Part shown: positions 1 to 45,738 of the stretch, piece after piece
Numbering within the stretch: the first letter of the stretch is position 1
How the letters are laid out: each line of letters begins with the position of its first letter
Origin: Deltaproteobacteria bacterium
Lineage (GTDB): Bacteria > Desulfobacterota > GWC2-55-46
Direction: 5' to 3'
DNA length: 45,738 nt
Assembly: GCA_016234405.1 (NCBI GenBank)
Contig: JACRCC010000087.1
Coordinates: forward strand, 1 to 45,738
The notes under the pieces: model-generated
The model's input: the letters and a program-made list of their open reading frames with translations, nothing else
Told to the model about the DNA's origin: nothing
Databases searched by the model: none
Position numbers and translations under genes: made by a program

Positions 1-2
1 CC

Positions 3-86
3 CGGCCGTTTTATGAAATTCTTTTGAATGAGGTAAAGACATATCTGGATAAGAAAAATGTCGAATCCGGAGGTGATGTCGTTTAA
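3..86 (+). CDS. C-terminal end of an unidentified gene cut by the window edge
   Basis: An open frame enters from the left edge and ends at TAA 84-86, giving 27 residues rich in charged amino acids (ends ...KKNVESGGDVV). No family can be recognised from so short a tail. It could be the end of a real upstream gene or a chance open frame; the lysine- and glutamate-rich composition makes a real tail somewhat more likely. Confidence 0.35.
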   Translation, partial: RPFYEILLNEVKTYLDKKNVESGGDVV

Positions 87-344
87 CCATCCCTTCTAAA
101 CGCCCTCATCGCCGGCTCTATCTCCGTCCTTATTGTCCTCTGCTTTGCGCTCATCCATAAGACCGTTCGTTTTTTTCACGTTGCCCGCGGCGTAGTCTAT
201 ACTGTCGTGGTTTACTTCGTCTACAGCCTATCCAAATCGCAGGGGCGTTCTTTGCGGGTATCTCTGCGCCCTTTGAGATTTGAGTTGGGGGTATGGCGTG
301 GACATCACGCGATAATTTTGATAATATTTAAAGTGGGGCTATAA
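87..344 (+). pseudogene. Possible coding remnant with one hydrophobic segment and no start codon
   Basis: Directly after the stop at 84-86 the same frame stays open to TAA 342-344. It translates to a hydrophobic stretch (LLNALIAGSISVLIVLCFAL) followed by a basic region. No ATG and no well placed GTG or TTG opens it. Third codon positions are pyrimidine-rich, as in real coding DNA. It may be a decayed membrane protein or the distal part of the preceding gene after a nonsense change. If neither, this 284-base stretch before the promoter holds nothing I can name. Confidence 0.2.
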
Positions 345-345
345 T
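318..345 (+). promoter_or_regulatory. Sigma70-like promoter of the glcDF pair
   Basis: TTGATA (318-323), a 16-base spacer and TATAAT (340-345). Transcription would start near 352, only about 19 bases before the ATG at 371, so the leader is very short and carries only a weak purine-rich stretch as ribosome site. Confidence 0.65.
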
Positions 346-370
346 CATTTTATACACCCATACAAAAGAT

Positions 371-1783
371 ATGCTTACGGACAGGGCAAAAAAAGAGCTT
401 AAAAAGACGCTTGCTCCCACAAATCTTTCTTTTGAGAAGGAAGACCTCGTTTGCTACGCCTACGACGCCACCAACTCGCCGATGCTCCCTGACGCGGTCG
501 TGTTTCCTGCCGCCGCGCAAGAGGTCTGTGCGATAGTCAGGCTTGCCTTTGTCGAGGGCTTTCCTGTCATACCGAGGGGGGCGGGCACGGGTTTTACGGG
601 CGGCAGCGTGCCGGTTAAGGGCGGCGTAGTGGTCTCTTTCGAGAGGATGAACCGGATAATCGAGATAGACGCGGATAATCTCGTTGCAACGGTCGAGCCG
701 GGCGTCGTAACGTGGGAACTCCAGCAGGAGGCTGCGGCAAAAGGTCTTTTTTATCCGCCCGACCCCACGAGCCTGAAGTTCTCGACCATCGGAGGCAATA
801 TCGCCGAGAACGCTGGAGGCCCGCGCGCCGTAAAATACGGGGTAACGCGAGACTACGTGCTCGGGTTGGAGGTCGTTGTGCCGACCGGCGAGATTGTAAC
901 AATCGGCGCGCGCACGGCCAAGGGCGTCGTAGGATATGATATCACGAGACTCATCGTAGGCTCCGAAGGCACGCTCGGCATGGTTACCAAGGCACAATTG
1001 AGGCTCCTGCCTTTGCCGCAGGCGGGGCGCACGATCTTCGCGGTATTCCCAGCTCTCAAAGACGCGGCTGCCGCCGTATCGCGGATAATCAAGGCGCGGA
1101 TAATACCGTCAACGCTTGAGATAGTGGATTCCACGAGCATGAGGTGCGTTGAGGAGTACGCCGGAATAGGCCTGCCTAAGACGGGGTCATTTCTCCTTAT
1201 AGAGGTGGACGGGGGCATCGAGGGCGTTGAAAGAGAGGCAGAGGAAATCAGAAAAATATGCGTGGAGACAAACGCGGCCTCCGTCGAGGAGGCGACGGAT
1301 AAGAAGGCCGTGAAAGACCTCTGGAAGGCAAGGAGGGCCATATCCGCGTCCCTTTTCAGGATAAAGCCGAATAAGATTAACGAAGACATAGTCGTGCCGA
1401 GGTCAAGTATCGTGGAACTCGTCTCCGGCATCGAGGAGATTGCCGCAAGGAGGGGGCTTTTAATCGCCTGCTTCGGGCACGCGGGGGACGGCAACATCCA
1501 CGTGAACATCATGTACGACAAAAAAATCGTCAAAGAGGCGCAATCGGCGCAATCGGCCACGACGGAAGTTTTTGAACTGACGCTCTCTCTTGGCGGCACC
1601 ATCTCAGGCGAGCACGGCATCGGGATAACAAAATCCAAATACCTTGACATGGAGTTGACCCCTGCGGTTATCGAGATGATGAAGAAGATTAAAATGACGT
1701 TAGACCCCAAGGGCATAATGAACCCGGGTAAGATTTTTCCGGAGGGCGTTGGGCCGGTCTTTAAAAAGACCGCCGCAAATTAA
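371..1783 (+). CDS. glcD: FAD-linked glycolate/D-lactate dehydrogenase subunit (GlcD family)
   Basis: A 470-residue flavoprotein of the FAD-binding PCMH plus FAD-oxidase C-terminal family, the usual length for GlcD. The FAD-binding half carries GAGTGFTGGS near residues 70-79 and GSEGTLGMVTK near 197. The C-terminal half has FGHAGDGNIHVN near 369 and SGEHGIG near 413, with conserved histidines of the substrate/FAD site. It would oxidise a 2-hydroxy acid such as glycolate or D-lactate and pass electrons to the iron-sulfur partner that starts one base after its stop. The substrate cannot be told from sequence. The ATG at 371 lies just downstream of a good promoter. Confidence 0.9.
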   Translation: MLTDRAKKELKKTLAPTNLSFEKEDLVCYAYDATNSPMLPDAVVFPAAAQEVCAIVRLAFVEGFPVIPRGAGTGFTGGSVPVKGGVVVSFERMNRIIEIDADNLVATVEPGVVTWELQQEAAAKGLFYPPDPTSLKFSTIGGNIAENAGGPRAVKYGVTRDYVLGLEVVVPTGEIVTIGARTAKGVVGYDITRLIVGSEGTLGMVTKAQLRLLPLPQAGRTIFAVFPALKDAAAAVSRIIKARIIPSTLEIVDSTSMRCVEEYAGIGLPKTGSFLLIEVDGGIEGVEREAEEIRKICVETNAASVEEATDKKAVKDLWKARRAISASLFRIKPNKINEDIVVPRSSIVELVSGIEEIAARRGLLIACFGHAGDGNIHVNIMYDKKIVKEAQSAQSATTEVFELTLSLGGTISGEHGIGITKSKYLDMELTPAVIEMMKKIKMTLDPKGIMNPGKIFPEGVGPVFKKTAAN

Positions 1784-1784
1784 G

Positions 1785-3074
1785 ATGGATAAGCTCAAGG
1801 GATTAACAACCGAGACGGAAAAATGCGCGCGCTGCGGGACGTGCAGGTCAACGTGCCCAACGTTCAGGGTGCTTGGCCGCGAGGGCGCGAGCGCGAGGGG
1901 AAAACTCTCGCTCATTAGGGCTTACCTCGGCGGTGAGGTATCCGGCAAAGGCGTCTACGCAAGACACATCAAGGAGTGCGCGCTTTGCGGCGCGTGCAAG
2001 GACTCGTGCCCCAACGGGGTTGACACGGTAGGCGTTTTTGCCGCTGCGCGCTCCGAGCTTGCCGCCAGAGAGGGTTTGCCGTTTGCCGCGTCGTTTATAA
2101 TGAAGAGCCTTCTCGAACCCGGCAGGCTCATGCCCGCTGCGCTCAAATTCGCATCGAGATTGCAGGGGCTTTTACTCAAGGATTCTTCGGTCGAGAGCGG
2201 ATTGCTGCCGCGTTTTTCCCTGCCCGTCGTGGGCGACAGCCGTCTCCTGCCGCCTCTGGCCAAAGTTTTTTTTCTGGATATGCCGGAGGTTAGGGCGTTG
2301 CCGGAAACCAACGGCAAAGACGCTTCCATAAAACAAATCAACGTAGCGTTCTACGCCGGGTGCGGGGTGAATTACCTTATGCCTGAAACGGGTTTGTTTT
2401 CGATAAGGGCGTTGAAGAGGGCGGGCGCGTCCGTAACCGTGCCGGCCTCGCAGATATGCTGCGGTATGCCCGCGTATTCGATGGGAGACGTTGCGACCGC
2501 AAGGGGCATGGCGTTGAAGAACTTGGAGGTCTTTGAACGGGGGGGATTCGATTTTATCGTCACCTCGTGCGCGACGTGCGGTTACGCGCTCAAGACCATG
2601 TTCAAGAAATTGCTCGGAGACGACGCGGCCCTGAAAGACCGCGTAGCGGCGTTTTCGTCGAAGGTGAGAGACTTGAGCGAGATGCTCGTAAATGAACTGC
2701 GTTATAAGGTGTTTAAGGGAGAAGTGTCCGGCAAGGGTTCAGGCAAAAAAATAACCGTTACGTATCACGACCCCTGCCATCTCAACAGGGCGCAAGGCAT
2801 CCGCAGGGAGCCGAGGGAGATGCTCGCAAACGCCCCGGGCGTCGAGTTTAAAGAGATGAAGTTCCCGTGCGCTTGCTGCGGTCTGGGCGGCGGGCTTTCC
2901 ACCACCAACTACGAACTCTCCATCGAGATAGCCCGGAGAAAGGCGCAGTCCGTAAAGGACTCCGGGGCCGACGTGCTCGCAACCGCCTGTCCGGGATGTA
3001 TCGTGCAGCTGCGCGACGCGATGCACAGATACGGGGTTGACGTTAAAGTCGTCCACGTCGTGGATCTTCTCTGA
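1785..3074 (+). CDS. glcF: Iron-sulfur subunit of glycolate/lactate oxidase (GlcF-like)
   Basis: The protein has 429 residues if it starts at ATG 1785, one base after the glcD stop; an in-frame ATG at 1749 would overlap glcD and is less likely. Two ferredoxin-type 4Fe-4S motifs lie at Cys14/17/20/24 and Cys65/68/71/75. Two CCG (cysteine-rich) domains follow, with CCGMP at 225 and CACCGLGG at 362, as in GlcF, LldE and HdrB relatives. It would take electrons from the GlcD flavin and deliver them to the membrane quinone pool or another carrier. Tight coupling with glcD supports a two-subunit enzyme; no glcE-like third subunit is present here. Confidence 0.88.
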   Translation: MDKLKGLTTETEKCARCGTCRSTCPTFRVLGREGASARGKLSLIRAYLGGEVSGKGVYARHIKECALCGACKDSCPNGVDTVGVFAAARSELAAREGLPFAASFIMKSLLEPGRLMPAALKFASRLQGLLLKDSSVESGLLPRFSLPVVGDSRLLPPLAKVFFLDMPEVRALPETNGKDASIKQINVAFYAGCGVNYLMPETGLFSIRALKRAGASVTVPASQICCGMPAYSMGDVATARGMALKNLEVFERGGFDFIVTSCATCGYALKTMFKKLLGDDAALKDRVAAFSSKVRDLSEMLVNELRYKVFKGEVSGKGSGKKITVTYHDPCHLNRAQGIRREPREMLANAPGVEFKEMKFPCACCGLGGGLSTTNYELSIEIARRKAQSVKDSGADVLATACPGCIVQLRDAMHRYGVDVKVVHVVDLL

Positions 3075-3139
3075 GTTGATAATAAGGAATCGGAAGTGGG
3101 GAGCGGTAAAGTCTTTCCCATTCCCTGCCCCCAATTATA

Positions 3140-5257
3140 ATGACATATTTCGCCTTTTGCATTCACAACCACCAGCCTGCCGGAAACTTCCCCGAGGTTA
3201 TCGCAGAGGCTTATGAGAATTCATATCTGCCTTTTCTCAAGACGCTTTCAAAATACCCCACGCTCAAACTGACCTTGCACACGTCCGGCTTTCTTCTCGA
3301 TTGGATTGCCGAGAACCGTCCGGAATACATCGCGCTCCTCTCCGGGATGGTATCAAGCGGACAGGTCGAGATAATGGGCGGCGGCCATTACGAGCCGATA
3401 TTATCCGTCATACCCGAGTGCGACGGGACTGCCCAGATAAGACTCATGTCTGCGCGGATAGAGCAGATCTTCAAGACCCGTCCTAAAGGCCTGTGGCTTG
3501 CCGAGAGGGTCTGGGAACCAAGCCTGCCCACGATGCTTAAAAAGGCCGGCGTCGAGTATATCCTCGTGGATGATTTCCACTTCATAAAGTCAGGTCTTGA
3601 GCGGGAAGCCCTCGGCGGTTACTACATAACCGAGGACCAGGGAAACGTAATAAAGATATTCCCCGGAAGCGAAAGGCTCAGGTATCTCATCCCCTTTAAA
3701 CCCGTGGAGAGCGTTGGGGATTATCTCAAAAACCTCAAGGGATTTTTAAGACGCGGCAACGCCGCCATATACGGCGACGACGGAGAAAAGTTCGGGGTTT
3801 GGCCCGGAACCCACAAGTGGGTTTACGATGAAGGCTGGCTCAACGGATTTTTCAAATGGGTCGCAGACAACGGCGAGTGGCTCAAACCCGTCACCCTTTC
3901 GGAGTATCTCGATAAAGAACTGCCTCTTGGCAGGGTGTATCTGCCCGCCACGTCGTACATGGAGATGGGCGAATGGGCCTTGCCGCCGGAGGCGTCAAAG
4001 GCGTATACCGCGCTTGCAGAGGATGTAAAAAAAGAGAACCACGGCGAGCGGATAAGCAGATTTTTGCAGGGCGGCCAATGGAGGAATTTTCTCGCCAAAT
4101 ACCCGGAATCCAATTGGATGCACAAGCGGATGCTTTACGCGAGCGCCATCGTGAACGGCGCAGAGGCGCTCGCCGGGGCGCGGGAGGCAAAAGGATTTTT
4201 ATTTAAAGCGCAGTGCAATGACGCATACTGGCACGGGGTCTTCGGCGGGCTTTATCTGCCGCATCTGCGCGCAAGCGTTTATGAAAACCTCATAAAGGCC
4301 GAGGAGGCCGTGGGGCAACGCAGCCCCCTTGACGTAACGCTCTTTGATTTGGACGCCGACGGAAAGGCCGAGGTCATCGTCAAGACTCCGAACGTTTCCC
4401 TTTTTTTTAGCCCCGCCCTCGGCGGCAGCCTCATTGAGATGGATTACCTGCCTTGCGCCGTAAACGTCTCCAATACCCTCTCGAGGTGGTTCGAGGGGTA
4501 TCACCACAAACTTACAGGGAAGCAGGATGAGACGCATGGACATGAGGCAAAGAGTATCCACGACGTCGTCAGGAGTAAGGCCGACGGCCTTGAAAAATTC
4601 CTCAAGTTCGATTCAAGGCGCAGGGCCTCGTTAGTTGAACACTTCATAGGAATGAACGAGACGTTAAAAAAGTTTTCCGAGAATGAGCATAAGGAATTGG
4701 GCGATTTTTGCGGTATGCCTTATGACGTGTCCATTGACAAAGAGGAGGTGATATTCACAAGGCAGGGGCGCGTGTTAGACGATGATTTTTTTGTTAAAAA
4801 AGAGATTGTCTTTAACGACGCGGCATCCTTCAGCGTCGTCTATGACGTAAAAGGCCAAAACGCCCCGGCGCAGACCCTCTTTGGCGTCGAGTTCAACCTG
4901 ATGCTGCCGTGCTGCGACGGACCTGCTTGCCATTACGAGTTCGACTCCGGGCAAGCGCGCGGCGACATCGGGCTTGGCAGCGTCGGCGAGATGGATGCGC
5001 TGAAAAAGATAACCCTCGTAGACGCTTACAGGTTGGTCTCCGTAACCATCGAGACCGATATTAGCGCAAGGCTTTGGAGGTTTCCAGTGCATACGGTCTC
5101 TCTTTCCGAGGCCGGTTTTGAGAGGATATATCAAGGGTCGTGTCTTTTATTTCTCTTTCAGTTGAACGCAACAAACGGCGGCGCGCCGCTAAAAGTCCGT
5201 TTTGACGTGCGACTTGCAAAACAACCCGGAACCGGGGGAGCACCCCCTTCGGCTTGA
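3140..5257 (+). CDS. GH57 4-alpha-glucanotransferase / alpha-amylase
   Basis: This is a 705-residue glycoside hydrolase family 57 enzyme, acting on alpha-1,4-glucan (glycogen or maltodextrin) in the cytoplasm; there is no signal peptide. The N-terminal barrel has HNHQP at 9-13. The nucleophile motif WLAERVWEP puts the glutamate at 122 and the acid motif YGDDGEKFG puts the aspartate at 214, matching the Glu123/Asp214 pair known for the Thermococcus litoralis enzyme. The C-terminal third fits the DUF1925/DUF1926 beta domains of the 4-alpha-glucanotransferase subgroup, and length agrees. The 65 bases before it contain an imperfect inverted repeat but no clear ribosome site, so the start is only moderately certain. 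The last residues (TGGAPPSA) run into repeat DNA. Confidence 0.87.
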   Translation: MTYFAFCIHNHQPAGNFPEVIAEAYENSYLPFLKTLSKYPTLKLTLHTSGFLLDWIAENRPEYIALLSGMVSSGQVEIMGGGHYEPILSVIPECDGTAQIRLMSARIEQIFKTRPKGLWLAERVWEPSLPTMLKKAGVEYILVDDFHFIKSGLEREALGGYYITEDQGNVIKIFPGSERLRYLIPFKPVESVGDYLKNLKGFLRRGNAAIYGDDGEKFGVWPGTHKWVYDEGWLNGFFKWVADNGEWLKPVTLSEYLDKELPLGRVYLPATSYMEMGEWALPPEASKAYTALAEDVKKENHGERISRFLQGGQWRNFLAKYPESNWMHKRMLYASAIVNGAEALAGAREAKGFLFKAQCNDAYWHGVFGGLYLPHLRASVYENLIKAEEAVGQRSPLDVTLFDLDADGKAEVIVKTPNVSLFFSPALGGSLIEMDYLPCAVNVSNTLSRWFEGYHHKLTGKQDETHGHEAKSIHDVVRSKADGLEKFLKFDSRRRASLVEHFIGMNETLKKFSENEHKELGDFCGMPYDVSIDKEEVIFTRQGRVLDDDFFVKKEIVFNDAASFSVVYDVKGQNAPAQTLFGVEFNLMLPCCDGPACHYEFDSGQARGDIGLGSVGEMDALKKITLVDAYRLVSVTIETDISARLWRFPVHTVSLSEAGFERIYQGSCLLFLFQLNATNGGAPLKVRFDVRLAKQPGTGGAPPSA

Positions 5258-5273
5258 CACCACAGGAGACATT

Positions 5274-5329
5274 CCGTAGCTCAGGCATTCAGGCCTGATA
5301 ATATCAGGGCTAAAGCCCTGAGCTACGGG
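5274..5329. repeat. GTAGCTCAG-type palindromic repeat
   Basis: The outer ends GTAGCTCAGG and CTGAGCTAC are inverted. Inside are two small palindromes, CAGGCATTCAGGCCTG and CAGGGCTAAAGCCCTG, joined by ATAATAT. This is a full-length example of the commonest repeat family in the window. It fills the space between the GH57 gene and kdsC. Confidence 0.9.
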
Positions 5330-5346
5330 TCTGTAGGAGGCAGGAT

Positions 5347-5874
5347 GTGAAAAAAACGCTTATAAAAAAGATAGAGCACGTAAGGCTGGTCATCTTCGAC
5401 GTTGATGGGGTTATGACCGACGGCCGTATTCATTATACGGATCAGGGCGTGGAGATAAAGTCCTTTAACGTGAAGGACGGGCACGGGATAAAGCTCCTCA
5501 TGCGTGCCGGCATAGAGGCCGGTATCATCACCGCGCGCCAATCAAAGACAGTTGACGTGAGGGCGCGGGACCTCGGAATAACTATTGTCGCTCAGGGCAG
5601 AAAGGACAAATTAGAGGCCTTTGAAGAGATTATAAAGAAACAGGGGATTAAGCCGGAAGAGGCCGCTTATGTGGGAGACGACGTGGTGGATTTGCCGGTG
5701 CTCAGAAGGGTGGGTTTTTCGGTTGCCGTGTCCGACGCGGTGGACACGGTTAAAGCCGCCGTGGATTATGTAACAAGAAAGAAGGGCGGCAACGGTGCGG
5801 TAAGGGAGGTGGTAGAGCTTATTTTAAAGGCACAGGGCAAATGGGATTCGGTGATGGAGAGGTATCTTAGGTAG
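5347..5874 (+). CDS. kdsC: 3-deoxy-D-manno-octulosonate 8-phosphate phosphatase
   Basis: A 175-residue HAD-superfamily phosphatase of the KdsC/C1 cap-less type. Motif I is FDVDGVMTDG with Asp18 and Asp20; motif IV is GDDVVDLPVL near 110. It removes phosphate from KDO-8-P in the cytoplasm, a step of lipopolysaccharide core synthesis, which points to a Gram-negative cell. The start is GTG 5347, preceded by GGAGG at 5336. The stop codon TAG (5872-5874) is the TAG of an abutting GTAGCTCAG repeat, so the C-terminus may have been trimmed or set by repeat insertion, although the length is normal. Related sugar-phosphate HAD phosphatases cannot be wholly excluded. Confidence 0.88.
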   Translation: MKKTLIKKIEHVRLVIFDVDGVMTDGRIHYTDQGVEIKSFNVKDGHGIKLLMRAGIEAGIITARQSKTVDVRARDLGITIVAQGRKDKLEAFEEIIKKQGIKPEEAAYVGDDVVDLPVLRRVGFSVAVSDAVDTVKAAVDYVTRKKGGNGAVREVVELILKAQGKWDSVMERYLR

Positions 5875-5910
5875 CTCAGACCTTTAGGTCTGAGATTTTC
5901 AGGTCTGCCC
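5871..5910. repeat. Half GTAGCTCAG repeat overlapping the kdsC stop
   Basis: GTAGCTCAGACC followed by its palindromic partner and a degraded second half. Its TAG is the kdsC stop codon. Confidence 0.8.
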
Positions 5911-6169
5911 CAGCGCACGACGGCAGGCTTTACCAGTATAGAGGATAGGGTAAGGACAAGGAAGGTAACGGTGGAGGAGAGGCTTAACGGCTCCTTGCGT
6001 ATGACGAGCGACGGCGCAAGGCTCCGGCACAATAGGGGACATTTTTATTTTGGAGAAAAGGGGACATTTGTAAATTGGCTTGACAAGGGCTTTTTTATTG
6101 ACAATAAGACGGCCAAAATAGTAAATTGCAATATTCTACAGAGCGCTTAATAATACAGAGGAGCCCGCG
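5911..6169. other. Intergenic stretch with GGGGACATTT traces and a possible promoter
   Basis: There is no gene here. Two copies of GGGGACATTT (6035-6070), the second followed by GTAAATTGGCTTGACA, resemble sequence often seen beside REP-associated transposase genes, but no transposase frame remains. Two TTGACA hexamers (6080-6085 and 6098-6103) could serve as -35 boxes for the next gene. Neither has a good -10 at 16-18 bases, so the promoter is uncertain. Confidence 0.3.
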
Positions 6170-7564
6170 ATGGCAGTAATAATACCGTTTAGAGGGGTTC
6201 TTTACAATACGGCGAAGGTGGGAAAAATAAGCAGCGTTATTGCGCCGCCTTACGACGTAATATCGTCCAAGTATCAGGACGAACTCTACGCGAGACACCC
6301 AAATAACTTCGTGCGGATCGAACTCAACAAGACCGCGCCGGAGGACAAAGAGGGCAGCGACAGGCACTCGCGTTCCGCCGAACTCCTTAATAAGTGGATT
6401 GCCGAGGGGGTGCTCAAAAGGGACGATAAGCCGGCTATATACTACTATACGCAGACCTATAAGTTGAAAGACGTTACAACGCAGGTGCGAAAGGGTTTTA
6501 TCGCGCTTGCCAAACTCGAAGACTTGGGAAAGGGTATCCACCCGCACGAGAAGACGCTTTCAGGCCCAAAGGCCGACAGGCTTAAACTCATGCAGGCCAC
6601 CGACTCGAACATGAGCTGTATATTTTCGCTTTATTCGGAGCCAAAGTTAACGATAAACAGCCTCATTGAAACGTCGCTAAAGGGCGCTGCTCCGAGCATA
6701 GACGTCCGTGACGACGAGGGCGTTGAAAATAGGTTCTGGCGGGTTGTGGACGCGGACGTTATTTCCAAGGTTGCGATGGCGATGGACAACAAGGCGCTTT
6801 TCATCGCGGACGGACATCATAGGTATGAAACCGCGCTTAACTACAGGAACATGATGAGGGAGTCTTCAATCAAGGGTGGGATAACTCCCAAGCACACGGG
6901 CGCCGAGCCGTATAACTTCGTGATGATGTATTTCTCGAATATGGATGATCAGGGCATGACGATATGGCCCACGCACAGGGTCGTGCACGGCCTGCAGGGT
7001 TTTACTGCCGCCGGGTTTCTTGGAAAATGCAGGGAGCACTTCAACGTGCGCGAGTTCAAATTCTCGGACTCCGGCGAATACGGGTCGGTGAGGAACGAAT
7101 TTTTGAGTAATCTCGAGGCGTCCGGAAAGGGCAAGATATCCATCGGCCTCTCCATACGCGGGGCAGGGTCTTACTACGTCTTGATACTCAAGGCTAAGGA
7201 CACCATGCAGAAGGTCTTTGGCAACACTATCCCTGACGTATTCAAGAACCTCGACGTGACGGTGCTGCATTCCCTTATCCTCGGCAGGGCGCTCGGCATC
7301 TCGCAGGAGGCGCAGGAAAAGCAGCAAAATCTCCTCTACGTAACGCGCTGTGACGATGCCCTGGACGCCGTCAACAAAGACAACAATCAGCTCGTATTTC
7401 TTTTGAACCCAACAAGGGTCGAACAGGTCAAGGCCGCGGCAGAGGCAGGGTTCGTCATGCCGCAGAAATCCACCTATTTTTACCCTAAGCTCCTCTCAGG
7501 TCTCGTCATAAATCTGTTAGACGGCAAACAGCCCAAGCAAGTAATGGATACCTCAAAGGTTTAA
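6170..7564 (+). CDS. DUF1015 family protein
   Basis: A 464-residue cytoplasmic protein of the DUF1015 family. It shows the family N-terminus (PFRGVLYN..., APPYDVIS) and the signature GHHRYETALNYR at 215-226, which looks like a catalytic or metal/nucleotide site. The length fits the family. From memory, and not checked, a hyperthermophile member has been reported as an ATP-dependent free-serine kinase; if that holds here, the phosphoserine could feed the cysteine synthase system encoded 8 kb downstream. It is followed after four bases by the methyltransferase gene, so the two probably form one transcript. GAGGAGCCCGCG before the ATG is a weak ribosome site. Confidence 0.8.
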   Translation: MAVIIPFRGVLYNTAKVGKISSVIAPPYDVISSKYQDELYARHPNNFVRIELNKTAPEDKEGSDRHSRSAELLNKWIAEGVLKRDDKPAIYYYTQTYKLKDVTTQVRKGFIALAKLEDLGKGIHPHEKTLSGPKADRLKLMQATDSNMSCIFSLYSEPKLTINSLIETSLKGAAPSIDVRDDEGVENRFWRVVDADVISKVAMAMDNKALFIADGHHRYETALNYRNMMRESSIKGGITPKHTGAEPYNFVMMYFSNMDDQGMTIWPTHRVVHGLQGFTAAGFLGKCREHFNVREFKFSDSGEYGSVRNEFLSNLEASGKGKISIGLSIRGAGSYYVLILKAKDTMQKVFGNTIPDVFKNLDVTVLHSLILGRALGISQEAQEKQQNLLYVTRCDDALDAVNKDNNQLVFLLNPTRVEQVKAAAEAGFVMPQKSTYFYPKLLSGLVINLLDGKQPKQVMDTSKV

Positions 7565-7568
7565 CCCC

Positions 7569-8201
7569 ATGTTTTGCGCGCTGCGCGATGCGTGTCTCGA
7601 ATATATTGGGCCGTACAGATACATGCACGGGACAACCGGGCAGAGGATGACCTCCGATACGCTGCGGCTTTCCGAATTCGTATTACCCCTGAAACAAAAC
7701 GACTCCGTCATTGACCTTGGCACTGGCGCAGGGGTCTTGCCGCTTATCTTCGCCGCGCGCTCAGGCTGCGCGAATATCAAAGGCGTGGAGGTGATGGATG
7801 GCGCTTCGCAGACCGCGCGGCAAAACGTCGCCGCAAACGGACTGACGGGGCGCATTGCAATACTCAAGATGGATTTGAGGAAATTGCCGGAGGTCTACGG
7901 GGAAGGTTCGTTTTCGGTCGTCGTGAGTAATCCGCCTTACGTTAAGGCCGGCGCAGGCAGGGTAAGCCCGGTAAAAGAGAGGGCTGTTGCCCGGAGCGAG
8001 CAGATGTGCACGCTGCCTGAACTCATAAAGGTATCAAAACACCTTGCGGGAAAATCCGGCAGAATATGTTTTGTGTTTCCGGCGCGCAGACTCCAAGAGA
8101 TGCTCTCTACCCTCGGCTCGGCGGGACTTAAACCGCGCAGGTTGAAGTTCATCAATACACAAAGTGAGAGACCGGCAAGACGGTTTTTGATAGAGGCTTA
8201 A
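7569..8201 (+). CDS. TrmN6-like tRNA (adenine-N6) or small-molecule methyltransferase
   Basis: A 210-residue class I SAM-dependent methyltransferase. The SAM loop DLGTGAG is at 49-55 and the catalytic NPPY motif at 121-124 is typical of enzymes that methylate an exocyclic amine, as in TrmN6 (tRNA1Val A37) and HemK/PrmC. The N-terminus (YRYMHGTTGQRMTSDTLRLS) resembles the TrmN6 substrate entry region, and the length fits (E. coli TrmN6 is about 245). It lies four bases after the DUF1015 gene. A candidate terminator hairpin follows the stop. Confidence 0.72.
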   Translation: MFCALRDACLEYIGPYRYMHGTTGQRMTSDTLRLSEFVLPLKQNDSVIDLGTGAGVLPLIFAARSGCANIKGVEVMDGASQTARQNVAANGLTGRIAILKMDLRKLPEVYGEGSFSVVVSNPPYVKAGAGRVSPVKERAVARSEQMCTLPELIKVSKHLAGKSGRICFVFPARRLQEMLSTLGSAGLKPRRLKFINTQSERPARRFLIEA

Positions 8202-8204
8202 CGG

Positions 8205-8245
8205 CCGTGAATCGTGAATCGCTTCACGTCTCACGGTCTTTATCT
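8205..8245. terminator. Candidate terminator between convergent genes
   Basis: CCGTGA (8205-8210) pairs with TCACGG (8231-8236), and within it CGTGAA (8213-8218) pairs with TTCACG (8223-8228). The pyrimidine-rich TCTTTATCTCTCC follows. It lies between the stop of the methyltransferase and the converging stop at 8261, where a terminator is expected. Confidence 0.5.
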
Positions 8246-8260
8246 CTCCGCCTAAGCCGG

Positions 8261-8773
8261 CTATACCCCCTCTTCCATCGCCTTTTTTATGGCTGCCTTC
8301 AATCCGTCGTCTTTTACCGGATGAACGGTCTTTTCGATAAATTCTTTTTCCGCTGCGCTTAACTGTTTTTTCTCCTTCGGTGCGTCCCGCTGCGCGGAGG
8401 GCGTTGGTTTGAAACACCCAATCCTAAAGACTATCTCCGAGACAACCGCTTCGCCCATCTTTTGGTTGAGCCTTTTAATTATCTCTTCTCTCCTGTAGTT
8501 CAACTCCGTCATCCATGTCGAGGAGAGGACGGCGCAGTAAAGCGTCTTTCCGATGAGGTTTTGCGGAATGGAGTTTTTTGCGATGACCTCCCCGACGCAT
8601 TCCGGCCATGCCTTTTTTAAGCGGTATTCCTTTATTTTTTCCGCTATGCCGAGGGATGCAAGCGATGACGCGAGGATGTCTGAGACGGGTACCGGCGAAT
8701 AGTTTTTGTTTGCCGTTGTGCCGCTTGGCCGGGTTCGACGCGGGTTATGCCTCCCGCGTTTGTCATCTTTCAT
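8261..8773 (-). CDS. DUF721 / DciA-like protein
   Basis: A 170-residue basic protein with a central DUF721 domain (about residues 33-115, including LKKAWPECVGEVIAKNS and ...LYCAVLSSTWMTELNYRREEIIKRLNQ). In bacteria lacking DnaC or DnaI, the DUF721 protein DciA helps load the replicative helicase by binding DnaB and DNA. The positively charged N-terminus (KDDKRGRHNPRRTRPS) and a charged C-terminal tail are compatible with nucleic-acid binding. It overlaps the upstream membrane gene by 11 bases (8763-8773), so the two are translated from one minus-strand message. Confidence 0.75.
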   Translation of the reverse strand: MKDDKRGRHNPRRTRPSGTTANKNYSPVPVSDILASSLASLGIAEKIKEYRLKKAWPECVGEVIAKNSIPQNLIGKTLYCAVLSSTWMTELNYRREEIIKRLNQKMGEAVVSEIVFRIGCFKPTPSAQRDAPKEKKQLSAAEKEFIEKTVHPVKDDGLKAAIKKAMEEGV

Positions 8774-9035
8774 TTGAAGACACCGTTGTGCTGTTGAGTT
8801 TGCCGCCGAGGAACTGCCCTGCTATGGCGCCGGCCGCTATCACTGGAATTACGCGGTAATCAAGCCCAGCGACCGTGCGTAGGACGTATATGAACGGTAT
8901 CGGCAGGTGGATATAAGCGAACCACTTGACGGAATATTTTTTCGTCTTTATCCTCAGGTATCCGAACGGAAGGTTGAGGACAAGGGCGGCGGCTGTAACG
9001 AGCGCGATTGAAACGAAAAACCCGAAGGAATTCAT
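8763..9035 (-). CDS. Small membrane protein of unknown function
   Basis: A 90-residue protein with two or three hydrophobic segments (FGFFVSIALVTAAALVLNL near 4-22, WFAYIHLPIPFIYVLRTVAG near 38-57, VIPVIAAGAIAGQFLGG near 62-78). I do not recognise the family. The pattern suggests a small integral inner-membrane protein with a short cytoplasmic tail. It is the first gene of a two-gene minus-strand unit with the DciA-like gene and reads away from the FecR-domain gene. Confidence 0.65.
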   Translation of the reverse strand: MNSFGFFVSIALVTAAALVLNLPFGYLRIKTKKYSVKWFAYIHLPIPFIYVLRTVAGLDYRVIPVIAAGAIAGQFLGGKLNSTTVSSNER

Positions 9036-9137
9036 CTCAATAAAATATCAAAAAAATGCACGCGGTGTCAAACGGTATAAACCGCACGACGTTTACAGGG
9101 CATTTCTAAATTGGCTGGACACAGACGCATTCTTGTC

Positions 9138-9166
9138 TTGACAAATTCACGAAAAAGGTTTAAAAT
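9138..9166 (+). promoter_or_regulatory. Sigma70-like promoter of the FecR-domain gene
   Basis: TTGACA (9138-9143), a 17-base spacer and TAAAAT (9161-9166). It lies about 65 bases before the ATG at 9230. A nine-codon frame (ATG 9214) sits in the leader; it is too short to call a gene. Confidence 0.65.
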
Positions 9167-9229
9167 TTTTTTGGTTCATTTAAGTTGCATTATAAGGTGA
9201 AAGGGTGTTTTTAATGACGGTAACTCATA

Positions 9230-10597
9230 ATGACGACGATTAAAATGACGGCAACCAAGAACTTATCCTGCACCTCCCCCGGCCCCCGTTTTATTGCCGG
9301 CGCGGCGTTTTTCATCGCCATCTGCCTCTCGCTTGCTGCCGCCGGTCAGTCGTATGCCGAGGCCAACGCCGCGAAACTCACGTACAAGGAAGGCAGCGTT
9401 TCCGTGAGCCGCAATGGGGCCGCTTTCGCGGAGGCGATGAACGGCCAGAGGCTCCTTGAGGGCGATATGGTCAAGACCGGGAAGGACGCAAAGGCGACCT
9501 TGACCCTCAACGAGAACTCGACCATCAACATGGGGCCTGAATCAAGGCTTGAGATAAAACAGTATATTTTCAACTACGACACCGAAAAGAGAAATGTGGT
9601 CGTTAAGGGCTATTCAGGCAAGATGCGTTTCGTGGTATCGAAGATATTTAAGGCAAGCGCCACGGGGGGCCGAACCGCGTGGAACGATTCGAACTTCATC
9701 GTTCAGACGCCGACCGCGACAGCCGGCATCAAGGGCACGGAGTTCGTCATAGTCGTAAGCGCGAAGCATACGTATTTTGCGGTATTCAGCGGCGCAATAT
9801 CCGCGAAGAACATATTAGGCCAGTATAAGGGGGAGGTGCTCCTCGGGGCGAACCAATCATCGGTAGTCAAGTATAATGCCTCGCCCAAACCGGCTTCCGA
9901 CGTGACGCCTCAGCAAAAGCAAAATCTCATGACGGATACCACGCCTGCCTTGATGGCTAAGAAGGACGCAGGGCCTCAAGGCGCGTCCGAGAAGAAAGAG
10001 CAATCCGAGAAGAAGGAGAAACCGGACAAGGCGGACAAGGATAAGTCCGAGGCAAAGTCAAAGGAAAAGGCCGCCAAAGAGCAATCCGACAAGCAGGAGG
10101 CCGCAAAGATAGCCAAAGACGCGGCAGAGGGCAAAAAGACCGGAGATATAATAGACGGCTTGATAGATTCCGGGAAAAACGTTGACGAGGCCGTAGCATT
10201 GGCCATCAAGGCCGGCATTGACCCGGCTACCGTCATTTATACGGCGATAGTTAAGGAATACTCCAAAGAAAAAGTCGTAGAGGGCGCCCTCGAGGCCGGG
10301 GTAAAGACCTCCGTTGTAGTGAAGACCGCAACGGACGCCGGCGCCGCGAAGAAAGAGATACTCGCCGCGGCAATGGACGCGGGATTGTCCAAAGAGGACA
10401 TGGTAAAGCTCGCGGACGCCGTGGCTAAAACCGACACCACAAGCGGCGATACAAGCGGCGACACGGTGCTCGGCTTTACCGCCCCGGAGGAACCCGTGAC
10501 AGTGACCGTGATTTATGTCGCGACCGATACATATACGATAAGCGGAGGGGGCGGCACCGCTTCTTCAACCTCGATAGCCTCTCCGGTTGTCCCGTAA
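9230..10597 (+). CDS. Exported FecR-domain protein with charged linker and alpha-helical repeats
   Basis: 455 residues. A signal peptide covers about residues 1-43 (hydrophobic FIAGAAFFIAICLSLAAAG, then SYAEA). A FecR domain follows at about 48-205, including LLEGDMVKTGKDAKATLTL, the QTPTATAGIKGTEFVV-like core and VFSGAISAKN. Residues 245-300 are almost entirely Lys, Glu, Ala, Asp and Ser and should form a coiled coil or extended linker. Residues about 310-400 are Ala/Gly-rich helices repeating roughly every 16-18 residues with an AG turn. FecR domains usually sense or scaffold at the periplasmic side. No FecA or ECF sigma partner is present, so an iron role is not supported. The start could also be ATG 9245. 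Confidence 0.78.
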   Translation: MTTIKMTATKNLSCTSPGPRFIAGAAFFIAICLSLAAAGQSYAEANAAKLTYKEGSVSVSRNGAAFAEAMNGQRLLEGDMVKTGKDAKATLTLNENSTINMGPESRLEIKQYIFNYDTEKRNVVVKGYSGKMRFVVSKIFKASATGGRTAWNDSNFIVQTPTATAGIKGTEFVIVVSAKHTYFAVFSGAISAKNILGQYKGEVLLGANQSSVVKYNASPKPASDVTPQQKQNLMTDTTPALMAKKDAGPQGASEKKEQSEKKEKPDKADKDKSEAKSKEKAAKEQSDKQEAAKIAKDAAEGKKTGDIIDGLIDSGKNVDEAVALAIKAGIDPATVIYTAIVKEYSKEKVVEGALEAGVKTSVVVKTATDAGAAKKEILAAAMDAGLSKEDMVKLADAVAKTDTTSGDTSGDTVLGFTAPEEPVTVTVIYVATDTYTISGGGGTASSTSIASPVVP

Positions 10598-10618
10598 TAA
10601 AAAACGGTTATCGGTTAT

Positions 10619-10722
10619 AGCAGCTCAGGGCTTTAGCCCTGATAAAGTCAGACCTAAAGGTCTGAGCTACAGGCCTGAGCTACAACCAATATACAAGGGT
10701 GGGCGGCGCCACATGTCGTGTC
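10619..10722. repeat. GTAGCTCAG-type repeat followed by a GGGTGGGCGGCGCCAC module
   Basis: CAGCTCAGGGCTTTAGCCCTG and GACCTAAAGGTC-type palindromes end in CTGAGCTAC twice. The module CAACCAATATACAAGGGTGG GCGGCGCCAC (10683-10711) follows and recurs almost unchanged at 12411-12442. It is preceded by CGGTTATCGGTTAT, a short tandem motif that also recurs near 12510 and 35820. Confidence 0.8.
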
Positions 10723-10770
10723 CCGCAGATAGAAGATGGACTTTAGACGGATGCCTTTGTTTGAAAAGGC

Positions 10771-10799
10771 TTGACATCCGGCAGGCGTTGTAATATAAG
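10771..10799 (+). promoter_or_regulatory. Sigma70-like promoter of the S-box leader
   Basis: TTGACA (10771-10776), a 17-base spacer and TATAAG (10794-10799). It starts a transcript about 25 bases before the riboswitch P1 stem. Confidence 0.75.
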
Positions 10800-10823
10800 T
10801 AGTACGACAATCGAATAACGGAT

Positions 10824-10932
10824 ATCTTATCCAGAGTGGCAGAGGGACTGGCCCTATGAAGCCACAGCAACCGGCGCGTAAACGCGACAGGTGCTAAATC
10901 CAGCAAGGCGGCGTTGCCTTGGAAGATAAGAA
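10824..10932 (+). promoter_or_regulatory. SAM-I (S-box) riboswitch aptamer
   Basis: The S-box consensus is plain to see: CTTATCCAGAGTGGCAGAGG GACTGGCCC, ATGAAGCC, CAGCAACC, a variable P3/P4 hairpin, GGTGCTAAATCCAGCAAG and GGAAGATAAG. P1 forms between CTTATC (10826-10831) and GATAAG (10925-10930). The bases AAGAAAGG (10928-10935) can instead pair with CCTCTTCTT (10943-10951, one bulge) as an antiterminator. Since they share AAG with P1, SAM binding should release CCTCTTCTT for the terminator and switch the threonine synthase-like gene off when SAM is plentiful. Confidence 0.95.
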
Positions 10933-10940
10933 AGGTATTT

Positions 10941-10977
10941 AACCTCTTCTTAGCTTTAAGACAAGAAGGGGTTTTTT
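10941..10977 (+). terminator. Riboswitch-controlled intrinsic terminator
   Basis: AACCTCTTCTT (10941-10951) pairs with AAGAAGGGGTT (10963-10973) and a run of T follows (10972-10977). It is the off-state element of the SAM-I riboswitch. Confidence 0.88.
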
Positions 10978-11017
10978 ATTGCATAAAACCTACAACCGTT
11001 TAAGGGGGAAGAATAGA

Positions 11018-12271
11018 ATGGGTTACATGCTGGGGTTGAAGTGCAGGGAGTGCGGAAAAGATTATCCGGGCGAGGCCATCCATGTGTGCGAGTTGTGTTT
11101 CGGCCCTTTAGAGGTCAGCTACGATTACGCAAAGATTAAAGGGGCCGTCTCAAGGGATATTATCGAGAAACGGCCTCCCAATATGTGGAGATACAGGGAA
11201 CTGCTGCCGATAGAGGGCGAGCCGACGGTAGGGATGCAGGTCGGTTATACGCCGCTTGTTCGGGCAAAAAACCTCGCCAAGGCCCTCGGCGTAAAAGAGC
11301 TTTACATAAAAAACGACGCGGTCAACTTCCCCACGCTTTCATTCAAGGACAGGGTCGTCTCGGTTGCGATATCACGCGCAAAGGAGATGGGCTTTAACAT
11401 CATATCGTGCGCCTCCACCGGCAATCTCGCCAATTCCGTGGCGGCCAACGCCGCGGCCTGCGGCATGGAGAGCTACGTCTTCATACCGTATGACCTTGAG
11501 AATACCAAGATTCTCGGCACGCTCATCTACGGCGCCACGGTCGTCGGGATAAAAGGCACTTATGACGAGGTCAACAGGCTCTGCTCCGAGATAGCCGGCA
11601 AATACGGCTGGGCATTCGTCAATATCAACATAAGACCGTATTACGCGGAAGGGTCGAAAACCTACGGCTACGAAATAGCCGAGCAGCTCGGCTGGAGGCT
11701 CCCCAAGCACATAGTCGTGCCAATGGCCGGAGGGTCTTTGATAACCAAGATTTGGAAGGCGTTCAAGGAGTTTCACAATTTAGGGTTGGTAAAAAACCTC
11801 GACACAAAGGTCTACGGCGCGCAGGCAACGGGCTGCGCCCCGATAGTCAACGCCGTCAAGGAAGGCACGGAACTTATAAGGCCCGTGAGGCCCGCTACCA
11901 TAGCCAAGTCGCTCGCCATCGGCAACCCGGCTGACGGTTATTATTCCGTGAAGACCATAACCGGCAGCGGAGGATGGGCTGAGAGCGCGACCGATGAGGA
12001 GATAATTGACGCCATGAAGCTTCTCGCCGAGACCGAGGGCATATTCGCGGAGACCGCCGGAGGGGTTACGCTCGGAGCGGCCAAGAAACTTATCGAGCAA
12101 GGGAGGATCCCCAAGGACGAAGCAATAGTTTTGTGCGTTACCGGAAACGGCCTAAAGACGCAGGAGGCCCTCTACGGCAAGCTGGGTGAGTTTGCGATAA
12201 TCAACGCGAAGTTATCCGAGTTCGACGACCTTGTTAAGGTAAACGGCAGGGCCTACGCGATGAAGGGATAG
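11018..12271 (+). CDS. thrC: Threonine synthase or threonine synthase-like PLP enzyme
   Basis: 417 residues from ATG 11018, which has AAGGGGGAAG at good spacing; an in-frame TTG at 10979 lies in the riboswitch terminator and is rejected. The N-terminus has a zinc-ribbon (LKCRECGKDY, HVCELCFG) as in longer threonine synthases. The fold-type II PLP core has the Schiff-base lysine in SFKDR (Lys110), STGNLANS, and a late CVTGNGLKT. The known reaction turns O-phosphohomoserine to threonine. Control by a SAM riboswitch is unusual for threonine formation, and the gene leads into a sulfur operon, so use of O-phosphohomoserine for homocysteine synthesis is a possible alternative (inference). The stop TAG lies at the edge of a repeat. 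Confidence 0.88.
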   Translation: MGYMLGLKCRECGKDYPGEAIHVCELCFGPLEVSYDYAKIKGAVSRDIIEKRPPNMWRYRELLPIEGEPTVGMQVGYTPLVRAKNLAKALGVKELYIKNDAVNFPTLSFKDRVVSVAISRAKEMGFNIISCASTGNLANSVAANAAACGMESYVFIPYDLENTKILGTLIYGATVVGIKGTYDEVNRLCSEIAGKYGWAFVNINIRPYYAEGSKTYGYEIAEQLGWRLPKHIVVPMAGGSLITKIWKAFKEFHNLGLVKNLDTKVYGAQATGCAPIVNAVKEGTELIRPVRPATIAKSLAIGNPADGYYSVKTITGSGGWAESATDEEIIDAMKLLAETEGIFAETAGGVTLGAAKKLIEQGRIPKDEAIVLCVTGNGLKTQEALYGKLGEFAIINAKLSEFDDLVKVNGRAYAMKG

Positions 12272-12412
12272 CATCTCAGGGCTATGATGAACGCTTCCTT
12301 ATCCCCCTCCCCCTTTATGGGGGAGATGGGTAACGGATGTAAAGACATGCTAAGGCATGTCTTTACGGGTGGTGGCAGCCCTGAAAAACTCAGGCCTGAA
12401 GGCCTGAGCTAC
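12270..12412. mobile_element. 140-bp composite palindromic element (copy 1)
   Basis: Ends resemble GTAGCTCAG and CTGAGCTAC in inverted order. Inside lie ATGATGAACGCTTCCTTATC, a CCCCCTCCCC...GGGGGAG hairpin, and GTAAAGACATGC/GCATGTCTTTAC (12338-12365). A closely matching copy lies in the opposite direction at 42175-42315. It is too short to code for a transposase, so it looks like a non-autonomous (MITE- or REP-composite) element. Its left edge coincides with the thrC stop. Confidence 0.75.
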
Positions 12413-12481
12413 AACCAAATATACAAGGGTGGGCGGCGCCACCTGCCGTGTCTCGTAGCTCAGGGCTTTAGCCCTGACTTA
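12411..12481. repeat. GGGTGGGCGGCGCCACC module plus GTAGCTCAG half repeat
   Basis: CAACCAAATATACAAGGGTG, then GGCGGCGCCACC and CGTGTC, matches 10683-10722. It is followed by GTAGCTCAGGGCTTTAGCCC (12454-12473). Confidence 0.75.
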
Positions 12482-12508
12482 AATCCGTTTAAGGACGATT
12501 TTTTACCT

Positions 12509-12606
12509 TCACCGATAACCGATAACCGTTAACCGATAACTTTTTTGTCTTTGCCGATAACCGATAACGGCTTTGCGCCGCTGTCCTTGCAGCGGCGCAT
12601 TTTGCG
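12509..12606 (+). terminator. CCGATAACC tandem motifs followed by a GC-rich hairpin
   Basis: CCGATAACC repeats five times in slightly varied form between 12511 and 12568. Then GCGCCGCTG (12575-12583) pairs with CAGCGGCGC (12590-12598), followed by ATTTTGCGTTT. This may end the riboswitch-thrC transcript, though it is 300 bases past the stop and its T-run is short. Confidence 0.45.
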
Positions 12607-12641
12607 TTTGCGGGCAGGGGGGCGATAATTTTTTTCTGTAA

Positions 12642-12690
12642 TTCGATTCCGGTTTTCTGATATGATATAAAAATCCGGCTTGCGCCGGAC
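12642..12690 (+). promoter_or_regulatory. Weak promoter and leader hairpin before the sulfite reductase-like gene
   Basis: TTCGAT (12642-12647), 17 bases and TATAAA (12665-12670) could be a promoter. The leader has the palindrome TCCGGCTTGCGCCGGA (12674-12689), then CAAGGAGC as ribosome site before ATG 12724. Confidence 0.35.
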
Positions 12691-12723
12691 GCAACGCATA
12701 TATCCAAGGAGCACAATACCGCC

Positions 12724-13716
12724 ATGACGGACCATTTTATCGAAGATAAGACCACCAAGGTCGCCGTAAAACTCGAGGGCGTTGCGGAGAAGGTAGACTT
12801 TAACGACCTCAAGACCGGCGGCTTCATAAAGCAGAGGCAAAAAGACCTTTTTACCGTGAGGATGCGTTGCCCGGGCGGAAGGATGGACACCAAAAGGCTC
12901 GTGGAGATAGCCAAACTCGCGGAGAAGTACAGCAAAAAGGGCGTCGTGCACTTCAGCTTCAGGCAGTCCCTCGAGATACTCTACGTGGACTACAAGGACT
13001 TCAACGCCCTCGTCGGCGAGCTTGAAAAAATCGGCCAGAAGGTCGCCTCCTGCGGCCCGAGGGTGAGGGTGCCCACGGCCTGCGGCGGGTGCGAGTACAA
13101 CCCCAACGGCCTCACGGACACGCAGAAGATGGCCGAGATGGTTGACAAGAAATTTTTCGGCATGCCCACGCCGCACAAGTTCAAAACGTCCTTTTCAGGA
13201 TGCCCGATAGACTGTGCGCGCACAAAGGAGATGGATTTTGGTTTTCAGGGCATAGTCGAGCCGCTCTGGGAAGAGACGAACTGCACGGGTTGCACCATCT
13301 GCTCCGAGGCCTGCAAGGAAGACGCCATCGAAGCGGACGCGGACACGGGTAAACCCATCTTCGACTCGAAAAAGTGCATCTATTGCGGAGACTGCATCCG
13401 CGCATGCCCCACCGAGGCGTGGAGGGCAAAGCGTTACGGACACATCGTGAGGATAGGCGGCAAGCACGGCAGGCATCCGATGGAGTCCGTTGAGGTATGC
13501 AGGTTTCTGCCGGATGAAAAGGTGCCGGAGGCAATAAAAAAGACGGTGGAGTGGTATAACGCCAACGGCAAACGCGGGGAGAGGATAGGCAACGCCTTGA
13601 AGCGCGTTGGGCTTGAAAAATATTTAGAGTTCATGGGTCCGGTCTTCGCGGACGTGGCGCCTGCCGCGACGGCGCGCGCCTACGTTCCGAATTTTAGCGT
13701 GAAACAGGGCGGATAA
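12724..13716 (+). CDS. Siroheme/4Fe-4S sulfite reductase-like protein with two extra ferredoxin clusters
   Basis: 330 residues. The N-terminal half fits the nitrite/sulfite reductase ferredoxin-like half-domain (RCPGGRMDTKRLVEIAKLA, FSFRQSLEILYVDYKD). Siroheme-linked cluster cysteines appear as Cys120-x2-Cys123 and Cys160-x3-Cys164 (SGCPIDC); the usual spacing of the first pair is x4-5, so this pair is shifted. Two ferredoxin motifs follow, at Cys187 (CTGCTICSEAC) and Cys218 (CIYCGDCIRACP). The size and layout match small anaerobic or assimilatory sulfite reductases (AsrC/aSir type) that reduce sulfite to sulfide in the cytoplasm. The adjacent sulfur genes agree. A nitrite reductase role is less likely. 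Confidence 0.8.
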   Translation: MTDHFIEDKTTKVAVKLEGVAEKVDFNDLKTGGFIKQRQKDLFTVRMRCPGGRMDTKRLVEIAKLAEKYSKKGVVHFSFRQSLEILYVDYKDFNALVGELEKIGQKVASCGPRVRVPTACGGCEYNPNGLTDTQKMAEMVDKKFFGMPTPHKFKTSFSGCPIDCARTKEMDFGFQGIVEPLWEETNCTGCTICSEACKEDAIEADADTGKPIFDSKKCIYCGDCIRACPTEAWRAKRYGHIVRIGGKHGRHPMESVEVCRFLPDEKVPEAIKKTVEWYNANGKRGERIGNALKRVGLEKYLEFMGPVFADVAPAATARAYVPNFSVKQGG

Positions 13717-13720
13717 ACCA

Positions 13721-13774
13721 GTTGTAGGTTGGGTCAAGCGCGCGCCTCGCGGCGACGCGGGCAGCAGACCCAAC
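13721..13774. repeat. GTAGGTTGGGTC-type repeat
   Basis: GTTGGGTC (13728-13735) is inverted to GACCCAAC (13767-13774). The same family occurs at 31219-31289 and near 34405-34432. Confidence 0.75.
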
Positions 13775-13794
13775 ATTTCAAAGCGAGGTGCGTT

Positions 13795-14034
13795 GTGGGC
13801 GACGTAAAGGTTGATGCGCAGCTTGATTTGCGGGGCGTGGTCTGCCCCATAAACTTCGTAAAGACCAAGCTCAAACTCGAATCAATGGAGGCCGGAGAGG
13901 TCCTTGAGCTTACGCTCGATTCCGGTGAGCCGATACAGAACGTCCCTAAGAGCATAAAGGAAGAGGGGCACAAGATACTTGAGGTAAAAAAGGAAGACGG
14001 CTTTTTCAGGCTGAAGGTGCAGAAGGGGGAGTAA
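13795..14034 (+). CDS. tusA: TusA/SirA-family sulfur carrier
   Basis: 79 residues from GTG 13795, with AAGCGAGG (13781-13788) at proper spacing. An earlier in-frame TTG at 13729 would add residues coded by a repeat and is rejected. The TusA signature DLRGVVCPINFVKTKLKLE carries the single active cysteine; the rest (LELTLDSGEPIQNVPKSI, FFRLKV) fits the two-layer fold. TusA proteins pass persulfide sulfur between enzymes in the cytoplasm. Here it lies between the sulfite reductase-like gene and the ubiquitin-like sulfur carrier, so it may move sulfur onto the latter or to the activating enzyme. Confidence 0.88.
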   Translation: MGDVKVDAQLDLRGVVCPINFVKTKLKLESMEAGEVLELTLDSGEPIQNVPKSIKEEGHKILEVKKEDGFFRLKVQKGE

Positions 14035-14088
14035 TACTCTCTTAGCCTATGCTTTAAGCTCGTTAAAACACAACGGAGGTTTTTAAAG

Positions 14089-14367
14089 ATGCCGGTAAAG
14101 GTAAGGATACCCACGCCGCTCAGGAAGATAACGAACGGTTCGGACGAGGTCGCGGCAGAGGGGCGCAACGTGGCCGAACTATTAAGCGACCTCGAGGCCA
14201 AGTTCCCCGGCCTCAAGGAAAGGATATGTGAGCCTGACGGCAAGCTCCGTAGGTTCGTGAACCTCTATCTCAACGACGAGGACATCAGGTTCAAGAAAAA
14301 TATGGAGACCGAGTTGAAGGACAATGACGAGGTCTCGATAATACCGGCCATCGCCGGAGGGTTTTAG
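14089..14367 (+). CDS. ThiS/MoaD/CysO-like sulfur carrier with a Gly-Gly-Phe tail
   Basis: A 92-residue beta-grasp protein with the MoaD/CysO length and pattern: VRIPTPLRKITNG at the start, NVAELLSDLEAKFPGLKERI, and DDEVSIIPAIAGGF-type end (NDNDEVSIIPAIAGGF in outline). Carriers of this kind are adenylated by a MoeB-like enzyme at a C-terminal Gly-Gly and turned into a thiocarboxylate. Here a phenylalanine follows the Gly-Gly, so one residue must be removed first, as known for QbsE and HcyS. The JAMM protease encoded at 16320 is the obvious candidate. The context (cysM, JAMM, moeB) matches the mycobacterial CysO system more than thiamin or molybdopterin synthesis. GGAGG at 14071-14075 gives the ribosome site. 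Confidence 0.87.
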   Translation: MPVKVRIPTPLRKITNGSDEVAAEGRNVAELLSDLEAKFPGLKERICEPDGKLRRFVNLYLNDEDIRFKKNMETELKDNDEVSIIPAIAGGF

Positions 14368-14375
14368 TTGGTTAT

Positions 14376-14401
14376 CGTTCCCACGCTCCAGCGTGGGAAC
14401 G
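14376..14401. repeat. CGTTCCCACGCT palindrome
   Basis: A perfect inverted repeat, CGTTCCCACGCT (14376-14387) and AGCGTGGGAACG (14390-14401), with CC between. Confidence 0.9.
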
Positions 14402-14474
14402 TAGTCCTGGACGCACACATAGAAACCGAGGGATTCGATAGTCCCTCTGTCCGACAGACACAAGGAGAGAGTAA

Positions 14475-14711
14475 TTGAAAAAGCGCTATTATCTCACATA
14501 CCCCAAGGAACTCGTAAAAGAGCCGCTCTTGTATAACGTCGGCCAGAAGTTCAAGGTGGTAACGAACATAAGACAGGCCACGGTCTCCGACACAATCGGA
14601 CTCGTGGCCCTCGAGCTTGAAGGAACGGAGGCTGAGGTTGAAAAGGCCGTGAAGTTTTTGACGGACAAGGGCGTAAAGGTCGAGCCAATCGAGTTGGACG
14701 TCATAGAGTAG
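14475..14711 (+). CDS. Stand-alone NIL-domain protein
   Basis: A 78-residue protein that is entirely a NIL domain (YYLTYPKELVKEPLLYNVGQ, NIRQATVSDTIGLVALELEG, LTDKGVKVEPIELDV). NIL domains occur at the C-terminus of methionine ABC ATPases, where they bind methionine, and in NIL/ferredoxin proteins linked to homocysteine synthesis in anaerobes. No ferredoxin motif is fused here. The start is TTG 14475, supported by AAGGAGAG at 14462-14469. Position between the sulfur carrier and cysteine synthase suggests a sensing or accessory role in sulfur amino acid synthesis; the exact job is not known. Confidence 0.82.
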   Translation: MKKRYYLTYPKELVKEPLLYNVGQKFKVVTNIRQATVSDTIGLVALELEGTEAEVEKAVKFLTDKGVKVEPIELDVIE

Positions 14712-14892
14712 GGTTTCTTGTAAACGGGGGGTGAACACCGAGGGTGTTACCTGTACTGCTCCCCCCAAGGAGAGGTAACGATGTCGGAGCCAGAAACCCT
14801 CCCAAAAAATAGGCGATGTGGCGAACTCCGAGGCTACTTAACTCTCCTGCTGTCCGTTGTCGTTTGCCCCCGTATGACAAGTCCCCATCGCC
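14710..14892. ncRNA. Candidate structured RNA or small non-coding element
   Basis: The intergenic space has nested pairing. AGGGTTTCT (14710-14718) pairs with AGAAACCCT (14792-14800). Inside, GGGGGG (14726-14731) pairs with CCCCCC (14761-14766), and within that AACACC (14734-14739) pairs with GGTGTT (14743-14748). A second domain is closed by GGCGATG (14812-14818) and CATCGCC (14886-14892). I cannot match it to a known riboswitch. It might equally be a small mobile palindromic element or act on the minus strand. It lies between the NIL gene and cysM. Confidence 0.4.
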
Positions 14893-14972
14893 CCTCCAAA
14901 AGGTCTCCCTGATTTCCATCATATCCTTATCTCGACAATTCCACTAAGGTATTCGTAGGGCAAAAAGCGTTG

Positions 14973-14998
14973 CGTTCCCACGCTGGAGCGTGGGAACG
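14973..14998. repeat. CGTTCCCACGCT palindrome, second copy
   Basis: CGTTCCCACGCT and AGCGTGGGAACG with GG between, the same unit as at 14376-14401. Confidence 0.9.
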
Positions 14999-15020
14999 AT
15001 AAGGCGTCATTTAAAATATC

Positions 15021-15102
15021 TTGACAAGACGACTCAAGTATTATAAACTTGACAAACTTGCTAAGGTATTTTAATCGTTCTATAGTCAAGGTAGTCCCTT
15101 GA
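15021..15102 (+). promoter_or_regulatory. Promoter region of cysM with several inverted repeats
   Basis: TTGACA (15021-15026) with TATAAA (15042-15047) or TAAACT (15044-15049), and a second TTGACA at 15049-15054. TCAAGT (15034-15039) and ACTTGA (15047-15052) form an inverted repeat over the -10 region. TCAAGG (15086-15091) and CCTTGA (15097-15102) form another just downstream. CTAAGGTATT occurs at 14944-14953 and 15061-15070. The AT-rich dyads look like operators for a sulfur or Fe-S regulator, possibly of the Rrf2 family, which is inference. Confidence 0.5.
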
Positions 15103-15135
15103 TATATCAGCAAATTATGGTCTCCGGGGGTTTTT

Positions 15136-16092
15136 ATGACAATGCACAAGTTAGCCGAGGCTGCGGTGAGGCATTCGGCATATTCCAATGTCAGGCAAAC
15201 CGTTCTCGATCTTGTCGGGAACACCCCGCTCGTCAAGATAAACAGGATAACCAAAGACCTTCCGAAAGATGTCGAGGTCTACGCTAAACTTGAGTGCTTC
15301 AACCCCGGCGGTTCTGTAAAAGACAGGGCCGCGCTCCGAATGATTGAGGATGCGGAGAAGAGCGGCAGGCTCACCGTTGACAAGATAATATTGGACTCCA
15401 CCTCAGGCAACACGGGCATAGCGTACGCGTGGGTGGGAGCGGTAAAGGGCTACAAGGTGCGCCTTGTGGTGCCGGGCAACGCGAGCGAGGAGAGGAAGAA
15501 GATATTAAACGCATTCGGCGCAGAGGTGATATATTCAAACCCGCTCGAAGGGTCCGATGGCGCGATACGTCTCGCATGGAAGATATACGTGGAAAACCCG
15601 GACACGTATTGCAAGTTGGATCAGTACAACAACCCCTCGAACCCGCAGGCCCACTACGACACTACCGCTCCTGAGATTATCGAGCAGACCGAAGGCAGGG
15701 TTACGCACTTCGTGGCGTCCATAGGCACGGGCGGCACCATCATGGGCACCGGCAGGAGGCTCAAGGAATTCAACAAAGACATCCAAATTGCGGCAATTGA
15801 GCCGGACAGCGCTTTTCACGGGCTTGAAGGATTGAAGCACATGGCATCCTCGATAGTGCCGGGCATCTTCCACGAGAGCGAACTTGATTTAAAAGTGCCT
15901 GCGCCGACTGAGGAATCCTACGCAATGGTTAAGCGTCTTGCGCGGGAAGAGGGGATCCTCACCGGACAGTCTTCAGGGGCAGCGATGTGGGGCGCGTTTG
16001 AAATCGCAAAGAAGTTAAAAAAAGGCGTACTGGTGGTAATATTCCCGGACGGCGGAGACAAGTATCTGTCCACGCGGCTTTGGGAGTTGTAG
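15136..16092 (+). CDS. cysM: Cysteine synthase, CysM-like
   Basis: A 318-residue fold-type II PLP enzyme. The Schiff-base lysine is Lys62 in GGSVKDRAA, with the STSGNTG loop after it and a glycine-rich GTGGTIMGTGR phosphate site. Overall it resembles mycobacterial CysM, which joins O-phosphoserine with the thiocarboxylate of CysO, more than CysK, judging by LDQYNNPSNPQAHYDTT, LPGIF-like VPGIFHESELDL and the end GGDKYLSTRLWEL. The mycobacterial arginine that selects phosphoserine cannot be assigned with certainty without alignment. A sulfur carrier, JAMM protease and activating enzyme nearby support the thiocarboxylate route. The stop TAG belongs to a GTAGCTCAG repeat. Confidence 0.87.
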   Translation: MTMHKLAEAAVRHSAYSNVRQTVLDLVGNTPLVKINRITKDLPKDVEVYAKLECFNPGGSVKDRAALRMIEDAEKSGRLTVDKIILDSTSGNTGIAYAWVGAVKGYKVRLVVPGNASEERKKILNAFGAEVIYSNPLEGSDGAIRLAWKIYVENPDTYCKLDQYNNPSNPQAHYDTTAPEIIEQTEGRVTHFVASIGTGGTIMGTGRRLKEFNKDIQIAAIEPDSAFHGLEGLKHMASSIVPGIFHESELDLKVPAPTEESYAMVKRLAREEGILTGQSSGAAMWGAFEIAKKLKKGVLVVIFPDGGDKYLSTRLWEL

Positions 16093-16300
16093 CTCAGGGC
16101 CGTAGCTCAGGCCTTCAGCTCAGGGCCGTAGCTCAGGCCTTCAGGCCTGATAAAGTCAGACCTAAAGGTCTGAGCTACAAAGCCTGATAAAGTCAGACCG
16201 TAGCTCAGGGCCGTAGCTCAGGGCCGTAGCTCAGGCCTTCAGGCCTGATAAAGTCAGACCTAAAGGTCTGAGCTACAAAGGTAGATAAGGTTTGACCTAC
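16089..16300. repeat. Cluster of GTAGCTCAG repeat units
   Basis: At least six GTAGCTCAG starts are packed into 190 bases, with two nearly identical full units (16122-16181 and 16221-16276: ...GGCCTTCAGGCCTGATAAAG TCAGACCTAAAGGTCTGAGC TAC) and short fragments between. A last GTAG...CTAC dyad reaches 16300. The first TAG is the cysM stop. The cluster separates cysM from the JAMM gene. Confidence 0.9.
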
Positions 16301-16319
16301 AAAGATAAGGAGCAATACC

Positions 16320-16769
16320 ATGTTATTCAACATAACCGGCAGACCGCCGCTCTACATCGAGAAGGCGGCTTACGACGAGATGCTCCTCCACGCGAAAGAG
16401 GCCTACCCTCACGAGTGCTGCGGGGTCCTCGTGGGCAGCGGACTCAAGGACAAAAGGGTGTTTCAGTCCCACAGAGTCAAGAACACGAATACCGACCGCG
16501 CCAAGGACAGATACAACATAGACCCGGTCGAGATACACATCATTGACAGGTCTGCGCGGGCAGAGGGGCTCGACGTGCTCGGTTTTTACCATTCTCACCC
16601 CGACCACCCGGATAGACCCTCGGAGTATGACCGCGAATGGGGGCAGGTGGGTTACTCTTACGTCATCGTATCCGTCATGAACGGTAAGGATGTTTCTGTC
16701 AAGAGCTGGGTTATCGCCGACGAAAAAGACCCGTATAAGGAAGAAAAGATAAAGGTTACTGAACCGTGA
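16320..16769 (+). CDS. JAMM/MPN+ metalloprotease, Mec+-like
   Basis: A 149-residue protein of the prokaryotic JAB/MPN family. All zinc and catalytic residues are present: Glu32 (PHECCG), His91 and His93 in HSHPDHPDRPSEYD, Ser101 and Asp104. Mec+ of Mycobacterium releases cysteine from the CysO-cysteine adduct; QbsD and HcyD of other bacteria trim residues after the Gly-Gly of ubiquitin-like sulfur carriers. Because the carrier encoded at 14089 ends in Gly-Gly-Phe, this enzyme may do both jobs (inference). GATAAGGAGC before the ATG is the ribosome site. The gene is followed after 22 bases by the moeB-like gene. Confidence 0.88.
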   Translation: MLFNITGRPPLYIEKAAYDEMLLHAKEAYPHECCGVLVGSGLKDKRVFQSHRVKNTNTDRAKDRYNIDPVEIHIIDRSARAEGLDVLGFYHSHPDHPDRPSEYDREWGQVGYSYVIVSVMNGKDVSVKSWVIADEKDPYKEEKIKVTEP

Positions 16770-16791
16770 CCGTTAATGGGAGAGTGTTCAA

Positions 16792-17616
16792 ATGGACTTC
16801 ACCGATGAGCAGATAGAGCGGTATTCAAGGCACATAATCCTGCCCGAAATCGGCGGCAGGGGTCAGGCCAAACTTTTAAAGAGCAAGGTCTTCGTGCTCG
16901 GCGCCGGAGGGCTTGGCTCTCCGGCGCTCCTCTACCTTGCGGCCGCCGGGGTGGGCGCCATCGGCGTGGCCGACGGGGATTGCGTGGATATCAGCAACCT
17001 CCAGCGCCAGATAATCCACAATAACGAAAGTATCGGCAAGCCAAAGGTCTTTTCCGCAAAGGAGTCAATAGAAAAAATAAATCCCGACGTAAAGGTAATG
17101 GCCTTGCACGGACGCCTGACGGTAGAGAATATCCGCGAGGTCATACGCGATTACGACGTGGCGCTTGACGGCAGCGATAATTTTCCGACTCGTTTTTTGA
17201 TGAACGACGCGGCCTTCTTCGAGCAAAAGACCCTCGTATCCGGGAGCATGTTCAGGTTCGACGGGCAGGTCTCGGTCTTCAAACCCCACAAGGGGTATCC
17301 GTGCTACAGGTGCCTGTATCCTGAGCCGCCTCCAAATGGGCTTGTGCCGAGTTGTCAGGAGGCAGGGGTTCTCGGCGCGCTTGCGGGAGTCATTGGGGTT
17401 TTGCAGGCAGTGGAGGCAATAAAAGAAATACTCGGCATCGGCGACACCCTTGCGGGAAATCTTTTGGTCTTCGACGCGCTCAAGATGTCCTTCAGAAAAG
17501 TTAAGGTGGGGAAAGACCCTGAGTGCGCGCTTTGCGGCCCGTCCGCCTCGATAAAGGAACTGAAGGCGTATGAAGAAGAGGCCTGCGAGCTCCGCGCATC
17601 CAAGTGCGAGATGTAG
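16792..17616 (+). CDS. moeB: MoeB/ThiF-like E1 activating enzyme
   Basis: A 274-residue adenylating enzyme of the E1-like family. The nucleotide loop GAGGLGSP starts at residue 37, DGDCVDISNLQRQ follows, and zinc is bound by Cys171/Cys174 (CYRC) and Cys245/Cys248 (CALC). Cys188 in PSCQEAGVLG corresponds to the conserved cysteine of this family. There is no C-terminal rhodanese domain as in MoeZ, so sulfur must come from elsewhere, for instance TusA or sulfide. The likely substrate is the carrier encoded at 14089: adenylate its trimmed Gly-Gly and allow thiocarboxylate formation. The neighbourhood has no other thiamin or molybdopterin genes. Confidence 0.87.
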   Translation: MDFTDEQIERYSRHIILPEIGGRGQAKLLKSKVFVLGAGGLGSPALLYLAAAGVGAIGVADGDCVDISNLQRQIIHNNESIGKPKVFSAKESIEKINPDVKVMALHGRLTVENIREVIRDYDVALDGSDNFPTRFLMNDAAFFEQKTLVSGSMFRFDGQVSVFKPHKGYPCYRCLYPEPPPNGLVPSCQEAGVLGALAGVIGVLQAVEAIKEILGIGDTLAGNLLVFDALKMSFRKVKVGKDPECALCGPSASIKELKAYEEEACELRASKCEM

Positions 17617-17652
17617 CAGGCCGATCCACGCCGCTTGGCGCGGGTCGGCCTG
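17617..17652. repeat. Long GC-rich hairpin after the moeB stop
   Basis: CAGGCCGA (17617-17624) pairs with TCGGCCTG (17645-17652), with further pairing inside, starting at the base after the TAG stop. No T-run follows, so it may be a repeat or an RNA-stabilising stem and not a terminator. Confidence 0.55.
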
Positions 17653-17699
17653 AACAAGTTAAGGCGCACGGAGATTAACCAGCAGCAAAACAGCCGCCG

Positions 17700-18902
17700 A
17701 TGAAAAAAAAGAGCTACCTCGACAACCCGGCCACGCTCAAGATTGACCTGATGCTTAGGGGTCTTCGCATCGCCGACCCCTTAGTGAAGGCGTGGGCCTG
17801 CGGCGCAACGGGCATTGACATTATGCTGCCGGGACGCACCATCGCTAATATTCCGTGCTCCGAGGGTTTTACGGCGGCATCCCCTTACGCCATTAGGAAA
17901 AGGGGGGAGAGATATGCGATAACCGACGGCACAGGGGAGGTCGAGGTGAGCCTCGTTCCTCGGCCTAAGTTTTATGACGGAAAGACCTCCACCGGAGTGT
18001 CCTTCTCAAAGATAGCGCAGGTGCACGGCAGCCTCTTAGTCATAACGCCGTCTCCGGCGTGCGAGTTTTTTAACGCTAAGGTCGAGTGCAGGTACTGTGC
18101 CGGAAACTTCGACAGGACAGGCAAGGAAGACGCCGTATATACGGTTGAAGACGTGGTCGAGACCGTGGGCGCGGCCATTGCCGAGTTAGGCAGCCCAGTC
18201 GTGTATCTCTCCATCGGGTTTTCTCGGGACCCATCCGGAGGCATGGAGTTTTTAAGGCCATACCTTCAGGCGATAAAAAGGCATTACAACTGCCTTACGG
18301 CGGTAGAAGCCCTGCCGCCCAAGGACAATCATTGGATTGACGAGACCTACGCGATGGGCGCGGATTCGGCGCTCTACAACGTGGAGATTTATGACGAAGA
18401 ACTTTTCAAGATAATCTGCCCCGGGAGAGCGACCCTCATCGGGCGGAAGAGATATTTGGACGCCCTTGAATACGCGGCAAAGATATTTCCGAGCGGCACG
18501 GTCTCGTCGCATCTCATAGTCGGCCTTGAGCCGCCCGGCTCGACGTGCCAAGGGATTGATTTTCTGACGGGGATAGGCGTGGTGCCGGTGCTGCCCATAT
18601 ACAGGCCCACGACTAACAAGGCCTTGCGGATTGACCCGCTCACGACCGAGATAATAATCCCGGTTTACAAGCACCTCTACAAGGCCGTCAAAACGAAAGG
18701 GATAAACCTTAACTGGGTTAGGGACTTGAGCATGGTGACGACGCCCGTTGAGCTAAAGGGTCTTGTCGAGGGCGCGGGCAAAAACGTCTCGTTGGTGGAT
18801 ACCTTCTACGGGACGCGGCTCGGCAAAAAGGCCGCATGGGGGATGTCCACGCTTCGCAGAAAGTTAAGGGTCAAGGGGACGCACGGACAATCGGGACATT
18901 GA
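17700..18902 (+). CDS. Radical SAM-like protein with a CX8CX2C cysteine motif
   Basis: A 400-residue cytoplasmic protein. The cysteines Cys121, Cys130 and Cys133 in ACEFFNAKVECRYCAG are placed like a radical SAM cluster but spaced CX8CX2C, not the usual CX3CX2C. Downstream features of a TIM-barrel radical SAM enzyme are visible: VVYLSIGFSRDPSGGMEFLRP (a GGE-like strand and turn), NVEIYDEELFKIICPGRATL and a late HLIVGLEPPGST. The substrate is unknown. It lies between the thiocarboxylate genes and the anion transporter, all on one strand, so a role in sulfur metabolism or cofactor formation is possible. The basic C-terminal tail runs into GGGACATT-type intergenic sequence. Confidence 0.7.
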   Translation: MKKKSYLDNPATLKIDLMLRGLRIADPLVKAWACGATGIDIMLPGRTIANIPCSEGFTAASPYAIRKRGERYAITDGTGEVEVSLVPRPKFYDGKTSTGVSFSKIAQVHGSLLVITPSPACEFFNAKVECRYCAGNFDRTGKEDAVYTVEDVVETVGAAIAELGSPVVYLSIGFSRDPSGGMEFLRPYLQAIKRHYNCLTAVEALPPKDNHWIDETYAMGADSALYNVEIYDEELFKIICPGRATLIGRKRYLDALEYAAKIFPSGTVSSHLIVGLEPPGSTCQGIDFLTGIGVVPVLPIYRPTTNKALRIDPLTTEIIIPVYKHLYKAVKTKGINLNWVRDLSMVTTPVELKGLVEGAGKNVSLVDTFYGTRLGKKAAWGMSTLRRKLRVKGTHGQSGH

Positions 18903-18920
18903 GATTAGCGGAGACTTTCA

Positions 18921-20354
18921 ATGACAGTCGAAATAGACACGCGGCCCTTGTGGCTTATAATCGCGTTGAGGGCTTTGAGGCCCATTTTTTTTGCCGCGCT
19001 CTTAGTCCTTTTTATCGCGCTCCTCTATATGCCCGCGCCCGCCGGCCTATCGCCGGAAGGCCAGAAGGCCATAGCCATATTTGCGGTATGCTTCATCCTA
19101 TGGATTTCCAACGCCCTGCCGCTCGCCATAACGTCCCTATTCGCAATAGTGCTTGTGCCGCTCTTCGGCGTCCTTTCCAAGAGGGAGACCTACGCCCTTT
19201 TCGGCAACGAGGCGGTATTTTTCATCCTTGGGGCGTTTATCCTCGCCGGGGCCGTCATGCACTCGGGACTTTCCACGAGGGTCGCGCTTACCATAATGGA
19301 CAGGTTCGGGGCATCCCCGAAAAGGCTCATATTGAGCATATTCCTCCTTGCCGCCGCGCTTTCGTTTTTGATGTCAGAGCACGCGGTTGCGGCCATGCTC
19401 TTTCCAATCGTATTTGAAATATCCAAGGGCCTAAACTTGAAGCCCGGCGCGTCCAACTACGGGAAACTCCTTTTTTTCTCCCTTGCGTGGGGCTGCGTGA
19501 TAGGCGGCGTGGCGACGTTTCTTGGGGGCGCGAGAGTGCCGCTGGCCATCGGCATTCTCAAAGAGACGACCGGCAAGACGATAGAGTTTAGCGATTACAT
19601 CATAGCGGTCTTTCCCATAGTCATAGCGCTGCTCTTTGCCGGGTATTTCATCATGACGTATTTTTTTCCGATAGACGTTACGGACATTGACAAGGCGCAC
19701 AACGTGCTGGGGAAACGCATAAAGACGCTCGGAAAGATAACGTACATGGAATATGCGGTGGGGGTGGTGATGCTCGTTACCATATTGGCGTGGGTATTCC
19801 TCGGCAAGCGATTCGGGCTTGCGGGCATCGCGCTCTCATCGGTCGTGGCCCTTTTCGTCTTGAGGCTCGTGCGATGGAAAGATATCGAAGAATACGTCAA
19901 CTGGGGTATAATATTGATGTATGGAGGGGCGATAATACTCGGGGCCGCGCTCGATAAAAGCGGCGCAGCGTCGTGGCTCGTAAATTCGATAATGGGCGGA
20001 TGGTCGGACAGTCCGGTCGTCGTATTCGCGCTCTTATCGCTCCTCACCATCGCGCTCACCGAGGCGATGAGCAACGCGGCCGTCATAGTAATACTCCTGC
20101 CGGTAAGCATCGGGCTGGCGGATAAGCTCTCGATTGACCCGGCGGCCATGACCTATGCCATCGCGGTTCCGGCGGGACTCGCGTTCATGTTCCCGATGTC
20201 AACGCCCGCAAACGCGATAGCCGTGTCGTCCAACTACATAAGCGTCAGGGACATGGCAAAGGGCGGGTTCATCATGTGCGTATTGTCGTGGCTCGTCTTT
20301 AACCTCGCCGCCGCGTTTTATTGGCCGCTTATTGGCATGGGGTATCTGAAATGA
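18921..20354 (+). CDS. SLC13/DASS-type anion:sodium symporter
   Basis: A 477-residue polytopic inner-membrane protein with about 11-12 hydrophobic segments, in the SLC13/DASS (CitT, SAC1-like) family. Family marks include ALPLAITSLFAIVLVPLFGVL near 65-85, NEAVFFILGAFILAGAVMHSG, and the second-half TEAMSNAAVIVILLPV with MSTPANAIA. The first SNT-type loop reads MSEHAVAAMLFP, so substrate binding may differ from dicarboxylate carriers. There are no TrkA-C domains. Sulfate is a likely substrate because APS reductase and ATP sulfurylase genes follow, but a dicarboxylate cannot be excluded. Its stop overlaps the next start (ATGA). Confidence 0.8.
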   Translation: MTVEIDTRPLWLIIALRALRPIFFAALLVLFIALLYMPAPAGLSPEGQKAIAIFAVCFILWISNALPLAITSLFAIVLVPLFGVLSKRETYALFGNEAVFFILGAFILAGAVMHSGLSTRVALTIMDRFGASPKRLILSIFLLAAALSFLMSEHAVAAMLFPIVFEISKGLNLKPGASNYGKLLFFSLAWGCVIGGVATFLGGARVPLAIGILKETTGKTIEFSDYIIAVFPIVIALLFAGYFIMTYFFPIDVTDIDKAHNVLGKRIKTLGKITYMEYAVGVVMLVTILAWVFLGKRFGLAGIALSSVVALFVLRLVRWKDIEEYVNWGIILMYGGAIILGAALDKSGAASWLVNSIMGGWSDSPVVVFALLSLLTIALTEAMSNAAVIVILLPVSIGLADKLSIDPAAMTYAIAVPAGLAFMFPMSTPANAIAVSSNYISVRDMAKGGFIMCVLSWLVFNLAAAFYWPLIGMGYLK

Positions 20355-20827
20355 AAAAAGCGCTGCTCGTGCTTTCCACTTCAGGCACGCCCGATAAGGT
20401 TATCGCGTATGCGGTTGACCGGGCAAAAAAAGACGGTCTGGGGCTTATCGCGCTCTACATCCTCGAGACCGGCCTTGCCACGAGCGTCTTCGACACCTTC
20501 AGCGATATAGGTTTCATCGGCGACAGACCCTCCGAGGAACTCTCTGAGGCGATAATGAAGGAGTACAGGCAGCGCGGATACGAGGAACTCGGCCGGGTGC
20601 AGGTAAAGGCAATGGAAGAGGCGGTGGATTACGACCCGGTCATGGAGCAGGGGGATTTCGTCGAGAAGACACTTGATGTCATAAGGGACAGGGATGTCTC
20701 GGTCGCCGTGCTCGTCCAGCGTAAAAAAAAGGATCTCTTCAAATACTTCAAAAGGTCTCACGCCGACGAGGTGAGGGAAAAGGCGGCCTGCGAGGTGGTA
20801 GTCTTCAACGAATCCTCTCCCCTATGA
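20351..20827 (+). CDS. UspA-like protein
   Basis: 158 residues from ATG 20351, which overlaps the transporter stop by four bases; an in-frame start at 20321 inside the transporter is unlikely. It has the alpha/beta start KKALLVLSTSGTPDKVIAYAVDRAKKDG and a C-terminal strand CEVVVFN typical of the Usp domain. The ATP-binding GxxGxxxS motif of UspA-type proteins is not clear, so nucleotide binding is uncertain. Translational coupling to the transporter suggests it regulates or senses transport. Its stop TGA lies within the TATGATGAACGCTTCC module of a repeat. Confidence 0.68.
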   Translation: MKKALLVLSTSGTPDKVIAYAVDRAKKDGLGLIALYILETGLATSVFDTFSDIGFIGDRPSEELSEAIMKEYRQRGYEELGRVQVKAMEEAVDYDPVMEQGDFVEKTLDVIRDRDVSVAVLVQRKKKDLFKYFKRSHADEVREKAACEVVVFNESSPL

Positions 20828-20957
20828 TGAACGCTTCCTTATCCCCCTCCCCCCTTGTGGGGGAGGGTAGGGTGGGGGCGGGAGAGGGCGGGGTGAGGAG
20901 GACGACGAAGGTTTGGACTCCGGCGCCCCGTAGCTCAGGGCTTTAGCCCTGATAGGT
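20823..20957. repeat. Partial composite element plus GTAGCTCAG half repeat before cysH
   Basis: ATGATGAACGCTTCCTTATC and the CCCCCTCCCC...GGGGGAGGG hairpin repeat the left part of the composite element at 12284. Then comes GACGACGAAGGTTTGGACTC (20901-20920), which duplicates the first codons of cysH. GTAGCTCAGGGCTTTAGCCC (20930-20949) follows. Confidence 0.8.
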
Positions 20958-20958
20958 A

Positions 20959-21657
20959 ATGGGAATGACGACAAAGGTTTGGACTCCTGAAGAATTGAAA
21001 GAAGTCGCCGTTGCGCTCGAGGGCAAGCCCCCCGAAGACGCGCTTAGGTGGTCAGTTGACAACTTCAAGAGAGACGAGTTCGCGCTCGCGTGCAGCTTCG
21101 CCGAGTGCGTTACCGTTGACATGCTCTTGAAGGTTAAGCCCGATGCGAGGGTTTTTTACCTTGACACGGGACTTCTTTTCAAGGAAACATATCAGGTCGT
21201 AAAAGAGGTGGAGCGTAAATACGGCATAATAGTTGAGCGATACGCCCCTGATATTGGGCTTGAGGAGATGGCCTCCAAACACGGCCCGGAACTCTGGAAG
21301 ACCAATCCCGACCTATGCTGCGACATAAGGAAGGTAAGGCCTCTAAAAAAAGTTCTCTCAACGCTCAAGCTCTGGATAACGGGGCTGCGTAGAGATGAAG
21401 CGCCGTCGCGGGGCACGGCGCCTATAGTCGGATGGGATGAGAAGTTCAATCTCATTAAGGTAAACCCCATAGCCGCATGGTCGCGCAAGCAGGTCTGGGA
21501 CTATGTCACGAAATACGGCGTTCCGTACAATAAGCTCCTCGACAAGGGTTACACGTCCATCGGCTGCGAGCCGTGCACGGGTTTGGCATCCTCGGATGAG
21601 CGCGGAGGCAGGTGGCCCGGACGCGCAAAGATCGAGTGCGGACTGCATGGAGGGTAA
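20959..21657 (+). CDS. cysH: Assimilatory APS reductase (CysH family)
   Basis: 232 residues. The PP-loop-like region is CSFAECVTVDMLL. The two cysteine pairs that bind the 4Fe-4S cluster of APS reductases are present: Cys120-Cys121 in LCCDIRKV and Cys203-x2-Cys206 in GCEPCT, plus the C-terminal redox cysteine in ECGLHGG. PAPS reductases of the E. coli type lack these pairs, so the substrate is most likely APS, reduced to sulfite with thioredoxin-type help. The start may be ATG 20959 or 20965. A 21-base near-copy of its first codons lies 66 bases upstream, across a repeat. Confidence 0.9.
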   Translation: MGMTTKVWTPEELKEVAVALEGKPPEDALRWSVDNFKRDEFALACSFAECVTVDMLLKVKPDARVFYLDTGLLFKETYQVVKEVERKYGIIVERYAPDIGLEEMASKHGPELWKTNPDLCCDIRKVRPLKKVLSTLKLWITGLRRDEAPSRGTAPIVGWDEKFNLIKVNPIAAWSRKQVWDYVTKYGVPYNKLLDKGYTSIGCEPCTGLASSDERGGRWPGRAKIECGLHGG

Positions 21658-21699
21658 TGCCCTCTTCGAGGTTTATTCAATAAACAGGAGGACACAAAG

Positions 21700-23412
21700 T
21701 TGACGACGATAATTGCGCCGCACGGCGGGGTTTTGAAGGATCTCATCGCGTCGGAGAAGAAGGCCGAGGCGTTGAAGACGGAGGCCATGGGATATGTCTC
21801 ATGGGATCTGACCGAGAGGCAGTTGTGGGACATAGAGATGCTTCTTTGCGGCGCGTTTTCGCCGCTTGAAGGTTTTCTCGGCAAGGACGATTACGCATCC
21901 GTCTTGAAGGACATGAGGCTTTCGGACGGCACGGTCTGGCCCGTGCCCATAACCCTCGACGTCAAGGAGGAGTTCGCGGAAAAATTAAAAACAGGGACTA
22001 AGATTGCGCTGCGCGACCACGAGGGGGTGCTGATCGCGGTTATGACGGTCGGCGACATCTGGAAGCCCGACAAGAAGGCCGAGGCTGAGCTTGTCTTAGG
22101 CTCCACGGATGACGCTCATCCGGGCGTGGATTATCTGCTCAACAGATCCAACCCCGTTTACATAGGCGGAAAACTGCAGGGCGTGGAGATGCCGAGACAT
22201 TATGATTTCAAATATCTCCGCAATACGCCAAAGGATTTAAGGGACAGGTTCAAAAAACTCGGTTGGACGCGCGTCGTTGCCTTTCAGACGCGAAACCCCA
22301 TGCACCGCGCCCATCAGGAGCTGACGTTCAGGGCCGCGCAGAAATCCGCCGCCAATCTCCTCATCCACCCCGTCGTCGGCATGACCAAGCCCGGAGACAT
22401 AGACCACTACTCGCGGATACGCTGCTACGAGTATCTGATAAAGCAGTATCCTGAGCAGACGACCATGCTGTCGCTCCTGCCGCTTGCGATGCGCATGGGC
22501 GGGCCGCGGGAATGCGTCTGGCACGCCATAATAAGAAAAAACTACGGCTGCACGCACTTTATCGTGGGCAGAAATCACGCTGACCCCGGCAACAACAAAA
22601 AGGGCGAGCCGTTTTACGGGCCTTTCGACGCTCAGGAACTCCTCGGAAAACTCCAATCGGAAATCGGCATCGAGATGGTCGCGTTTCCTGAGATGGTCTT
22701 CGTGCAGGAAAAGGCCGAGTATGTGCCGTCGTCCGAGGTCAATAAGGGCGACACGGTCTTGAATATCTCCGGCACGGAATTCAGGCGGCGCTTGGCCGAG
22801 GGTCTCGACATCCCGGAGTGGTTCTCATACAAAGAGGTGGTGAATGAATTGAGGCGCACGTATCCGCCCAAGCACAAACAGGGCTTTACCGTGTTTTTTA
22901 CCGGGCTGTCGGGTTCTGGGAAATCCACGGTAGCCAACGCCCTGATGGTTAAACTCATGGAGACTGGCGGCAGGAGGATAACCATCCTTGACGGGGACAT
23001 GGTGCGCAAAAATCTCTCAAGCGAGCTTGGTTTTTCGAGGGAGCACAGGGACTTGAATATCCAGCGCATCGGATTCGTGGCCTCCGAGATAACCAAACAC
23101 GGCGGCATTGCGATATGCTGCCCCATAGCCCCGTACAGCAAGACACGCAATGGCGTGAGGGATGTGGTCTCGCAGTCCGGCGGGTTCGTGGAGGTGCACG
23201 TCTCGACCTCCGTTGAAACCTGCGAGGGGCGCGACAGAAAGGGGCTTTACGCCAAGGCGCGGGCCGGGATTATAAAGGAGTTCACGGGGATAAGCGATCC
23301 GTACGAGGCGCCGGAAAACCCGGAGGTCGTGATAGACACGAAAGACTGCTCTCCGGACGAGGCCTCGCAGAGGATAATCTTGAAACTTGAGCAGATGGGT
23401 TATATTAAGTAG
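21700..23412 (+). CDS. sat-cysC: Bifunctional ATP sulfurylase / APS kinase
   Basis: 570 residues. Residues 1 to about 390 form a Sat-type ATP sulfurylase with QTRNPMHRAHQEL and VGRNHADPG; residues about 395-570 form an APS kinase with P-loop GLSGSGKST at 402-410, DGDMVRKNLSSELGFSREHR and IAPYSKTRN. Both active sites look complete. It makes APS from sulfate and can phosphorylate APS to PAPS. Since the CysH encoded upstream looks APS-specific, PAPS may serve sulfation or regulation. The start is TTG 21700 with AGGAGGA at 21686. A strong terminator after the stop closes the sulfur region. Confidence 0.92.
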   Translation: MTTIIAPHGGVLKDLIASEKKAEALKTEAMGYVSWDLTERQLWDIEMLLCGAFSPLEGFLGKDDYASVLKDMRLSDGTVWPVPITLDVKEEFAEKLKTGTKIALRDHEGVLIAVMTVGDIWKPDKKAEAELVLGSTDDAHPGVDYLLNRSNPVYIGGKLQGVEMPRHYDFKYLRNTPKDLRDRFKKLGWTRVVAFQTRNPMHRAHQELTFRAAQKSAANLLIHPVVGMTKPGDIDHYSRIRCYEYLIKQYPEQTTMLSLLPLAMRMGGPRECVWHAIIRKNYGCTHFIVGRNHADPGNNKKGEPFYGPFDAQELLGKLQSEIGIEMVAFPEMVFVQEKAEYVPSSEVNKGDTVLNISGTEFRRRLAEGLDIPEWFSYKEVVNELRRTYPPKHKQGFTVFFTGLSGSGKSTVANALMVKLMETGGRRITILDGDMVRKNLSSELGFSREHRDLNIQRIGFVASEITKHGGIAICCPIAPYSKTRNGVRDVVSQSGGFVEVHVSTSVETCEGRDRKGLYAKARAGIIKEFTGISDPYEAPENPEVVIDTKDCSPDEASQRIILKLEQMGYIK

Positions 23413-23429
23413 CGGACTTAAAGACATCA

Positions 23430-23464
23430 TGCGGCAGTGAAATCCACTGCCGCAGTTTTTTTTT
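23430..23464 (+). terminator. Rho-independent terminator of the sulfur operon
   Basis: TGCGGCAGTG (23430-23439) pairs perfectly with CACTGCCGCA (23445-23454), loop of five, followed by nine T (23456-23464). Confidence 0.93.
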
Positions 23465-23468
23465 GAGC

Positions 23469-24650
23469 ATGAGTATGAAAGATAATCTTAATTTAAAAAC
23501 CGAACTGATAACCGCAGCCGACGCCCTAAAGGACAGGCTTACTTCCCTCAGCGATTCTTTTTATCGCAGCCCGGAACTCGGATTGGAGGAGCATAAGACC
23601 TCCGCGGCCATGCAGGGGATGCTCCGTGGGCACGGCTTTTTCGTAGAGCAGGGCGTGGCCGGTATGCCGACCGCGTTCAAGGCAACGATTGGTTCAGGCC
23701 CTCCATACGTAGCGCTTTTGGCCGAGATGGACGCCCTGCCTGAGATAGGTCACGGATGCGGCCACAATATCGCGGGGACCGCCTCAATCGGCGCGGCCTG
23801 CGCGTTAGCGAAAGTCTTGACCTCGACTCAATGGAAGGGAACCGTCGTTGTGCTCGGCACGCCGGCCGAGGAACTCGGTAAGGGTAAAATCGCCATGCTA
23901 AACGCAGGGGTCTTTAACGGCATTGACGCGGCCATGATGGCGCACGGTTCCTCGACAAGAAAACTTTTTAAACGGTTTCTCGGTCTCGTGAGATTGACCT
24001 TCACCTTCACCGGACGCGCATCCCACGCATCTGCGTATCCCGAAGAGGGCATCAACGCGCTTGACGCGGTCATACAGACCTTCAATTCCATCGCCGCCCT
24101 GCGCCAACAGTTAAGCGCAGACGCGCGCGTGCACGGCATAATAACCGACGGAGGCAAGGCGCCGAACATCATCCCCGAGACCGCCTCATGCTCATTCTAC
24201 GTAAGGGCAAAGGGATTGGAGGGATTGAATTCGGTAAAAGAGAAGGTCATAAAATGCGCGGAGGGGGCAGCCCTTGCAACGGGGTGCGGCCTTGCGGTTT
24301 CGGAGTCTCCCGATTGGAACGCGCCCATGAAGGAGAATAAAGCGTTTATCGGGGTCTACAGGGGCGCGCTTGATTTTTTAGGTTTGAAGGAAGACGCAAG
24401 CGACCCGTCAAAAAATGTCGGCTCTTCCGACATTGGCAACGTCTCACAGGCAGTCCCCGTCATCCATCCTTATGTCCCGATAAAGCCCGGCATAAACATC
24501 CATACGCGGGAGTTCGCCTCGGCTACCGTTACCCCTGACGGGCACAGGGCGTTGATGGAAGGGGTTAAATGCCTTGCATTGACTGCAATAGAGCTGCTAT
24601 TAAACCCGCGTATACTCGAAGAGATAAAAACGGAATTTAAAAAAAATTAA
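23469..24650 (+). CDS. M20-family amidohydrolase (AbgB/IAA-amino acid hydrolase-like)
   Basis: About 393 residues from ATG 23469; an in-frame TTG at 23463 lies in the terminator T-run and ATG 23475 is also possible. Metal-site features of the M20D group are visible: FYRSPELGLEEHKTSAAM, ALLAEMDALPEIGHGCGHN, TPAEELGKGK, a dimerisation domain (RASHASAYPEEGINALDAVI) and late GSSDIGNVSQAVPVIHP. It would cleave an N-acyl or aminobenzoyl amide in the cytoplasm; the substrate is unknown. It starts only a few bases after a strong terminator and has no clear promoter or ribosome site, so expression depends on read-through or an unseen promoter. Its end overlaps the convergent kinase gene by four bases. 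Confidence 0.83.
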   Translation: MSMKDNLNLKTELITAADALKDRLTSLSDSFYRSPELGLEEHKTSAAMQGMLRGHGFFVEQGVAGMPTAFKATIGSGPPYVALLAEMDALPEIGHGCGHNIAGTASIGAACALAKVLTSTQWKGTVVVLGTPAEELGKGKIAMLNAGVFNGIDAAMMAHGSSTRKLFKRFLGLVRLTFTFTGRASHASAYPEEGINALDAVIQTFNSIAALRQQLSADARVHGIITDGGKAPNIIPETASCSFYVRAKGLEGLNSVKEKVIKCAEGAALATGCGLAVSESPDWNAPMKENKAFIGVYRGALDFLGLKEDASDPSKNVGSSDIGNVSQAVPVIHPYVPIKPGINIHTREFASATVTPDGHRALMEGVKCLALTAIELLLNPRILEEIKTEFKKN

Positions 24651-25735
24651 GGCGCGTGCGTTACGGGCCTGCCCCTTTCCGCCGGGTGGAGCCTGATGAT
24701 TACCGTAGTGCCGATGCCGGCCTTGCTTGTAATGTCTATCTCCCCGCCGTGGTCCTGAATAATCCTGTAGGTAATGGTAAGCCCAAGCCCGGCCCCCTCG
24801 AACTTCGAGGTCTGGAACGGGTTGAATACGTTCCTGATGTCCGCGTCCTTTATCCCGCACCCGGTGTCGGTAATCTTCAATATCAGCGTCTGATCAAAGG
24901 CCGGAAGCGTCTCTACGGTTATCTCGCCGTTTTTTTCTATGGCCTCGACCGAGTTGTGCAGGACGTTAGATATGGCGGTCTTCAGGTTGCCTGAGTCGAA
25001 GTTTATGGGCGGAGGTTCAGGCATGAGGTTCTGTCTTATGTTTATCTCCTTGCCGGTTCCGGAGACGTATTCACGTATCTCCTTGACTGCGGCCTCTATG
25101 ACGTCGTTTAAGTCGCCGCGCATAAGCGACGATGAGAGTATCCGCTTGTATTCGTCTATCCTCAGGATGAGCCGCTCCAAACGCTCGACGGACTTTATTA
25201 TCTTGCCGGCGTATTCCTTGTGCTGGGCGTCGGTCTCGTGCTCGTAGAGACGCCTTGCCATGCCCCCTATTGCGACAAGGGGGTTTCTCAGCTCGTGCGC
25301 TATCCCGTCAACCATGCTGCCGAGGGCGGCGACCTTCTCGGTCTCGCGCAGGCGCGTCTGGAGCGCCCTCATGCGCAGCAGCGATTTTACCCTCGCGGCG
25401 ACTTCTTGAAGGCTGTAGGGTTTACTGATGTAGTCCTCGGCCCCGACCTCGAAGCCCATGACCTTGTCCTCGACCTCGCTTTTTCCCGTGATTAGCACAA
25501 CCGGTATGTAGCGCGTGGATTCCCTGGATTTAAGCCTTCTCAAAACCTCGTAGCCGTCCATCACGGGCATCATTATGTCCATGAGTATGAGGTCGGGATG
25601 AAAGACGGCGGTTCTTTCGAGCGCTTCGAGGCCGTTTACGGCTTTGCCCACCTCGTACCCGACCCGTTCGAGTTTGGCGGTGAGGAGCACCAAGTTGGTT
25701 TCGTCGTCGTCTACTATGAGTATTCTCGGTTTCAT
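24647..25735 (-). CDS. Response regulator-histidine kinase hybrid (REC-HisKA-HATPase)
   Basis: 362 residues, soluble. The N-terminal receiver domain (1-122) has IVDDDETN, the phospho-acceptor Asp in ILMDIMMPVMDG (near 53), and YISKPYS with the conserved lysine. A HisKA segment follows with the phospho-histidine in MVDGIAHELRNPLVAIGG (near 149), then a HATPase with N box NVLHNSVEAIE and G boxes DTGCGIKD and GAGLGLTI. An input-by-phosphorylation kinase of this layout receives a signal from another kinase. Four-base overlap with the TPR lipoprotein gene places it at the end of the Mla operon. No DNA-binding output domain is present here. Confidence 0.88.
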   Translation of the reverse strand: MKPRILIVDDDETNLVLLTAKLERVGYEVGKAVNGLEALERTAVFHPDLILMDIMMPVMDGYEVLRRLKSRESTRYIPVVLITGKSEVEDKVMGFEVGAEDYISKPYSLQEVAARVKSLLRMRALQTRLRETEKVAALGSMVDGIAHELRNPLVAIGGMARRLYEHETDAQHKEYAGKIIKSVERLERLILRIDEYKRILSSSLMRGDLNDVIEAAVKEIREYVSGTGKEINIRQNLMPEPPPINFDSGNLKTAISNVLHNSVEAIEKNGEITVETLPAFDQTLILKITDTGCGIKDADIRNVFNPFQTSKFEGAGLGLTITYRIIQDHGGEIDITSKAGIGTTVIIRLHPAERGRPVTHAP

Positions 25736-26697
25736 TTTTCCGCGTTGCTTATCCGAGCGCCCTGCGCTTGGATAAGAGAGTCTTTGAGTATTATATACTC
25801 CGATGCCTTTTTGCCGTCGCCGGATGCAGTATAAATTTTAATAAGTTCCTCGATGCTCAGGACGGCCTCGGCTAAGAGGCCGATGGTTTTGGCTGCCGTA
25901 TAATGGCGTTCAAAAAGGAACGCCGCGTCATTGACGCGCCCCGCCCTTAAATTTAACGCGGCCATGTTTTTCAGGTCAACGGCGATTTTAAACGGGTTGC
26001 CAAGCGTCTTGTCTAATTCGTAGGCGCGTTCATAGAACTTTAGGGCCGCACTCCCGTCTGTGCCTTCGGCGGACTCTATCCCCGCCAAAAGCCTCAGGGC
26101 GTTTGCGGCCTCGGTTATATCGTCCGCAGATTCGCTGTTTTTGAGCGCCTTTTTGAGAAGTTCCTTTGCCTCGATAGCGCGGCCTGTGTCCATGAGGATG
26201 GACGCCTTTAGATTGAGTTTTGCGCCGGATACGGCCCCGAGCCGCTCGTCTATTGCGAGCGCGGCGTCAATCTCGTCCGCCGCCATCGCGCCGTTGCCCG
26301 ATGAGTAGTGTGCCTTTGCGAGCGTTGCGCGGGCCTCGGAGAGGTTTGCATCGTCTTTAATCCCGGCGGCCAAAGTTATCGCCTCGTTGAGATACGATAC
26401 GGAAGACCCGTAATCTCCGAGCAGTATCAAAACCCTTCCGATGTTTATAAGGTCTGAAAGCTCTCCGGCCCTGTTATCCACGCTCCTGTTGGCGGCAAGG
26501 GCCTCAGAGAATTTACGCAAAGACGCGCCGTAGTCTCCGCCTCCATAAGCGTCCGCTCCCGCGGCCTCAAGACCCGCGGCCTTTTTCTCAAGGAACGGCC
26601 TCCCGTTTTTATCGGAGGCGCATCCGGCGAGGAAAAACATTGCCGCCAAGAACGCCGCTGCGGTCCTCCGGTGTATGTTTTTTTTGTATCCGGTCAT
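25732..26697 (-). CDS. TPR-repeat lipoprotein
   Basis: 321 residues. The signal peptide ends in the lipobox LAGC (Cys26), so it should be acylated and held in the inner or outer membrane facing the periplasm. The rest is alpha-helical with about six TPR-like repeats of roughly 35-40 residues (for example ADAYGGGDYGASLRKFSEAL, LINIGRVLILLGDYGSSVSY, LAKAHYSSGNGAMAADEIDA). TPRs bind proteins. It overlaps mlaD by four bases on one side and the kinase gene by four on the other, so it is translated with both and may be an adaptor of the lipid transport machine. Confidence 0.83.
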   Translation of the reverse strand: MTGYKKNIHRRTAAAFLAAMFFLAGCASDKNGRPFLEKKAAGLEAAGADAYGGGDYGASLRKFSEALAANRSVDNRAGELSDLINIGRVLILLGDYGSSVSYLNEAITLAAGIKDDANLSEARATLAKAHYSSGNGAMAADEIDAALAIDERLGAVSGAKLNLKASILMDTGRAIEAKELLKKALKNSESADDITEAANALRLLAGIESAEGTDGSAALKFYERAYELDKTLGNPFKIAVDLKNMAALNLRAGRVNDAAFLFERHYTAAKTIGLLAEAVLSIEELIKIYTASGDGKKASEYIILKDSLIQAQGARISNAEK

Positions 26698-27731
26698 TTT
26701 GAGCCTTGTGAGTCTTTCTTCTGTTTTCTTATCAGATACCCGTCGAGGGGCACGAGTTCCGGCCTTCTCTTAACTTCCGGCATCATGAGGTTTCCGGCCC
26801 AGCCTTCTTTTATGCCTTTGACGAGCGCATTGCCCTCGGTGAGGGTGTCTTCGGCCTTAGTCATTATCCTCTGCAGCCGAGGAGTTTCAGAAGACAGCGC
26901 GCCGGAGAGTTTTTTAACGTCGTTTGCGATGGCGTCAAGTTTTTCCGTTATGACCGGAAGTCTTGACATTGCCTCATCGGCCTTTTTCGCGGCGCCGCCT
27001 GCCTTGTCGAGAACGAGGTTCATCCGCGTGTCAACGTCGCCCACGAGTTTATTCGTCGTCGTGAGAACGGCCCCTGTTTTTGCGTTGAGGGTCTCGATGA
27101 ACGCGCCGGTCTTTTTCATCGTGGAGCCGACCTCGATGACCATCTTGTCAACGTTAGAGCGGGTCTCCTTCAAGTCCGACGAGAAGGTCTTTGCGTTGCG
27201 CAGCGTTGCCTTAAGGTCTCCCTCAGGGCTGTTCATGAAGTGGATTATCTCCTTAACCTCGGTGAGGATGGGCTTTACCTCTTCCATGATGTCCTCCATG
27301 CCTCCGGACTTGGCGTAGGGTATTTTTTCACCGTCCGCTATCACCCGCTCCTTTGCCGGGCCGAGCGTTATCTCGACGAAGGACTCACCAAGGAGGCCGT
27401 CCTTCGCGCTCGTGGCCTTGGAGCCGGAGCGCAGCCAGCGTTCGTATTTTTTGTTTATCTCCGCCGTGACCTTCACCTTGGCGTCGTCGCTGAGTTCGAT
27501 GTCCCTGACCCTGCCTATCTTGAAACCGGATAATTTCACGGGCATGCCGACCTTGAAGCCGGAGCCGGAATCCGTTATGAAGTGGACGTGGTACTTCGAG
27601 GAAAAGAGGTCTTTTTGGACGCCGATCAATATTATCAGGAGGATAATGCCGGCGACCGCGGCAACGGTCATCACGCCTATCTTGACCTCCAAGTGTCTGA
27701 ACCGGGAATCTTTATCTTCGGTATTGTCCAT
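26694..27731 (-). CDS. mlaD: MlaD-like MCE-domain substrate-binding protein
   Basis: 345 residues. One N-terminal membrane helix (VKIGVMTVAAVAGIILLIIL) is followed by an MCE domain (about 40-130: VHFITDSGSGFKVGMPVKLS, GFKIGRVRDIEL, GLLGESFVEITLG). A long helical region follows (about 150-310), as in MCE proteins that build periplasmic barrels or tunnels. With the ABC permease and ATPase encoded just upstream, it should form the periplasmic part of a phospholipid transporter between inner and outer membrane. The tail (WAGNLMMPEVKRRPELVPLD) lies past the helices. The gene ends in a four-base overlap with the TPR lipoprotein gene. Confidence 0.88.
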   Translation of the reverse strand: MDNTEDKDSRFRHLEVKIGVMTVAAVAGIILLIILIGVQKDLFSSKYHVHFITDSGSGFKVGMPVKLSGFKIGRVRDIELSDDAKVKVTAEINKKYERWLRSGSKATSAKDGLLGESFVEITLGPAKERVIADGEKIPYAKSGGMEDIMEEVKPILTEVKEIIHFMNSPEGDLKATLRNAKTFSSDLKETRSNVDKMVIEVGSTMKKTGAFIETLNAKTGAVLTTTNKLVGDVDTRMNLVLDKAGGAAKKADEAMSRLPVITEKLDAIANDVKKLSGALSSETPRLQRIMTKAEDTLTEGNALVKGIKEGWAGNLMMPEVKRRPELVPLDGYLIRKQKKDSQGSK

Positions 27732-27738
27732 TTTTAAA

Positions 27739-28425
27739 TTATGCGCCCGCGGTCTCGACGAGGCCGTTGTCCGCTATCCTCACGACGCGGGTTGGTTTTA
27801 TGCGCGAGACGTCCGCCCCGGCAGCGGCGGTAAAAACGGCCATGCGTCCGGCCTGCGCCTCCTGATACCCCACTATGACATCCGAGAGGAACGCGTTTTC
27901 AGACGGCATCAGCCCTTCCGAGAGGTTTTCGCAGACGATAATTCGCGGGTCGAGCGCGAGAGAGCGGGCCACGGCGACCGTTTTTTTTACGTAAAGCGGC
28001 AGGGGACCGGGCATCTCCCACGGGTTTCCCTTGTAGCACACGGACGTCAGGAGGGTTGCCGCCCTGCGTATTGATTCGTTGTAAGAAAGTCCGGCGTGAT
28101 AGAGGAGAGGCAGGGCAACGTTTTCTATCACCTTCAGGTTGCTTATGAGGATGTTGTCTTCCACGATGAACCCTATCTTCTTTCTGAGACCCCTAAGCTC
28201 ATTCAAGGTTAGAGCGGACGTATCGGTCCCCAAGACCGTTATTGACCCGGTTGCCGGTCTCTCCATGCCAAGGATGAGTTTTATAAAAAGACTTTTTCCT
28301 GAGGCTATTGGCCCCGTTACAAGCGTCCGCTCTCCCTCCGAGAGATTAAGGTTTATGCGGTCGAATACAACCCTGCCCCCTTCAGTAAAACAAGTTACGT
28401 CTCGGAATTCAATCAGAAAAGCCAT
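27739..28425 (-). CDS. mlaF: MlaF-like ABC ATPase with degenerate motifs
   Basis: 228 residues from the ATG at 28425-28423; an upstream in-frame start at 28476 would add residues coded by a palindromic repeat (LSPSGRGLGEG) and is rejected. Walker A is intact (GPIASGKS near 36-43). The Q-loop region reads FIVEDN, the signature LSGGQ is replaced by PLPLYVKK, Walker B reads IIVCEN where an Asp is expected, and the switch histidine is not seen (FTAAAGADVSR). It may still bind ATP; hydrolysis is doubtful. Position between mlaE and mlaD supports an MlaF role. A wholly different partner ATPase elsewhere is possible. Confidence 0.78.
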   Translation of the reverse strand: MAFLIEFRDVTCFTEGGRVVFDRINLNLSEGERTLVTGPIASGKSLFIKLILGMERPATGSITVLGTDTSALTLNELRGLRKKIGFIVEDNILISNLKVIENVALPLLYHAGLSYNESIRRAATLLTSVCYKGNPWEMPGPLPLYVKKTVAVARSLALDPRIIVCENLSEGLMPSENAFLSDVIVGYQEAQAGRMAVFTAAAGADVSRIKPTRVVRIADNGLVETAGA

Positions 28426-28440
28426 ATCCCCCTCACCCAG

Positions 28441-28463
28441 CCCTCTCCCCGAAGGGGAGAGGG
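28441..28463. repeat. CCCTCTCCCC-GAA-GGGGAGAGGG palindrome
   Basis: Perfect ten-base arms around GAA between mlaE and mlaF. Read on the minus strand, the sequence next to it supplies GAGGGGG in front of the mlaF start. Confidence 0.88.
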
Positions 28464-28480
28464 TATCATATGCCACGCGA

Positions 28481-29266
28481 TTACATGTAGAATATGAACG
28501 TTATGGCGCCGTCTATGACGAAGACCGACAGGAGGCTGCCTATTACGGCCTTTGTGGTCTTTTGCGGTATCTGCGTTATGCTTTGTCCGGCCATAAGCCC
28601 GTGATACGAGCAGACCGAGCCTATTATAAGGCCGAAGACCGCGCTCTTCAAGAGCGAAACCGCGACGTCGAGAAAGGTCATGGCCTCGAGGATGCTTGCC
28701 GTATACGCGCTGAATGGAACGCTTTTGCCGAAACCGGCGAGGAGGTATCCGCCGAGGATGGAGACGGTCTCGAAGTAAAACGTCAGTATGATAACGCTCA
28801 GCGCGGTGCCTATTACGCGGGGCATCACGAGGTAGTCCATCGCGTCAATCCCCATAATCTCAAGTGCGGTTAGCTCCCTATTTATCTTCATGCTGCCGAG
28901 TTCCGACGCTATGGCCGTGCCGCTCCTTGCGATGACTATTACCGCCGCGAAGACGGGGCCCGCTTCCCGCACCACCACCCATACGAGGATGTCGCCTATC
29001 ATGGCCTCTCCCCCGAACCTCGGCAGGATGGAGAGCGTCTGGGTTACGATGACGAGTCCGAGTATCAGCGCTATCCATGAGATGATGGGCACGGCCTCGA
29101 AGCCCGTGAAGTAAAGCTGGCGGAAAAGGATGTTTGCCGTTACGGCTCTCCCGCGGCGCAGGTGGAGGGCGCCGGATTTCAATACGGAGGCGGTTATCGC
29201 CAATATCTCGTATTTCGTCCGCAGCCTCGCGGACGCGAACGAGCCGATTTTTTCAAAGGCGTTCAT
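28481..29266 (-). CDS. mlaE: MlaE-like ABC permease
   Basis: A 261-residue integral membrane protein of the MlaE (DUF140) family. Five or six hydrophobic segments are visible, with the family core VREAGPVFAAVIVIARSGTAIASELGSMKINRELTALEIMGIDA in the middle; the Glu- and Gly-rich loop is typical. It forms the inner-membrane channel part of the phospholipid transporter with mlaF and mlaD downstream. No mlaB or mlaC gene is linked. Transcription of this operon may begin just before 29266 or read through from the preceding genes past the terminator at 29306-29371. Confidence 0.9.
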   Translation of the reverse strand: MNAFEKIGSFASARLRTKYEILAITASVLKSGALHLRRGRAVTANILFRQLYFTGFEAVPIISWIALILGLVIVTQTLSILPRFGGEAMIGDILVWVVVREAGPVFAAVIVIARSGTAIASELGSMKINRELTALEIMGIDAMDYLVMPRVIGTALSVIILTFYFETVSILGGYLLAGFGKSVPFSAYTASILEAMTFLDVAVSLLKSAVFGLIIGSVCSYHGLMAGQSITQIPQKTTKAVIGSLLSVFVIDGAITFIFYM

Positions 29267-29305
29267 AATGTGTTATTTGGGTGTGAGGATAAAGCTCCCG
29301 ACGCC

Positions 29306-29371
29306 GCAAAAAAAAATCATTTAGAGGGTTGGCCCGTGTATTTATTGCCGGCCAAGAGACCCTCTAAATGA
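29306..29371 (-). terminator. Rho-independent terminator of the minus-strand exported-protein operon
   Basis: TCATTTAGAGGGT (29317-29329) and ACCCTCTAAATGA (29359-29371) are perfect 13-base arms, with TGGCC/GGCCA pairing inside. Read on the minus strand, the hairpin is followed by a run of nine T (complement of A at 29308-29316). Confidence 0.88.
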
Positions 29372-29416
29372 CATTGTCCTATGAAAAGCCCGTTTGAGTC
29401 AATGGGAGGGGTAATC

Positions 29417-29486
29417 CCCAGCGCCACTTTGGTTTGCCGAAGTCGTAGGCATTCAACGGACCTTTGCGATCCAAAGTGGCGCTGGG
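29417..29486. repeat. Perfect 16-base inverted repeat after the beta-barrel gene
   Basis: CCCAGCGCCACTTTGG (29417-29432) and CCAAAGTGGCGCTGGG (29471-29486) flank a 38-base loop. It sits eight bases past the stop of the beta-barrel gene and has no T-run. It may stabilise the 3' end of the message or be a recombination or mobile palindrome. Confidence 0.8.
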
Positions 29487-29493
29487 CTGACCC

Positions 29494-30267
29494 TCAATAC
29501 AAGAGCATCATCTGCAAATAAGGCCCTTTGAGTCCGATATCAGCCTTGTCGTTATCTACGGATGCGTGCAGCTTAAGTAGCCTGTAGCCCGCACAAGCGG
29601 CGAACCAATCAACGGGCCTGAATCTGAGAGACCCTTCCGCGTCAAACACGCTGAATTTCCCCCCGCCGGCAGAGATGGACAAGCCCGTTGCCTCCGCGTT
29701 GACGCTCAGGTGGGCCGGCAGATTGAAGCCGCCGCCAAAGCCTATGGTCGGCACCGGCGCCTTTATGTTGTTGGTCTTAGACAAGGCGAGCGTAGGGGCA
29801 TCGAGGCTTGCGTCTATGTTGAAGTACTTTATGTCGAATATGAAGCCGAGTCTGCTTTCTTTCTTATCTTTGGAGGTTATGAAGTCGTATTGATAGCCTA
29901 TCCTGTGATAGTCCACCGTGAGTTTGGATGTTACATTCGTTGAGGCCGAGTAGGTCTTGCCGGCGAACACGATGCTCTTCGTGATTGTCTTTGAGCCGTC
30001 CCATTCAAGCGGCAGATAACCGTACCTGAGTTTGTGCCGCTCGCCTCCGAGCGTGAACCTCAACTCCGGGAAGTTTTTTTTGCTCTTGAACCCGAGGTCG
30101 TCAACTAAATTTATGTCGGTTCCTATGACCGAGGATTCCGAAGTCTTGACCGTGGCGTCGAGGGTCGTAAACCAGTACCTGCCTTCGAGCGTTACGAGCG
30201 CATGCGCGTCCGTGCCTGCGGCAAAGATTGCGGCAACCAATGCGGCAGCAACGAGTATTTTTTTCAT
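29494..30267 (-). CDS. Outer-membrane beta-barrel protein of unknown function
   Basis: 257 residues. A clear signal peptide (MKKILVAAALVAAIFAAGTDAHA) is followed by alternating polar/hydrophobic strands typical of an outer-membrane barrel: LEGRYWFTTLDATVK, LRFTLGGERHKLRYGYLPLEW, LTVDYHRIGYQYDFIT, RLGFIFDIKYFNID, and a C-terminal strand PYLQMMLLY ending in an aromatic residue, as needed for BAM insertion. It is the last gene of the operon with LPP20-like, CsgG-like and GNA1162-like genes. The ligand or function is not known. Confidence 0.75.
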   Translation of the reverse strand: MKKILVAAALVAAIFAAGTDAHALVTLEGRYWFTTLDATVKTSESSVIGTDINLVDDLGFKSKKNFPELRFTLGGERHKLRYGYLPLEWDGSKTITKSIVFAGKTYSASTNVTSKLTVDYHRIGYQYDFITSKDKKESRLGFIFDIKYFNIDASLDAPTLALSKTNNIKAPVPTIGFGGGFNLPAHLSVNAEATGLSISAGGGKFSVFDAEGSLRFRPVDWFAACAGYRLLKLHASVDNDKADIGLKGPYLQMMLLY

Positions 30268-30293
30268 GGGCAGACGTCTCCTTTAAAGTCAGT

Positions 30294-31145
30294 TTATTTT
30301 AAGACGAAGACCACCTTTGCGCCCTCAAGAAAATTCGCCGTCTGATTCGACCTGAATATCGCGGTCGCGTCGTCCGGGCCCACCTCGGCGTCAGTGCCCT
30401 TGACCACGCCTCCGGCCTTAACCACAAGCGGGTTTGACGCGCCGCGCTCGGATAAAAGCGCTTTTGCCTTTCCCACGTCGTTGGTATATTCCGCCGCGCC
30501 GCGCTCAACGAGGATGTTCTGCGCCACCTTTGCAGGGTCGTAGACCACCTCTCCGTTTTTGGTGAGCACCCTGTTTATGAGGGCGGGCTTGAACGGCTGG
30601 TCCCTCACGTCAAGGATGAGGCCGTCGTTGTTTTGTCCCGTCGGCGCTGCCGCGGCAACCGGTGGAGCGTACGAGGAGCCTGCCGGAGGAGAGTTCAGTA
30701 TGGCCGGGAGAAGGAGCGTCCCGACTACGCCGTTCGTGCCCGTCATGGGCATTGCGACGTAGACCACGGCCTCTTCGTTCATCTGGTCGTAGGTCTCTTT
30801 TATGACCTGCGCGCCCTGCACGAACCCGTCAACCGTTGTGCGGAAGGTGTCGGAGGCAACGGCCATGTCTTTTATGTGGGTCTCTCCGGTTATCGGGATG
30901 CCCTTGATGACTTCGGCGAGTTCCCTTATGGCCACGAGTTTCGCGGCGCGCAGCGCGAGCATTTTTTTCTGGGCCTGTGAGAGGGGTCTGTCGGACGGGG
31001 CCGCGCCCGTGCCTTTTACCACAAGACCTTGCGAGCCGGCCATGAACGCCTGCTTGAAGTCGCGGTTCTCGCTTGGCACATCCTGAGATGCTGCGTTAAA
31101 CGCAAAGACTAAAATCAAAAACGGCGCTAAGAGCAGATTCTTCAT
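30294..31145 (-). CDS. LPP20-like exported protein
   Basis: 283 residues from ATG 31145, with AAGGAGGA just upstream; a longer in-frame start at 31181 adds residues without a signal character. The signal peptide is MKNLLLAPFLILVFAFNAASQ and has no lipobox cysteine. Residues about 65-165 match the LPP20/FlgP-like domain (KKMLALRAAKLVAIRELAEV, IKDMAVASDTFRTTVDGFVQ GAQVIKETYD, VYVAMPM). The C-terminal half (from about 190) looks like a second alpha/beta domain with KALLSERGASNPLVVKAGG. LPP20-type proteins bind at the cell envelope, often beside FlgT-like proteins. It lies in the operon with a FlgT-like gene. Confidence 0.75.
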   Translation of the reverse strand: MKNLLLAPFLILVFAFNAASQDVPSENRDFKQAFMAGSQGLVVKGTGAAPSDRPLSQAQKKMLALRAAKLVAIRELAEVIKGIPITGETHIKDMAVASDTFRTTVDGFVQGAQVIKETYDQMNEEAVVYVAMPMTGTNGVVGTLLLPAILNSPPAGSSYAPPVAAAAPTGQNNDGLILDVRDQPFKPALINRVLTKNGEVVYDPAKVAQNILVERGAAEYTNDVGKAKALLSERGASNPLVVKAGGVVKGTDAEVGPDDATAIFRSNQTANFLEGAKVVFVLK

Positions 31146-31188
31146 CGGTATCCTCCTTATTTTTTGAGCAGCGCAGACCAACAGGACT

Positions 31189-31289
31189 GCGGTTATCAGG
31201 GCTGAAGCCCTGAGCTATGTAGGATGGGTGAAGCGAAGCGCACCCATCAAATTCTTTATGTCGGGTCTGCTGCGCTTGACCCAACCTAC
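31189..31289. repeat. Repeat cluster: GTAGCTCAG half unit and two GTAGG units
   Basis: A degraded TATCAGGGCTGAAGCCCTGA unit is followed by GTAGGATGGGTG...CACCCATC (31219-31248) and GTCGGGTC...GACCCAACCTAC (31260-31289). On the minus strand the TAG of GTAGGTTGGGTC is the stop codon of the gene at 31286. Confidence 0.8.
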
Positions 31290-32500
31290 TGCACGTTAAG
31301 CGCGTGTTTCAAGACCCGTATGGCAAGAAGCGCCTCAGCGCCGTCAATCGGCTCATTTGGCCTGAAATCCCCTGACAGCTCGGTTTCCATCAGACCCCTT
31401 GTGGTCATGTTCATCGCGGCGTTGAACCATGCGGCTGAGGCATGGACGTCGGGGAATGGGGACTTGTCGTTCCCGATGAATTTGGTGGCTATTGCCTCGT
31501 CGCCGGTTATCTTGGCGAGCACGTCTTCGAGCGCGAAGGCGAGGTCTTTTCTCGAAACCGGGGCGTCGGGTTTGAAGAGATACGCCTTGGTCGTCTCGTC
31601 GTAGACCGGCTCAAGCCCCCTGATATTCCACTTCATGAGCGTGAGGATGTCGTCCTTGAAGGGGGTATTCATGGTGTCCGCGGGCGTGAATTCCGCCTTC
31701 ATCTTATCGGACGCGGACTTTGACGCGATGCGGCCCGCAAAGAGCTTGTCAATTTTAAGCTCCTCTATGAGGAGAGCGGACAACTCGCCCCTATTGACGG
31801 AATCCCTGAGCGCTATCTGTTTGCCCACGTCGCCGGCGGTTTTGCCCGCCATGGCCCTGAGTATTTTATCCACCCGCTTCCAGCCCTTTTCAGCCGGCGC
31901 GTTCCACTTGCTCGCGGCCTTTTCGGCCAAAACGTCGGAGAACATGTCGCGCGCCTTTTGGAGTTCGCGTGCGTCGAGATAGGCTATACCCATGTAGTAA
32001 ATGGCCGCCTCCCTGCCGTCGTAGTAGAGGAGTTTTTTGTCGTCCACCTTGATCTTCATCGCGTCTTTGTAATGACCCTGCGCCTCTGAAAGCCATTTGC
32101 CCCGTTTGAGGATGGTCTGCACCCTCATCTCGGCAACGTGAACGGAGAATTTGTCTTCATCCGTATCCGTCTTTTTGTCGGCTTGTTTGAGATGCTCGGC
32201 GGCCTTGTCCGCGTCCACCTTCTTGTAGCCAACGTCATTCTTAGAGACGGCCTTCAAAGCCTGCGCGATTGCCAGACCGCCGTGTGCCTGGCTGAATTCC
32301 TCATCGCAGTAAAGAGACCTCTCGAACTTTGCCGCCGCGTCATCCGCCTTATTGTCCGCCAAAAGCTCCATGCCCCTTACGTAGTGGTGAGGGGCGTTGT
32401 CCTCCGGGGCGGTGCACTTTGAGACAGGTTTTCCGCACCCAACGGCAAAGACGACCATCAGTGCAAGCAATGTCAGATATTTCAGCATGTCCTTTTTCAC
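31286..32500 (-). CDS. Lipoprotein with TPR-like and S-layer homology (SLH) domains
   Basis: 404 residues from a GTG at 32500, with AAGGAGG at good spacing. The signal peptide ends in the lipobox VGCG (Cys22). Helical TPR-like repeats occupy about 40-220. The C-terminal 175 residues hold three SLH-like motifs (DSVNRGELSALLIEELKI, PDAPVSRKDLAFALEDVL, and SPFPDVHASAAWFNAAMN with GDFRPNEPIDGAEALLAI). SLH domains bind cell-wall polymers, or in Gram-negatives link proteins to peptidoglycan or surface layers. In the operon it sits between CsgG-like and LPP20-like genes, so it could couple the secretion channel to the wall. Its stop is part of a repeat. Confidence 0.8.
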   Translation of the reverse strand: MKKDMLKYLTLLALMVVFAVGCGKPVSKCTAPEDNAPHHYVRGMELLADNKADDAAAKFERSLYCDEEFSQAHGGLAIAQALKAVSKNDVGYKKVDADKAAEHLKQADKKTDTDEDKFSVHVAEMRVQTILKRGKWLSEAQGHYKDAMKIKVDDKKLLYYDGREAAIYYMGIAYLDARELQKARDMFSDVLAEKAASKWNAPAEKGWKRVDKILRAMAGKTAGDVGKQIALRDSVNRGELSALLIEELKIDKLFAGRIASKSASDKMKAEFTPADTMNTPFKDDILTLMKWNIRGLEPVYDETTKAYLFKPDAPVSRKDLAFALEDVLAKITGDEAIATKFIGNDKSPFPDVHASAAWFNAAMNMTTRGLMETELSGDFRPNEPIDGAEALLAIRVLKHALNVQ

Positions 32501-32524
32501 GTTTTCCTCCTTCGTTAAGCCCCG

Positions 32525-33565
32525 TTATTTAACGGCCTTTATAATGTCTCCAGCCGCAAAACCCGCGCCCGACTTGATATTGGCCTCGGATATCTTGTCG
32601 CTCTGATGTTCTTTAAGCATCAGCTCCCCTATCTTTTTTTCGCGTTTGCCTATGACGCGGCCCGTGTCCGGGTCAACGAGGTCTTGTCCGGATCTAAAGA
32701 CGTCGAGAACCGCGCCCGGCGCCAGCCTGCTCCGGGTCCCGGCCCGAACCACGACCGTTGCCCCGTCCACCGCGAGCACTCGGCCCTTGAAGGGCAGGGC
32801 GTTGAGTTTTTCTATCATCCGGCTCATGGCCTTTGTCATGGCGTCGCGCAACGCCCCCTCGCGCAGGCTCATGTCGGCCGTGCTTTTCCCTCCCATGCCC
32901 AAGACCGTGCGGGTGCCTTTTTTGTATTCTCCCATGCCGGATTCGGCAACAAGGCTTTTTCCGGTTGCCACGTCCACGAGCGCGTAGTCCACCTGAACTC
33001 GCGCAATCGGGGTCTTGCTCTTCGTTACGAAATAGTCGGAGCCTTCTTCAAGTTCGGCATAAGACGTTATGGCGCCGGATATCCTGTAATCGGCGGACTC
33101 AAACCCCTCAGCGGCGGATTTTTTGCCGGTCTTTATTGCGCCCGTCTGCTGCAGACGGATGATGTCCTCCTGTTGGCGCATCTCCTCATCCGAAAGGAGG
33201 ATGGGTTCGAGTCCGGCCTGCTTTACGATGGTTCTCAATATTTCGGCAGCCGCCTCTCCGAGGTTTATCGCCTTGCTCGGGGTCTTGTTGGCGAATGTGA
33301 GGATGGCGACGTTGTACTCGGGTCCCCTGTAATTAAGCCCGTGCTCTTCGAGCCTCTTAGATTCTCCGGTGACGGTTATGTCTTCTTTCACCGCGCCCGT
33401 CGTGGTCGGCCCGCACGAAACAACGGCCGGGATTGACAAGAGCAGTGTGAGGGTCAAGCATGTCCCCGCGAGCTTGAAGCGGGGAAAGATAAAACCGGCC
33501 CCGCTTCTTATGTGTTTTCCGCCCCCCGCTTGAGACACGCGAGGGCAGGCTTTGCGCTTCAACAC
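32525..33565 (-). CDS. CsgG-family outer-membrane lipoprotein
   Basis: 346 residues as the frame stands from ATG 33565. The CsgG domain is clear (YNVAILTFANKTPSKAINLG, TIVKQAGLEPILLSDEEMRQQ, ADYRISGAITSYAELEEGSD, VDYALVDVATGKSLVAESG). The lipobox cysteine is in PAVVSCG (Cys52), unusually far from the start. CsgG proteins form outer-membrane export channels; curli-specific genes are absent. The C-terminal 100 residues add an FlgT-C-like domain (GRVLAVDGATVVVRAGTRSR, DPDTGRVIG). Residues about 27-34 come from a TCCCCGC...GCGGGGA palindrome, so the leader was extended by a repeat; no better start was found. Confidence 0.83.
   Translation of the reverse strand: MLKRKACPRVSQAGGGKHIRSGAGFIFPRFKLAGTCLTLTLLLSIPAVVSCGPTTTGAVKEDITVTGESKRLEEHGLNYRGPEYNVAILTFANKTPSKAINLGEAAAEILRTIVKQAGLEPILLSDEEMRQQEDIIRLQQTGAIKTGKKSAAEGFESADYRISGAITSYAELEEGSDYFVTKSKTPIARVQVDYALVDVATGKSLVAESGMGEYKKGTRTVLGMGGKSTADMSLREGALRDAMTKAMSRMIEKLNALPFKGRVLAVDGATVVVRAGTRSRLAPGAVLDVFRSGQDLVDPDTGRVIGKREKKIGELMLKEHQSDKISEANIKSGAGFAAGDIIKAVK
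33463..33485. repeat. TCCCCGC...GCGGGGA palindrome inside a coding start
   Basis: TCCCCGC (33463-33469) and GCGGGGA (33479-33485) lie within the first 35 codons of the CsgG-like gene. The unit resembles the one at 45369-45391. Confidence 0.6.
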
Positions 33566-33621
33566 GATTGTTTCCTCCGTTTTTTTATAATAAGGGCGCT
33601 CGGCTATCCGGTCTGCGCGCC

Positions 33622-34386
33622 TTACAGCGGCCCAGCCGGGAAACTCGACATTATAATATTGAGCATCTCATCGGACTCCATCCGCAGATAGACCCTGAAG
33701 GCCGTTGTAACGAGCTGCTCTCCCAAGGACAATATGGCCGCGTCTGCGGCTGATTTTTGATAGCGGCTTTGGGTCTTCTTCCAATCGTTGACCCCGGGGA
33801 TGTCCGCAAGCCCGGGTATAGTCTTGAATATATCCCCTCCGGCGTCCTTGTCAAGGGATTCTCCTAAGGCCTCCACCGCGGCCCCGCCCTTATTCCTGCC
33901 GCCCATGCTAACTGCGGCCCTTACGCCCTTTGCCCCTGTCCATACGGTTTTGCCGGTCTTCACGTCAACGAGCCTGAACGCGGCGCGGACTTTTTTTACG
34001 TTGTAGACAATCGTCGTCAGGGTCTCGAAGTTCAGGAGATACCCGTAGAGCACGGCGTCCACGCCGAGTTCCTCTCCGAGCTTTTCAGGCGTGGTGAGCT
34101 CAAGCTGGCTGCCAAGCGTTATGCCGAACTTGTCCCTTAAAGTTTCATCCACCTCTTTGAGGGGTTTTACGTTGTAATGGTAGTTCCTTAACCGCCCGTC
34201 AACGAGTTCTCTTATCACCTTCGGCCCGTCCACGTCGTTAGTGGCGTTGTAGAGCGGAAGCACCGCAATGGAGCGAACAGGGTTATACGGGTTCTTCGTA
34301 ACCTTTATCGCCGGAAGACCGCATGATGCCAAAAGAATTGCGGTCAGTATGAGCAGGACAGAAGACGAAAACTTTTTGAATGTCAT
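33622..34386 (-). CDS. GNA1162/DUF799-family lipoprotein
   Basis: 254 residues from the ATG at 34386; an in-frame start at 34425 would add residues from a GTAGGATGGGTG-type repeat. The lipobox is LLASCG (Cys23). The family core is plain: AIKVTKNPYNPVRSIAVLPL YNATNDVDGP, ELGVDAVLYGYLLNFET, YNVKKVRAAFRLVDVKTGKTVWTG. GNA1162-type lipoproteins are often encoded with CsgG-like lipoproteins and are thought to help outer-membrane transport. Here the CsgG-like gene follows within 60 bases on the same strand, fitting that pattern. Confidence 0.83.
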   Translation of the reverse strand: MTFKKFSSSVLLILTAILLASCGLPAIKVTKNPYNPVRSIAVLPLYNATNDVDGPKVIRELVDGRLRNYHYNVKPLKEVDETLRDKFGITLGSQLELTTPEKLGEELGVDAVLYGYLLNFETLTTIVYNVKKVRAAFRLVDVKTGKTVWTGAKGVRAAVSMGGRNKGGAAVEALGESLDKDAGGDIFKTIPGLADIPGVNDWKKTQSRYQKSAADAAILSLGEQLVTTAFRVYLRMESDEMLNIIMSSFPAGPL

Positions 34387-34404
34387 TATATGGAAAAAAC
34401 CGCA

Positions 34405-34462
34405 TTTTAGACGGGTGCGCTTCACCCATCCTACAACTCAGGCCTAAAGGCCTGAGTTACCG
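34405..34462. repeat. GGGTGCGCTTCACCC unit and CTCAGG palindrome at a gene end
   Basis: GACGGGTGCGCTTCACCCATCCTAC is followed by AACTCAGGCCTAAAGGCCTGAGTTAC (34433-34458). The stop codon of the FlgT-like gene (TAG, complement of 34444-34446) is part of this palindrome. Confidence 0.8.
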
Positions 34463-35655
34463 CTCGGACTCATTACCGCCTCGACCGTGTTTTGAGTCGC
34501 GCTGATGACCTTCACCGGGGCGCCCGGAAGCCTTGAGATGTCGTCCGCGATGCCCTGGGCGGTTACCTTTGTTTCTATCTCAATCGTCGCCTCCGTCCCT
34601 TCCACCCTTCTCTGGTAGACTTTGGAAACGCCGCGCACCTGTCCTCGCAGGAGGTTTTTGAATTCAGTGAGCCTCTTGTAATCCGTAACGCCGGTGAGCC
34701 TTATGGTTACGGTGTTGCCCTTGCTCCATTTGGCTATTATCTGCGTGATGAGTTTGTCGGCAACGTCCTCAGAGGCGTGTTTTATTGCGTCGCTCGAACC
34801 CGTAACGTCGGATATGTGTCTTGCGGCCCCGTGCCCCGATGAAGACGCGAGCACGACCCCGTCGTCAACCCGAACCACGTCCGCCGTTATGTCGGCGTTG
34901 TAAGCGGCTACAGGGCTGCCCGGCGTCCGCGGGCCTTCCTTTGCAATGGCGCGTCCCTTTACGACTATCTCGGCGTTGAGCTTTCTGCCGATTTGTCTTG
35001 CGCCTTCGGCCGTGAGGTCTGCCACGCGAAAGGCGTTGGATACGGTTATCTTATCCTCGCTCCCCGATACGTCAACCACGTGAAAGCCTTTATTTATGAA
35101 TATCTCTTTTAACGAATTTTCGGCCGCGAGCATGGCCGTTACCTCTCCTGCGGCAACGTGCTTGTCCCACCAGAAGGTGAATTTTTTTTCTCCGATGGAT
35201 TGCTCGGCTATCATAAAGAGGACTCGCGGTTTTTCCACCCGCATCTGCAATATGCCGAGCACGTCAAGGTCGTTTTTGATGTCAACCGGAGAAACGACCG
35301 CCCGGACCGAGACCCGATACATGTTTTGCTCCTGACCTTCGGATGTGACCTTGTGCTCTTTTACGTAGCCCTGCGATTTTGTATAGACGTTGTCGTTCAA
35401 GACCTGATAGTTCTCGACCATCGTTTCCGAGGATATGAGTGTGCCCACGGCCTGCTCCACGGCCTTTCGGAGGGCGTCCGCTAAGGCCGCGTCCCGCGCG
35501 GTTGCGACGTTTCCGCCGCTTATTATCGAAACGCCGGACGCCTCGACCGTCTTGAGTTCGTCTTCGGCGGAGTGCGCCGGGGACGAGACGGCGATTAAAA
35601 CAAAGAGCGCCGGGACAAGTTTGAGAAAGACGAGTTTGATTTTTTCAATGGTCAT
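34444..35655 (-). CDS. Exported FlgT-like protein
   Basis: 403 residues. A signal peptide covers about 1-29 (FLKLVPALFVLIAVSSPAHSA). The N-terminal domain matches the FlgT N domain (VEASGVSIISGGNVATARDA, ALRKAVEQAVGTLISSETMV, NDNVYTKSQGYVKEHKV). A middle alpha/beta region (about 145-290) and a third region with LKNLLRGQVRGVSKVYQRRV follow. FlgT stabilises the flagellar H-ring in Vibrio; no flagellar genes are present, so a general envelope role with the CsgG-like and LPP20-like partners is more likely. The last few residues (NSGL) and the stop come from a palindromic repeat. It is the first gene of its operon. Confidence 0.77.
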   Translation of the reverse strand: MTIEKIKLVFLKLVPALFVLIAVSSPAHSAEDELKTVEASGVSIISGGNVATARDAALADALRKAVEQAVGTLISSETMVENYQVLNDNVYTKSQGYVKEHKVTSEGQEQNMYRVSVRAVVSPVDIKNDLDVLGILQMRVEKPRVLFMIAEQSIGEKKFTFWWDKHVAAGEVTAMLAAENSLKEIFINKGFHVVDVSGSEDKITVSNAFRVADLTAEGARQIGRKLNAEIVVKGRAIAKEGPRTPGSPVAAYNADITADVVRVDDGVVLASSSGHGAARHISDVTGSSDAIKHASEDVADKLITQIIAKWSKGNTVTIRLTGVTDYKRLTEFKNLLRGQVRGVSKVYQRRVEGTEATIEIETKVTAQGIADDISRLPGAPVKVISATQNTVEAVMSPSGNSGL

Positions 35656-35673
35656 ACGGGGAACCTTTTGCGC

Positions 35674-35721
35674 GTAGCTCAGACCTTTAGGTCTGATATT
35701 AGGGCTAAAGCCCTGAGCTAC
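35674..35721. repeat. GTAGCTCAG-type repeat upstream of the FlgT-like gene
   Basis: GTAGCTCAGACC...GGTCTGATATTAGGGCT...AGCCCTGAGCTAC in outline: a full unit with both inner palindromes. Confidence 0.9.
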
Positions 35722-35775
35722 TACTACGGACTTGAACGGTAATTGTCAGCAGGCAAACCAATGCAATCTGAAGTA

Positions 35776-35804
35776 TCTATACCACAGTTTTTTTTGTAAG
35801 TCTA
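35776..35804 (-). promoter_or_regulatory. Possible promoter of the exported-protein operon
   Basis: On the minus strand TAGACT (35804-35799), a 17-base spacer and TATAGA (35781-35776). The hexamers match four positions each, so it is moderate. It would start a transcript about 110 bases before the FlgT-like start, through a repeat. Confidence 0.4.
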
Positions 35805-35819
35805 CAGGATAAAGCAAGT

Positions 35820-35908
35820 TATCGGTTATCAGTTACCGGTTTACTGATACCCTCGTTCCCAAGCTCAGCCCCCGCACCTCTCGTTCCCAAGCTCAGCTTG
35901 GGAACGAG
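35820..35908. repeat. CGGTTATC motifs and CTCGTTCCCAAGCT palindromes
   Basis: ATCGGTTATCAGTTACCGGTTTAC-like tandem motifs precede a truncated CTCGTTCCCAAGCTCAG (35852-35868). A full palindrome follows, CTCGTTCCCAAGCT with AGCTTGGGAACGAG (35880-35908), a variant of the CGTTCCCACGCT family. Confidence 0.8.
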
Positions 35909-36107
35909 AACGAAAATTTCTAATCTTTCCTTAATCTTCAAAAATTTAAAGTGGTAATGCTAAAATTAGGATTCGAGAAGCAGATCCTTCGCGGAGTTTA
36001 CACTGAGCGAAGCGAACGCGCTAAGGACGCAACCTCTGGATTTATATAATGGAAGATTGTCCGGGATTGTTTCGCTTCTCGCGGATCGCTTATAAGGTGA
36101 TTAAAAC
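35909..36107. other. Intergenic stretch with degraded repeat pieces
   Basis: No gene is seen. CAGATCCTTCGCGGAG and GAGCGAAGCGAACGC (35990-36020) and the reverse-like TTCGCTTCTCGCGGATCGCT (36071-36090) look like halves of another dispersed palindromic family. The base composition is more AT-rich than in neighbouring genes. Confidence 0.4.
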
Positions 36108-36136
36108 TTGACACAGCGTCATTTTTTTACTATAAT
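36108..36136 (+). promoter_or_regulatory. Consensus sigma70 promoter
   Basis: TTGACA (36108-36113), a 17-base spacer and TATAAT (36131-36136): both hexamers perfect. It drives a leader of almost 290 bases before the 1909-residue surface protein and also a 29-codon frame just downstream. Confidence 0.85.
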
Positions 36137-36160
36137 AGCAAATAAGTTCACAACTTGACC

Positions 36161-36250
36161 ATGTCTGAGGAAAGAATCCAAATAGAAAATCAGAATAAAA
36201 TCAGAGCGTTAGTGTTTCCAGTATTTCTGGCACACCTATTGCTATCTTAA
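36161..36250 (+). CDS. Possible 29-residue peptide
   Basis: ATG 36161 to TAA 36248-36250. It has a charged N-terminal half (MSEERIQIENQNKIR) and a hydrophobic end (ALVFPVFLAHLLLS), which could be a small membrane peptide. It lies 25 bases after a perfect promoter, but has no good ribosome site and no known match. It might also be a decayed gene start. Confidence 0.25.
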   Translation: MSEERIQIENQNKIRALVFPVFLAHLLLS

Positions 36251-36311
36251 TTATTAGGGCTAAGTATAGCTTATAGGGATTGGTGTAGTCTGTAACCTGA
36301 GTTACAAAATG

Positions 36312-36397
36312 TTTATCGTTCCCACGCTCCATGCCGTAGCTCAGAGCCGTAGCTCAGACCTTTAGGTCTGATATCAGGGCTAAAGCCCTGAGCTACG
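36312..36397. repeat. CGTTCCCACGCT half unit joined to GTAGCTCAG units
   Basis: ATCGTTCCCACGCTCCAT (half palindrome) runs directly into GTAGCTCAGAGCC and a full GTAGCTCAGACC...CTGAGCTAC unit (36350-36397). Two repeat families are fused head to tail. Confidence 0.85.
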
Positions 36398-36429
36398 GGA
36401 AGAACGCTCCGGGAGGATTGGCATAGATT

Positions 36430-39400
36430 ATGAGGACACGCTTAAAAAACCTTCTTGCCCTCATCGTTCCCGCGCTCTCACGTGGGAACTACGCCGTATC
36501 GTCCGTCCCTTCATCCGTTGGCAATAATCCACCTCTTAATAACAAGAAACCGTCGGTTCTAACGACCGCGAGGCTGCGCATTGCGGTCGGGCTCACGGTA
36601 CTGGCAACGCTGCTTGGTATGCGCGCCTTTGTCTTTGCCGACAGCGTTGGCCAGGTGCAGACCACAAAGTATTTCACGCAGGACACCATTGACATGTTGG
36701 TGGCTCGCGCCGCGGCAGGAACCCCGGGGCTTCAGACCGGCGATAGCATCAGCTACATCATCCAGTTTACGCCCATCAACAACGGCTCGGATATCGGCGT
36801 TGCCGGATACATTACGGATTATATCCCTTCAGGAGTAGAGGTAATCGGCGCCTCGATTGTTGCGAAGGACGGCTCAGGCAACTTCTACGACGTAGCGCCG
36901 GGACTGCCGGGCGGCGCTTATTCGGGCTGGGGCACAAGGATGCCGACCTATCTCGCCCCGTTTGATACCGCTGCCTATGACGCCACAGGACGCTGCGCCG
37001 GCGCGGGCGCTCCAACTACGGTTACTTATGCGGCTTCAGGCAATTGGACTGTGCCGGCGGGCGTAACATCCGCCGCGGTGGAGGTATGGGGCGGCGGCGG
37101 CGGCGGCGGCGGAAGCACGGCAACCAATAACAGCGGCGGAGGCGGAGGCGGAGGCGGCAGTTATTCAAGCAGCACGGTTGCGGTAACGCCCGGGGCCGTT
37201 ATCCCGTATGTCGTTGGCGCTGCAGGCGCGGCAGGCACTGTAACGACGGCCGGCGGCGTTGGTGGAAATAGCTCTTTTAATGGAGCGGTAGTTACGGCAA
37301 ACGGCGGCGCAGGCGGCGGTATCCTTGCAGGCGGAAATGGCGCGGGCGGCGCAGGCGGGGCAGTAGGTATTGGAACTACAACATTTTCGGGCGGGTCCGG
37401 AGCCAACGGAAAGGGGGCCGCGGTTGGTTACGGCGGCGGCGGCGGCGGCGGAGCTGGGTCTACTTCCGCCGGAGGCGCCGGGTTGTTAGGGGCCGGCGGG
37501 GCCGGCGGAGTGACAGGCGGCGGGGCCGGCGGCAGTGGGGCGTCTGCTACGGCCGGAGGCGCAGGCACTGCCCCGGGCGGCGGCGGCGCGGGGGGACATA
37601 GAACTACCGCAAGCAGGGCCGGCGGCGCGGGAAGCGTGGGCCGGGTTCAAATTACCTATACTGCGCCTTTATACAGCAACAACTGCAGAGGCCGGATGTC
37701 TGAAATATACGCGGACACCGGTATATTCTTCTCAACGGACTCGCGCACCTCGCAGTATCCAGCAATGCCCACGCGCATCACGCAGGGGGTGACAACCAAC
37801 GGCTATAATATCAACCCGTCCGGCGGCGCGGGCCTCAATACGCTTCTCAATCAGATGTCCGCCACCACCCATAACCTGTGGGACGCCGCCAATACCAATG
37901 CCTTTGGCACTGCAGCCTTGACCGCTACGGTTGCAAATGCCAATGGAGTGCAGGGCATCATCAGCTCCACCGGGACAGGGGCCACGCCGTACAACGCCGG
38001 TTCAGCCGTGGCAGGGCCGCAGTCCGGTTATCAATTGGACTACACGGCGCAGGTCGGGCCGTGGCAGCGTATCTATTACAATGGCTCGCGCATGGGCGAC
38101 AATACCGCGGGCCCGGCCACGGCCGCGGGCGTTACCGGCACCGTGGGCGGAGCTTATACGAGCGTGGGTTGGAATCTTTCTTCAAGCAATCCCTTGCCCT
38201 CGGGCACAAATGCCGTGCGCTGGGCCGTTGGCAACCTGACGGTGGGCACTATGAGTTACGTCAAGGTAACCATGCGCATAACCGGCGTGCCGCCGTCAAC
38301 GGGACTAATCAATTCATCCGAGGTCTTCGGCGGCGACGCGAGCACCTCCGGCGGCAGAGACAGCGCGTGGAAGTATCACGTCCCGAGCGTGGCTGACAAT
38401 AATTCAAATCTCTATGTGTTGAAGACCGTGAAGTGCGTGTATGACGCGCTTGGCGTTTGCAACTCATCGTCGGGCGTTTACATCCCGGCGGCCGCCAAGA
38501 TACGCTATAAAGTAACCTACCTGAATTCGGGCAACGCCAACCAGACTAACGTCATCCTCTCCGACACGCTGCCGTGTCAGACAGGGATAAGCCCGGTCAG
38601 CAACATTACCGTCATAAGCGGCTCGATATCCGCCACCATAAACCCAGCCGCGCCTGCAGGCGGCGTTTGTCCGGGCACACGGCAGACATTCAGCTTCAAC
38701 AACGGCGTGGGGGTAACGCTGCTGCCCGCGGCAGGCGGCTCAATCGAGTATGACGTGTTGACCAATGCCGTTGCAGGCAACACCGTTACCAACACTGCCA
38801 CCTTGACCAGCGCCGCGGTAAACCCGGGTGTAACCTCGAACATCAACTCCTATGTGCAATCTGTAGCGAACGCGAATCTGACCATCTCCAAGACGACAAG
38901 CACGCCAACGCGCGCCGCAGGCGAGACCGCCACTTACACGATAACCGTTACCAACGTCGGCTCGGCGGCTACCGTTACAAGCCTGAAGGTATACGACATA
39001 CTCCCGTCCATGGGCGGCGCCGCGAATTCCTTAACGCGATTCAATTATGTGCCTTTATCGAGCGCCTGCACCGGCAGCATTACCTGTGTAAACCCAAACC
39101 TCGCCGCAGTGCCGCCCCTCACTGGGACGGCCGTGCCGCCGACGTTGTCCAACTACACCACCTTGACCAACAGTGAACAGGTGCTCTGGAACTTCGGCGT
39201 CCAGACCCTTGCCGCGGGCGCGTCTTTTACCATCACCTACAACGCCACGGTGGGCGCGTCCGTTTCATCTTCCACAACGCCTTACTACAATAGCGCGGCG
39301 ACAACCTACGACGCCTATGATACGACATTTCTCGCTACCGACCGCACGGACACAACAAGCACGGCAGGCGTAACAGTAACGTCCCCTCTTTCCGTAACAA

Positions 39401-42159
39401 AGACCATCGAATCCTACTACGACGCCGCCACCCTTTCTTGGGTGCCGTACAGCAACAACATCCCGGTCAATGCCTTGCTGCGCTACAAGATTGATTACTC
39501 CAACGCGGGCGCAACGCCCATTAACACCGTGAATATATCCGACACCCTGCCGTGCCAGATCGGGGGGGCGGGCATGGTGAGCAACGTCAATATCGTGAGC
39601 GGGCCGATTACGGCGCCGGTTCCGAACCCGCCTGCCACTGTCTTGACCACTTGTCCGACTACGCAGGCATTCAGTTTTACGGCCGCGCCAACCCTGAACG
39701 CCGGGCAGACCGGACAAATTAAATTCGACGCGCAAACCAATGCCGCGTTAGGCAACACGGTAACAAACAGCGCGACGCTCTCCGGCACGGGGGCGTCCTC
39801 GGTAACGAGCACGGCGTCGGCGTCCGTTACCACCGCGCCGATTTTGGGGATAACCAAGACCGCATCTGTAATCGGCGTGGCGCAGGGCGGGACACTTTCC
39901 TACACCATAACCGTCGCAAACATCGGCACCGCCGCCGCGACCGGCATAGTTCTTTATGACTGGCTGCCGAGCGGCGGGGCCGTCTTGAACGCCCTCACGC
40001 GCTTTAGTTATTCAAGCGCCACGTCAACTACCGGCATGACGGCCGTAGTCCCTACGGTTGCCGTCGCGGGCACCAATCTTACCGGGACAGTGTCGGTTAC
40101 CAGCGCCAGCACGGCCGTAGTCGGGGTTGGGACTTTGTTTCTCACGGAATTGGCGGTCAACGACATGTTCTTTATAAACGGAGTCGGCTACAAAGTATCG
40201 GTCATAACAAATAATCTGTCGTTGACGTTAACGTCCGCTTATACGGGGGCGACCACAGCCGGTCTTATAGTTACAAAGACGCCTACGCCCTACAACACGG
40301 ATGTCAACGCGGCCAACATGCAGCAGGTATCATGGAACTTCGGCGCCCAGACCCTTGCCCCTGGCGCGAGTTTCAGCGTAGTTTTTGTGGCCTCCGTCGG
40401 AGCCAGCGTGCCGGTCTCCACGGCCTACTACAATAATGCGCGCGTCTACTACGGCACGGAGCAGGCCAGCGCGGGCGCGGTGGGCGTTGCCGTTGGGTCG
40501 AACCTTTCCACGTCAACCAAAACGTGGACAGACATAAACGGCGGCGACGCCAACCCCGGCGACATAATAGAATACACGATTGCGCTTAAAGAAACGGCCG
40601 GTATCGCGGTCGCGGGCGCTTCCGTGTCAGACACATTGCCCGCCACATTGACCGTCCCTACAGTAGTAACCTGCCCAACCGGCGCGACCTGCGGCTTTGC
40701 GGGGCAAGTCCTCACGGTTACCGGCATATCCGTTACAGCGAGCGGCACAACCAATATAGTAATCAGAGGAACCATAGCCGCCGGAACAGCGGCAGGAACG
40801 ACTATTGACAACTGCGCCACGATTACGAATGCGGGCGGCACGGGAGCAGCGCCCTGCGCCACAACTATCACGGTTTCCGCGTCAACCCTGCCCGGTTTTG
40901 GAAATAAGCCTTTGTATTTTTATGACGCAACTTCCGTCCCCGCGTATAAACTCTCCCGCGCAAAACCTACGGTTGGCGCAGCTGTAACGATAAACGCGGG
41001 GTTATTTAATACATGGACGCTCAGTCCCGCGCTTGCTTCAGGAGTAACAATCAGCAACACCATCAGCACGACGGTGCCGGTGCAGCTCTATCTTACGGCT
41101 ACCTTAGCGACGAATGTTACCGTCGGTTTGTACTGCGGGGCGGCTCTTGTAACCTCTCTCGTTCAAGCGGTTGCTGTTATCGCCACGCCGACGTTATTCT
41201 CATTCAACCTGCCGCTTGCCGCGCCGTCAACCTGCGCGGCGGCGAGTTCTTGGGCAATCAGAGTAACCAGCAGCGCCGGTGTTTTAACGGTAACCCCTTA
41301 CGTAAGCGCAACGCAAATCTCCAACGTAAGCCTGCCGTCAAGCAACGTCATCGGCGTTACGAGCGTTACGCCGTACAGCACGATCTATCCCGGGGTAACT
41401 TCTCCCGCGTCTTATGCGGGCGGGTCAACGGTCTACGTGCGCGCCGTGGTGAGCGACCCTTTCGGAAGCTATGACATCACGTCGGCCGCGGTAACGATTA
41501 AAGACCCCAACAACACGACCGCCGTAGGGTCCGCGGCCATGACTGAGGTTAACGATTCCCTCGCCGCAACCAAGACCTACGAGTATACGTACGTCATCCC
41601 GGGCTCTGGCCCGGCCGGTTTTTGGAACGCTACCGTAACGGCCAAGGAAGGCGCGGAAAACACCATCACGGACACGGCCATAGGCACATTTTACGTCACG
41701 GTGTCGCCCTCCCTCACGGTACTCAAATCCGTGCAGGTCTCTTCTGACCCGGTAAACGGCGCGGCCAATCCAAAGGCCATCCCAGGGGCCGAGATGCTCT
41801 ACACCATTACGGTGACAAACAGCGGCTCAGGCACGGTGGACGGCGGCACCATGGTGATTACCGACCCGATACCGGCAAATACGAGCATCTGCGTGTCAAT
41901 CCTTTGCAGCAACCCGCCGGTAACGTGGTCTTGCAGCGCGGCCCCGGTTTGCGGCTTGTCATACGGCTATGCGACGGATGTAACCTATTCGAGCGCGGTG
42001 GGAGGCGGCGCGCCGTTCACATATACGCCGGTCCCGGACGTCGCCGGTTATGACGCCCTTGTAACGGGCGTGCGAATAAACCCGACGGGAACGTTTGCCG
42101 GCGCATCCAGCGCGCCGTATCCGAATTTTAGTTTTTATTTCAAGGTAAAGGTCAAGTAG
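36430..42159 (+). CDS. Giant exported DUF11-repeat surface protein
   Basis: 1909 residues. A long N-region precedes the signal peptide (RLRIAVGLTVLATLLGMRAF, cleavage near 71). A glycine-rich domain covers about 218-408 (runs such as GGGGGGGGSYSSS). DUF11-like beta-sandwich repeats start near residues 659, 815, 986, 1137, 1357 and 1760 (for example NLTISKTTSTPTRAAGETAT YTITVTNVGS, LSDTLPC). Residues about 1217-1280 hold an inserted module (TGTVSVTSASTAVVGVGTLF ...INGVGYKVS). A beta-rich region fills about 1500-1750. DUF11 arrays occur in adhesins and surface fibres. There is no LPXTG, autotransporter barrel or SLH anchor; export route is unknown. Codons 12-20 come from a palindromic repeat. 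The stop TAG belongs to a GTAGCTCAG repeat. Confidence 0.85.
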   Translation: MRTRLKNLLALIVPALSRGNYAVSSVPSSVGNNPPLNNKKPSVLTTARLRIAVGLTVLATLLGMRAFVFADSVGQVQTTKYFTQDTIDMLVARAAAGTPGLQTGDSISYIIQFTPINNGSDIGVAGYITDYIPSGVEVIGASIVAKDGSGNFYDVAPGLPGGAYSGWGTRMPTYLAPFDTAAYDATGRCAGAGAPTTVTYAASGNWTVPAGVTSAAVEVWGGGGGGGGSTATNNSGGGGGGGGSYSSSTVAVTPGAVIPYVVGAAGAAGTVTTAGGVGGNSSFNGAVVTANGGAGGGILAGGNGAGGAGGAVGIGTTTFSGGSGANGKGAAVGYGGGGGGGAGSTSAGGAGLLGAGGAGGVTGGGAGGSGASATAGGAGTAPGGGGAGGHRTTASRAGGAGSVGRVQITYTAPLYSNNCRGRMSEIYADTGIFFSTDSRTSQYPAMPTRITQGVTTNGYNINPSGGAGLNTLLNQMSATTHNLWDAANTNAFGTAALTATVANANGVQGIISSTGTGATPYNAGSAVAGPQSGYQLDYTAQVGPWQRIYYNGSRMGDNTAGPATAAGVTGTVGGAYTSVGWNLSSSNPLPSGTNAVRWAVGNLTVGTMSYVKVTMRITGVPPSTGLINSSEVFGGDASTSGGRDSAWKYHVPSVADNNSNLYVLKTVKCVYDALGVCNSSSGVYIPAAAKIRYKVTYLNSGNANQTNVILSDTLPCQTGISPVSNITVISGSISATINPAAPAGGVCPGTRQTFSFNNGVGVTLLPAAGGSIEYDVLTNAVAGNTVTNTATLTSAAVNPGVTSNINSYVQSVANANLTISKTTSTPTRAAGETATYTITVTNVGSAATVTSLKVYDILPSMGGAANSLTRFNYVPLSSACTGSITCVNPNLAAVPPLTGTAVPPTLSNYTTLTNSEQVLWNFGVQTLAAGASFTITYNATVGASVSSSTTPYYNSAATTYDAYDTTFLATDRTDTTSTAGVTVTSPLSVTKTIESYYDAATLSWVPYSNNIPVNALLRYKIDYSNAGATPINTVNISDTLPCQIGGAGMVSNVNIVSGPITAPVPNPPATVLTTCPTTQAFSFTAAPTLNAGQTGQIKFDAQTNAALGNTVTNSATLSGTGASSVTSTASASVTTAPILGITKTASVIGVAQGGTLSYTITVANIGTAAATGIVLYDWLPSGGAVLNALTRFSYSSATSTTGMTAVVPTVAVAGTNLTGTVSVTSASTAVVGVGTLFLTELAVNDMFFINGVGYKVSVITNNLSLTLTSAYTGATTAGLIVTKTPTPYNTDVNAANMQQVSWNFGAQTLAPGASFSVVFVASVGASVPVSTAYYNNARVYYGTEQASAGAVGVAVGSNLSTSTKTWTDINGGDANPGDIIEYTIALKETAGIAVAGASVSDTLPATLTVPTVVTCPTGATCGFAGQVLTVTGISVTASGTTNIVIRGTIAAGTAAGTTIDNCATITNAGGTGAAPCATTITVSASTLPGFGNKPLYFYDATSVPAYKLSRAKPTVGAAVTINAGLFNTWTLSPALASGVTISNTISTTVPVQLYLTATLATNVTVGLYCGAALVTSLVQAVAVIATPTLFSFNLPLAAPSTCAAASSWAIRVTSSAGVLTVTPYVSATQISNVSLPSSNVIGVTSVTPYSTIYPGVTSPASYAGGSTVYVRAVVSDPFGSYDITSAAVTIKDPNNTTAVGSAAMTEVNDSLAATKTYEYTYVIPGSGPAGFWNATVTAKEGAENTITDTAIGTFYVTVSPSLTVLKSVQVSSDPVNGAANPKAIPGAEMLYTITVTNSGSGTVDGGTMVITDPIPANTSICVSILCSNPPVTWSCSAAPVCGLSYGYATDVTYSSAVGGGAPFTYTPVPDVAGYDALVTGVRINPTGTFAGASSAPYPNFSFYFKVKVK
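36465..36489. repeat. CGTTCCCGCGCT palindrome inside the surface-protein start
   Basis: CGTTCCCGCGCT...ACGTGGGAAC lies in codons 12-20 and reads IVPALSRGN. It is a slightly diverged member of the CGTTCCCACGCT family. Confidence 0.75.
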
Positions 42160-42315
42160 CTCAGGTTTTTAGGCGTAGCTCAGGCCTTTAGGCCTGAGTT
42201 TTCAGGGCTGCCCCCACCCGTAAAGACATGCCTTGGCATGTCTTTACATCCGTTATCCATCTCCCCCGCGAGGGGGGAGGGGGAAAAGGAAGTGTTCATC
42301 TAAGCCCTGAGCTAC
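42156..42315. mobile_element. GTAGCTCAG unit and 140-bp composite element (copy 2, inverted)
   Basis: GTAGCTCAGG at 42156 gives the stop of the preceding gene. The composite element runs 42175-42315: GTAGCTCAGGCC...GGCCTGAG, GGGCTGCCCCCACCC, GTAAAGACATGC/GCATGTCTTTAC (42219-42246), CATCTCCCCC...GGGGGAGG, GGAAGTGTTCAT, then AGCCCTGAGCTAC. Read backward it matches 12270-12412 closely along its whole length. Confidence 0.8.
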
Positions 42316-42409
42316 AGGCATCAAAACATTCAAAAGGAACTTTGCAATGAATCTGAAATCGTATTCCATTCTAAGGGCAATCAAAAAAGAGCATCTTTGG
42401 AAGCCGCCG

Positions 42410-42460
42410 CGCGGTGAACCGCCTGAAAAGGCGGGTTTCACGCGGGCGGGGCCTGCCCCG
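42410..42460 (+). promoter_or_regulatory. Structured leader before the DUF11-type operon
   Basis: Two stems: CGCGGTGAACCGCCT with AGGCGGGTTTCACGCG around GAAA (42410-42444), then CGGGG/CCCCG (42447-42451 and 42456-42460). They lie 50 bases before the ribosome site of the next gene. This may be a translational control element or another palindromic repeat; I cannot name it. Confidence 0.4.
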
Positions 42461-42508
42461 TCGTTGTATGGCGGGTTGAGTCCACCACGTAAGCGAAAGG
42501 AGATGAAC

Positions 42509-43492
42509 ATGAGGAGACTGATAACAACGGCCGTTTTACTGTTGGCGCTGACGCTGACATGGTCAATGTCGGCCCACGCGACAGGGACTCCGGCCGGCAC
42601 GAGCATAACGAACACGGCAACCGCCAACTATACCGTTGGCGGCACTCCCGCTGCGGTGACGTCAAACACGGTGACGGTCAAGGTCGCCGAGATACTCAAC
42701 GTCGCCGTAACGTGGCAGGACGCGACTTCGGTTACCGTTGCTCCGAGCGACACGAACAAGGTGTTGACCTTCCGCGTTACGAACACCGGAAACGGGAGCG
42801 AGAAGTACCTGCTCTCGGTGAATACCGCCGTCGTCGGAGACAACTTCGACCCGACGCTTGCGTCCGTGTATCTCGACGCAAACGCCAACGGGGTCTATGA
42901 CGCGGGCACGGATACGTTATTCGTGTCCGGCACGAACGACCCGGTGATTGCGGCCGACGGATACAAAACCGTTTTCGTCCTGTCGAACATACCGGGGGCC
43001 GTCGTTGACGGCAACACCGGAAACCTGATGCTCACCGCGACCGCGAATACGGGCAGCGGGGCTGCCGGCACGGTCTTTGTTAACGGGGGCGACGGCGGCA
43101 CGATTGACGCAATCGTAGGCACGTCCACGGCAACGCAGACGGTAACCGGGACATATCTCGTCTCGAGCGTAACGGTCTCGGTCGTGAAGTCAGCCGTTGT
43201 TTCCGGCACGTACGGCACAAACCCGGTGCCCGGCGCGACCATCACCTACACGGTTACGGTTACGGTTACGGGGACCGGCACGGCAACGAGCGTGGTCATC
43301 ACTGACCCGATACCCGCCAATACGACGTATACGGCTAATACGCTCAAGCTCAATACGGTGCTGCTTACCGACGGGGCCGACGCGGACGCTGGCAACGTTA
43401 CGGCGGGAACGGTTACGGTCGCGCTTGGCAGTCTTACGAGCGCGTCGCTGCCCATGCCGCAGGTGATTACGTTTGCCGTAACGATAAATTAG
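42509..43492 (+). CDS. Exported DUF11-type surface protein
   Basis: 327 residues from ATG 42509, six bases after AAAGGAG; ATG 42503 abuts this site, and an in-frame start at 42347 would code through the structured leader. The signal peptide is MRRLITTAVLLLALTLTWSM SAHA. The mature start GTPAGTSITNTATANYTVGG recurs in the genes at 44103 and 45635, so these are paralogues. The middle contains TFRVTNTGNGSEKYLLSVN and DANANGVYDAGTDTLF (a Ca-binding-like Asp-rich turn). The C-terminal DUF11-like domain has ITYTVTVTVTGTGTATSVVITDPIPANTTY. It has no membrane anchor. Likely exported to the surface or periplasm; function unknown. Confidence 0.8.
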   Translation: MRRLITTAVLLLALTLTWSMSAHATGTPAGTSITNTATANYTVGGTPAAVTSNTVTVKVAEILNVAVTWQDATSVTVAPSDTNKVLTFRVTNTGNGSEKYLLSVNTAVVGDNFDPTLASVYLDANANGVYDAGTDTLFVSGTNDPVIAADGYKTVFVLSNIPGAVVDGNTGNLMLTATANTGSGAAGTVFVNGGDGGTIDAIVGTSTATQTVTGTYLVSSVTVSVVKSAVVSGTYGTNPVPGATITYTVTVTVTGTGTATSVVITDPIPANTTYTANTLKLNTVLLTDGADADAGNVTAGTVTVALGSLTSASLPMPQVITFAVTIN

Positions 43493-43523
43493 CGGATAGG
43501 TTACGTCCCTCAAAAGGAGGTGT

Positions 43524-44036
43524 ATGCAGATGCTTAAAAAGACGTTTGCCTCAATTGCGCTTCTCATGCTCACGGCCGGTCTTCATGTTGACGCGGCTTG
43601 GGGAGTTGAGCAAGGCTCTATCGAGCTTACCTCTATAGCCGAGGTCGAGGTCAAGGCCGTGTCGCCTTTGGGCAAGGTCGAGGTGAAGCGGGAAGACGCC
43701 GCTAAAGCAAAGGTGGTGCCGGGAGACGTGGTTATATACTCCACCCATTACCGCCATATCGGCAAAGACCCGGCTGAGAAGGCGGTCATAATCAACCCCG
43801 TGCCCGAGCATACGCTTTACGTTGACGGCAGCGCGGAGGGTAAGGGAACCAAGATGGAGTTCTCGGTTGATAACGGCAAGAAATACGGCTCTCCGAAAAC
43901 TCTGATGGTTAAAGGGAAGGGCGGGAAGACGAGACCCGCGGCTCCGGCGGACTACACGCACATACGCTGGACGTTCGAGAAACCGTTGAAACCCGGGGCA
44001 AAGGGCGGCGTGTCATTCAAGGCGAAGGTTAAGTGA
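43524..44036 (+). CDS. Small exported DUF11-like protein
   Basis: 170 residues from ATG 43524 (or 43530) after AAAGGAGGTG. The signal peptide is about residues 1-27 (TFASIALLMLTAGLHVDAAW). The rest is one DUF11-like domain: PGDVVIYSTHYRHIGKDPAEKAVIINPVPEHTLYVDGSA, then SVDNGKKYGSP and DYTHIRWTFEKPLKPGAKGG VSFKAKVK. The final motif resembles the end of the 1909-residue protein (FYFKVKVK). It stands in a row with the two larger DUF11-type genes and short spacers, so it is probably co-transcribed and may be a minor subunit of the same surface structure. Confidence 0.8.
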   Translation: MQMLKKTFASIALLMLTAGLHVDAAWGVEQGSIELTSIAEVEVKAVSPLGKVEVKREDAAKAKVVPGDVVIYSTHYRHIGKDPAEKAVIINPVPEHTLYVDGSAEGKGTKMEFSVDNGKKYGSPKTLMVKGKGGKTRPAAPADYTHIRWTFEKPLKPGAKGGVSFKAKVK

Positions 44037-44102
44037 ACACTAACCGAAACAAGGAGGATGGGTATGTATACAAAGCGAACCAACGACGAAAAGGAGGAGA
44101 AG

Positions 44103-45293
44103 ATGAAGACGAAAATAAAGATGAGATTCAAGACGTGGCTGTTGGCCGCGCTGTTTGTCGCGGCGGCAGTCATTGCCGGCCAGGGCGTTGCCAACGCCGT
44201 GGGCACGGCCTCTGGCACGTCCATAACGAACAAGGCGAGCATCAACTATCAGGTCGGCGGCGTGGCGCAGACGCTGATTGAAAGCTCGCCAACCGGCAAC
44301 ACAACCGCCGGAGCGGGCAATGGGACGAACACGACGTTCGTGGTTGACAACAGGGTGAACCTGACGGTCGTTTCCAATAACGCGGCCCAAGTAACGACCT
44401 ATCCCGGTTCATCGGCGATAGCCCTGAAGTTCACGGTAACCAATACCGGCAACACGACGCAGGACTTCGGCCTGAGCGTTGTCACCGGCGCGACTAACGA
44501 GGGCGGCGTATGGGCGACCGCCATGTACGAGGACACGAACTCGAACGGCGTGTATGACGCGGGAGTTGACCTCGCCATAACCTACGCGGACGAGATTGCG
44601 GCAGACGGGACAAAGGTCGTGTTCATCGTGGCAACCGTGCCGCTTACCGCGACTAACGGCCAGAGGAACACCTATGCGCTCAAGGCGCAGGCGCGTGACA
44701 GCGGGGCGGCAGGCGTCCAGGGCGCAATAACGACCGCGACCGTGGGCGCGGACACGGCCGGCGTTGACGTGGTCTTGGCCGATGCTGACAGCGACGGCGC
44801 AGCAGCCGACGACGCGGCGGCATCCAACGGCATCTACGTGATGTGGGCTAACGGAGCTGCAGGCAGCGGAGAGCCTGCGGTGGGCACGGGCGGTTACATA
44901 GTGTCAGCCGCGGTTTTGACAATCACAAAGACCTCGGCCGTTGTCTATGACCCGATCAACCTCGCCGTAAACCCCAAGGCCATACCCGGGGCAAGGGTTG
45001 AATACACGATAACCATAGCCAATGCTGTAGGCGCGGCAACCGCGACCAGCATCACTATCTCGGACACGCCGGGCGCGAACTCCACGTTCTATGTTGACGG
45101 TTACGCGGTAGGTAAGGGCATGCAGGTAACGGCGCCGAACCTCTACGCGGGCGCGGCAACGGCCCTCACCAACGCGGGAGCCGATGACGAAGGCGACTTC
45201 GGAATCACGACCGGCGGCGCGGTAACGGTGAGCGGAATAACGCTCACGGCAAACCAGAGCGCGACCGTGAAGTTCATGGTCACCATCAACTAA
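44103..45293 (+). CDS. Exported DUF11-type surface protein, paralogue
   Basis: 396 residues from ATG 44103, with AAGGAGGA at 44091-44098. A second ribosome site (AAGGAGG 44051-44057) fits ATG 44064 in the same frame, so a longer form with 13 charged extra residues is possible. The signal peptide is FKTWLLAALFVAAAVIAGQGVANA. The mature start GTASGTSITNKASINYQVGG matches the paralogue at 42509. A middle beta domain has DTNSNGVYDAGVDLAI, again an Asp/Asn-rich turn. The C-terminal DUF11-like domain starts at LTITKTSAVVYDPINLAVNP. It is exported and lacks an anchor; function unknown. Confidence 0.8.
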   Translation: MKTKIKMRFKTWLLAALFVAAAVIAGQGVANAVGTASGTSITNKASINYQVGGVAQTLIESSPTGNTTAGAGNGTNTTFVVDNRVNLTVVSNNAAQVTTYPGSSAIALKFTVTNTGNTTQDFGLSVVTGATNEGGVWATAMYEDTNSNGVYDAGVDLAITYADEIAADGTKVVFIVATVPLTATNGQRNTYALKAQARDSGAAGVQGAITTATVGADTAGVDVVLADADSDGAAADDAAASNGIYVMWANGAAGSGEPAVGTGGYIVSAAVLTITKTSAVVYDPINLAVNPKAIPGARVEYTITIANAVGAATATSITISDTPGANSTFYVDGYAVGKGMQVTAPNLYAGAATALTNAGADDEGDFGITTGGAVTVSGITLTANQSATVKFMVTIN

Positions 45294-45368
45294 GGGAAGG
45301 GTCTCCACACCGGAACGTGAACGCTATTTTTTCCGTCATAAACGTCTTTTTGCGGCTCTTTGGCCTTG

Positions 45369-45563
45369 TCCCCGCTTGCCTTAAGCGGGGAGCGGCGAAC
45401 TTTTGCGCCAAGGCCAAGGCCGCATTTCTTGTCCCCGTGCGCCTAAAACGGGGATGCGTTTTAACGGGCAGGGAGCGTTCCGTGTCCGGAGTCTTTTACA
45501 AAGTCAAGGTTAAGGCGGGGGGCGTTATTATAGGCAAAGACAAAGACGTCCTTGCCCCCCGCC
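45369..45563. repeat. Three GC-rich palindromes before the last gene
   Basis: TCCCCGCTT (45369-45377) with AAGCGGGGA (45383-45391); CCCCGT (45433-45438) with ACGGGG (45448-45453); GGCGGGGGGC (45514-45523) with GCCCCCCGCC (45554-45563). The whole stretch 45318-45634 stays open in the frame of the last gene, but with repeat-like composition. Confidence 0.6.
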
Positions 45564-45634
45564 TGAACCCTTGCCTTTCGTTGAAGAGGGCAATACCCTC
45601 TTTTACAAACACATTATTCTTAAAACTCGCTTTC

Positions 45635-45738
45635 ATGCGGATTGCGTCATTACTTATCGCAATTATCCTGCCTGCCGCGGCCTTTGCCGCAACGCCTTAC
45701 GGCACGGTCATACCGAATACCGCGACCGCGACGTACGA
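45635..45738 (+). CDS. Start of a third DUF11-type exported protein, cut by the window edge
   Basis: 34 codons are visible from ATG 45635. A signal peptide MRIASLLIAIILPAAAFAA is followed by TPYGTVIPNTATATY, the same mature start as in the genes at 42509 and 44103. No ribosome site is seen before the ATG, and the frame is open upstream to a GTG at 45319, so the true start is uncertain; the upstream part holds palindromes and is unlikely to be translated. Confidence 0.65.
   Translation, partial: MRIASLLIAIILPAAAFAATPYGTVIPNTATATY

Follow-up and report, generated by a model that had tools for sequence, protein, structure and literature searches.

A probable JAMM-trimmed sulfur carrier precursor in a SAM riboswitch-linked sulfur assimilation cluster of a deltaproteobacterium

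Background

Sulfur carriers with removable residues after Gly-Gly are known from the QbsE/QbsD and HcyS/HcyD systems, and NIL domains are present in MetN and in another homocysteine pathway. In the MetM/MetO system, the thiocarboxylate of MetO is reported to be the sulfur donor.

MetM of Streptomyces (Hasebe 2024, as cited in PMC12172450) is a homocysteine synthase, a threonine synthase homologue that lies behind a SAM riboswitch (in S. albulus) and is accompanied by a putative sulfur carrier gene, metO. Cleavage after Gly-Gly by enzymes of the JAMM/Rpn11 type is known for ubiquitin-like (Ubl) precursors and for MoaD-MoaE fusions (PMC6043591, PMC8832034), and the release of fused ThiS/MoaD by a JAB protease was proposed as early as 2006 (PMC1779556).

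The window, by which we mean the whole stretch of 45,738 nucleotides analysed (contig JACRCC010000087.1 of a Deltaproteobacteria bacterium assembly), contains a carrier gene within a sulfur assimilation cluster (Table 1). According to the original prediction, a phenylalanine after Gly-Gly masks this carrier until a linked JAMM protease removes it, which would provide a control point for cysteine synthesis.

Results

Table 1. Features of the cluster in the window
Feature	Position	Strand	Evidence or remark
SAM riboswitch aptamer (RF00162), at the start of the cluster	10824..10932	+	Rfam cmscan E 9.2e-22, 95 bits
Hairpin and U run, likely terminator (riboswitch expression platform)	10941..10973	+	11-bp stem, then UUUUUU
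MetM-like PLP enzyme, annotated threonine synthase	11018..12271	+	PF00291, TIGR00260
Sulfite reductase (AsrC/Dsr-like)	12724..13716	+	NIR_SIR and Fer4; TIGR02912 below cut-off
TusA/SirA sulfur transfer protein	13795..14034	+	PF01206 E 1e-22
Sulfur carrier precursor, 92 aa, ending AIAGG-F	14089..14367	+	ORF, profile and PDB matches
Gly-Gly codons GGA GGG of the carrier	14356..14361	+	In relatives GGA-GGN is the Shine-Dalgarno of the overlapping NIL gene
Phe tail codon TTT of the carrier	14362..14364	+	Predicted site of JAMM removal
Palindromic repeat between carrier and NIL	14372..14401	+	Repeated in inverted orientation at 14973-15002
NIL-domain protein, 78 aa, TTG start	14475..14711	+	PF09383, E 8e-15
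CysM-type cysteine synthase	15136..16092	+	TIGR01138, 381 bits, just under cut-off
JAMM (Mec+/desampylase-like) metalloprotease	16320..16769	+	PF14464 (Prok-JAB) E 3e-24; sole PF14464 gene in genome
E1-like adenylyltransferase, MoeB/UbaA type, no rhodanese domain	16792..17616	+	PF00899; one copy in genome
Radical SAM protein, next to E1 gene	17700..18902	+	NF045502 above cut-off; neighbourhood conserved in class
APS/PAPS reductase CysH	20959..21657	+	PF01507 E 4e-49
ATP sulfurylase/APS kinase fusion	21700..23412	+	ORF translation; same order in homologues; identity judged from sequence

The carrier and its C-terminus

The translated carrier ends in ...SIIPAIAGGF, with the stop codon TAG directly after the Phe codon TTT, which confirms the predicted residue beyond Gly-Gly and sets the surplus at one. 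The protein has the ThiS/MoaD fold (PF02597, E 6e-18, profile search) and scores above the NCBIfam SAMP1 cut-off. Its best PDB match is M. tuberculosis CysO (3dwg_C, E 9e-24), in an alignment that stops at Gly-Gly; CysO and a ThiS/MoaD-family protein (4n6e_B) are its nearest solved relatives, and both terminate at Gly-Gly. The ThiS (L154) and MoaD (L155) of the same genome end in TGGG and SGG, and neither has an added non-glycine residue.

An assembly error is ruled out as the source of the tail, since a carrier of 88% identity (L076) also ends in GGF and tails are found throughout the lineage. The carrier is not the molybdopterin MoaD either, because the genome has its true MoaD at another locus, next to a MoaE-like ORF; at the window locus no linkage to moaE or other Moco genes was found. 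The carrier is likely to be a precursor that is trimmed by JAMM.

The tails of 27 non-identical carriers from the same lineage were compared. Residues follow Gly-Gly in 26 of them, mostly one or two (two residues in 17 carriers, one in six, and three, four and six in one each). One carrier has none. L106 ends in bare Gly-Gly although its gene order is the same and the JAMM gene lies next door, the one case of the kind that the original prediction named as counting against it. An aromatic residue occurs in eight tails and is absent from the other 19 carriers, the sequences including F, AF, KF, AL, VS, RR, IH, TA, MC, VR, M, R, L, ID, RFGL, and SIGGKR. The alignment of homologues thus rules out an aromatic tail as a conserved signal, the residues varying freely, and a mask that is specifically aromatic is not likely.

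Among about 100 orthologues, 21 end in bare Gly-Gly, 52 have one to three further residues, 13 have 4–24, and 18 have at least 40; the majority of these longest run-ons are in-frame fusions to a NIL domain or to E1. Such carrier-NIL and carrier-E1 fusions occur in several families, most with a JAMM gene. Counts among relatives include related genomes, all of them assemblies and many from metagenomes, and absence of a gene refers to profile searches.

The JAMM protease

The linked protease was predicted to be catalytically complete, and it is: the motifs E-x-CG and HSH-x7-S-x2-D are both present, and all catalytic residues are kept in 42 of 43 relatives. The protein matches the desampylase profile below its cut-off. 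In the model of a natural carrier-NIL fusion (L054), the Ala-Gly-Gly junction is the sole internal stretch below pLDDT 50 and lies between two folded domains.

With JAMM presence defined as a full-length PF14464 match with E below 1e-15, the protease is found in 52 of the 58 genomes whose carrier is tailed or fused versus 7 of the 19 with bare Gly-Gly, in agreement with trimming. The association is 1e-5 by Fisher test over genomes, p 0.02 over lineages, and is not significant without the Verrucomicrobia, ten of which have bare Gly-Gly and no strong JAMM match and account for much of the contrast. On the tree there are too few independent changes, and the association is confounded by kinship. 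It was therefore set aside as proof of trimming, being only suggestive once kinship is allowed for. In the six tailed or fused genomes that make up the remainder, JAMM was not found by profile search, some of these assemblies being incomplete; conversely, bare Gly-Gly carriers accompanied by JAMM exist (L106, L138, L056, L071, and L086).

With Gly-Gly covered, an intact JAMM in the operon, and co-occurrence of tail and JAMM, the masked carrier of the original prediction is supported in part, although not as an aromatic-specific mask. The window JAMM probably removes the Phe, and it is reasonable to give this single enzyme a putative dual role in unmasking the carrier and freeing the amino acid.

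Overlap of the carrier with the NIL gene

At the 17 loci with two-residue tails, the TGA stop codon of the carrier is overlapped by the TTG or GTG start of a NIL gene, which begins one base before that stop (15 loci by BLAST; L041 and L100 by eye). The two tail codons there form the spacer between a GGA-GGN Shine-Dalgarno sequence, made up of the Gly-Gly codons, and the NIL start, at a distance of about six bases. The codon usage fits this arrangement: the first Gly codon is GGA at 16 of the 17 overlapping loci, versus 4 of 18 where the genes are fused and 15 of 58 where the neighbour is distant, and GGA makes up only 9 of 119 other Gly codons of the same genes. Carrier tails also overlap the starts of E1 (L052, L058), CysM (L139), and JAMM (L077) genes. 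Downstream of the carrier, NIL proteins are found in many phyla, either overlapping or fused.

The tail in this lineage is probably, for the most part, a by-product of a NIL gene that starts within the end of the carrier gene, and it may be tolerated because JAMM would trim anything after Gly-Gly. Overlap is not the whole account, however, since tails without an overlap are short as well. One or two residues make up 24 of 40 such tails, where shuffled downstream sequence would give about three tails of this length, in genomes that are related. Selection for a short tail beyond the overlap is possible.

In the window itself GGA-GGG and one TTT codon are left, and NIL lies 113 bases off. The Phe is best read as a leftover of gene overlap. 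A 30-bp palindrome flanks the NIL gene in two inverted copies, a pattern that would fit two insertions of a small mobile or REP-like element.

Other parts of the cluster

The ORF list starts the MetM-like gene at TTG 10979, but ATG 11018 has a Shine-Dalgarno sequence and falls after the riboswitch hairpin, and is the likely start. The energy of that hairpin is not significantly better than that of shuffled sequences (z -1.4). A further terminator-like hairpin (12574-12599) lies between the MetM-like gene and the carrier, so that the two may be transcribed apart. Between the CysM and JAMM genes there is a 98-bp tandem repeat rich in inverted repeats (16100-16295).

In six genomes of the same phylum (family f14), the E1 gene has an in-frame UGA at a conserved cysteine, VPS-UGA-[N/D]EAGVLG versus VPSCQEAGVLG in the window (L118 (316, -), L121 (3967, -), L122 (5111, -), L124 (8353, +), L125 (7476, +), and L126 (3310, +)). 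A conserved hairpin, CCTGGG-loop-CCCGGG, is located about 17 nt 3' of the UGA, as expected of a SECIS. These E1 proteins are candidate selenocysteine proteins; MoeB is a reported selenoprotein family (PMC1088965).

Homocysteine and cysteine

Among 23 loci in relatives, 18 have a SAM riboswitch ahead of the ThrC gene that is linked to the carrier. The genome has five PALP genes (IlvA, ThrC, MetM-like, CysM, and TrpB), including a second threonine synthase that adjoins hom, and the carrier-linked and hom-linked ThrC proteins form separate clades with a support of 100. Since the hom-linked ThrC exists, the one in the window is unlikely to be the housekeeping threonine synthase, but in three genomes (G016, G128, and G415) the carrier-linked copy is the only one seen.

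Profile searches of 16 genomes of the class, this one included, found the Cys/Met PLP enzyme family (PF01053) and HcyBio (PF01837) in none, and a MetH-type gene is present in 15. CysM is apparently the sole cysteine synthase of the genome. It is nearer to E. coli CysM than to the CysO-dependent CysM of M. tuberculosis, a protein missing from its best 60 PDB matches. Searches for CysE (serine acetyltransferase) found none in this genome or in most of the class, which fits a CysO-type route that starts from O-phosphoserine.

The SAM riboswitch and the MetM-like enzyme point to homocysteine as a likely product, so that cysteine, the only product in the original prediction, is unlikely to be the only one. 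The carrier is probably MetO-like and is best read as a MetO/CysO-like protein that would serve homocysteine and probably cysteine synthesis; that one carrier serves both is what we infer from the gene content.

Discussion

Proposed mechanism

The precursor form, the gene order, the overlap, the codon bias, the riboswitch, and the separate ThrC clade are read directly from the sequence. From these, trimming, the use of E1, and both enzyme partners are inferred as follows. The carrier would be made as ...AIAGG-F, and the JAMM protease (16320) would cut after Gly-Gly and free the Phe. The E1 (16792), the single one in the genome, would then adenylate the Gly carboxylate. Its conversion to the carrier thiocarboxylate would use sulfur that probably comes from sulfite reductase by way of TusA. 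This sulfur would be passed to the MetM-like enzyme, which would turn O-phosphohomoserine into homocysteine, and probably also to CysM, which would use O-phosphoserine to form carrier-cysteine; JAMM would then free the amino acid, as Mec+ does with CysO. As to the origin of the tail, in packing of carrier and NIL genes the Gly-Gly codons would serve as the ribosome-binding site and the two codons before the stop/start overlap would become the tail, while in the window the palindromic repeat would have moved NIL away and left GGA-GGG and one Phe codon. We regard this explanation as a whole, with a precursor, JAMM trimming, thiocarboxylation by E1, MetM-like and CysM partners, and a tail derived from NIL packing, as fairly probable.

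Weighing of the explanations

The evidence for the origin of the tail also bears on the predicted control point, in which the Phe is a selected mask and a regulated JAMM cut decides the flow of sulfur to cysteine. Tail and JAMM do co-occur, the non-overlapping tails are short, and with one E1 for ThiS, MoaD, and the carrier, masking could ration the E1. However, the tail residue is unconserved, L106 is tailless beside an intact JAMM gene, and trimming may be constitutive with the JAMM gene in the same cluster. Moreover, the overlap accounts for most of the two-residue tails, so a dedicated control point is not needed in most of the lineage, and we consider it improbable. Drift would explain the free variation of the tail residues, some long tails of 7–44 residues, the repeated fusions, and the occasional bare Gly-Gly, if JAMM served only to free the amino acid from the carrier and extensions were invisible; but non-overlapping tails are far shorter than a random run-on, even if the related genomes are not independent, and such a neutral origin appears rather unlikely.

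The SAMP1 match of the carrier and the desampylase match of JAMM suggest yet another role, that of a ubiquitin-like modifier that would be attached to proteins in its mature Gly-Gly form and taken off again by JAMM, as with SAMP1/HvJAMM1 in Haloferax. The operon, however, is one of sulfur assimilation: it includes TusA and CysM, and a SAM riboswitch precedes its MetM-like gene. SAMP1 is itself also a sulfur carrier and the two roles are compatible. A modifier in place of a sulfur carrier is very unlikely here.

Implications

Several elements may be joined in one proposal, which we hold tentatively: one JAMM-trimmed carrier under a SAM riboswitch would feed both the MetM-like enzyme (with O-phosphohomoserine) and CysM in a class with no other known homocysteine synthase, its Gly-Gly codons would double as the NIL ribosome-binding site, and JAMM processing would let the genes overlap and fuse repeatedly. 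If this is true, the presence of a Gly-Gly protease leaves the C-terminus of a carrier open to overlap or fusion with the neighbouring gene, which would be a reason for Ubl sulfur carriers to become precursors. The cluster would offer a candidate homocysteine route for uncultured lineages in which no known homocysteine synthase was found. It would also bring the NIL domain, until now known from the transport of methionine and a different homocysteine route, into methionine synthesis by a sulfur carrier. The original prediction as a whole is supported in part: the residue that covers Gly-Gly and the protease are confirmed, and a precursor is likely. The aromatic nature of the residue is incidental, one relative with the same gene order has no tail, and the cluster is likely to serve methionine, not just cysteine.

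Comparison with known systems

The features of the QbsE/HcyS kind are present in the window, namely Gly-Gly with an extra residue and an intact JAMM in the operon. Shared with QbsE and HcyS are the ThiS/MoaD fold, the short C-terminal extension, and the linked JAMM and E1; HcyS is also found in a sulfate-assimilation cluster with TusA. In contrast to those systems, the window has no O-acetylhomoserine sulfhydrylase and has MetM-like, CysM, and NIL genes instead, and the tail is variable and linked to the NIL overlap.

The CysO/CysM/Mec+ system of M. tuberculosis resembles the window in the closest solved carrier, CysO, and in the presence of CysM and JAMM in the cluster (PMC3227635); the lack of a detected CysE in this genome fits O-phosphoserine. 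CysO, however, ends in a free Gly-Gly and the window carrier in GGF, MoeZR has a rhodanese domain whereas the TusA of the window is separate, and the window CysM is more E. coli-like.

In MetM/MetO of Streptomyces, a threonine synthase-like gene likewise follows a SAM riboswitch, and the cluster again contains a carrier gene. The carrier gene is adjacent in many relatives, whereas the Sir and TusA genes intervene in the window, which differs also in the addition of JAMM, CysM, NIL, TusA, and sulfite reductase and in the tail of its carrier.

Classes 4c and 4e of Iyer et al. 2006 combine ThiS/MoaD, JAB, E1 without rhodanese, SirA, sulfite reductase, PAPS reductase, and ATP sulfurylase (PMC1779556), and the window has the content of operon class 4e, with ThiS/MoaD, JAB, E1 without rhodanese, SirA, and sulfate/sulfite reduction. 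In that paper (PMC1779556) no reference was found to NIL, to threonine synthase, or to gene overlap as the cause of a tail. The pairs CsUb precursor/CsRpn11 and CsSAMP/CsJAMM, and DRJAMM with MoaD-MoaE, are similar in that their JAMM enzymes have been shown to cleave behind the Gly-Gly of Ubl precursors or fusions (PMC6043591, PMC8832034), but they are archaeal ubiquitin or Moco systems and not systems of homocysteine or cysteine synthesis. JAMM-trimmed masked carriers are already known.
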